A stretch of 26,221 bases of DNA, taken from positions 1 through 26,221 of the IMG/VR virus record IMGVR_UViG_3300044980_000036; one strand, 5' to 3'. The notes beneath the pieces are model-generated. The model was not told where the DNA came from, did not search any database, and saw only the letters and a program-made list of their open reading frames with translations. Shown in pieces: positions 1 through 26,221 of the stretch. The position numbers and the translations under genes are program-made. The stretch's first letter is position 1. Each line of letters starts with the position of its first letter. Source of the stretch: a virus.

Positions 1-836
1 GAAACAGTCGAATATCCCTGCCAGGCATATTCCACCGCATTGTTGGTCACTCGCGTGGGAGTGTATCCGGTGGCGCGCCATCCGACTGCATTTCCCCGTT
101 CGTCGCCTCCGATCCAGAACACGCTATTGTCGAGGCGAACCGCTGAATTCATCGCCCCGATCCCTTGCTCTATGAAGCCGCCCGGAACCACCGAAAAAGG
201 AAAAGGAATTTGTCCCGCATCGTAATAAACAACTGTCTTGGTAAGCCCGAATAGCCATACTTGCCGGAAGGCTACCAGCATCGTCACAATGTTATCCACG
301 AATACGCTGACTTGACTTTCCGATAAAGCATTCCATGTCGTGGCATCGAGGGGATTCGACGCCTGAAACGTCTGGCTGTTTTGAAGCAATGCGAGAAAGA
401 ATCCATCGCAATAGGCCACCTGAGAAACACCTGTCAATGTCGAAGAAGGAATGGCGGAAAGAGTGTTGTTCGTCATATTGAACACCCAACACTGGCCCGC
501 GCTCGCAATCAGGATTTGCGTGTTTCCGCCGGCCATTGAAACAGGTTTGCCATCCGTAGCTATCGGCCCGTATTGATTGAAGGTTCCATTCGAGAGCACT
601 TCGCAGAAATAGCTTCCTCCGACTGCAAAAGCTCTTCCGCCATTGTAGATTTGCCCTCGAACGGGTGTATCGGGAAGAGTGCAGAAGATCGAACATCCAG
701 GAGTCGGATAAAGAGCCGCAACTGTCTTTCCAGAACCGGATTCCATTGTTTCGGGATACCAGTTCATGGACTGCTGATCGTCGGCATTCCTGCTCTGTGA
801 TGTATAAGACCCTCCGACAAGCCCGATGCGTGCCAT
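1..836 (-). CDS. P22 gp10-like head-completion / packaged-DNA stabilisation protein (3' end cut by window edge)
   Basis: The reading frame is open from an ATG at 836 to the window edge, giving 278 codons. It begins MARIGLVGGSYTSQSRNADD and continues QQSMNWYPET, the 'Ser-x-Asn-x-D...NWYPE' opening typical of P22 gp10-type proteins. These proteins plug the portal channel after packaging and join portal, gp4 and needle. The rest is a beta-rich string of short hydrophobic strands (for example VWLFGLTKTVVYYDAG), which fits the beta-propeller-like architecture of gp10. The ATG overlaps the stop of the gp4-like gene as TAATG, so translation is probably coupled. The assignment rests on the N-terminus, the fold pattern and the position directly after gp4; I cannot see the C-terminal third. 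Seen: frame and motifs. Inferred: exact role. Confidence 0.75.
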   Translation of the reverse strand, partial: MARIGLVGGSYTSQSRNADDQQSMNWYPETMESGSGKTVAALYPTPGCSIFCTLPDTPVRGQIYNGGRAFAVGGSYFCEVLSNGTFNQYGPIATDGKPVSMAGGNTQILIASAGQCWVFNMTNNTLSAIPSSTLTGVSQVAYCDGFFLALLQNSQTFQASNPLDATTWNALSESQVSVFVDNIVTMLVAFRQVWLFGLTKTVVYYDAGQIPFPFSVVPGGFIEQGIGAMNSAVRLDNSVFWIGGDERGNAVGWRATGYTPTRVTNNAVEYAWQGYSTV

Positions 837-1555
837 TAACGCCTCACAATCATGGTGTCGGATCTCCAATCGTAAACTGAATATCCAGTTCCCGAAAGGC
901 CGGGATCGCATCGCAGAATCGGAGAAGGCAGGTTCGCATCCTTCAAGGCCGAAAGTGAATCCATCGCTATTGCCATAATTTCTGGGGGAATCTGCCTTCC
1001 GAATTCCGGCGCAATCAAAACTGCGAGGTTATACCGAAGCGCCTGTGCATAGGCCGGAGGAAAAGTAATGTCGGTGGTTGATAGATCGTTCCACGCCGCA
1101 AGAGGTTGCCATGAATAAATCACGCAGTTGCAAGCCAATCCAGGAATGACCCAAAAATAAAGCGTCATCTGCGGATCAATGGCCGATCCAGAGCCGCCGC
1201 CTGTAGTCACAAATCCATAATCGGCATAGCAGAATAGCGGATAGGAACCTGAAATGTTCTTGACCCGGACATTCGCCCATCCGTCCACATCGAGCAATGT
1301 AATGGGCACTTCCGAAGGTTGCGTCGGATTGGAAAGAATCTGGCATCCCATGCGGCTGATCTTGGCCGGGCGAGGCATATTGAAATTGCCAGCCGTTCCG
1401 AGAGTGTAGGATTGCTGTCCGAGAACGAAGGGAAAGGTATTGATGTTTTCGCAGAAGATGCGAAGCTGGTCCGCTTGCCATCGATCCAGCATTTGCTGAA
1501 GGATCAGCAGGCAATCGGTTGATTCCGCGCCGGAAAGAGTTTCGCCGGAGGCCAA
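836..1555 (-). CDS. P22 gp4-like tail accessory factor / head-completion protein
   Basis: The canonical-start form is 239 aa, beginning at a TTG (LASGETLSGAESTD...). It carries the hallmark pattern of the P22 tail accessory gp4 family: a Leu/Met helix (LLILQQMLDRWQAD) followed by FPFVLGQQSYTLG and NMPRPAKISRMG. gp4 binds the underside of the portal and starts tail assembly after packaging. Residues AIKAIDLISSSARLAGV, the usual N-terminal helix of the family, lie in frame just upstream but have no ATG, GTG or TTG (see 1556-1618). The true product is therefore probably about 255 aa, starting at the ATC at 1603. The stop overlaps the next gene as TAATG. The family assignment is strong; the start is uncertain. 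Confidence 0.85.
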   Translation of the reverse strand: MASGETLSGAESTDCLLILQQMLDRWQADQLRIFCENINTFPFVLGQQSYTLGTAGNFNMPRPAKISRMGCQILSNPTQPSEVPITLLDVDGWANVRVKNISGSYPLFCYADYGFVTTGGGSGSAIDPQMTLYFWVIPGLACNCVIYSWQPLAAWNDLSTTDITFPPAYAQALRYNLAVLIAPEFGRQIPPEIMAIAMDSLSALKDANLPSPILRCDPGLSGTGYSVYDWRSDTMIVRR

Positions 1556-1618
1556 GACCCCGGCCAGCCTCGCGGAACTGGATATGAGGTCGATGGCTTT
1601 GATGGCTGGTTCTCCCCG
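1556..1618 (-). other. In-frame upstream coding extension of the gp4-like gene without a canonical start codon
   Basis: Directly after the TAA of the upstream 80-aa gene (1619-1621) the same frame reads RGEPAIKAIDLISSSARLAGV and runs into the gp4-like protein. The AIDLI..ARL.GV.ASGE pattern is the conserved N-terminal helix of this family. The only sensible initiator is ATC at 1603-1601, preceded by GGGGAG with an 8-nt spacer. Alternatives are readthrough of the TAA or a base error changing ATG to ATC. Confidence 0.6.
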
Positions 1619-1861
1619 TTACCTCTTTTTGAAAACTTCGTGAACGCTGTTCGCCATCTTGAGGCCTTTGTTCGATGGCAAAGCATTGGTGCTCGGCTGT
1701 TCCGGCTTAATTGAATTCAGATGCTCGTGCCGCGCACGCTGACCGCCCTGAACTTCCTTGTCGATTCTGTGACTGCGTTCGAGGGCATGATGCGCTGTTT
1801 CGGGAATCGGAGCCTCGACCATCTTATTGACTTCAATGCCGCCCTGCTTCATCTGTGGCAT
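1619..1861 (-). CDS. Small hypothetical phage protein (80 aa)
   Basis: An 80-aa, polar and basic protein (MPQMKQGGIEVNKMVEAPIP...VHEVFKKR) with no recognisable domain or membrane segment. The ATG at 1861 has a very strong ribosome-binding site (GGAGGAGG, about 6 nt away) and overlaps the preceding stop as TAATG. The gene sits between an unknown virion gene and the gp4-like gene. It ends with TAA in the same frame as gp4, so the two differ by a single stop codon. It resembles the small basic proteins often found between head genes, but I do not recognise its function. Confidence 0.7.
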   Translation of the reverse strand: MPQMKQGGIEVNKMVEAPIPETAHHALERSHRIDKEVQGGQRARHEHLNSIKPEQPSTNALPSNKGLKMANSVHEVFKKR

Positions 1862-2400
1862 TAGACCTCCTCCACAATTCGCGCCGGGATGTCGAGCTTC
1901 ATCGGATTATCGACCCATCCCTCTTTTTCGAGCTTTGCCTGATCCTTCCGGCAATCGGCTTCGTCAATCGGAGTCGGGAAGTTCTGTTGCCATCCTTCCG
2001 GCACCCAACAGGTGATGTAGGGATGTACGATATTGATTCCCTTGTCCGAGCCGTGGCCGGTGACCTGACCTTGATAGCCGTTCTCGATTGCCAGGTTGTA
2101 GGGCATCGGATAGTTGGGATTGATGCGGTCGCCATGCAAGCGAGGCTCTTTGGTTTTGTCGGGCTTCCCGCCTTCACCAACAGGCCATTTCACCGCAAGT
2201 TTGTACATCACTTTCGGGTAGTGGGCGTTTTCTTCCGCGACCTGCTCGGCATAGAGCTTGTCCACTCCGGTTATGCGAGGAGGCTTGGGCTGATTTTGCT
2301 CCATCGCCCAAATCTGCTTGTCATCGCGGCCTGTTGAATCCCGATTCTCCCGGACCAGGATCATCTCGCTGTTCTTTGGCTGTACTCGGACGACTGGCAT
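1861..2400 (-). CDS. Hypothetical phage protein with YPKVMYK motif (179 aa)
   Basis: A soluble 179-aa protein with a well-placed AAGGAG site before the ATG. It contains YPKVMYKLA near residue 65 and a C-terminal EGWVDNPMKL. This 'P-K-[VM]-[LM]-Y ... GW.D.P' arrangement recurs in small virion-region proteins of unknown function from many tailed phages, where the tyrosine motif starts a short beta element and the Gly-Trp motif closes it. Charged linkers separate the two. It lies in the late operon between the proline-rich 79-aa gene and the 80-aa gene, with a TAATG overlap downstream. A minor structural or head-tail joining role is inferred from position only. Confidence 0.75.
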   Translation of the reverse strand: MPVVRVQPKNSEMILVRENRDSTGRDDKQIWAMEQNQPKPPRITGVDKLYAEQVAEENAHYPKVMYKLAVKWPVGEGGKPDKTKEPRLHGDRINPNYPMPYNLAIENGYQGQVTGHGSDKGINIVHPYITCWVPEGWQQNFPTPIDEADCRKDQAKLEKEGWVDNPMKLDIPARIVEEV

Positions 2401-2415
2401 TCTCTATTCTCCTTT

Positions 2416-2655
2416 TTAATGTGTTGGTCCCGGAGGCGGTGGCGGAGGAACGGCTGCTGGCGCTGCCTTCTTTGCGTCGCTTGGCTTCGGGCCAGCCGTC
2501 AGGGTGAATTCTTGACCGACTTCATACAGGAAAACATCTTTTTCCGGTGGCGGAACGGGTAGAGAAAGACTTCCCTGCAATCCATCTTCTCCGGTCAGCG
2601 TCAATGTGAAATCCCCATTATGTGATTGCGTGTTCTTAGTAACCTTGAGCTTCAT
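2416..2655 (-). CDS. Small proline-tailed hypothetical protein (79 aa)
   Basis: A 79-aa protein with a beta-like N-terminal half (MKLKVTKNTQSHNGDFTLTL, then TGEDGLQGSLSLPV) and a low-complexity Ala/Pro tail ending in PPPPPPGPTH. The ATG at 2655 has an AAGGAGG site 4-5 nt upstream. It lies in tight series with its neighbours in the late operon. The N-terminal part could be a small beta-sandwich; the tail is probably disordered. I do not recognise a family. Confidence 0.7.
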   Translation of the reverse strand: MKLKVTKNTQSHNGDFTLTLTGEDGLQGSLSLPVPPPEKDVFLYEVGQEFTLTAGPKPSDAKKAAPAAVPPPPPPGPTH

Positions 2656-2664
2656 AATGCCTCC

Positions 2665-3192
2665 TTATGTTCCTGTTTCGATGGTGTAGAAAATGGTGAT
2701 ATGCGTGGTACTTGTGCCGCCTCCGGTAAAGTTTCCTGTCGCCTTTGTAATGGTAAGAGGGGCATTTTCGTTCGTCGGAGGATTCGCTGCCGTCGAAGTT
2801 GCCGAGAAGTCAAAGACTTGTTGGGCGCGTTGCCCGTTTGTTGGCTGCGTGAATACAGTATTGGCCGCCAGAGCCGCCGACATCGTGCCGACGGCAAATG
2901 ATACCGCCCCGCCGCCTCCATCACTCAATGCAGTCGTGACGCATAGCTGCCGAATGATGATCGTTTCCGGGCAAATCATCAATCCCAATCCCGGAGCGGC
3001 AACCAAAGTAATTGCTCCCGTATTGAGCGTAATCATTTGAGCCGCAGTGAGGATAATATCCGTCCGATAATCCATCTGGAAGGCGGATTGAAGCTGTTGA
3101 ATCACGTCCGGTGTGAGTGCTCCGAACTTGGTCATGATCGAAGGTACTTGCAGGGTTGCCGCTGTCGGCAATGCAGTAGGTGTTGAGGCCAT
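2665..3192 (-). CDS. Putative minor structural protein, beta-rich (175 aa)
   Basis: A 175-aa protein with a helical N-terminal segment (LTPDVIQQLQSAFQMDYR) followed by Thr/Ala/Gly-rich predicted beta strands, finishing THITIFYTIETGT. Composition and position between small virion genes and the glycosyltransferase suggest a head decoration or minor capsid-associated protein. The start is ATG at 3192 with an AAAGGAG site that overlaps the stop of the glycosyltransferase gene. No catalytic motif, signal peptide or membrane segment is visible. The role is inferred from context. Confidence 0.7.
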   Translation of the reverse strand: MASTPTALPTAATLQVPSIMTKFGALTPDVIQQLQSAFQMDYRTDIILTAAQMITLNTGAITLVAAPGLGLMICPETIIIRQLCVTTALSDGGGGAVSFAVGTMSAALAANTVFTQPTNGQRAQQVFDFSATSTAANPPTNENAPLTITKATGNFTGGGTSTTHITIFYTIETGT

Positions 3193-3201
3193 AATTCTCC
3201 T

Positions 3202-3930
3202 TTAGACAGGAACTGATTCTTTCCAGCCAAACTCTTTTCCGTTCACTTCGACGCCTCGCGTCGGATAGCTTCCCGCCGGCATCCAGTAGGGAATGCCTTC
3301 AGGACTCCAATGGATCGGCAAAATCCCGCCGTGCGCCATAACCTTGAATCCTGCCTTCGCTAGTTTCTGGCAGAAAAAGAAATCCACCGAGATTTCCTCA
3401 AGCGTTGCCATTTCTTCCGGCTCGAACAGGCCCGGATAATCGTTCAGTTCCTCGATGGTCCTGATCTGCTTGAACCAGGGCTTTTCCATCCTCAGAAAAG
3501 CTTCATTGCGAACCATCATTGCTCCGCTTCCGACTGCATAGCAGGGGAAAATATCTCCGAGTTTCCACTTCCAGAATGTTCCCCCTCCGAAAGACTGGAA
3601 TACCAATGGTTGCGGAGGTTCCTGACGTGTCGTACAGACCGCGCCAGCAGCCATCACGTCAGGTTCCGCATTTTCGAGGACCCGAAGAAGTTCAACCAGA
3701 GTGGTGGGCGGAATTTGCACGTCATCATCGACGAACATCGTATATTCCGCCCCCAAATCAAGCGATTGCTGCGCCAGAGCGTTGTAGGCATCGTCCATTT
3801 TCTGACCGAGTACATGCAGCCAGACATGAATCGAATTGCGCGGCTGCTGCAAGTTCTGCATGGCGATATGCCATTGCGGAATTACAGGCCTTCCGCCGAA
3901 CGCCGTCGCTATGGCGAGCTTCGGTTTCAT
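3202..3930 (-). CDS. Glycosyltransferase family 2-like (GT-A fold) protein
   Basis: A 242-aa protein, MKPKLAIATAFGGRPVIPQW and onwards. It has the GT-A signature: an N-terminal beta strand, then YTMFVDDDVQIPP with the metal- and nucleotide-sugar-binding Asp triad at residues 68-70, and a later acidic EISVDFFFCQKLAKAGFKV block ending in HWSPEG, as in family 2 and related enzymes. The ATG at 3930 overlaps the upstream stop as TAATG and lacks its own ribosome-binding site, so it is probably translated by reinitiation. A longer 273-aa reading from 4023 would overlap the neighbour by about 94 nt and is less likely. It lies inside the virion gene block next to a Ser/Thr-rich structural protein, so that protein or the capsid may be its acceptor. 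The substrate is unknown. Confidence 0.8.
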   Translation of the reverse strand: MKPKLAIATAFGGRPVIPQWHIAMQNLQQPRNSIHVWLHVLGQKMDDAYNALAQQSLDLGAEYTMFVDDDVQIPPTTLVELLRVLENAEPDVMAAGAVCTTRQEPPQPLVFQSFGGGTFWKWKLGDIFPCYAVGSGAMMVRNEAFLRMEKPWFKQIRTIEELNDYPGLFEPEEMATLEEISVDFFFCQKLAKAGFKVMAHGGILPIHWSPEGIPYWMPAGSYPTRGVEVNGKEFGWKESVPV

Positions 3931-4604
3931 TACGTGCTGTGGACCGCCGGATACCAAAGAGCCGAGCCAAGACTGGTATCCAGGATGAAGTCCATGAACG
4001 TTGCCGCTGTTCGAGCCGTGCAACTTGAGGCAATCGCCGGTCCCGATCCGCCGCCGCCGGAGTTGAATACCGCCGCACCGTCGCAGATGATCGAAATGCG
4101 ATAACCGTTGACGTAGTTTTCCTCTGAGTTCGGCCCGGAGTTTCCAAGCAAAGCCGAAGTGGGAGGCTGAATGTTGGTGATTGCTGTGGTTCCGGTCAAA
4201 TGAAACAACGGACCAGGGGCTTGAATGGTCGTCGCCGACGCAATTGATACCGATGATCCCATGTTCGGAACGTCGGGCTGAACCAATGTGAAAGCGTCAA
4301 TGGCCGGACGGAAACCGAGAAAATCGGTATTCAGTCCGAAAATGAAAGGTGTCAAGGCTTGATGCGCCATTGCCCTGGTTCCATTCATTCCACGCTTGAC
4401 CTGTGCAATGGTCGCCGAAGGAAGCGCGACGATTTGCATGAGTTCATGTTCGACGAGCAGGTAGGTGATAACGCCCGTTCCCGGAGTGAGCGCCGTGCCA
4501 GCACCTTGAAAGTTCGATGCCGTTACGCCCGTGCCGCTCGTCAGCGTTACTGTCGTACTCGTCGGAGTCATTGCAGTTGCGATGGTGCTGTAAGCGAATG
4601 CCAT
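3930..4604 (-). CDS. Putative head/tail structural protein, Ser/Thr/Gly-rich (224 aa)
   Basis: A 224-aa protein rich in Thr, Ser, Ala and Gly (MAFAYSTIATAMTPTSTTVT...). It has alternating beta strands, an EHELMQIVALPSATIAQVKR segment and a long Gly/Ser loop near the C-terminus. This pattern is typical of phage decoration or fibre-like structural proteins. The ATG at 4604 has an AAGGAG site. It is placed directly after the coat protein gene in transcription order, which favours a capsid-associated role, and its high Ser/Thr content makes it a plausible glycosylation target for the next gene. Two Cys near the C-terminus (SSCTAR and ICDG) could form a disulphide. No family is recognised. Confidence 0.7.
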   Translation of the reverse strand: MAFAYSTIATAMTPTSTTVTLTSGTGVTASNFQGAGTALTPGTGVITYLLVEHELMQIVALPSATIAQVKRGMNGTRAMAHQALTPFIFGLNTDFLGFRPAIDAFTLVQPDVPNMGSSVSIASATTIQAPGPLFHLTGTTAITNIQPPTSALLGNSGPNSEENYVNGYRISIICDGAAVFNSGGGGSGPAIASSCTARTAATFMDFILDTSLGSALWYPAVHST

Positions 4605-4619
4605 GTGTCATCGTCTCCT

Positions 4620-5834
4620 TTACGCCATCACACGGCAGGCAGTTTCCCCGTAAAGGGTGGCCCATCCGTACAGGACATCGAAACGCCCTGGTAGTCTGTC
4701 GGAATTGATGTCATATGCCTTGATGTAGCGCATCGAAAGTCCCAACTGATCCGAACTCTTGCGCTCGGCCATGATTACCCCGCCGGTCGGCACAACCATA
4801 TCCGCCATACCGAGAGTGAAACTTCCCTTGTGGAAGCATAGACCTTGCGGAGAGTTGGTATTGGCCGCGCCGAATACGTTGATCGTTGCGCCAGCACCGG
4901 GAGCCGCGACGACGTTCTGGAATGGGCCGGAAAGTACGATGGCCGGGTAAATGGGTACAGCCGCCGTGCCGCCCGATGAAGTGACGTTCGCGGTAACCGT
5001 AAAGCATTGAAGCGATCCGGTGGAAGTCTTTTCCTGCGGGTTGACCGAATAGCAGCCTGTTGACCCTGATCCGATGGTAAAGACGTTCCCTTGAAGCAAG
5101 AGGTTCGCCACTGACCCGGCGTTGCTGATGTTGAGTGTCGCGCCGGACTGACCGCCTGCGTTGACCGTTGTTCCTGCGTTCAAAGCCCCTACCGTGTTGA
5201 TCGCCACGTTCTGATCCATCGCCCAGGCCGCACCGATGGCATAGCCCATGTAACCCTCTTCATACTGCTCGCGGATTCGTTCCGAGGACTGGAACAAACC
5301 CTTGAGAGCGTCGACGATGGGAGGCTCCATTGCCTGGTTGATGATGATGGCGCGTGGAGTCTTTGCCGCAGCGTTATCGTTCAACTTCTGCATGGCTTGA
5401 AGATAAGTCAGCAGGGCGTTCGGAGGCGTTCCCGGAGTCCCGACTGCGTTTGCCACGTTCAGATATTGAAGCAACCCATCGGCATCAACCTTGTTCGCAA
5501 TGCGGGCCATTGCCGGCTTCAGGAACCGATCCGCGAAGTTTTCGATGTTCAGGGTGAAATCTTCTGAAGTGAAGGTCGTGTCCACACCGAACTGAGTGGT
5601 GAGAACGAGCTGAACGACTGTTTCAATCGCATCTTCGGTCGAAAGACCCTGCCCGGAACGGCCTGTATATTTGGGTGGTTTCCTGATGTTGAGGATCGTG
5701 CCAATCTGTGCGCCCTGCTTGCCGAAATCCTTGTCATACTCACGAACGACTTCCTTGGTGAAGGTCAGTTCGTTTTCTAAGACCGGCAGTGACTCCATCG
5801 TCACTTGGCCGATCGTCAAAAGTTGGTTTGCCAA
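4620..5834 (-). CDS. Major capsid protein, P22 gp5-like
   Basis: A 404-aa protein beginning at a TTG (LANQLLTIGQVTMESLPVLE) with a good AAGGAG site 6 nt away. The N-terminal half carries the P22 coat-family signature: TKEVVREYDKDFGKQGAQIG, IRKPPKYTGR, VVQLVLTTQFGVDTTFTSED and NFADRFLKPAMARIANKVD. These correspond to the N-arm, E-loop and spine helix of the HK97 fold. The middle is Gly/Ser/Thr-rich, where P22 coat has its inserted I-domain. The C-terminus returns to a compact domain (MRYIKAYDINSDRLPGRFDV). The length is close to P22 coat. It lies downstream of the scaffold gene but is separated from it by an inserted block, and it has its own promoter and leader hairpin. The identification is very secure. 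Confidence 0.95.
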   Translation of the reverse strand: MANQLLTIGQVTMESLPVLENELTFTKEVVREYDKDFGKQGAQIGTILNIRKPPKYTGRSGQGLSTEDAIETVVQLVLTTQFGVDTTFTSEDFTLNIENFADRFLKPAMARIANKVDADGLLQYLNVANAVGTPGTPPNALLTYLQAMQKLNDNAAAKTPRAIIINQAMEPPIVDALKGLFQSSERIREQYEEGYMGYAIGAAWAMDQNVAINTVGALNAGTTVNAGGQSGATLNISNAGSVANLLLQGNVFTIGSGSTGCYSVNPQEKTSTGSLQCFTVTANVTSSGGTAAVPIYPAIVLSGPFQNVVAAPGAGATINVFGAANTNSPQGLCFHKGSFTLGMADMVVPTGGVIMAERKSSDQLGLSMRYIKAYDINSDRLPGRFDVLYGWATLYGETACRVMA

Positions 5835-5855
5835 GTTGCTCTCCTTTCAAAGATA

Positions 5856-5872
5856 GAATCGTTTTCCGATTC
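5856..5872 (-). promoter_or_regulatory. Leader hairpin just upstream of the coat-gene ribosome-binding site
   Basis: GAATCG - 5-nt loop - CGATTC forms a perfect 6-bp stem in the 5' leader of the coat gene, ending about 10 nt before the AAGGAG site. A second short stem (GAGGA/TCCTC) lies further upstream in the same leader. It may shape translation or mRNA stability. Its function is inferred. Confidence 0.4.
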
Positions 5873-5935
5873 CGTCCCTGGGCGGAGAGTTTGAGGAGCG
5901 CTAGGCAGCTTCCTCGCGGGGATGTGACTGCGGAT

Positions 5936-5963
5936 ACGATAAAGCTAATTTTTAGAAAGTCAA
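5936..5963 (-). promoter_or_regulatory. Candidate promoter for the major capsid gene, overlapping a 17-bp palindrome
   Basis: On the minus strand there is a TTGACT (-35), 16-nt spacer, TATCGT (-10). It starts a leader of about 85-95 nt ahead of the coat start. The -35 box lies inside GAAAGT-tcttg-ACTTTC, a perfect 6-bp inverted repeat (5955-5971) that could be an operator, or the end-hairpin of the upstream gene without a U-tract. It would give extra coat transcript beyond the main late promoter. Confidence 0.5.
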
Positions 5964-5973
5964 GAACTTTCGT

Positions 5974-6201
5974 TCAATCGTCTGTCTGAGCGTGTAAATT
6001 ACAAGTAAATATCCAAGATTTGAACGAATCAATCATGTAATTGGCAGTCGCTATTTCAGTCTCGTCGGTGGTAATGAAACCCATTGGTGTGTCCACTTCT
6101 TTTTTGTTCTGATAGAGAATAATTACGTGTTCCATGTTTTCGGCATGTTCAAGAGCTTCCATAAGAGCATCAGTTACTGAATTTTTTGCTATTCGTTTCA
6201 C
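5974..6201 (-). CDS. Small hypothetical protein (75 aa), GTG start
   Basis: A 75-aa mostly helical protein (ALMEALEHAENMEHVIILYQ...) with a C-terminal SFKSWIFTCNL segment. The start is GTG at 6201 with GAGAGG about 6 nt upstream. The GTG overlaps, as GTGA, the stop of the frame that repeats the scaffold C-terminus (DADEYIRLRRQQRRESRGRR). This suggests the gene was once translationally coupled to the scaffold gene itself. It lies just upstream of the coat-gene promoter. No family is recognised. Confidence 0.65.
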   Translation of the reverse strand: MKRIAKNSVTDALMEALEHAENMEHVIILYQNKKEVDTPMGFITTDETEIATANYMIDSFKSWIFTCNLHAQTDD

Positions 6202-6373
6202 CTTCGGCCTCTCGATTCCCGGCGTTGCTGCCTTCGCAACCGGATATATTCGTCCGCGTCGCTTTCGGCGTCGCTTCCGTCTTGGTTTCCGGCTTGATCT
6301 TCAGTAGGTCGGACACGGCCTCTCTGAACTTCAGAGGGGCCAGAGACAGGCGAGCTTTATTTTCACGTTGCAT
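6170..6373 (-). CDS. Small moron-like hypothetical protein (67 aa), probably leaderless
   Basis: A 67-aa reading (MQRENKARLSLAPLKFREAV, then SDLLKIKPETKTEA...). The 'LKFREAVSDLLKIKPE' helix resembles the small helical phage proteins that start 'L.F.EAV..LLK.KP'. The last third runs through the 49-bp repeat in a frame different from that of the scaffold copy and looks less natural, so the original C-terminus may have been replaced by the duplication. There is no ribosome-binding site; an extended -10 promoter ends 7 nt before the ATG. It overlaps the next gene by 32 nt. Function unknown. Confidence 0.5.
   Translation of the reverse strand: MQRENKARLSLAPLKFREAVSDLLKIKPETKTEATPKATRTNISGCEGSNAGNREAEGETNSKKFSN
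6208..6256 (-). repeat. 49-bp direct repeat, copy 1 (duplicated scaffold 3' end)
   Basis: 49 bases are identical to 6773-6821, in the same orientation and 565 bp apart. In copy 2 they encode the last residues of the scaffold protein (EYIRLRRQQRRESRG). Here the equivalent frame also ends RGRR-stop, using different synonymous codons in the flank, but has no start codon of its own. About 15 further flanking bases match with two mismatches. Confidence 0.95.
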
Positions 6374-6380
6374 AGGCCGC

Positions 6381-6409
6381 AGTCTACCATGTTGTGGATT
6401 GAAAACCAA
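6381..6409 (-). promoter_or_regulatory. Candidate extended -10 promoter for the moron-like gene
   Basis: On the minus strand there is a TTGGTT, 17-nt spacer, TAGACT, with TGG directly before the -10 (extended -10 TGn). The -10 ends 7 nt before the ATG at 6373, predicting transcription from the initiator codon (leaderless mRNA). This geometry matches the two early promoters at 14168 and 17275. Confidence 0.45.
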
Positions 6410-6462
6410 AAATAACCTGTGCGCTTGCTGTTGCATCATAACTCGTGTAAGGTGGCTGAACC

Positions 6463-6657
6463 GTGAAACGAAAGACCCCCAAAAAAAGGAAGAAACCGAG
6501 CCTCACTGAATCAGCTCGAAAGGTTACGGCGATTCTCGAAGAGCATCTCTTGACGCTGCCTGTTGAAGAGCGCGAAATGTATGTTGCCTCATTTGAACGC
6601 GGAGTCCTCAGAGCTTCCCGCGCAAAGCGGCGCCCCTCCGAAGGGCGTTTAGGCTGA
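6463..6657 (+). CDS. Small basic hypothetical protein on the opposite strand (64 aa)
   Basis: A 64-aa protein from a GTG at 6463 with AAGGTGG 8 nt upstream. It has a Lys/Arg-rich start (MKRKTPKKRKKPSL), a helical core (KVTAILEEHLLTLPVEEREM, then YVASFERGVLRA) and a basic tail. It is the only plus-strand gene inside the leftward late operon. It lies between the two 49-bp repeats, back to back with the moron-like gene. Its composition suggests a nucleic-acid-binding or host-interaction protein. This fits an inserted accessory (moron) unit; the function is not recognised. Confidence 0.6.
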   Translation: MKRKTPKKRKKPSLTESARKVTAILEEHLLTLPVEEREMYVASFERGVLRASRAKRRPSEGRLG

Positions 6658-6762
6658 CATAGCACCACCTACCTTCTGGGGGCTTCGGTGAACTGCTTGG
6701 CCGCACTATCCGAGGCCCCTGAACTTCCCGAGCATATTACGAAAAAATACCATTCGCCGAAA

Positions 6763-7770
6763 TTATCGCCTACCTCTCGATTCCCGGCGTTGCTGCCTTC
6801 GCAACCGGATATATTCGTCCGTGTCGGTAACTTGATTGAGTTGAACCTGTGGCCGGATATTGTTGCCTGTCAGCCGAAGTCCAGGTGCCGGGGCCTGCGA
6901 TACAAAGTCCGATGGCAATACCGCGAGACGTTCGGCAATTCTCCCCACTTCAACTACTTGCTGAAGATCGTCCATTGCCATCAGACTTCGGGCCGCAAGA
7001 TCGTTCTCCGGCTTTGCCAGCCAGTAGGCTACTTCCGGCGCTGCCATTCGCGTTATTGCCGTTCGTGCTGATTCCGACATGGTCAGACCTCGAACATGAG
7101 CCGCTTCGAGAGTCGTGTTGAAATCTGGATGCCCGGCCATGAAGGATTTTCCTTTTTCAAGGAACCTGTCGAACTCCTCTTTCTTGATCTGACTGATCGG
7201 CGTCGGAGATTGCGGCTCAACCTTCGGCTGTTCTGTTTTCGGAACTCCATTCGTTCGCGCTCGCTCATCTGCCGCCCATAATGCCATTGCCGCATGATAT
7301 TCGTCGGCATCGGTAAACTCATTCATTCGTGGGCGAGGCTTTGGTTCTGAACTCGGAACTGCTTCCTTTTCAGGCTCGACGGTTGTTTTTTCAGGATCAA
7401 TGGTTCCAGGAGGGATTGGCGCATGACTCTTCTCCGCTTCGAGTCTCGCAGCCTTTTCTTCGGCTTCCGCTTTCTCTTTGGTAAGAGCATCAATTCTTGC
7501 TTGTACTCCACCTTTCCCCGCACGCGCTTTTCTCTTAACGTCCTTGCGTTCTTTGCGTTCCTCAAGGTAAGCATCGGTCTTTTCGATCTCCGCAACTTCA
7601 GGCGTCGGCGGAGGAGGTTCAGAAGGCGCCGGAGGTTCGGGAATGACTTCAGGGATCGTCGGAGGCGGGACAGGCAAATCATTCACTTCGCCATCGGCAC
7701 GCTTCTCAAGATATTGCTCGGTGATTTCCTGCTCGGTCGGGGTTTCTACTACGGCATTATTTTCCGGCAT
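6763..7770 (-). CDS. Scaffolding protein, P22 gp8-like
   Basis: A 335-aa, highly charged, Pro/Glu/Lys-rich protein lying in the portal-scaffold-coat order that is diagnostic of P22-like phages. Residues 1-75 are acidic and proline-rich. Residues 75-120 are a charged coiled coil (EERKERKDVKRKARAG, ALTKEKAEAEEKAARLEAEK). The middle contains FLEKGKSFMAGHPDFN, seen in other P22-like scaffolds. The C-terminus is a strongly basic helix (DEYIRLRRQQRRESRGRR), as expected for the coat-binding end. The ATG overlaps the upstream gene by 14 nt. Its last 49 bases are duplicated at 6208-6256. Scaffold guides procapsid assembly and leaves before packaging. Confidence 0.85.
   Translation of the reverse strand: MPENNAVVETPTEQEITEQYLEKRADGEVNDLPVPPPTIPEVIPEPPAPSEPPPPTPEVAEIEKTDAYLEERKERKDVKRKARAGKGGVQARIDALTKEKAEAEEKAARLEAEKSHAPIPPGTIDPEKTTVEPEKEAVPSSEPKPRPRMNEFTDADEYHAAMALWAADERARTNGVPKTEQPKVEPQSPTPISQIKKEEFDRFLEKGKSFMAGHPDFNTTLEAAHVRGLTMSESARTAITRMAAPEVAYWLAKPENDLAARSLMAMDDLQQVVEVGRIAERLAVLPSDFVSQAPAPGLRLTGNNIRPQVQLNQVTDTDEYIRLRRQQRRESRGRR
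6773..6821 (-). repeat. 49-bp direct repeat, copy 2 (scaffold gene 3' end)
   Basis: Identical to 6208-6256. This copy is the functional 3' end of the scaffold gene. The block between the copies carries two small back-to-back genes, so the arrangement looks like an insertion that restored the interrupted reading frame. Confidence 0.95.
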
Positions 7771-7942
7771 TTATGCCCTCATCTGACAAATTCTTAAAAA
7801 TGGGTGCTGCTTGATTTGTCGTTAATCCTAATTCCTCTGGATAGAAAAACAGGACTTCGGGTTCCCTAATGCAGCAATACATATCTTCCCAAGAATCATA
7901 AGACAGGGGCAACCCGCATTTCGGGCAATTAGGCTCCGGCAT
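7757..7942 (-). CDS. Small Cys-rich protein with CPKCG motif (61 aa)
   Basis: A 61-aa protein, MPEPNCPKCGLPLSYDSWED followed by MYCC. It has a CxxCG knuckle and a CC pair 13 residues later, a probable zinc site. The ATG has GGAAGG 5 nt upstream and overlaps the preceding gene by 14 nt; its own end overlaps the scaffold start by 14 nt with the same sequence pattern. The C-terminal half is helical and ends INAGK. Function unknown; probably soluble. Confidence 0.65.
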   Translation of the reverse strand: MPEPNCPKCGLPLSYDSWEDMYCCIREPEVLFFYPEELGLTTNQAAPIFKNLSDEGINAGK

Positions 7943-8264
7943 TGTCGCCTTCCGACTGTTGCGCTTGAGCTTGCTGATCCGAGGCTTGCATGGCTTGTGG
8001 TTCCCTAAATTTCTTGTGAATCTTAATCACAGAATCGGAATCCATAATAGCCATCAAAGATTCAAGGGAATCGAATAACTTCCATCCTGCCATCATATCC
8101 ACAGAAAATAGGACCGTTTCTCCGTCCAAAAGCATCACAATATACATTCCCTGTGCGGACACTTTTGAGACAATCTGACCTTCCCATCCAAAAGAGCCAC
8201 CCATAGGCACCGTGTGCCAAGAATGAAACCATTTGCCTATCAATTCATCGTCAGGTTCCGGCAT
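7929..8264 (-). CDS. Hypothetical protein with N-terminal beta-barrel-like domain (111 aa)
   Basis: A 111-aa protein starting MPEPDDELIGKWFHSWHTVP. Residues 8-65 read like a small SH3-like barrel (GQIVSKVSAQGMYIVMLLDG, ETVLFSVDMMAGWKLFDS), followed by a helix and a Gln/Ala tail ending DNAGA. It is placed between two small Cys-rich genes, overlapping each by 14 nt. No catalytic motif is seen. The family is unknown to me, but proteins of this shape (short barrel plus disordered tail) are common near phage portals. Confidence 0.65.
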   Translation of the reverse strand: MPEPDDELIGKWFHSWHTVPMGGSFGWEGQIVSKVSAQGMYIVMLLDGETVLFSVDMMAGWKLFDSLESLMAIMDSDSVIKIHKKFREPQAMQASDQQAQAQQSEGDNAGA

Positions 8265-8454
8265 TTTTTATCCCCATAAAAGTTCTAAATTCTTTCCAGC
8301 ACGCAGGGCAAATCATCCACACCGTTCTACCTTGACGTAGAAGATCAACTTGATCTGACTCATATAATTCATGCCATTGACTATCATTCGATTGAGGTTC
8401 AGATGACTGCCTTTCAAATGTATGACAACGATGACACCAAAATGCATTAAGCAT
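8251..8454 (-). CDS. Small zinc-ribbon-like protein (67 aa)
   Basis: A 67-aa protein with CHRCH near residue 7 and CPAC near residue 49, a widely spaced CxxC...CxxC pair that would make a zinc ribbon. The ATG at 8454 has AGGAG 5 nt upstream. The gene ends IKNAGT and overlaps the next gene by 14 nt. It follows the HNH gene, which also carries CxxC pairs. Function unknown. Confidence 0.65.
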   Translation of the reverse strand: MLNAFWCHRCHTFERQSSEPQSNDSQWHELYESDQVDLLRQGRTVWMICPACWKEFRTFMGIKNAGT

Positions 8455-8462
8455 CTATGCTC

Positions 8463-9005
8463 CTAGCTCGCCCATCCCATGCTTGCCATTAAAACCGCTC
8501 TCTTAAATTTCTGATAATCGCCAAGAGTCATAGATATTTTAATAATTTGTTCTTCATTGAGATGTTCTGAATCTATGTCATAGGACAAGGAATCGGGATC
8601 AACTCCTCTTAGTACAATCTGAGCACATTCAAATAATCTTTCCCGATCCGCTCGAATCTTCAGGTCCGATGGAGGGAATCCTCGATCATTCTCAAGAGCA
8701 TTGAAAATCCTCTCACAACTATCGGTCCATGGGGTCATAGAAAATCCAAATACTAGAGGGCCATTACCTTTGGCTTTTAAGAACCGGAACCAATTTTGCA
8801 CACGCTCGTCTGGGGTAAGTGTCCGATAGCCGTTCCTTCTCGATGTCTCGCAATTTAGGGCTGTTATGTCGGAATGGCATAATTTACATAATGGAATCTT
8901 TTGAAGATTCTCGCTTTCGTAAATAATGTGATGTAAATGCTCAGCAGGAAATACAGACCAATAATTCATAAGGCATTTGAAACAGCATATTTCACCTATC
9001 TTCAT
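8463..9005 (-). CDS. HNH endonuclease-like protein (180 aa)
   Basis: A 180-aa protein. The first 50 residues contain C8-x2-C11, H25-H26, N33 and C40-x2-C43-H44 (context HLHHIIYESENLQKIPLCKL). This matches the HNH beta-beta-alpha-metal nuclease layout with structural zinc Cys. Residues 60-180 are a helical region of unknown role. The ATG overlaps the portal stop as ATGA, so it is translated with the portal. HNH proteins near terminase and portal often assist packaging cleavage; this one could also be a free-standing homing-type enzyme. Its codon use and A/T content look somewhat higher than the portal gene, as for its three downstream neighbours, suggesting a transferred group. Confidence 0.65.
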   Translation of the reverse strand: MKIGEICCFKCLMNYWSVFPAEHLHHIIYESENLQKIPLCKLCHSDITALNCETSRRNGYRTLTPDERVQNWFRFLKAKGNGPLVFGFSMTPWTDSCERIFNALENDRGFPPSDLKIRADRERLFECAQIVLRGVDPDSLSYDIDSEHLNEEQIIKISMTLGDYQKFKRAVLMASMGWAS

Positions 9006-11218
9006 TGAGCATTCTCCTGCGGCTGCTGCGCGGCTTGCGCTGCCATATCCGCTTCGTGTCCCTGTTGCTGCTGTTGCATTCCGGCTTCGTGCTGTTGATC
9101 AGATTGTTGCGATTGGAGTGCTGCCTGTCTCTCAAATTCTTGGCTTTGCTGTGTCAGAGCCGCTTCATGAGCGGCATTGTGGGCCGCTTCCCACTTCGCA
9201 AAATCAATCTTTGCCATGTCGAGCTTCGCGTTGAGTCCCGCAATTTCCACCTGAGCCGCCGTCTGAAGCTGTGCAATCTGCATTTTGCCTTGCTGCTGAA
9301 TCGTTTCGGTCTTGATCGTGTCCATCATTTCCTGATTGTGCTGCATGAGTTGCTGGTTAACCTGTTGCGCCTGCTGAAGCTGTGTCTGCATGGTCTGAAG
9401 CTGGACTTTCGGATCGGATTGATCCTCTCCGGCAAGAGCCTGTTGTGGAACAAGCGTTTTCATGCGCTTGGCAATTTCCCGCGCTCCAGGCATGTCCGAA
9501 TTCCCGACAATGATGTCCCCGGCTACCTTGATGATTTCTCCGGTTTTGTCGGCTTGGGCAAGCTGCATTTGCATGTTGAATGCTTCTTGTCTCTTTGTGT
9601 TGTAACTTGGGCCGACATCGATGACAACATCGTATGTGCCCACTGAGAGATCGTAGACTTCCTTGATGTCCGCTGTTTTGAGGGCTTCGGCGGCGTTATC
9701 TCTCCCGGCATGGACGATAACGTGATTCGTCGAGCCGTCGGGTTTGATAATGCGCTGTACCCTCGGAGCATCATAGATGAAGGGTGCAGCGTCGAGAATA
9801 ACTCTCCCGATATGGCGTAAGGTTCGACTGAGATTGTCGGTGAAATTGAGATTGGTAAGCCCTCCCTGCTTTTGAAGCAGGTCGATGGCTTTTCCCGATT
9901 GATCCGTTTTGGTTTGTCCGAGACTCGGCTCATATATCCCCGTGACCGATTTCAGGTCCTGATCCACCGCTTGAGACATTGCAAGGATCGCCTGAATCGG
10001 AGGTTCAAACTGGTTTCTTTGAGGCAATGACGGTGCAGGCTGCCCGGTAGTGGTCACTACATCCGCTTCGAGATAGGCATAATTCACGATATTCGCGTTC
10101 TGCCACTTTCCGTCCTTGAACTGCCCTTTCCATCCTACCCACGGTGCCTTTGGCGCGAGCGCAATGACTTCAGCAGCATAGCTTCGGAAATAATTGATAG
10201 ATCTCTGCGCGTCTTTCGCATTCCGAATGATTCCATAGAGTTCCCGCTGTCCGTTGACATCGAAATCCTCGCCGAGACATGGAATCAGGGGAATGTAACC
10301 GATTGTTCCGGGGAAGTCGTAACTGTCGATTTTTTCGATTGCATTAATCACATCGCATTGGGCTGTGCATTTGCGGTATCTGCGCTTCTTAAGAATCTTT
10401 GGCTTTGGGCCGTCTGCAGTCAACTTCGCATATTGCTTTGCTTCCACTGCTTTGCCATCTTCGAGCAGATACAATTCCTCATCTTCCCATTCCTTGTGCC
10501 AGTATTCGGCAACCCGGATTGTCTTGTTATCGCCCCATCCTGGGAAATTGTCGCCGATCGAAGAGAAGTCCGAGAGCGCAGCTAATGCCGTATCGGGAAA
10601 CAGAATCTTATATTCCTCGTAATCATAATCGCAGACCTTGAACTTCCAGTTCGCGTCCGTTTCATCGGCACACTGGCTCATCGGATCGCAATACACAACG
10701 AATGGGTTCTTGATCCGTCGAATGTAGATTTCCTGATCGAAAGTTCGTCCGGGAAGATAATCCGTGCACAGTTCGAGATAGCCTTTGCCCGATGCAACCA
10801 TGTGCTCAAAGCAGCAATCCTCGGCCACCTCGGAATCCGAATTCACCTGAATGTGTCTGACAATCCCTTGCCAAATCTCGGCTGTATCAACATCAGCCCC
10901 ATCGCCGACAGGCTTGACCGTAATGGCAGGTCTTTGCGCTCGTTGCTCATTGACAATTTGAGACTTGATGGCCGGCATCCGGTTGATCGTGAGGCAAGGT
11001 CTGTTCTCTTCCGAACGCTGCGTTTTCGTCTCGCCGGGCCACTGCTCGCCGATTAGAAACTTCAAATCCTCAAGTGCTTTTTCGCGGAAGGTGTTCTCGC
11101 CATCTACTGCGAGTTTGAAACGTGCTTTGGCATGAGCGAGGAAATCCTTTGTTTCTTGCGGGGTGGCTTCGTAGGCTTCCGCTACTTTTGTCGGAGTATC
11201 AGTCTGCGCGTCGGCCAT
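9002..11218 (-). CDS. Portal protein, P22 gp1-like
   Basis: A 738-aa protein, close to the P22 portal length. The N-terminal part has the P22-portal signatures FLIGEQWPGETKTQRSEENR, PCLTINRMPAIKSQIVNEQR and AQRPAITVKPVGDGADV, then GKGYLELCTDYL. The C-terminal 140 residues are a Gln/Ala/Met-rich helical barrel (QTQLQQAQQVNQQLMQHNQE and onward), like the long barrel of P22 portal. It forms the dodecameric DNA gate at the unique vertex and the docking site for terminase and gp4. The ATG overlaps the GroES-like gene by 20 nt; its ribosome-binding site is poor, suggesting coupling. The stop overlaps the HNH gene as ATGA. Confidence 0.95.
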   Translation of the reverse strand: MADAQTDTPTKVAEAYEATPQETKDFLAHAKARFKLAVDGENTFREKALEDLKFLIGEQWPGETKTQRSEENRPCLTINRMPAIKSQIVNEQRAQRPAITVKPVGDGADVDTAEIWQGIVRHIQVNSDSEVAEDCCFEHMVASGKGYLELCTDYLPGRTFDQEIYIRRIKNPFVVYCDPMSQCADETDANWKFKVCDYDYEEYKILFPDTALAALSDFSSIGDNFPGWGDNKTIRVAEYWHKEWEDEELYLLEDGKAVEAKQYAKLTADGPKPKILKKRRYRKCTAQCDVINAIEKIDSYDFPGTIGYIPLIPCLGEDFDVNGQRELYGIIRNAKDAQRSINYFRSYAAEVIALAPKAPWVGWKGQFKDGKWQNANIVNYAYLEADVVTTTGQPAPSLPQRNQFEPPIQAILAMSQAVDQDLKSVTGIYEPSLGQTKTDQSGKAIDLLQKQGGLTNLNFTDNLSRTLRHIGRVILDAAPFIYDAPRVQRIIKPDGSTNHVIVHAGRDNAAEALKTADIKEVYDLSVGTYDVVIDVGPSYNTKRQEAFNMQMQLAQADKTGEIIKVAGDIIVGNSDMPGAREIAKRMKTLVPQQALAGEDQSDPKVQLQTMQTQLQQAQQVNQQLMQHNQEMMDTIKTETIQQQGKMQIAQLQTAAQVEIAGLNAKLDMAKIDFAKWEAAHNAAHEAALTQQSQEFERQAALQSQQSDQQHEAGMQQQQQGHEADMAAQAAQQPQENAQ

Positions 11219-11750
11219 TTACCAGGTTGAACGTCCCTTCATTCGGATTGCCGCCGTTCCACGGTCCAATGATCTCTTTGGTGTGGAAGAATTCTTCGCT
11301 CACTTTGTCCGTCTTCACCGATGCGCTGATCTTAATGTCCGGGATAATGCAGAAAATATCCGCCTCTTGCACTAAATGGATCATCGGGTCGGCGTTCAAG
11401 GGAAGCGGACGTTCGAGAGGGCCGGAGAAATCACAGCCTGTACCTTTGTTCTCGCCGGAGGTGAAATCATTCCATTTCGAATTAAATAATACCGACATGC
11501 CCGGTTTTACTTCGAGTGGTTCTCGGCGACCGGGAATCCAGTGGTAGGAATCGCCTTTGCTGTTCACTGAGTGCTCATATCCGGCACAATCGGTATGCCC
11601 GGAATTACACTTCCACCATCCGCCGTCTTTCCATTTTCCAGGACCGACAGCAAGCACAATCCCCTTAATGCCTTTCGGTGCATCCGTCAATCGAATGGAA
11701 GTTGGTTCTTCGACGCGCCGGATTAGAACATGGTCGCCGCGGACTTCCAT
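11199..11750 (-). CDS. GroES-like co-chaperonin (Cpn10 fold) with insertions
   Basis: A 183-aa protein. Cpn10 elements occur in order: VRGDHVLIRRVEEPTSI (first strands), a mobile-loop-like LTDAPKGIKG, IVLAVGPGKWKDGG (roof strand), VKPGMSVLFNSKWNDF and IHLVQEADIFCIIPD (closing strands). A standard GroES is about 95 aa; here there are about 35 extra residues with two Cys and a His after residue 44, and further additions at the C-terminus. Phage GroES analogues (T4 gp31) reshape the host GroEL cage for capsid folding, so a late-operon position next to portal fits. The ATG abuts the upstream stop (TAAATG). GroEL partnership is inferred, not seen. Confidence 0.75.
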   Translation of the reverse strand: MEVRGDHVLIRRVEEPTSIRLTDAPKGIKGIVLAVGPGKWKDGGWWKCNSGHTDCAGYEHSVNSKGDSYHWIPGRREPLEVKPGMSVLFNSKWNDFTSGENKGTGCDFSGPLERPLPLNADPMIHLVQEADIFCIIPDIKISASVKTDKVSEEFFHTKEIIGPWNGGNPNEGTFNLVNGRRAD

Positions 11751-12041
11751 TTACTTCCCCTTCGAGTAGTGATGTGTCACGCCTTCATGCTTATGGGCTG
11801 GAAGAGTTCCGGCAACAGGTCCGTTGTGAGGTTCACCGCGCTTGTTCATGCCTTTGTCGGGAGGTGTGTGCTTGGTTTCGAGATGTTCATGGACATGTTC
11901 AATATGCTTGGCTTCCATTCGTGCTCCTTTGGGCGTTTCTTTATTGCCGCGCATCGCTCCGATGGAGTTCATCACTTTATACGGGATGTCGGATTTTGCG
12001 CCATATTCGGATTTGAGTTTATCTTCGAGGAATTTAGGCAT
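11751..12041 (-). CDS. His-rich hypothetical protein (96 aa)
   Basis: A 96-aa protein, MPKFLEDKLKSEYGAKSDIP and onward, with a very strong AAGGAGGG site. The N-terminal half is helical and charged with NSIGAMRGNKETPKG. The C-terminal half is His-rich (HIEHVHEHLETKH, AHKHEG) and probably disordered or metal-binding. It lies between the large terminase region and the GroES-like gene. The N-terminus resembles small virion-region proteins of other podovirus-like contigs, from memory. Function unknown. Confidence 0.7.
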   Translation of the reverse strand: MPKFLEDKLKSEYGAKSDIPYKVMNSIGAMRGNKETPKGARMEAKHIEHVHEHLETKHTPPDKGMNKRGEPHNGPVAGTLPAHKHEGVTHHYSKGK

Positions 12042-12241
12042 TGGCCCTCCTTCGATCTCCCTGATCTGGCAGAGTCATATTGAGCGTCACATTTCGGGCA
12101 ATCGCCATTGACCGGCCTACCATGATCGCATTTTGTAATTTCTTCCTTCACAACGCCAATTCCACAGATATTTCCACCGCTCCAAGCTATCACTCGAAAA
12201 GGGGTAAATCGATGAAGCAAAAATGCAATTAACCTTTGCAT
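11972..12241 (-). CDS. Possible small Cys-containing protein after large terminase (89 aa)
   Basis: The ATG at 12241 overlaps the large-terminase stop as TAATG and has a GGGGG tract just upstream. The product has a hydrophobic start (MQRLIAFLLHRF) and a CDHGRPVNGDCPKC segment that looks like a genuine zinc knuckle. The last 23 codons overlap the strongly supported 96-aa gene, so the end may be fortuitous. A shorter form from an internal GTG (VKEEITKCDHGR...) is also possible. Without it there would be a 200-nt hole in the late operon. Confidence 0.4.
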   Translation of the reverse strand: MQRLIAFLLHRFTPFRVIAWSGGNICGIGVVKEEITKCDHGRPVNGDCPKCDAQYDSARSGRSKEGQCLNSSKINSNPNMAQNPTSRIK

Positions 12242-13707
12242 TAAACCCCCATCCACCCACCTCTTGGGATTCGAGGCGGTTCGCGCCGTGAGTCTACAGC
12301 GTCAGGCGGTGCAATGTCCACAGCAAATGTGAGACAGAGCGTATCCGCGCAATCCGGGCTGTGCATCCCGCGCTTCTTCATCATCTCTTTGGCTTCGATT
12401 ATCACCGATCCGTGCGCTCGCTTGCCTTGAGCGTAATGGAATTGAGGAGCCGTTAAGTCTTGCGCGAGTTCTTCGTTATCCGGGATTTCGGCTCCTGCTT
12501 CAAGCCAGCTCTTACACTTGCCCCAAATTTCCGCGCGGCGATTGAAATACTTGATGGGATCGTACGCAGATTCCGCTCCATCGAATCCAATAACTTCATA
12601 GCCGAGCGCTTTGACATAGTCGACGACTCCCCCACCGATGCCCCCGGCGTCAATGACCGTGGCTTGAGGCTTGAGTTCAGCGATCCTTTCAATGACTCGA
12701 TTCGCCGTGTATTGCGTGTCTCTGTTCCTGAACTTTTCGATTTGGACATATTTCCTCCCCTGCCGATAGCCGATTACGGTCTGATCGTCCCCGAATCGGG
12801 CGACATCGCAAGCAAGTATTCGTGGCAGGTATTCATAGCCCTCGGCCCGAAAATGCCTTGCCCTGTATACCACGTCTGAACCAATAAATTGAGTGTCCCC
12901 TTGTCGGGGAAATACTCCACGAACGCGCACCCGGAAGAAATCCGAATCTTCGCCTTCATCCTGTTCCCATTGCTTGTAAAGCTCTTTGTTAGTCCCTTCC
13001 ACGGTCCTTGAATCAATGTGACGATGACGCCAGCGATGAGATTGGCTTCCGAAACATTCAAAGAATGGCCCATCATTAAGTGTCGGATTGCCAAAGACAA
13101 GCCACAATATGACTGTCTTTTCATCGGTCAAGGCTCCTTTCGTCACTTCCCAAATGGGCCGGTCAATCGCGCTTGCCTCATCGAAAATTACCAGGATCAG
13201 CTTGCCGGCATTGTGCAATCCCGCAAAGGCCTCTGTGTTTTGGGCGCTCCACGTCTCGAAATCCGCTCGATAAGTTGCTCGATGCTCCGGGTCGATGACC
13301 GATATTCGAGTCGCTTGCACATCCCAAAAGTCTTTGTCGAAAGCCATCCTAAACCATTTGCTGCATTCCGGTTGCGTCTTCGAGCTTAATTGATTCCCTG
13401 TATTGGCTGTAATGATGCATCGAGCGTCGGGCCAACAGGATAAGGCCCATTTGAGGATCATGGCGACCAGCGCTGATTTGCCGATGTCATGGCCGGAAGC
13501 TACAGCCGACTGGTAAGGCATGTACCTTGTTTCGGGATTTGATAGGTGCTCGGAAATTGCTTGAAGTTCTTCAGCTTGCCAGGTTCGGGGGCCGATTGAG
13601 CCGGAAAGTTCGCCTTCTCCCCAGGGAAATATGGCTTTGACTAAGCCGAGCGGATCGTATGCATAAGAGGCTATTTCTTCGATGAGTTCGAGGGCGCTAT
13701 TGTCCAT
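12241..13707 (-). CDS. Terminase large subunit (ATPase-nuclease)
   Basis: A 488-aa protein. The N-terminal ATPase has a deviant Walker A SGHDIGKS (71-78), Walker B LILVIFDEAS (170-179) and coupling motif VFGNPT (204-209). The C-terminal RNase H-like nuclease has Asp301 (ACDVARFGDDQTVIG), Asp353 (VIDAGGIGGGVVDYV) and acidic residues at 452 and 455 (HSPDCADTLCL). The enzyme threads DNA into the procapsid through the portal and cuts it. The start is ATG at 13707 with a modest AAGG site. It lies downstream of the putative small subunit with only 96 nt between them, occupied by a possible 47-aa reading. Confidence 0.95.
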   Translation of the reverse strand: MDNSALELIEEIASYAYDPLGLVKAIFPWGEGELSGSIGPRTWQAEELQAISEHLSNPETRYMPYQSAVASGHDIGKSALVAMILKWALSCWPDARCIITANTGNQLSSKTQPECSKWFRMAFDKDFWDVQATRISVIDPEHRATYRADFETWSAQNTEAFAGLHNAGKLILVIFDEASAIDRPIWEVTKGALTDEKTVILWLVFGNPTLNDGPFFECFGSQSHRWRHRHIDSRTVEGTNKELYKQWEQDEGEDSDFFRVRVRGVFPRQGDTQFIGSDVVYRARHFRAEGYEYLPRILACDVARFGDDQTVIGYRQGRKYVQIEKFRNRDTQYTANRVIERIAELKPQATVIDAGGIGGGVVDYVKALGYEVIGFDGAESAYDPIKYFNRRAEIWGKCKSWLEAGAEIPDNEELAQDLTAPQFHYAQGKRAHGSVIIEAKEMMKKRGMHSPDCADTLCLTFAVDIAPPDAVDSRREPPRIPRGGWMGV

Positions 13708-13814
13708 GAGCCTTTTGCTTTCCTATTCCATTTCGATAATGCCTGACGACAACTGCGGCGGGTTGGGCAGGGGAATATTTTCCCGCACATTGGACAACAT
13801 AATTTATTGCCCAC
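13671..13814 (-). CDS. Possible 47-aa zinc-binding microprotein between terminase genes
   Basis: A GTG at 13814 starts VGNKLCCPMCGKIFPCPTRR and continues SCRQALSKWNRKAKGSW. It shows C-C-x2-C-x5-C-x5-C spacing with basic residues, like a compact zinc finger. It overlaps the end of the small-terminase gene by 11 nt and the start of the large terminase by 37 nt, and it fills the only gap between them. The ribosome-binding site is weak (GAGAG). A rival 25-codon reading, MLSNVRENIPLPNPPQLSSG, lies in another frame. Confidence 0.35.
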   Translation of the reverse strand: MGNKLCCPMCGKIFPCPTRRSCRQALSKWNRKAKGSWTIAPSNSSKK

Positions 13815-14082
13815 GCTTGGCTCTCATCTTGGCTAGCGCTTCGGCATAGCTGAAAGTCACATTCGCGTCGATTGGCTGGGTCGGCATTCCGAATTTGTAA
13901 TTCATCAGAGTGCGCCAGACTCCAAAGCCTGTCTTGACATCTTCTCCGGTTACATATCGGCAGGCGAGACGTTCCAGACTTTCGCAATCCTGCTGGCCGG
14001 ATTTCTTCAGCATGGACTCGACACGCGCAACGAATCGCTTTGCATCGGGAGTAGTGGTGCGGCTTCCTTTAGGTCGAGCCAT
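13804..14082 (-). CDS. Putative terminase small subunit / DNA-binding protein (92 aa)
   Basis: A 92-aa protein beginning MARPKGSRTTTPDAKRFVAR, a basic start common to small DNA-binding and terminase-small-type proteins. Helices follow (VESMLKKSGQQDCESLERLA, WRTLMNYKFG). It is the first gene of the leftward operon, directly before the large terminase, which is the canonical place for the DNA-recognition subunit. It lacks an obvious ribosome-binding site in the 17-nt leader (GGAAA only). The assignment is mainly positional; it could be another small DNA-binding protein. Confidence 0.55.
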   Translation of the reverse strand: MARPKGSRTTTPDAKRFVARVESMLKKSGQQDCESLERLACRYVTGEDVKTGFGVWRTLMNYKFGMPTQPIDANVTFSYAEALAKMRAKRGQ

Positions 14083-14099
14083 ATTCGAGTTTCCGGGAG

Positions 14100-14128
14100 T
14101 TTATATCACCGATTTCATGGGTTTTCAA
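14100..14128 (-). promoter_or_regulatory. Leftward late-operon promoter
   Basis: On the minus strand there is a TTGAAA, 17-nt spacer, TATAAA: a near-consensus sigma70-type promoter about 17 nt before the small-terminase ATG. It points into the whole leftward virion operon and is divergent from the early promoter at 14168. Confidence 0.75.
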
Positions 14129-14167
14129 TGGTTTTAGTACCCTCCCGAAAATAATCCAAAATAAAGC

Positions 14168-14196
14168 TTGACACACTCAGCACTCAGTGTTACAGT
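14168..14196 (+). promoter_or_regulatory. Rightward early promoter, predicted to give a leaderless mRNA
   Basis: TTGACA, 17-nt spacer, TACAGT, with TGT before the -10 (extended -10). Only 6 nt (CACATC) separate the -10 from the ATG at 14203, so transcription should begin at or next to the start codon. The spacer holds CACTCAG twice in tandem, the second copy running into the palindrome CACT-C-AGTG, a possible operator between the divergent promoters. Confidence 0.75.
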
Positions 14197-14202
14197 CACA
14201 TC

Positions 14203-14349
14203 ATGAACGGAACACAAACAGTCCTAACCAATCACAAGTGCAAACGGTGCGGCCATGAGTGGGAATCGAAGCTGAGTTCCCCTGTGCGCTGCTCGAAATG
14301 CGGCTCGCCTTACTGGGACCGGGAAAAACTTAAACCACGCCGGAAATGA
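14203..14349 (+). CDS. Zinc-ribbon microprotein (48 aa), first early gene, leaderless
   Basis: A 48-aa protein, MNGTQTVLTNHKCKRCGHEW followed by ESKLSSPVRCSKCGSPYWD. It carries two CxxCG knuckles 14 residues apart, a rubredoxin/zinc-ribbon fold. Small ribbons with 'H.C..CGH.W....P..CP.C.S.YWD' are common in phages and bacteria and may bind nucleic acid or a host protein. No ribosome-binding site exists and the promoter ends 6 nt upstream, so it is translated from a leaderless mRNA or not at all. A related ribbon gene with the same arrangement lies at 17312. Its stop overlaps the next frame as ATGA. Confidence 0.8.
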   Translation: MNGTQTVLTNHKCKRCGHEWESKLSSPVRCSKCGSPYWDREKLKPRRK

Positions 14350-14357
14350 GGACCGAT

Positions 14358-14567
14358 ATGCCCGAAAATTCCTATTGGATCGTCGAATCGCCGAAAGCCA
14401 GCGAACGTCTAGCTGAAGCCGATTCCAGGCTCACTAGGGAGTTCCTGGCCGAATGTGAGTTCACCGCTGATCGAGTTTCGACCAGTCGGATGCTCAAAAA
14501 TGTATTCTGGATTCTTGTCACTGCCGGAGTTCTCTTTGCCGGAGTTTGGGGGATATTCGCGCTATGA
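14358..14567 (+). CDS. Small single-pass membrane protein (69 aa)
   Basis: Start chosen at ATG 14358 (MPENSYWIVESPKASERLAE) because GAGGA lies 7 nt upstream. A start at 14346 (MRTDMPEN...) would overlap the zinc-ribbon stop as ATGA and is also possible. The N-terminal 45 residues are charged and helical; the C-terminus is one membrane helix (NVFWILVTAGVLFAGVWGIF) ending the protein. Predicted topology is cytoplasmic N-terminus, tail-anchored. It lies second in the early operon. It may interfere with a host membrane process; this is inference only. Confidence 0.7.
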   Translation: MPENSYWIVESPKASERLAEADSRLTREFLAECEFTADRVSTSRMLKNVFWILVTAGVLFAGVWGIFAL

Positions 14568-14761
14568 AAAACCTAATCTCTGAGGTCGAACGCGCCCATG
14601 AAGCTGCTGAAATTCTGTGGGAAGCATGGAAGTCGGCAAAAGAGAAAGTCAAAATTGCTCAAAATTCAGCCGATGAGCTTCACAAACAATGGTTTGAGGC
14701 CGATAAACGCTACATGCGCCTGAGAATCGAAAAGGAGATCGCCGATGCTAACGCCCGATGA
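14564..14761 (+). CDS. Small coiled-coil protein (65 aa)
   Basis: A 65-aa protein, MKNLISEVERAHEAAEILWE and onward. It is almost entirely one amphipathic, charged helix with heptad character, ending EKEIADANAR. The start is ATG at 14564 in an ATGA overlap with the membrane-protein gene, with GGGGGA upstream. No domain is recognised. It may dimerise or partner its neighbours. Confidence 0.7.
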   Translation: MKNLISEVERAHEAAEILWEAWKSAKEKVKIAQNSADELHKQWFEADKRYMRLRIEKEIADANAR

Positions 14762-14918
14762 ACAGCTCGAATCACGATGTATGCCGACCGACTACGAAGA
14801 AGCTGTGATGTACCTCGAAGAAAAGCATGGAATTACGTTCCAAGAGGCCGAAGAGATGTATTCGGACATGATGGCCGATTTTGCCGAAAACGCGATGGAC
14901 CGCGAAAGGGGAAACTGA
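14745..14918 (+). CDS. Small acidic protein (57 aa)
   Basis: A 57-aa acidic, Met-rich, helical protein (MLTPDEQLESRCMPTDYEEA and onward), starting at ATG 14745 with an excellent AAGGAG site 8 nt upstream. It overlaps the preceding gene by 17 nt, and its stop overlaps the ERF start as TGATG. It is strongly negatively charged with repeated Tyr/Met (VMYLEEKHGI, EEMYSDMMADF), like small DNA-mimic or anti-host proteins. No family is recognised. Confidence 0.65.
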   Translation: MLTPDEQLESRCMPTDYEEAVMYLEEKHGITFQEAEEMYSDMMADFAENAMDRERGN

Positions 14919-15712
14919 TGGAAGCCGAAAACGAAATGATCGAAGATGTGATTAACTATGAAGCAGTGCCGGTCACTGGCCCAGCCCCAACATTCAAGTG
15001 GCGCATGTCTATGACCATCGGTAAGATTGCCTCAGCACTCGCAACCGCACAAGGCAAATTCGATCCAATCCTCAAGGAAAATGACAATCCGGCCTATCGA
15101 GGCTCCAAGTATGCCGACCTCTCTTCAATTATTGCCGGAACACAGAAACACCTTGCCGATGTCGGGATTGCTGTAATCCAGATGCCCCATGCTGAGTTCG
15201 GTTCCGACGATACCAAAATGCTGACTCTTACAACCATGCTGGCCCATTCATCCGGCGAATGGATTATGTGCGACCTCGAAATGCCGGCGATGATGCGGGA
15301 ACGCTTCGATGCTCAATCGGTGGGATCGGGAATCACTTATGCCCGTCGCTACGCCCTTCAATCCATGCTAGGCGTTGCCGCAGAAGTGGACGATGACGGC
15401 AACAAGGCTTCTGGTGTCGGGACGCGGGAACAAGCCCAAGCGGTCGGAGCACAGAAAGCCGCCGATAAACAGGCCGAAACGCCAGCCCCCACCCTTGAAA
15501 TCGTTCCCTGGAAACTCGACACACTCATACTGAGAGGTCTAGCGGTTGGGGTGTTGCGCTCCATGATGACTCCGGCTCAACATACCCAGGTAAACATGAA
15601 ATGGGATAAAGAAGCACGCGCTTGGGAAGTCCGCGCTGCAGACGGCAACCTGGTAGCTTCCATTGCCGAGAAATTCAAAATTCCGGTGAAATGGATCGAA
15701 TCGAACGCATAG
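14918..15712 (+). CDS. erf: ERF-family single-strand annealing recombinase
   Basis: A 264-aa protein with the ERF superfamily core in order: SALATAQGKFDPILKENDNP (39-58), YRGSKYADLSSIIAGTQKHL (60-79), LTLTTMLAHSSGEWI (102-116), AQSVGSGITYARRYAL (132-147) and EVDDDGN (156-162). ERF proteins (P22 Erf) anneal complementary strands and circularise or recombine phage DNA. After a Gln/Ala linker (165-190) the C-terminal 70 residues form a separate helical tail. The start is taken at ATG 14918 (MEAENEMIED) because it overlaps the preceding stop as TGATG. The stop codon lies inside a tRNA-like stem (15706-15741). Confidence 0.92.
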   Translation: MEAENEMIEDVINYEAVPVTGPAPTFKWRMSMTIGKIASALATAQGKFDPILKENDNPAYRGSKYADLSSIIAGTQKHLADVGIAVIQMPHAEFGSDDTKMLTLTTMLAHSSGEWIMCDLEMPAMMRERFDAQSVGSGITYARRYALQSMLGVAAEVDDDGNKASGVGTREQAQAVGAQKAADKQAETPAPTLEIVPWKLDTLILRGLAVGVLRSMMTPAQHTQVNMKWDKEARAWEVRAADGNLVASIAEKFKIPVKWIESNA

Positions 15713-15796
15713 AGTTACCGGGTTCGATTCCCGGCTATGTGGCCCGCATAGCATATTCGGCAGGTCGCCGAATGAGAGGTTTGAGTCCTCTAGGGC
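15706..15796 (+). ncRNA. Tandem tRNA-like stem elements overlapping the ERF stop codon
   Basis: CGCATAG (15706) pairs over 7 bp with CTATGTG (15735). Between them are AGTTA and a perfect T-arm: CCGGG - TTCGATT - CCCGG, matching the T-loop rule TTCRANY with a G-C closing pair. This is an acceptor plus T-arm minihelix without D or anticodon arms. Next come GCCC/GGGC (15742, 15793) enclosing a 7-bp hairpin (ATTCGGC-AGGTC-GCCGAAT) and a second T-arm-like stem (AGAGG-TTTGAGT-CCTCT). CTATG can alternatively pair with CATAG at 15747-15751. No complete tRNA can be folded. Confidence 0.4.
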
Positions 15797-15800
15797 AAAG

Positions 15801-15842
15801 TTCCGCACTTCGCAGCCTGCCTGCCGGCAGGCGGGCGCGGAA
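15801..15842. repeat. REP-like GC palindrome
   Basis: An outer TTCCGC/GCGGAA stem encloses CCTGCCTGCC directly joined to GGCAGGCGGG, a 10-bp nearly perfect palindrome with a CCGG centre. When read as protein, such elements give PAGRQAG/PACRQAG. I know these as dispersed palindromes of many uncultured bacterial genomes, so a host-derived repeat is possible. It lies in the ERF downstream gap and could also act as a transcript-stabilising hairpin; no T-tract follows, so it is not a classical terminator. Confidence 0.5.
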
Positions 15843-15907
15843 GAATCGGGATGGGCCGGAAGCTGGGAGTTTCTGGCCCTTTCCCGAAAAGAAAGTGAGC
15901 CGAAAAT

Positions 15908-16069
15908 ATGAACTGGTTGCGCCGAATACTCGAGACGCGAATCGAAACCGAATATGGAGAGCGGTTGCGCCGGATCAAGCAGCTCCGGCTCGGTCATGAC
16001 GCTCCCATCCAGGCCGAAATCGACAGGCTCATCGTCGAATTGGAGGAACGCGTTGAACGCGAAAAGTAA
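15908..16069 (+). CDS. Small basic helical protein (53 aa)
   Basis: A 53-aa protein, MNWLRRILETRIETEYGERL then RRIKQLRLGH..., ending EELEERVEREK-like. It is a continuous, highly charged amphipathic helix with many Arg and Glu, suggesting a small coiled-coil protein. The ATG at 15908 has only a weak GTGAG upstream. It follows the structured gap after ERF and overlaps the next gene by 17 nt. Function unknown. Confidence 0.6.
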   Translation: MNWLRRILETRIETEYGERLRRIKQLRLGHDAPIQAEIDRLIVELEERVEREK

Positions 16070-16223
16070 ATCCCTGCGTGAATGGCTATCCGAACAATCC
16101 GTGCCGCCCGACCAGCAAGCGAAACTCGAAGAGTTGTTCCGATTGCCGGATAAATGGGCTGTAAATTTCGGTGGATCAAACCTCGATTCCGCCGAAGAAC
16201 TGGAGAAAATTCTCGATGAGTGA
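16053..16223 (+). CDS. Small hypothetical protein, TTG start (56 aa)
   Basis: A 56-aa protein from TTG 16053 (LNAKSKSLREWLSEQSVPPD), chosen because GGAGGAA lies 6 nt upstream. Longer in-frame readings run through the previous gene in another frame and are unlikely. It is soluble, with two predicted helices (QQAKLEELFRLPDKWAV, DSAEELEKILDE) and an acidic end. It overlaps both neighbours (17 nt and 8 nt). No family is recognised. Confidence 0.6.
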   Translation: MNAKSKSLREWLSEQSVPPDQQAKLEELFRLPDKWAVNFGGSNLDSAEELEKILDE

Positions 16224-16434
16224 AAATCGGAAACAGACGCAGGCCGAGACGATACTAAAAGTCCTGCAAGATTATGCGGGGTGTTGGGTTCCCTGCTACA
16301 TATTGAGGTCCCTCTCGATGTCCCACACGCGCCGGATTTCCGATCTGAAGGAGCGCGGCCACATAATCGAACTTCGGGATGAATATGTGGACGGCCAAAG
16401 ACGCACGGCCTACAGACTCGTAAAATCTTCTTGA
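16216..16434 (+). CDS. Winged-helix DNA-binding protein (72 aa)
   Basis: A 72-aa protein starting at ATG 16216 (MSENRKQTQAETILKVLQDY). It matches the compact phage winged-helix pattern: helix (ETILKVLQDYAG), CWVPCYILRSLSMSHTRRIS as turn and recognition helix, DLKERGHIIELRDEYVDGQR as the wing, and a final YRL strand. Such proteins usually act as replication or transcription regulators in the early region. It sits directly before the repeat-rich non-coding gap at 16435-16804, a natural binding target. It overlaps the preceding gene by 8 nt. Confidence 0.75.
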   Translation: MSENRKQTQAETILKVLQDYAGCWVPCYILRSLSMSHTRRISDLKERGHIIELRDEYVDGQRRTAYRLVKSS

Positions 16435-16804
16435 CGGAGCGCGTCGAAAATGAATACTATGATCTCCAGGGATTTGGACCTTCTTCCGGTAGATCGCCTT
16501 GACAGTGACGCCGGAAAAGGTCCAAGTCCTAGAAAGTCACTGTCAAATGCCCTTAGATTGCCGACAAAACTTTCCGGTCTCGACGACACTATTTCCGAAA
16601 ATAGCGGTCTTTTTCTGCGCACTTTATCGTCCTGCTCTGACCCACCCTGTCAACAGGCAACCGCATGTGTGCGCTTTTTATTTTTGCCTCATTGGTCAGG
16701 TTATGTGACAGTGGGGCAAGAGCGGGAACCCCACCTACCCATAGGCCAACTGTTTTCGATCTTCAAACCGCCTGCATGAAATCTATGCGGGAAGAAGAGG
16801 GTAT
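16435..16804 (+). other. Repeat-rich non-coding gap, candidate replication origin / control region
   Basis: 370 nt without a convincing gene. It holds the interleaved inverted repeats at 16469-16546; further TGACAG words at 16646-16653 (as CCTGTCAA) and 16706-16713; the palindrome CCTGTCAACAGG (16646); CTATTT-CCGA-AAATAG; an A/T tract TTTTTATTTTTG (about 16676-16686); GTGGGG/CCCCAC (16711/16729); and CCTGCAT/ATGCGGG (16771/16785) just before the next ribosome-binding site. It lies between a winged-helix gene and a replication-protein-like gene, as origins often do. Confidence 0.4.
16469..16546 (+). other. Interleaved long inverted repeats (A-B-A'-B')
   Basis: A (16469-16489, core TTGGACCTTCTTCCGG) pairs with A' (16511-16530, core CCGGAAAAGGTCCAA) in about 20 bp with one bulged C and two G-T pairs. 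The 21-nt loop of this hairpin contains B (TTGACAGTGAC, 16499-16509), which is perfectly complementary over 11 bp to B' (GTCACTGTCAA, 16536-16546). As RNA the two stems are a pseudoknot or mutually exclusive switch; as DNA they could be paired protein-binding sites. Confidence 0.6.
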
Positions 16805-17056
16805 ATGGACTTTGAGGAATTTTGGCGCGAATATCCGAGAAAAGTTGGCCGGATGAAAGCGGAAAGAACTTGGAAACGCATGTCCGACAATGAACGCTAC
16901 ATGGCGATTCGGGGTCTAAGACTGTGGTGTCAGACAGTGCAATGGCAGTCAAATGGCGGATTGTTCGTGCCCTATGCTTCGACGTTTCTGAACCAAGAAC
17001 GCTGGCGCGAAGAGCCGTGGACCGGAGCGTTCGGCGAGAATGGAATTGCGTTTTAA
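16805..17056 (+). CDS. Replication-protein C-terminal-like domain protein (83 aa)
   Basis: An 83-aa protein beginning MDFEEFWREYPRKVGRMKAE, with ERTWKRMSDNERYMAIRGL and ending FVPYASTFLNQERWREEP. The pattern 'F..FW..YPRK..K..A...W ... P..STFLNQ.RW' is the C-terminal module found at the end of many phage replication initiator / replisome-organiser proteins. Here it stands alone without the usual N-terminal winged helix. The winged helix may instead be the separate 72-aa gene at 16216, with the repeat-rich gap between them. The ATG has AGAGGG close upstream and a 7-bp hairpin just before that. Confidence 0.7.
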   Translation: MDFEEFWREYPRKVGRMKAERTWKRMSDNERYMAIRGLRLWCQTVQWQSNGGLFVPYASTFLNQERWREEPWTGAFGENGIAF

Positions 17057-17090
17057 GTGCTGGAACGTATCCGAAAAAGGGAGCAAGCGC

Positions 17091-17291
17091 GTGTCGAAAC
17101 TCGGAAATGAAATCCTAAAACGTATCGGGGAGCACAACCGAGCGACCAATCCCCGCCTTGGCAGGGAAGACTTCGAGCAATGGATTTCGGAAGGGAACAT
17201 CACCCGATTCTGGTTCGAAGCAGTGTGCGCCTCATCCGAGGGAACCATTAATTGCATGACGCCGAAAGAAACGCTTGACACGCGTAGATAG
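17091..17291 (+). CDS. Small hypothetical protein, GTG start (66 aa)
   Basis: A 66-aa protein (VSKLGNEILKRIGEHNRATN and onward) with FEQWISEGNITRFWFEAVCA in the middle. The GTG at 17091 is chosen for its AGGGAG site 8 nt upstream; an ATG at 17040 in the same frame would overlap the previous gene and lacks a good site. It is basic at the start and amphipathic after. Its 3' end contains the -35 box of the next promoter. Unknown function. Confidence 0.6.
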   Translation: MSKLGNEILKRIGEHNRATNPRLGREDFEQWISEGNITRFWFEAVCASSEGTINCMTPKETLDTRR

Positions 17292-17304
17292 TTAGGATTA
17301 TCAT
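17275..17304 (+). promoter_or_regulatory. Second early promoter, predicted leaderless
   Basis: TTGACA, 18-nt spacer, TATCAT (5 of 6 to consensus), followed by 7 nt and the ATG at 17312. There is no ribosome-binding site. It repeats the -10/ATG spacing of the promoter at 14168 and again drives a zinc-ribbon gene. Confidence 0.7.
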
Positions 17305-17311
17305 AACGAAT

Positions 17312-17497
17312 ATGCAACCTGGACCATACACATTGACCTGTAAAAGATGCAAGCATACTTGGCGTCCGAGGATCACACCGGAACTTCCAAGAGAGTGCCC
17401 GGAATGTAAAAGTCGGCGCTGGAATGAGGCAAAATCGGCCTCTAGGATGCCGAATAACGCACCGCCAAGCGCCGTAGCGCGTTCGGAGGAAAAGTAA
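17312..17497 (+). CDS. Zinc-ribbon protein (61 aa), leaderless, paralogue of the 14203 gene
   Basis: A 61-aa protein, MQPGPYTLTCKRCKHTWRPR, then CPECKSRRW and a basic Ala/Ser/Pro tail. Two CxxC knuckles are 16 residues apart, in the same order and with the same 'C-K-R-C-x-H-x-W' start as the gene at 14203 (CKRCGHEW). Both genes are the first behind a TTGACA promoter and both lack a ribosome-binding site. A shared ancestral 'promoter plus ribbon' cassette is likely. It could be a regulator of its own operon; function not known. Confidence 0.75.
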   Translation: MQPGPYTLTCKRCKHTWRPRITPELPRECPECKSRRWNEAKSASRMPNNAPPSAVARSEEK

Positions 17498-17498
17498 C

Positions 17499-17669
17499 GT
17501 GGTCGGAGCCAAAAACTCGGAATCGGGCGTCCAAAAGTGCTCCTGCGGACATTCTCACTTTGAGATCGGCAAGAAAGGGCAGCCCATTCGGACCGAAGAA
17601 TGTCTCTATCAGGAGCATTTCAAGTTTTGTCCCTGCCATTCGTTCCGGCCAGTGAGGGAAGCCCGATGA
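17499..17669 (+). CDS. Cys/His-rich small protein, GTG start (56 aa)
   Basis: A 56-aa protein with CSCGHSHFEIGKKGQ, then C-x3-QEHFKFCPCHSF: a C-x-C-x-H ... C ... H ... C-x-C-H set of metal-type ligands. The GTG at 17499 follows the zinc-ribbon stop by one base and has GGAGG about 9 nt upstream. The stop overlaps the next ATG as ATGA. Probably a zinc-binding microprotein; family not recognised. Confidence 0.65.
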   Translation: MVGAKNSESGVQKCSCGHSHFEIGKKGQPIRTEECLYQEHFKFCPCHSFRPVREAR

Positions 17670-17929
17670 CTCCCGAAAATGAGAAGGCTATCCGCGAGGA
17701 AATGGGAATCGAGAAAGATGCATGGCGTTCGCTTCATCAGAATCTTCCACTGTCGGTTTATGACACATTGCTAGTCGGCCTGGGTCGGATTGCGCAGGCT
17801 AATGGAATTAGTCCTGGATCGTTTTTCGACGATGACAAGAACAAGCAATTCATGGGGCCGAGAGTTTTAGTTTGGGAAATGCTGGTCGAGCTTATCCGGC
17901 GGTCCGAGAATGAAAGCCTGAGAGTCTAG
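17666..17929 (+). CDS. Hypothetical protein (87 aa)
   Basis: An 87-aa soluble, helical protein from ATG 17666 (MTPENEKAIREEMGIEKDAW), chosen for the ATGA overlap and the GAGGGAAG site. The middle reads YDTLLVGLGRIAQANGIS and GSFFDDDKNKQFMGPRVLVW. It may be a small regulatory protein; no motif is secure. It lies directly upstream of an HNH nuclease gene, with no gap. Confidence 0.65.
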   Translation: MTPENEKAIREEMGIEKDAWRSLHQNLPLSVYDTLLVGLGRIAQANGISPGSFFDDDKNKQFMGPRVLVWEMLVELIRRSENESLRV

Positions 17930-18271
17930 ATGGCCCGATTCGGAAAGGAAGATCGTGAACTTACCCGACAATACCTAAAAGAGAAACGATTCCTTGACCG
18001 GAAAAGCAAGGTTCTTGTCAGACTTGACGGCACACTCAGGATCGTCCTATCAGGTGTGGACAAGTCAAATCTACGTCTGCAATGTTTCGAGCGGGACGGC
18101 TACAAGTGCGTGGATGCAGGAGATGGACACACTTGTTACGGACCGCTCGAAATGAGCCACGATCCGGCAATGAGCAAATCGGCTGGCAGCGACGTTCTGG
18201 AACAGGTATTCGCCAGGTGTTGGAGAGCGCATGTGATTTTCGATAAAAAGAACTGTCCAGCGCATTTCTAG
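17930..18271 (+). CDS. HNH endonuclease-like protein (113 aa)
   Basis: A 113-aa protein. The C-terminal half shows an HNH layout: CFERDGYKCVDAG (Cys60), C69, LEMSHDPAMSKSAGSDVLEQ (His77, Asp78), then ARCWRAHVIFDKKN (Cys97, His101, Asn107). The 'H-D ... GSD ... C...H' order matches small phage HNH nucleases. The N-terminal 50 residues are basic. It follows the preceding stop directly (TAGATG). With the PD-(D/E)XK gene next to it, it forms a nuclease pair in the recombination/replication region. Target unknown. Confidence 0.65.
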   Translation: MARFGKEDRELTRQYLKEKRFLDRKSKVLVRLDGTLRIVLSGVDKSNLRLQCFERDGYKCVDAGDGHTCYGPLEMSHDPAMSKSAGSDVLEQVFARCWRAHVIFDKKNCPAHF

Positions 18272-18280
18272 GGAGATGAT

Positions 18281-18640
18281 GTGCCGAAAAACAGGTATCC
18301 ATTCGAGGCAAGCGTAAATGGACTCATAGAACAAACAAGGATGGTTTGCCGTGTGGACAGCCTCGCCTATGAGTATAAATTTCACGATACCCGAAGGTGG
18401 AGATTTGACATAGCGTTGTGCCGAGAGAAGATCGGGATTGAATATCACGGCGGATTGTTTATGTCGAGGCGCGGAGGACATCAGTCGGTAAAGGGCGCTC
18501 GGAACGATTGGGAAAAACTGAACGAGGCTCAGATTCTCGGATGGATGGTATTGCAATTTGGCCCGGATGAAACTCGCACCGGATCGGCCATGCTGGTTAT
18601 TGAACGCGCAATCAAGTCACGTCTCGAAGCAAGGTCATGA
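18281..18640 (+). CDS. PD-(D/E)XK-type nuclease (possible junction resolvase)
   Basis: A 119-aa protein from GTG 18281 (AGGGAG site 5 nt upstream). It contains RRWRFDIALCREKIGIEYHG, with Asp43 then Glu54-x-His56 on consecutive strands, a PD-(D/E)XK core. It then has GHQSVKGARNDWEKLNEAQI, LGWMVLQFGPDETRTGSAM and a final helix. This 'RWRFD ... IE..GG ... D..K.N.A...GW.V' pattern is shared by small phage nucleases often assigned to Holliday-junction or branched-DNA processing. Its place after ERF and an HNH protein agrees. Catalytic activity is inferred. Confidence 0.7.
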   Translation: MPKNRYPFEASVNGLIEQTRMVCRVDSLAYEYKFHDTRRWRFDIALCREKIGIEYHGGLFMSRRGGHQSVKGARNDWEKLNEAQILGWMVLQFGPDETRTGSAMLVIERAIKSRLEARS

Positions 18641-18761
18641 CGCAGGTTTCGTGCGTCGGCTAAACGGTTTGCCGGGGACTGCTTAAAGGGCTGGCACGGC
18701 AGAGTGGGGCCGGGGATGTTCATGGTAGCGTCCCCGATTACCACGGAAAGGAAGGACAGCA
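18639..18761 (+). other. Structured non-coding segment between nuclease and next gene
   Basis: No gene. It contains GACGCA-ggtttcg-TGCGTC (18639-18657), CGGC...GCCG around an AAAC/GTTT palindrome (18657-18674), and CGGGGA...TCCCCG (18711-18736). A second CGGGGA at 18673-18678 can compete for the same TCCCCG, so two folds are possible. The strong AAGGA site of the next gene follows. Confidence 0.35.
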
Positions 18762-19133
18762 ATGGTTGAGACGCCGGAAAAGATGGACGACATCGCGCAA
18801 CGGGCAAAGCGGATCGCGGAAGAGACGTTGCCGTGCATGTGTGAAGCCGATCCTATCCGAATTACTGGCTGGCATTGTTGTCACAAAATTATGCGCCCAG
18901 CCGTCGAATCGGCTGTCTCGAAGCTGCTGGTCGAGAATGAGAAGCTGCGGGAGAAGCTGGAAAAGATGGCGGATTTAGCTATTAAAGAGCTTTGCTGGAT
19001 GTGTGCTACTGGTCTTCCTGTCTTGGATATATCCAGAATTGGTCCTTCACACTGGATCAATAACGAAACAAGATGGAATAGTTGTGAAGCATCGGATTTT
19101 CGAGCCGCCATCGAGAGGAGTTCCCGGCCATGA
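18762..19133 (+). CDS. Hypothetical protein with coiled coil (123 aa)
   Basis: A 123-aa protein, MVETPEKMDDIAQRAKRIAE and onward. It has a CMC and HCCHKI Cys/His cluster (residues 25-42), then a coiled coil (LLVENEKLREKLEKMADLAI) and a CWMCATGLP segment. The Cys/His groups may bind a metal. The ATG has an AAGGAAGG site. The stop overlaps the next gene as ATGA. Family unknown; possibly a small regulatory or scaffold-like protein. Confidence 0.7.
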   Translation: MVETPEKMDDIAQRAKRIAEETLPCMCEADPIRITGWHCCHKIMRPAVESAVSKLLVENEKLREKLEKMADLAIKELCWMCATGLPVLDISRIGPSHWINNETRWNSCEASDFRAAIERSSRP

Positions 19134-19273
19134 GCGACGCGATCATTGCTGTACTCATAGTTCTTGCGGCTGTCGGATGCTACGCTCTTGGATATTCGGA
19201 CGGTAAGCTAGAAGAACGTGAGGCTCAAGATTGGAAACGGATGGACGAATTGATTGCGAAGGTGCGCCGATGA
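19130..19273 (+). CDS. Small single-pass membrane protein (47 aa)
   Basis: A 47-aa protein, MSDAIIAVLIVLAAVGCYAL followed by GYSDGKLEEREAQDWKRMDE. It has an N-terminal membrane helix (residues 4-21) and a charged cytoplasmic tail. GAGGAG lies 10 nt before the ATG; both ends use ATGA overlaps. It resembles small phage membrane proteins with 'GY.DG...E' after the helix. Function unknown. Confidence 0.65.
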   Translation: MSDAIIAVLIVLAAVGCYALGYSDGKLEEREAQDWKRMDELIAKVRR

Positions 19274-19611
19274 GCGCACCGAAGCGCAATCCAGATTGGG
19301 AAGAACGGGAGCAGCGAGTCGTCCGGCAAATTGACGGTCACTTCTGCAACGATTGGGACGGTCTAGCAGTGAGCGCATGGACTCAGGAATATGATGGCTG
19401 TGTAGACTTCAAAAAGTCCTGGCTTGGCCGAGTCATCAATCGTTTCTGTGTGTGGCAATCCAACCTCTGGTCGAAAGAGCTACTTTCAATCTATCGTTGC
19501 CCATATTGCAATAAAGACCTGACTACCAATGATCCAGTAGCGACAGTTGATAGATTCAAGAATGTTTGTCATAGAGAGTGTCTGCACAAAGCACGCGAGC
19601 GTACCCGATGA
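19270..19611 (+). CDS. Hypothetical phage protein with C-terminal zinc site (113 aa)
   Basis: A 113-aa protein from ATG 19270 (MSAPKRNPDWEEREQRVVRQ), with an ATGA overlap upstream. The middle segment CNDWDGLAVSAWTQEYDGC then DFKKSWLGRVINRFC resembles a family of small phage proteins with 'C.DWDGL...A.T.EYD.C'. The C-terminus has CPYC ... CHREC, a likely zinc site. It lies in the early operon and its stop overlaps the next gene as ATGA. Function unknown. Confidence 0.7.
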   Translation: MSAPKRNPDWEEREQRVVRQIDGHFCNDWDGLAVSAWTQEYDGCVDFKKSWLGRVINRFCVWQSNLWSKELLSIYRCPYCNKDLTTNDPVATVDRFKNVCHRECLHKARERTR

Positions 19612-20048
19612 CCCACGATCTATCCGCACTCGAAACACTGGCCCGGAAATGGCAATGGGACGATCAGCGTCACGGAACTTGTTGTCACGCGCATTGTAGT
19701 ACTGAACTTCTCACCGCTATCGCTCAGTTGAAACAGGGCAAGCCGGATGCGCCGGAACTCGAATCCAAGCTGCGTTCAAAGACGTTCATTTCGGATGCAA
19801 TGGCTGGAACCTATGAGTTTTTCACCGAGGAACAAATAAGGTGGCTAATGGAAACTTTCGGCAACGTAAAGTATCAGCCCTCTGCGCCGACCCAAGCGCA
19901 AGCGCCGCAGGCCGACACGAAAGAGATGGTGGCATGGGTCGAAGATTACCTGGTCAAAAGCTGTGACTTGTTCAGGAAAGATGCTGAAGCTATTGTAGCC
20001 GAATTTCGGAGAAGGAACTGGCCTACTGAGGCCGGAAAGCGAGAGTGA
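19608..20048 (+). CDS. Hypothetical protein (146 aa)
   Basis: A 146-aa protein from ATG 19608 (MTHDLSALETLARKWQWDDQ). It has an N-terminal CCHAHC cluster (about residues 23-28), a helical middle (EEQIRWLMETFGNVK), a Pro/Ala/Gln linker (residues 90-105) and a helical C-terminal module (EMVAWVEDYLVKSCDLFRKD). It looks like two small domains joined by a flexible linker. The family is not recognised. It is the last gene before a structured gap. Confidence 0.65.
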   Translation: MTHDLSALETLARKWQWDDQRHGTCCHAHCSTELLTAIAQLKQGKPDAPELESKLRSKTFISDAMAGTYEFFTEEQIRWLMETFGNVKYQPSAPTQAQAPQADTKEMVAWVEDYLVKSCDLFRKDAEAIVAEFRRRNWPTEAGKRE

Positions 20049-20191
20049 TGCCATTTTGCCCGGACACTTAACTGAGTCAGGCATTCAGCGCTAACCGGGG
20101 GACCGCATCCGGTATAGAAAATACGCAAATTTCGGAACTGGAAATAGCAGCTTGTCGTGGCACCGCCAGCCGGGAATGGCGAAGAGGAGGA
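20049..20191 (+). other. Structured non-coding gap
   Basis: About 140 nt with no gene. Stems seen: ATGCC/GGCAT near the start, CCGG/CCGG around 20096-20112, and CGCCA-gccgggaa-TGGCG (about 20164-20181), directly before the GAGGAGG site of the next gene. The 31 nt at 20154-20184 resemble 20476-20506 in the next gap (GTCG...CAC...AGCCGG(G)AATGGC(G/A)A). Confidence 0.35.
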
Positions 20192-20431
20192 ATGATGGAA
20201 CCACATCAGGACAGAGTCGTAGCCGAGAAGGACGATCTTCGCGTGAAGCTGGACAAGCTCAAAGCATTCATCATGGAAAGCCCCGTATTCAAAACGCTTC
20301 CGAAGGAAGAGCAAAGCAGGCTCAACCGCCAGTATGACGCGATGCTGGAATACTACAACATTCTCGGTGAGCGAATCACGGCTTTCGGATTCAAGCCGAA
20401 AGTCGGAGCGGTGGGCGGATTTACAGATTGA
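20192..20431 (+). CDS. crAss001_48-related small phage protein (79 aa)
   Basis: A 79-aa protein, MMEPHQDRVVAEKDDLRVKL, with DKLKAFIMESPVFKTLPKEE, QSRLNRQYDAMLEYYNILGE and RITAFGF. The pattern 'ERV..EK.EL..KL.KL..FI....F..L...E..RL..Q...M..Y...L.ERI' is a widespread family of small helical phage proteins that databases name after crAss001 gene 48. Function unknown; probably a helical bundle. Two adjacent ATGs (20192, 20195) follow GAGGAGG; the second is better spaced. Confidence 0.8.
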   Translation: MMEPHQDRVVAEKDDLRVKLDKLKAFIMESPVFKTLPKEEQSRLNRQYDAMLEYYNILGERITAFGFKPKVGAVGGFTD

Positions 20432-20434
20432 GAG

Positions 20435-20517
20435 CTTGTTTGAATACCGACCTCCCCGGACCCGACAGGGTTGAAGTCGAAACACAATAGCCGGAATGGC
20501 AACGAGTATTCAACAAG
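20435..20517 (+). ncRNA. Three-way-junction-like structured RNA candidate
   Basis: CTTGTTTGAATAC (20435-20447) pairs with GTATTCAACAAG (20506-20517): 12 bp with one bulged T. Inside are CGAC/GTCG (20448/20476) enclosing ACCC-GACA-GGGT, and GCC-GGAAT-GGC. The whole makes a closed three-way junction of about 83 nt in the gap before the XF1762-like gene. Nothing else explains the 196-nt gap. Confidence 0.45.
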
Positions 20518-20627
20518 AGCAACGGTGTGCATGGAGCCGCGCAGAGTCGCACCCTAGAGGCTTGCCCCGTGCCGACCAGCGCCCGACTTACATTTTGACC
20601 GACTCGAAGGGTGGCCGAAAGGGACCG

Positions 20628-21074
20628 ATGAAACTGAGGCCGATCACGCTTAAAGAGGGCAATGACTTTGTGAAGGCTCACCATCGGCATCATGGTCCAG
20701 TTACAGGCTGGAAGTTTGGTGTAGGAATCGAAGAAGATGGCGAGCTCATCGGTGTGGCAATCGCAGGCAGGCCAGTATCGCGGATGACGCAGGCCAATGA
20801 ACCTCGGACTATTGAAGTGACGCGCGTTTGCACTATCGGCCACAAGAACGCTGCTTCGATGCTCTATGGTGCAATTAGTCGAGCGGCATTTGCCCTCGGC
20901 TACAACAAAGTAATCAGCTTTATTCTATGCGAAGAGACAGGCCACAGTCTTAAGTGCGCCAACTGGAAATGCGTGGGAAAGTCTTCTGGCGGGAGTTGGT
21001 CAAGGCCGAGCCGCAACAGGCAGGACGATCATCCATTGCAAGGCAAAATGAAGTGGGCGTTGGACCTTCGGTGA
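20628..21074 (+). CDS. XF1762-family protein
   Basis: A 148-aa protein from ATG 20628 (AAGGGA site). It has the family signature in order: MKLRPITLKEGNDFVKAHHR (with the HHRHHGP cluster), GWKFGVGIEEDGELIGVAIA, GRPVSR, TIEVTRVCTIGHKNAASMLY, GYNKVISFILCEETGHSLK, then SSGGSWSRPSRNRQD and a final KMKWAL. The fold and the 'E-V-T-R-V-C ... N-A-S-M-L-Y-G' core resemble GNAT-like acyltransferases, and proteins of this family occur widely in phages. A nucleic-acid or protein modification role is possible but unproven. The stop overlaps a possible small frame as GTGA. Confidence 0.85.
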   Translation: MKLRPITLKEGNDFVKAHHRHHGPVTGWKFGVGIEEDGELIGVAIAGRPVSRMTQANEPRTIEVTRVCTIGHKNAASMLYGAISRAAFALGYNKVISFILCEETGHSLKCANWKCVGKSSGGSWSRPSRNRQDDHPLQGKMKWALDLR

Positions 21075-21097
21075 GGGCAGTCCTGGAGGGTGAGAAA

Positions 21098-21166
21098 ATG
21101 AGCGAACACGAATGGCAGCCGACCACCCGGGAAATCGGTCCTCGGGGCAAAGGAGGCGGGAAGTGA
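21098..21166 (+). CDS. Very small frame (22 aa)
   Basis: MSEHEWQPTTREIGPRGKGG then GK. The ATG at 21098 has GGAGGG about 9 nt upstream. The stop overlaps the next GTG as GTGA. An in-frame GTG at 21071, overlapping the previous stop, would give 31 aa. It may be a short real peptide or a translational bridge between neighbours. Confidence 0.4.
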   Translation: MSEHEWQPTTREIGPRGKGGGK

Positions 21167-21318
21167 GCCGATGCAAGAAACATGATGTTGAACGCGAAAT
21201 TATTCCCTGTGGACGGGGGAAGTCTTACGAGCAGTGCCCCAAGTGCCTCGAAGAAGATCGGGAGGCGTTCCGAAAATTACCGTTTACCGAAATTCGGAAG
21301 TCGAAGGACCCTCGATGA
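21163..21318 (+). CDS. Small Cys-containing protein, GTG start (51 aa)
   Basis: A 51-aa protein, VSRCKKHDVEREIIPCGRGK, then SYEQCPKCLEEDREAFRKL. C-x2-H-x8-C and CPKC give a plausible four-ligand zinc site. The GTG at 21163 has a perfect AAGGAGG 6 nt upstream and overlaps the previous stop (GTGA). The C-terminal end is basic. The stop overlaps the following tiny frame as ATGA. Family not recognised. Confidence 0.65.
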   Translation: MSRCKKHDVEREIIPCGRGKSYEQCPKCLEEDREAFRKLPFTEIRKSKDPR

Positions 21319-21389
21319 CTCGCACGCTTGTACTCTCCGCCCTGCTGGTGAGAAAGGAAGAGGCCCTCGATGATCGACCCTGCGATTAG
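21315..21389 (+). CDS. Tiny possible linking peptide (24 aa)
   Basis: MTRTLVLSALLVRKEEALDD then RPCD. The ATG is in an ATGA overlap with the previous gene. The frame contains the AAGGAAGAGG ribosome-binding site of the next gene and overlaps its first 20 bases. It may serve only to carry ribosomes forward. Confidence 0.3.
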   Translation: MTRTLVLSALLVRKEEALDDRPCD

Positions 21390-21579
21390 GCATGTCTTAT
21401 CCACGGATGGTAAATGTCCCGTGTGCGGTGGTGAGCATTTCCATTGCGCTCGTGGATGTTACAACTGTGACGATCCCAACAATGAAATTCCTGTTTACGC
21501 GGTCACATACTGTAAGGCTTGCCGCCAGTCATTTTGTGGACCTTGTTTCGATACGCATAGATGCGGCGGTGTCCAATGA
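21370..21579 (+). CDS. Multi-Cys zinc-finger protein (69 aa)
   Basis: A 69-aa protein, MIDPAIRHVLSTDGKCPVCG, with HFHCARGCYNCDD, YCKACRQSFCGPC and DTHRC. Ten Cys and several His in CxxC pairs indicate two or more zinc sites, RING- or B-box-like. The ATG has GGAAGAGG about 6 nt upstream. The first 16 bases are identical to the start of the next gene. Function unknown; a protein-protein or DNA adaptor is likely. Confidence 0.7.
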   Translation: MIDPAIRHVLSTDGKCPVCGGEHFHCARGCYNCDDPNNEIPVYAVTYCKACRQSFCGPCFDTHRCGGVQ

Positions 21580-21734
21580 TCGACCCTGCGAGTGAGACGG
21601 TGACGGTACAGATATTCGCGGCAGGCTTGGGGACAGTGATCCTATTCCTGGTTGTTATATTCTTGCAGTTGATACTTATATACGACCTCCTCCGCGACCG
21701 CTTGCCGAAGCCGGGGGAGAAAGGGGAACATTGA
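21576..21734 (+). CDS. Small membrane protein (52 aa)
   Basis: A 52-aa protein, MIDPASETVTVQIFAAGLGT, then VILFLVVIFLQLILIYDLLR and a charged Pro/Lys/Glu tail. It has one strong membrane helix at residues 10-38. The ATG overlaps the previous stop as ATGA. It shares its first 16 bases with the preceding gene, as if gene starts were exchanged. Function unknown. Confidence 0.65.
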   Translation: MIDPASETVTVQIFAAGLGTVILFLVVIFLQLILIYDLLRDRLPKPGEKGEH

Positions 21735-22060
21735 GCCAGTATGTGAAAATTCACGACGGTACTCCGCCGTTCAATGCGCCACATCTATGTGCATCTTGCC
21801 GATGGGCTGCAAACATTCGAGGCGTGTCCTTCACTTCGGAGATAACCTACTGCCAGCAATTTGGCCGAAGCGTGGGATTCAAGATCGTGCGGTGCAGTGC
21901 TTACGACGACAAATCGAAAACGAGCCTCGACGATATGAGGAAATCAGCGTTTTACCTAGAATCGAAAAATGGCCGTGTGATCGGTTTTGTTTCGGCCAGA
22001 GAGTATTTCAACAGGCAGGATGGCGATGTTCCGACGCAACAAGGGGAGCCTCGCCCATGA
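21731..22060 (+). CDS. Hypothetical protein with CxxC zinc site, TTG start (109 aa)
   Basis: A 109-aa protein from TTG 21731, in a TTGA overlap with the previous stop and behind AAAGGGGA. It begins LSQYVKIHDGTPPFNAPHLC, then ASCRWAANIRG..., ITYCQQF and VRCSAY. Four Cys (CxxC ... C ... C) resemble an iron-sulphur or zinc site. The later region YDDKSKTSLDDMRKSAFYLE resembles 'C..Y.D.....L.DM...A..L' endings seen in small phage proteins. Function unknown. Confidence 0.65.
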   Translation: MSQYVKIHDGTPPFNAPHLCASCRWAANIRGVSFTSEITYCQQFGRSVGFKIVRCSAYDDKSKTSLDDMRKSAFYLESKNGRVIGFVSAREYFNRQDGDVPTQQGEPRP

Positions 22061-22101
22061 CCCGACTCTCCCTAGCTGTGCTGGCCGGAGTGATGCTATG
22101 A
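22057..22101 (+). CDS. Tiny hydrophobic linking peptide (14 aa)
   Basis: MTRLSLAVLAGVML. It is overlapped by ATGA at both ends, filling exactly the space between the 109-aa gene and the HTH gene, and contains the latter's GGAG site. With the similar frame at 21315 (MTRTLVLSALL...) it suggests a repeated bridging solution. Confidence 0.3.
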   Translation: MTRLSLAVLAGVML

Positions 22102-22328
22102 ACAAAACAGGCAAGCTCGATCTGACCGAACGGGAGAAAGTTTTCCTCGATTTCCGGTTTAACCTCGGCATGTCCCTCAAGGAAGTGGCCGAAAAAATGG
22201 GCATTGAGAATCACCGAACGCTTGGACCTTATCGAAGAAACGCAGCCCGGAAGCTCGGAGCGCCGGAAGGCATAAATTCCATCGAGTTTACCAAGTTCCT
22301 GCTCCGAAAGGGAGTCATTCATCTTTGA
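22098..22328 (+). CDS. HTH (sigma region 4-like) DNA-binding protein (76 aa)
   Basis: A 76-aa protein from ATG 22098: MNKTGKLDLTEREKVFLDFR, then FNLGMSLKEVAEKMGIENHR, TLGPYRRNAARKLGA. 'LTEREKVFLD...GMSLKEVAEKMGI....LGPYRRNAARKLG' is a LuxR/sigma-70-region-4-like helix-turn-helix. Its place at the end of the early operon suits a middle or late gene regulator. The start shares ATGA with the preceding tiny frame, with CCGGAG 7 nt upstream. Confidence 0.7.
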   Translation: MNKTGKLDLTEREKVFLDFRFNLGMSLKEVAEKMGIENHRTLGPYRRNAARKLGAPEGINSIEFTKFLLRKGVIHL

Positions 22329-22430
22329 AAGATAAACCCAGGATTTACCATTTAAAGAAGTGTCCGAAAGTAGGCCCGATTCGTGTAGAATCTCTGTCGA
22401 TGATGGAGATAATCAACTATAAGGAGCGCA

Positions 22431-22886
22431 ATGAAAACTACGTTAAATCGATTGAAAACTTGTTTCGCCTTCTCGGTGGTGCTGGCAGTTCTGCCGCTGG
22501 TAGCTTGCACGGATAATTATAAGGCGTGCTCCCAGGTCGGCCAGACCATCGCTACCACGGTCACTTCCGCCGATAACACGGTCCTTTCCCTTGCCAAATC
22601 GGGCGCAATTTCGACGCAAGAATCCATCGATGTACTCGGCTATCTTGCATTTGCGAATCAGTCCGACGAATCATTCCTGAGATGCGCGAAAACAGCCCAT
22701 ACAAATGGCAATGTGGTCGGGTCCTACACAGCCTGCGTCAATGCGTTCATCGGCCAACTAAACACTCCATCCGAACTCGCGCTTATCCACGTTTCCAATG
22801 CTAATTCACAGGCCCAGGTACAGACCATCATTACCGGGATTCAAAGCGGCATCACACTTTTGCAATCTAGTTTAGGAGGGGCCTGA
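22431..22886 (+). CDS. Putative lipoprotein (151 aa)
   Basis: A 151-aa protein. The type II signal is MKTTLNRLKTCFAFSVVLAV then LPLVAC, with the lipobox Cys at residue 26. The mature part is Ala/Ser/Thr-rich, helical, with Cys33 (KACSQ), Cys84 (LRCAK) and Cys98 (TACVN). The AAGGAG site is ideal. It would be exported and lipid-anchored, so the host probably has an outer membrane or exposed inner-membrane lipoproteins. A weak TAGAAT -10-like box (22386-22391) lies in the 102-nt leader. A role in superinfection exclusion or lysis is possible but unproven. Confidence 0.75.
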   Translation: MKTTLNRLKTCFAFSVVLAVLPLVACTDNYKACSQVGQTIATTVTSADNTVLSLAKSGAISTQESIDVLGYLAFANQSDESFLRCAKTAHTNGNVVGSYTACVNAFIGQLNTPSELALIHVSNANSQAQVQTIITGIQSGITLLQSSLGGA

Positions 22887-23113
22887 TGTCCACTTCACCG
22901 ACAGGAGTTAATCCCGTGAGCCTTGCTATTACTCTCGCGCTTCAAGCTCTTTCCTATGTACTGACTTTGATCGCGCAGCTTAAATCGGATTCCGGTGCAA
23001 CCGATGACGCGATCAATGCAGCCGCTTTGACGGTCTGCGGAACCAACGATGCTCTTTACGAGCAGATGATAATGGCTCTTAAGACACCGACCTCGACGCC
23101 ACCAGCGTCCTAG
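22886..23113 (+). CDS. Small hydrophobic protein (75 aa)
   Basis: A 75-aa protein, MSTSPTGVNPVSLAITLALQ followed by ALSYVLTLIAQLKSDSGATD. It has one hydrophobic helix (residues 10-33) and a helical Ala-rich end with one Cys. The ATG overlaps the lipoprotein stop as TGATG, with AGGAGG 6 nt upstream, so the two products are co-made. It could be a membrane partner of the lipoprotein. Confidence 0.7.
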   Translation: MSTSPTGVNPVSLAITLALQALSYVLTLIAQLKSDSGATDDAINAAALTVCGTNDALYEQMIMALKTPTSTPPAS

Positions 23114-23136
23114 ACGTTCGAGAAGCACAGCCCGGC

Positions 23137-23168
23137 GGGGTCGGACGATGGGCCGAGAATCCGACCCT
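23137..23168 (+). terminator. Hairpin between membrane-protein and secreted-peptide genes (weak terminator candidate)
   Basis: GGGTCGGA (23138-23145) pairs perfectly with TCCGACCC (23160-23167) around a 14-nt loop, and a G-T pair extends it. The following sequence is A/T-rich (GTAAATTTTATT) but has no immediate U-tract, so attenuation or mRNA end protection is as likely as termination. Confidence 0.35.
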
Positions 23169-23216
23169 TAGCCGTAAATTTTATTGAGGCCAAATCACAA
23201 ACTAGGAGAATATCCA

Positions 23217-23369
23217 ATGCGAAAAGCTCTAGCGATTGCTGTTTTCCTGACCGTTATGTCTTTCGGTGCCGTATCAGCTCAACAGGGACCACCACCGCCC
23301 CCATGTTCACCGGGACAGCCAGGTTGCCCTCCTCCGCCTCCGCCGTGCCCTCCGAACTGCGGCCACTAG
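23217..23369 (+). CDS. Secreted Pro/Cys-rich peptide (50 aa)
   Basis: A 50-aa protein. The Sec signal peptide MRKALAIAVFLTVMSFGAVS has a probable cleavage after AVSA. The 27-residue mature part is almost only Pro, Cys, Gly and Gln (QQGPPPPPCSPGQPGCPPPP...), with four Cys. The AGGAG site is good. It ends the early operon, and its TAG overlaps the endolysin TAG from the other strand in a CTAG. It could be a periplasmic disulphide peptide or a distant Rz1-like element, although the lipobox is absent. Function unknown. Confidence 0.65.
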   Translation: MRKALAIAVFLTVMSFGAVSAQQGPPPPPCSPGQPGCPPPPPPCPPNCGH

Positions 23370-23851
23370 GACCCTACAGCGTCCCACACTCCCTGTATGC
23401 CGGAAGAAGCGTATAGACTCGATACTTCGGCATCCGGGGAGGCCGGGAATTTACCTGTCATTTGGAAATGGGGCCAGTCGGGGAATGTTCTCCACTGAGA
23501 GCCACTATCAAGACCGAGCGATTCCCCAACGGCAACAATTCTCTTCCAAGCAGGGTGATTGATGTCCCAGTCGGGGATTCCAGCGTCAAACGGTGCAACG
23601 TCAACGGCGAGTCCGTAATTGTGGTAACTGTCACCCGGTTTTGCATCTGTGACCACCTTTGATTGATCGACTATATTACCGTTCGCGTCCCGGCCCTCGG
23701 CATAAAGCGCGGCTTGTTCAGCCCAGGAGCGTAAAGATTGAGTCACCCGAATTTCGATGTTCTCGGTTTCCAGCATCTGATACATCTGCCGTATCTTTTC
23801 GGCCAGCGGAGGATAAACCTCTCCAAGCCGTGACTCTGAGATCGCATCCAC
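23366..23851 (-). CDS. Endolysin, M15-family D,D-/L,D-peptidase
   Basis: A 161-aa protein. The VanY/M15_4 signature is SYHNYGLAVDVAP (Ser75, His77, Asp84), a catalytic Glu (VGESLGLDSG, Glu110) and a final DWPHFQM (His128): the two His and Asp bind zinc. An N-terminal helix and VTQSLRSWAEQAALYAEGR precede it. It cuts the peptide cross-links of peptidoglycan. No signal peptide is visible, so a holin is needed. The start is GTG at 23851 with GGGGTG upstream; the start lies within a membrane-protein frame. It converges with the early operon. Confidence 0.9.
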   Translation of the reverse strand: MDAISESRLGEVYPPLAEKIRQMYQMLETENIEIRVTQSLRSWAEQAALYAEGRDANGNIVDQSKVVTDAKPGDSYHNYGLAVDVAPFDAGIPDWDINHPAWKRIVAVGESLGLDSGSQWRTFPDWPHFQMTGKFPASPDAEVSSLYASSGIQGVWDAVGS

Positions 23852-23939
23852 GCATCACCCCGATCAGAATGAAGATTGAAAAAGCACAAACAGTGACAAA
23901 TCCGCCAAGATAGAATCCGGTAATAAACTCAGCCGCCAT
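23718..23939 (-). CDS. Possible small membrane protein overlapping the endolysin start (73 aa)
   Basis: The ATG at 23939 overlaps the end of the upstream gene. It gives MAAEFITGFYLGGFVTVCAF then SIFILIGVMRG, a clear membrane helix. The part after residue 33 runs inside the endolysin gene in another frame and looks unselected. The 77-nt gap before the endolysin is otherwise unexplained. Candidate holin/antiholin-type partner; a nested arrangement as in Rz/Rz1 is possible. Confidence 0.4.
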   Translation of the reverse strand: MAAEFITGFYLGGFVTVCAFSIFILIGVMRGCDLRVTAWRGLSSAGRKDTADVSDAGNREHRNSGDSIFTLLG

Positions 23940-24162
23940 TGGGACCAAGTTTATCAAATGCCTCGCGTGCTGTCTTGCGTAATTGTGAGGCTTCTTCGAG
24001 ACGGTATTTCCAGTTTTGCACGTCTCTGGAAGTAATCGGACTGATCGGGACAACCAGCAACATCTTCATGATTGGCTTGAGAACCACAAAATAAACAAGC
24101 CCACCGCCGCAAAGACACCCTAACAGAAAGGATGCCGCCAGTGATGGGTTAACGAAAGGCAC
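23929..24162 (-). CDS. Small membrane protein with helical tail (77 aa)
   Basis: A 77-aa protein from GTG 24162, directly abutting the previous stop (TGAGTG): VPFVNPSLAASFLLGCLCGG, then GLVYFVVLKPIMKML. It has one or two hydrophobic helices, followed by a charged helix (RDVQNWKYRLEEASQLRKTA). The layout (N-terminal membrane helix, helical charged tail) resembles i-spanin or accessory lysis proteins. No partner lipoprotein (o-spanin) is seen nested on this strand. Part of the lysis cassette. Confidence 0.6.
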   Translation of the reverse strand: MPFVNPSLAASFLLGCLCGGGLVYFVVLKPIMKMLLVVPISPITSRDVQNWKYRLEEASQLRKTAREAFDKLGPNGG

Positions 24163-24489
24163 TCAGCGCCTCGATTCGAGTTTTTCGACGCGGCTTTTTA
24201 GGCTCCCGACTTCCTGAAGGAAAAGCTCGGTCAAGCGTAGGTTATCCTTTGCGAACTGTAATACTAAATCCTGGTTCTTTTCCATGATGCCTTTCATGGC
24301 CTCAAGGTTGGTCAGACGAATGCGGATTTCTCCACGTTCCTCGGCCCGTCGTTCATTATCGGAGGTTACACCGTTCGTGCCAATACCTTTTTTCTGGTAG
24401 AACCAAAAGAATACACAGAGAAGTATGATTGTCGCGGCTGTTGCTTCGCTAAGATTACTAATCGCATCCCAAAATCCGATTGCCATCAT
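24163..24489 (-). CDS. Membrane-anchored coiled-coil protein of the lysis cassette (108 aa)
   Basis: A 108-aa protein, MMAIGFWDAISNLSEATAAT, then IILLCVFFWFYQKKG as a membrane helix, followed by a long charged coiled coil (LTNLEAMKGIMEKNQDLVLQ, EVGSLKSRVEKLESRR). The start at the ATG-ATG pair (24489) follows GGAAG; upstream in-frame Met at 24561 would overlap the previous gene. The shape recalls XhlA/spanin-like lysis partners. Exact role unknown. Confidence 0.6.
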   Translation of the reverse strand: MMAIGFWDAISNLSEATAATIILLCVFFWFYQKKGIGTNGVTSDNERRAEERGEIRIRLTNLEAMKGIMEKNQDLVLQFAKDNLRLTELFLQEVGSLKSRVEKLESRR

Positions 24490-24491
24490 GC

Positions 24492-24689
24492 TCACTTCCG
24501 ACCCCTCGGAAAATCGGAACAACGATGCTCGGCAAAGGCTTTGTCCCGTTCCCGCTCCCATACTATAAGCATTTCGTCAACCGTTTTACAGTCGGCAATA
24601 TGCGCGTCGAAATGCGGACACTCCCAATCACATTCGGTGCATCCCCAATGAGCGTGTCCTTGCTGGACAATCCATATCGTCCTTCGCAT
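24492..24689 (-). CDS. Small Cys/His zinc-type protein (65 aa)
   Basis: A 65-aa protein, MRRTIWIVQQGHAHWGCTEC, then DWECPHFDAHIADC. CxxC, C, H, H and C make a zinc-type knuckle in a single small domain, followed by a charged helix. The start abuts the holin stop (TAAATG). Similar 'H..C..C.W' ribbons occur elsewhere in this window. Its role within the lysis cassette is unknown. Confidence 0.6.
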   Translation of the reverse strand: MRRTIWIVQQGHAHWGCTECDWECPHFDAHIADCKTVDEMLIVWERERDKAFAEHRCSDFPRGRK

Positions 24690-24881
24690 TTAGTAACGAT
24701 GAAACACCGGAAATGGTTGCGCCATGCCGAATAAGAGGCTCAGAAGGTAGAGCAAACAAACCACTACGACAATAACTACTGCAATCTGCTTGAATGGTTC
24801 TGGGAGTGGCAGAAGGGTGACGACCCAATAGATCAGGCCAAGAACGATCACCATTACCAGAATCGAGAAAAGAACTTCCAT
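24690..24881 (-). CDS. Putative holin, Pam3-gp28-like small membrane protein
   Basis: A 63-aa protein, MEVLFSILVMVIVLGLIYWV, then VTLLPLPEPFKQIAVVIVVV. It has two membrane helices (residues 3-24 and 33-53) separated by the conserved LLPLPEPFKQIA turn. This turn and the length match the small membrane family annotated as Pam3-gp28-type putative holins. The AGGAGG site is ideal. It would form membrane lesions that release the endolysin encoded further downstream in this cassette. Confidence 0.75.
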   Translation of the reverse strand: MEVLFSILVMVIVLGLIYWVVTLLPLPEPFKQIAVVIVVVVCLLYLLSLLFGMAQPFPVFHRY

Positions 24882-24890
24882 TTGAACCTC

Positions 24891-25211
24891 CTATTTCAAC
24901 CAATACCTGAAAGCAATCTGGATGAGAACCATAAACCCGGTGATGAGTGCGCCGAGCATCCACATCCTGCCTTCCATGTTGCTTTTCCACAGTTCTGTTT
25001 TGGATACTTTGCCCTCAAGCTCCCCGTGCCTTGCATCGAAGGTATCCTTCCGCATGAAAATGTTTCTTTCCTCATTGATCTGGGCCCGAAACTGATTCAT
25101 TTCGTCGAGCCTTCGTTCAATGTCCTTCCTTGCCAGTCCGATAGCTTCCTGCTGCGCGGTATAGCGTTCTTCGAGACGCGCAATTCTTACTTCCGATGAA
25201 TCATCGCTCAT
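24891..25211 (-). CDS. Coiled-coil protein with C-terminal membrane helix (DUF7201-like)
   Basis: A 106-aa protein, MSDDSSEVRIARLEERYTAQ and onward: a long charged coiled coil (RKDIERRLDEMNQFRAQINE), KDTFDARHGELEGKVSKTEL, then EGRMWMLGALITGFMVLIQI as a membrane helix at the C-terminus. This layout is a recurrent small lysis-region family and resembles XhlA-type proteins. The start overlaps the previous gene as ATGA. Probably assists holin action; not proven. Confidence 0.65.
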   Translation of the reverse strand: MSDDSSEVRIARLEERYTAQQEAIGLARKDIERRLDEMNQFRAQINEERNIFMRKDTFDARHGELEGKVSKTELWKSNMEGRMWMLGALITGFMVLIQIAFRYWLK

Positions 25212-25612
25212 TTGATTGCTGCTGCTGGAACCACCACCGCACCTGTAGAGTCCACTTTCACCGGAGTTGTTACCCCGGTCGGTACTGTCGTGACCGAAAC
25301 TTTATTGACAGTCGCTTGGTAGATCGTCTCCTGTAGAGCGAACTGGTTGAGCCAATGCCACAGGCCGATTGCCAAGCCCCACAGCGTCGGGATCGTTATG
25401 AGTAATCCCCGCGTCTGAGGATTCCAGGTGTAGTTGATCCCGATGGCGACAGCAGCGGCGGCTACCACACTCACCGCTCGACTGATAGCCGCGCTGCCGT
25501 GTTGAAGCCAAGGAAACCAACTCGCACTTTTAAGCCGTTGCATGACATAGACGACAACGGCGGAACTGGTGAATTGCGTTGCCAGAATGTTTGAAACTGA
25601 ATTGCCGTCCAT
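25208..25612 (-). CDS. Membrane protein of the lysis region (134 aa)
   Basis: A 134-aa protein from ATG 25612 (AGGAG 5 nt upstream); a GTG two codons earlier lacks spacing. It begins MDGNSVSNILATQFTSSAVV, then has three likely membrane helices (about residues 12-30, 42-60 and 70-92) and a Val/Thr-rich tail. The size, helix number and position just ahead of the coiled-coil and holin genes suit a holin-type protein. The family is not recognised. Confidence 0.65.
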   Translation of the reverse strand: MDGNSVSNILATQFTSSAVVVYVMQRLKSASWFPWLQHGSAAISRAVSVVAAAAVAIGINYTWNPQTRGLLITIPTLWGLAIGLWHWLNQFALQETIYQATVNKVSVTTVPTGVTTPVKVDSTGAVVVPAAAIK

Positions 25613-25620
25613 GGACACTC

Positions 25621-25938
25621 CTATGCGATTTGCGTGATCGAAAGACCTGTCAATGCAACCGGAACAGCCGGAACCGTCACAAGAACTGCATCCTGAAGAA
25701 CGCTGCCCCCTGTGAGTGTGTCCACTACCGTGAGTGTAAATGCTCCGCCTGCTGAATTGACACGGGTAACCTTGATAGTATCTCCTGTCGCATCGCTGTT
25801 AGGAGTTTCGACTGTCGCCATTGTCACGTCCGAAGAAGTCCATGCCGGAATGCTACCAGCAGGAAGTACGGCAGACGATGGGACGGGACCAACCTGAAAA
25901 ATTCCAAGACCTGTTACCGGATCGAGCGTGTTATTCAT
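25621..25938 (-). CDS. Ig-like (BIG-type) domain protein (105 aa)
   Basis: A 105-aa beta-rich protein from ATG 25938 (GGGAG site): MNNTLDPVTGLGIFQVGPVP, with PAWTSSDVTMATVETPNSDA, TGDTIKVTRVNSAGGAFTLT. The spacing of 'W.SSD...A.V......' and alternate strands is that of bacterial Ig-like (BIG2) folds on phage surfaces. An in-frame N-terminal extension to ATG 26046 (MDFKKYLEEAERFFRRHPHE) fills the upstream gap but has a poor ribosome-binding site. Probably a virion surface or tail decoration domain. Confidence 0.65.
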   Translation of the reverse strand: MNNTLDPVTGLGIFQVGPVPSSAVLPAGSIPAWTSSDVTMATVETPNSDATGDTIKVTRVNSAGGAFTLTVVDTLTGGSVLQDAVLVTVPAVPVALTGLSITQIA

Positions 25939-26047
25939 TTTGTGTCTCCCTTTATGATGTATCTGAGTGATTTTTAGACCTTTTAGTTCATGGGGGTGCC
26001 TGCGAAAAAATCGTTCTGCTTCTTCGAGATATTTCTTGAAATCCATC

Positions 26048-26221
26048 CTAATTTGCCGCCTGTTCCGCCTGTGCTCCCATAGCATCCGACACCAAAAAAA
26101 CGATTGCTGTTCCGTTCGGGACAGTGACCTCCTCGGCAAACGTCCCGGTTAGCGAGGAAGTTAACCCTTGGTTGATAATTTGAGTGCCATTCGAGAAGGA
26201 ATAGGTCTGTTCCTCCGAAGT
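26048..26221 (-). CDS. Structural protein, C-terminal end only (5' cut by window edge)
   Basis: The last 57 codons of a minus-strand gene that enters from the right edge: TSEEQTYSFSNGTQIINQGL and on to AQAEQAAN, then TAG. It is Thr/Ser/Asn-rich and beta-like, as in tail, fibre or appendage proteins. The stop is followed two bases later by the possible ATG at 26046. Nothing more can be said without the upstream part. Confidence 0.5.
   Translation of the reverse strand, partial: TSEEQTYSFSNGTQIINQGLTSSLTGTFAEEVTVPNGTAIVFLVSDAMGAQAEQAAN

Follow-up and report, generated by a model that had tools for sequence, protein, structure and literature searches.

The whole stretch of DNA analysed here, hereafter called the window, is a virus record of 26.2 kb, which carries on its minus strand a P22-type head module with the genes for terminase, portal, scaffold and coat (Table 1). 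The order of the P22-type portal (PF16510), scaffold (phrog_8865) and coat (PF11651) marks it as a P22-like scaffold-coat module, and a profile of the scaffolds of its clade, which consists of P22-like soil viruses of bacteria, matches the P22 scaffold in the PDB (E=8e-6). Single-protein scans of viral_contigs with the scaffold and the 64-aa gene gave no match, nor did searches of phage records by DNA and by the scaffold protein. A coat promoter of the TTGACA type is present in most members of the clade. The leader upstream of the coat gene (5835-5900 in the window) is conserved in the relatives as well (GGGACGGAATCGGAA...CGATTC) and possibly forms a hairpin in the coat mRNA. The plus strand, regarded in the initial annotation as otherwise unused, is so only in the late operon, since from about 14.2 kb onward the genes of the window lie on it. 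Positions 20496-21074 weakly resemble the DNA-modification family of phage Mom (PF25680), with an E-value of 0.0014 that does not reach the curated cut-off.

Table 1. Features of the scaffold-coat region of the window and genes inserted between scaffold and coat in its relatives.
Feature	Record	Position	Strand	Remarks
Coat protein, 404 aa	window	4620..5834	-	PF11651, E=4.6e-29
Coat-gene promoter-like site, TTGACT-16-TATCGT	window	5936..5963	-	right edge of the insertion spot; sigma-70 scan
75-aa gene	window	5974..6201	-	GTG at 6201 overlaps stop of tail copy 2 (GTGA)
67-aa block ORF	window	6170..6373	-	divergent to 64-aa gene; crosses copy 2 in another frame
Open frame ending in tail copy 2, 52 aa	window	6198..6356	-	no start codon; tail profile E=9e-8
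Repeat copy 2	window	6208..6261	-	98% identical to copy 1
64-aa block gene	window	6463..6657	+	rare acidobacterial homologues; absent from ten related virus records
Scaffold gene, 335 aa	window	6763..7770	-	ends in tail copy 1; phrog_8865, E=2.5e-21; weak PF09306 (P22 scaffold) match
Repeat copy 1 (scaffold 3' end, putative coat-binding tail)	window	6773..6826	-	repeat analysis
Small genes before scaffold	window	7757..8265	-	junctions repeat scaffold start AATGCCGGA
ERF-superfamily annealase	window	14909..15712	+	PF04404, E=1.7e-23; candidate recombinase for short-homology events
167-aa GIY-YIG/MUG113-type gene	L002			gap insert
151-aa Cys-rich gene	L004	7888-8343		gap insert
151-aa Cys-rich gene	L006	13915-14370		gap insert
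GIY-YIG/MUG113-type gene	L006			gap insert
144-aa relative of 151-aa gene	L007	8327-8761		gap insert
Opposite-strand gene	L007	8748-9158	-	gap insert, 136 aa
AT-rich 103-aa gene	L008			gap insert; 34% G+C

Within the region between scaffold and coat, a block is bracketed by a direct repeat of 54 nt (D1) with a spacing of 565, consisting of 49 exact bases, one C/T difference and four further matches. The identical 49-bp sequences that the initial annotation had placed at 6208-6256 and 6773-6821 are thus real, being part of D1. Since the remaining direct repeats of the 26-kb window are 20-35 nt long and about 65-80% identical, D1 is an outlier far outside chance. Both copies, read in the same frame, terminate in ...DEYIRLRRQQRRESRGRR-stop: copy 1 completes the scaffold gene, as had been proposed, and the frame of copy 2 ends RRESRGRR-TGA, with the TGA at 6198-6200. 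Beyond the DNA repeat, GGTAGGCGATAA and GGCCGAAGGTGA are alike at 6 of 12 bases, yet both encode G-R-R-stop (an in-frame RR-stop is expected by chance at about 4e-4), and the same final residues despite differing DNA argue that both copies are authentic scaffold 3' ends rather than a junction formed by chance. Read in that frame, however, copy 2 is open over only 52 aa and contains no ATG, GTG or TTG, so that as assembled it makes no gene of its own and apparently is not translated. The possibility that a programmed -1 frameshift leads from the 67-aa ORF to this second tail was considered as well and rejected, the overlap containing no canonical slippery heptamer when inspected by eye.

The block enclosed by the two copies holds the two small back-to-back genes described initially, a 64-aa ORF on the plus strand and a divergent one on the minus strand, which stops at 6170 and is 67 aa long with a start at 6373 and 89 aa long with a start at 6439. 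The latter overlaps the start of the 75-aa gene and enters the repeat out of frame, as if truncated there. No homologue of the 67-aa ORF was found in 396 Acidobacteriota genomes with either a protein search or a degenerate DNA pattern; a suspected likeness to small soil-bacterial proteins was not confirmed. Homologues of the 64-aa gene were detected in 3 of the 396 genomes by protein search; a profile, for which the matches of that search served as part of the input, detected them in 4 of 247. Because the 64-aa gene has homologues, albeit rare ones, in Acidobacteriota and none was found in ten related virus records, it looks imported, possibly from the host group. The nearest relative of the coat among bacterial genomes (48% identity) likewise resides in an acidobacterial MAG. 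A resemblance of the C-terminus of the 64-aa protein to the window tail (shuffle p=0.0016) was given no weight, the acidobacterial homologues being similarly basic there. Against phage records the block genes gave nothing beyond 18-residue chance matches, and comparison with Pfam and PHROG revealed no convincing family.

The block had been called moron-like and credited with a promoter of its own. The first designation stands as far as gene content is concerned, the inserted genes being absent from close relatives, but neither an own promoter nor an own terminator came to light: the sole site in a sigma-70 scan of 5800-6900 is the coat promoter (5963-5936), the number of sites equals the chance rate, and the one terminator-like site is weak and under the shuffled mean. 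As in target-restoring integrative elements, the insert carries a copy of the target gene end; in agreement with the initial description, neither integrase nor recombinase is encoded in the block, which contains only two ORFs of unknown family.

A portal scan provided eight usable relatives (L002-L009, 61-76% identity), and alignments of coat and scaffold added five further ones with a scaffold-coat gap (L011, L012, L016, L017, L020), which together with the window make up a clade of 14 members. The gap is free of genes in eight of them (L003, L005, L009, L011, L012, L016, L017, L020) and carries inserts in the other six (window, L002, L004, L006, L007, L008; Table 1). The opposite-strand gene in the gap of L007 appears nuclease-like by eye and has no Pfam match. 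In about 150 more distant P22-like loci, by contrast, the gap mostly spans 20-60 nt without any insert, and the few longer gaps among them contain no tail copy, so that gap content is variable in this clade only. Since the gap lacks genes in 8 of the 14 members and holds different genes in the others, the block is best regarded as an addition; since inserts vary here and distant loci mostly have none, the interval from the scaffold stop to the coat promoter is, on the comparative sequence evidence, an insertion hot spot of this clade. The distance from the scaffold stop to the start of the inserted gene is 0 nt in L004, L006 and L007 and -4 nt in L008. In the window, where the initially noted GTGA overlap was confirmed, the distance from the stop of copy 2 to the start of the 75-aa gene is likewise -4 nt, and as this geometry matches that of the post-scaffold genes of the relatives, copy 2 fits a former scaffold terminus to which the 75-aa gene was coupled. 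The gene-free gaps and the shared geometry support the lineage-specific insertion that kept the scaffold intact, as suggested initially, although a donor of the block was not found. The accompanying expectation that relatives would have the scaffold joined directly to the 75-aa gene failed: no such empty site was found among them. A homologue of the 75-aa gene does occur in L006 (12788-13003; 37.5%, E=5e-13), where it lies before the scaffold and not after it.

Pieces of scaffold were also found on the inserted genes of the relatives. The final ~25 residues of 14 scaffolds were made into a profile and compared with 12,155 stop-to-stop frames, read in six frames from the loci collected. Beyond the scaffolds themselves, the profile matched copy 2 of the window, the 103-aa protein of L008 (E=1e-5) and the 151-aa proteins of L006 and L004 (about 1e-4), the next-best match being background (E=1.7). 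All of these matches are exact C-termini within the scaffold-coat gap, so that two unrelated proteins, the 103-aa one in L008 and the Cys-rich 151-aa one in L004 and L006, bear the scaffold tail at their very end. Of 20,000 shuffled tails, none for L008, 1 for L006 and 5 for L004 attained the score with the own scaffold. Outside the scaffolds, a second profile, made from an internal scaffold segment (RGGKQARIDQLTREK...), matched nothing but the ends of the two GIY-YIG-type genes, in L002 at 6e-7 and in L006 at 2e-5, with the next-best match at 0.75; in L006, a repeat finder detected 75% DNA identity over 32 nt between the scaffold segment and the end of the GIY-YIG-type gene. Larger parts of five relatives yielded no further tail copies, and when other phages were searched by pattern and by protein, the 151-aa and 103-aa genes turned up at the known loci only. 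This pattern comes from few contigs and from sequence alone, the L008 type being represented by one sequence.

The Cys-rich protein, for which no family was assigned, is 91-97% identical among L004, L006 and L007 at the protein level and 77-82% at the DNA level. It contains an HCGxC motif repeated internally with a spacing of 204 nt, and its AlphaFold model (pLDDT 38) was unusable. Between L004 and L006, the body of the gene differs by 60 synonymous and 2 nonsynonymous codons, and the tail proper (TDEYLTDRKSQIRSGYRAR) by 8 synonymous and 0 nonsynonymous ones as counted on codons, which indicates that the tail is under purifying selection.

Copied gene ends occur on the other side of the scaffold gene as well. 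Between the portal and scaffold genes of the window, AATGCCGGANNNTRA recurs at three consecutive junctions, each time with the stop codon of the preceding gene in the identical position; the proteins before these junctions end NAGT, NAGA and NAGK, and those after them start MPE. In L005 the same scaffold start, AATGCCGGAACC, overlaps the end of the portal gene. Because these three junctions copy the scaffold start, copied gene ends at insertions are not unique to the block, and added genes are bordered by copies of scaffold ends at both ends of the scaffold gene. The ERF annealase of the window could recombine such short homologies.

What the tail may do is suggested by P22, whose scaffold terminates in DVETYRKLKAKLKGIR, at the same place and with the same pattern as the clade tails, the pairwise similarity being significant for some members only (L007, p=0.0013; window, p=0.18, not significant). 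The C-terminus of the P22 scaffold is a coat-binding helix in which Y292, R293 and K296 touch the coat, and removal of the 11 C-terminal residues abolishes coat binding (PMC9965877). Engineered P22 cargo is loaded via fusion to a truncated scaffold retaining the C-terminal end (PMC9962691), and the ejection proteins of P22 enter via the scaffold (PMC8402733). By analogy, the C-terminal tail on the inserted genes probably tags their products for entry into the procapsid, and the proteins bearing it would be packaged.

Taken together, these observations are best accommodated by an insertion hot spot at which scaffold modules are copied onto incoming genes and the captured tail serves as a procapsid tag, a reading to which we give an even chance. 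Foreign genes would enter the scaffold-coat gap through recombination at gene ends, probably assisted by the phage's ERF annealase, and the event would copy the scaffold 3' end, leaving the scaffold whole. The window block, with its 64-aa gene of acidobacterial kinship and a truncated small ORF, would be a young case, as its two ends have kept 98% identity over 54 nt and copy 2 is untranslated as assembled. In the relatives, a copied or captured scaffold module would have become fused in frame to the incoming gene, its coat-binding tail then probably tagging the product for the procapsid. Several findings count against this reading: neither a donor nor an empty site with the 75-aa gene was found, copy 2 carries no protein fusion in the window, the window tail shows no significant direct match to that of P22, the 151-aa tails resemble the scaffolds of L011 and L016 more than their own, and the L007 tail has degenerated to TDEYL followed by a basic end, with the body still 91% identical.

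The partial loss of the L007 tail would also be expected if the scaffold modules were fossils of insertion, that is, a copied gene junction translated on the new gene with no role in the capsid, and the short copied junctions before the scaffold, with their overlapping ends and starts, indeed look like plain by-products. However, the tail of the 151-aa protein is kept at the protein level while its DNA diverges, and the segment on the GIY-YIG-type genes is internal to the scaffold, so that duplication of a gene end cannot explain it; this explanation, though a serious one, is rather unlikely. Somewhat less probable still is that both window tails are old, one belonging to the scaffold and the other to a former tagged gene, as in L008, that they were homogenised over 54 nt by recombination, and that the block replaced the old gene later. 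The last codons, which differ in DNA while encoding the same residues, and the tail-tagged genes of relatives at this very spot agree with such a history; nevertheless, no clear remnant of an older tagged gene is present, the block ORF extends right to the tail, and tail copies outside the window are only 47-60% alike in DNA.

It seems quite doubtful that the tail-bearing proteins are not cargo at all but compete with the scaffold for the coat and thereby alter the size of the capsid or the timing of its assembly. They are small and expressed beside the scaffold, and there is a precedent in CpmB of SaPI1, which shares a C-terminal coat-binding motif with the scaffold of 80alpha and competes with that scaffold (PMC5644958), but their genes belong to the late operon of the phage itself rather than to a satellite, and selection should oppose harm to assembly. 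Finally, a mis-join of two related phage genomes can hardly account for the repeat, for, metagenomic as the contig is, a normal read is longer than the 54 bp, the sequence on either flank is unique, one base and the ends distinguish the two copies, and relatives have inserts at the same spot.

Procapsid tagging of inserted genes would resemble several known systems without coinciding with any of them. In lambda, the C/Nu3 pair shares one reading frame, and the scaffold sequence within the second capsid protein takes it into the procapsid. A P2-type protease-scaffold fusion is mentioned as another case of a capsid protein with scaffold sequence (PMC5644958). In both, a second capsid protein bears scaffold sequence within one reading frame, whereas in the clade an unrelated gene bears a tail copy of its own. 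P22 gp8 terminates, like the clade scaffolds, in a basic Y-x-R tail, and a protein fused to that tail is loaded into P22 particles; the clade fusions differ in being natural, located on genes beside the scaffold gene, shorter in the tail and known from their sequences only. CpmB is likewise a small non-scaffold protein with the coat-binding motif of a scaffold, but it is satellite-encoded and redirects capsid size, unlike the clade genes, which lie in the phage head operon and represent several unrelated families. Morons and target-restoring integrative elements also place extra genes, absent in relatives, between core genes and leave the neighbour intact via a copied end; the window block differs in having no detected promoter, terminator or integrase. 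Nuclease genes are described at boundaries of genetic exchange (PMC10448857), and the GIY-YIG/MUG113-type genes in the hot spot of L002 and L006 are comparable, except that the clade genes end in a scaffold-like segment and that the window block has no nuclease. A limited literature search found no description of scaffold modules on genes inserted beside the scaffold.

More broadly, and only tentatively, it may be proposed that this clade naturally evolves packaged cargo by duplicating or capturing pieces of the scaffold, both tail and internal segment, onto genes arriving at a scaffold-linked hot spot, with the window showing the initial stage, in which the tail has just been duplicated around a newly arrived block. 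If this is right, copying the coat-binding tail of the scaffold onto a new gene would be a natural route to capsid cargo of the kind exploited in P22 nanocages, and the locus would offer a testable case of how insertions spare essential neighbours. It would also supply a rule for finding packaged phage proteins of unknown function, namely to search for scaffold-adjacent genes whose ends mimic the scaffold.
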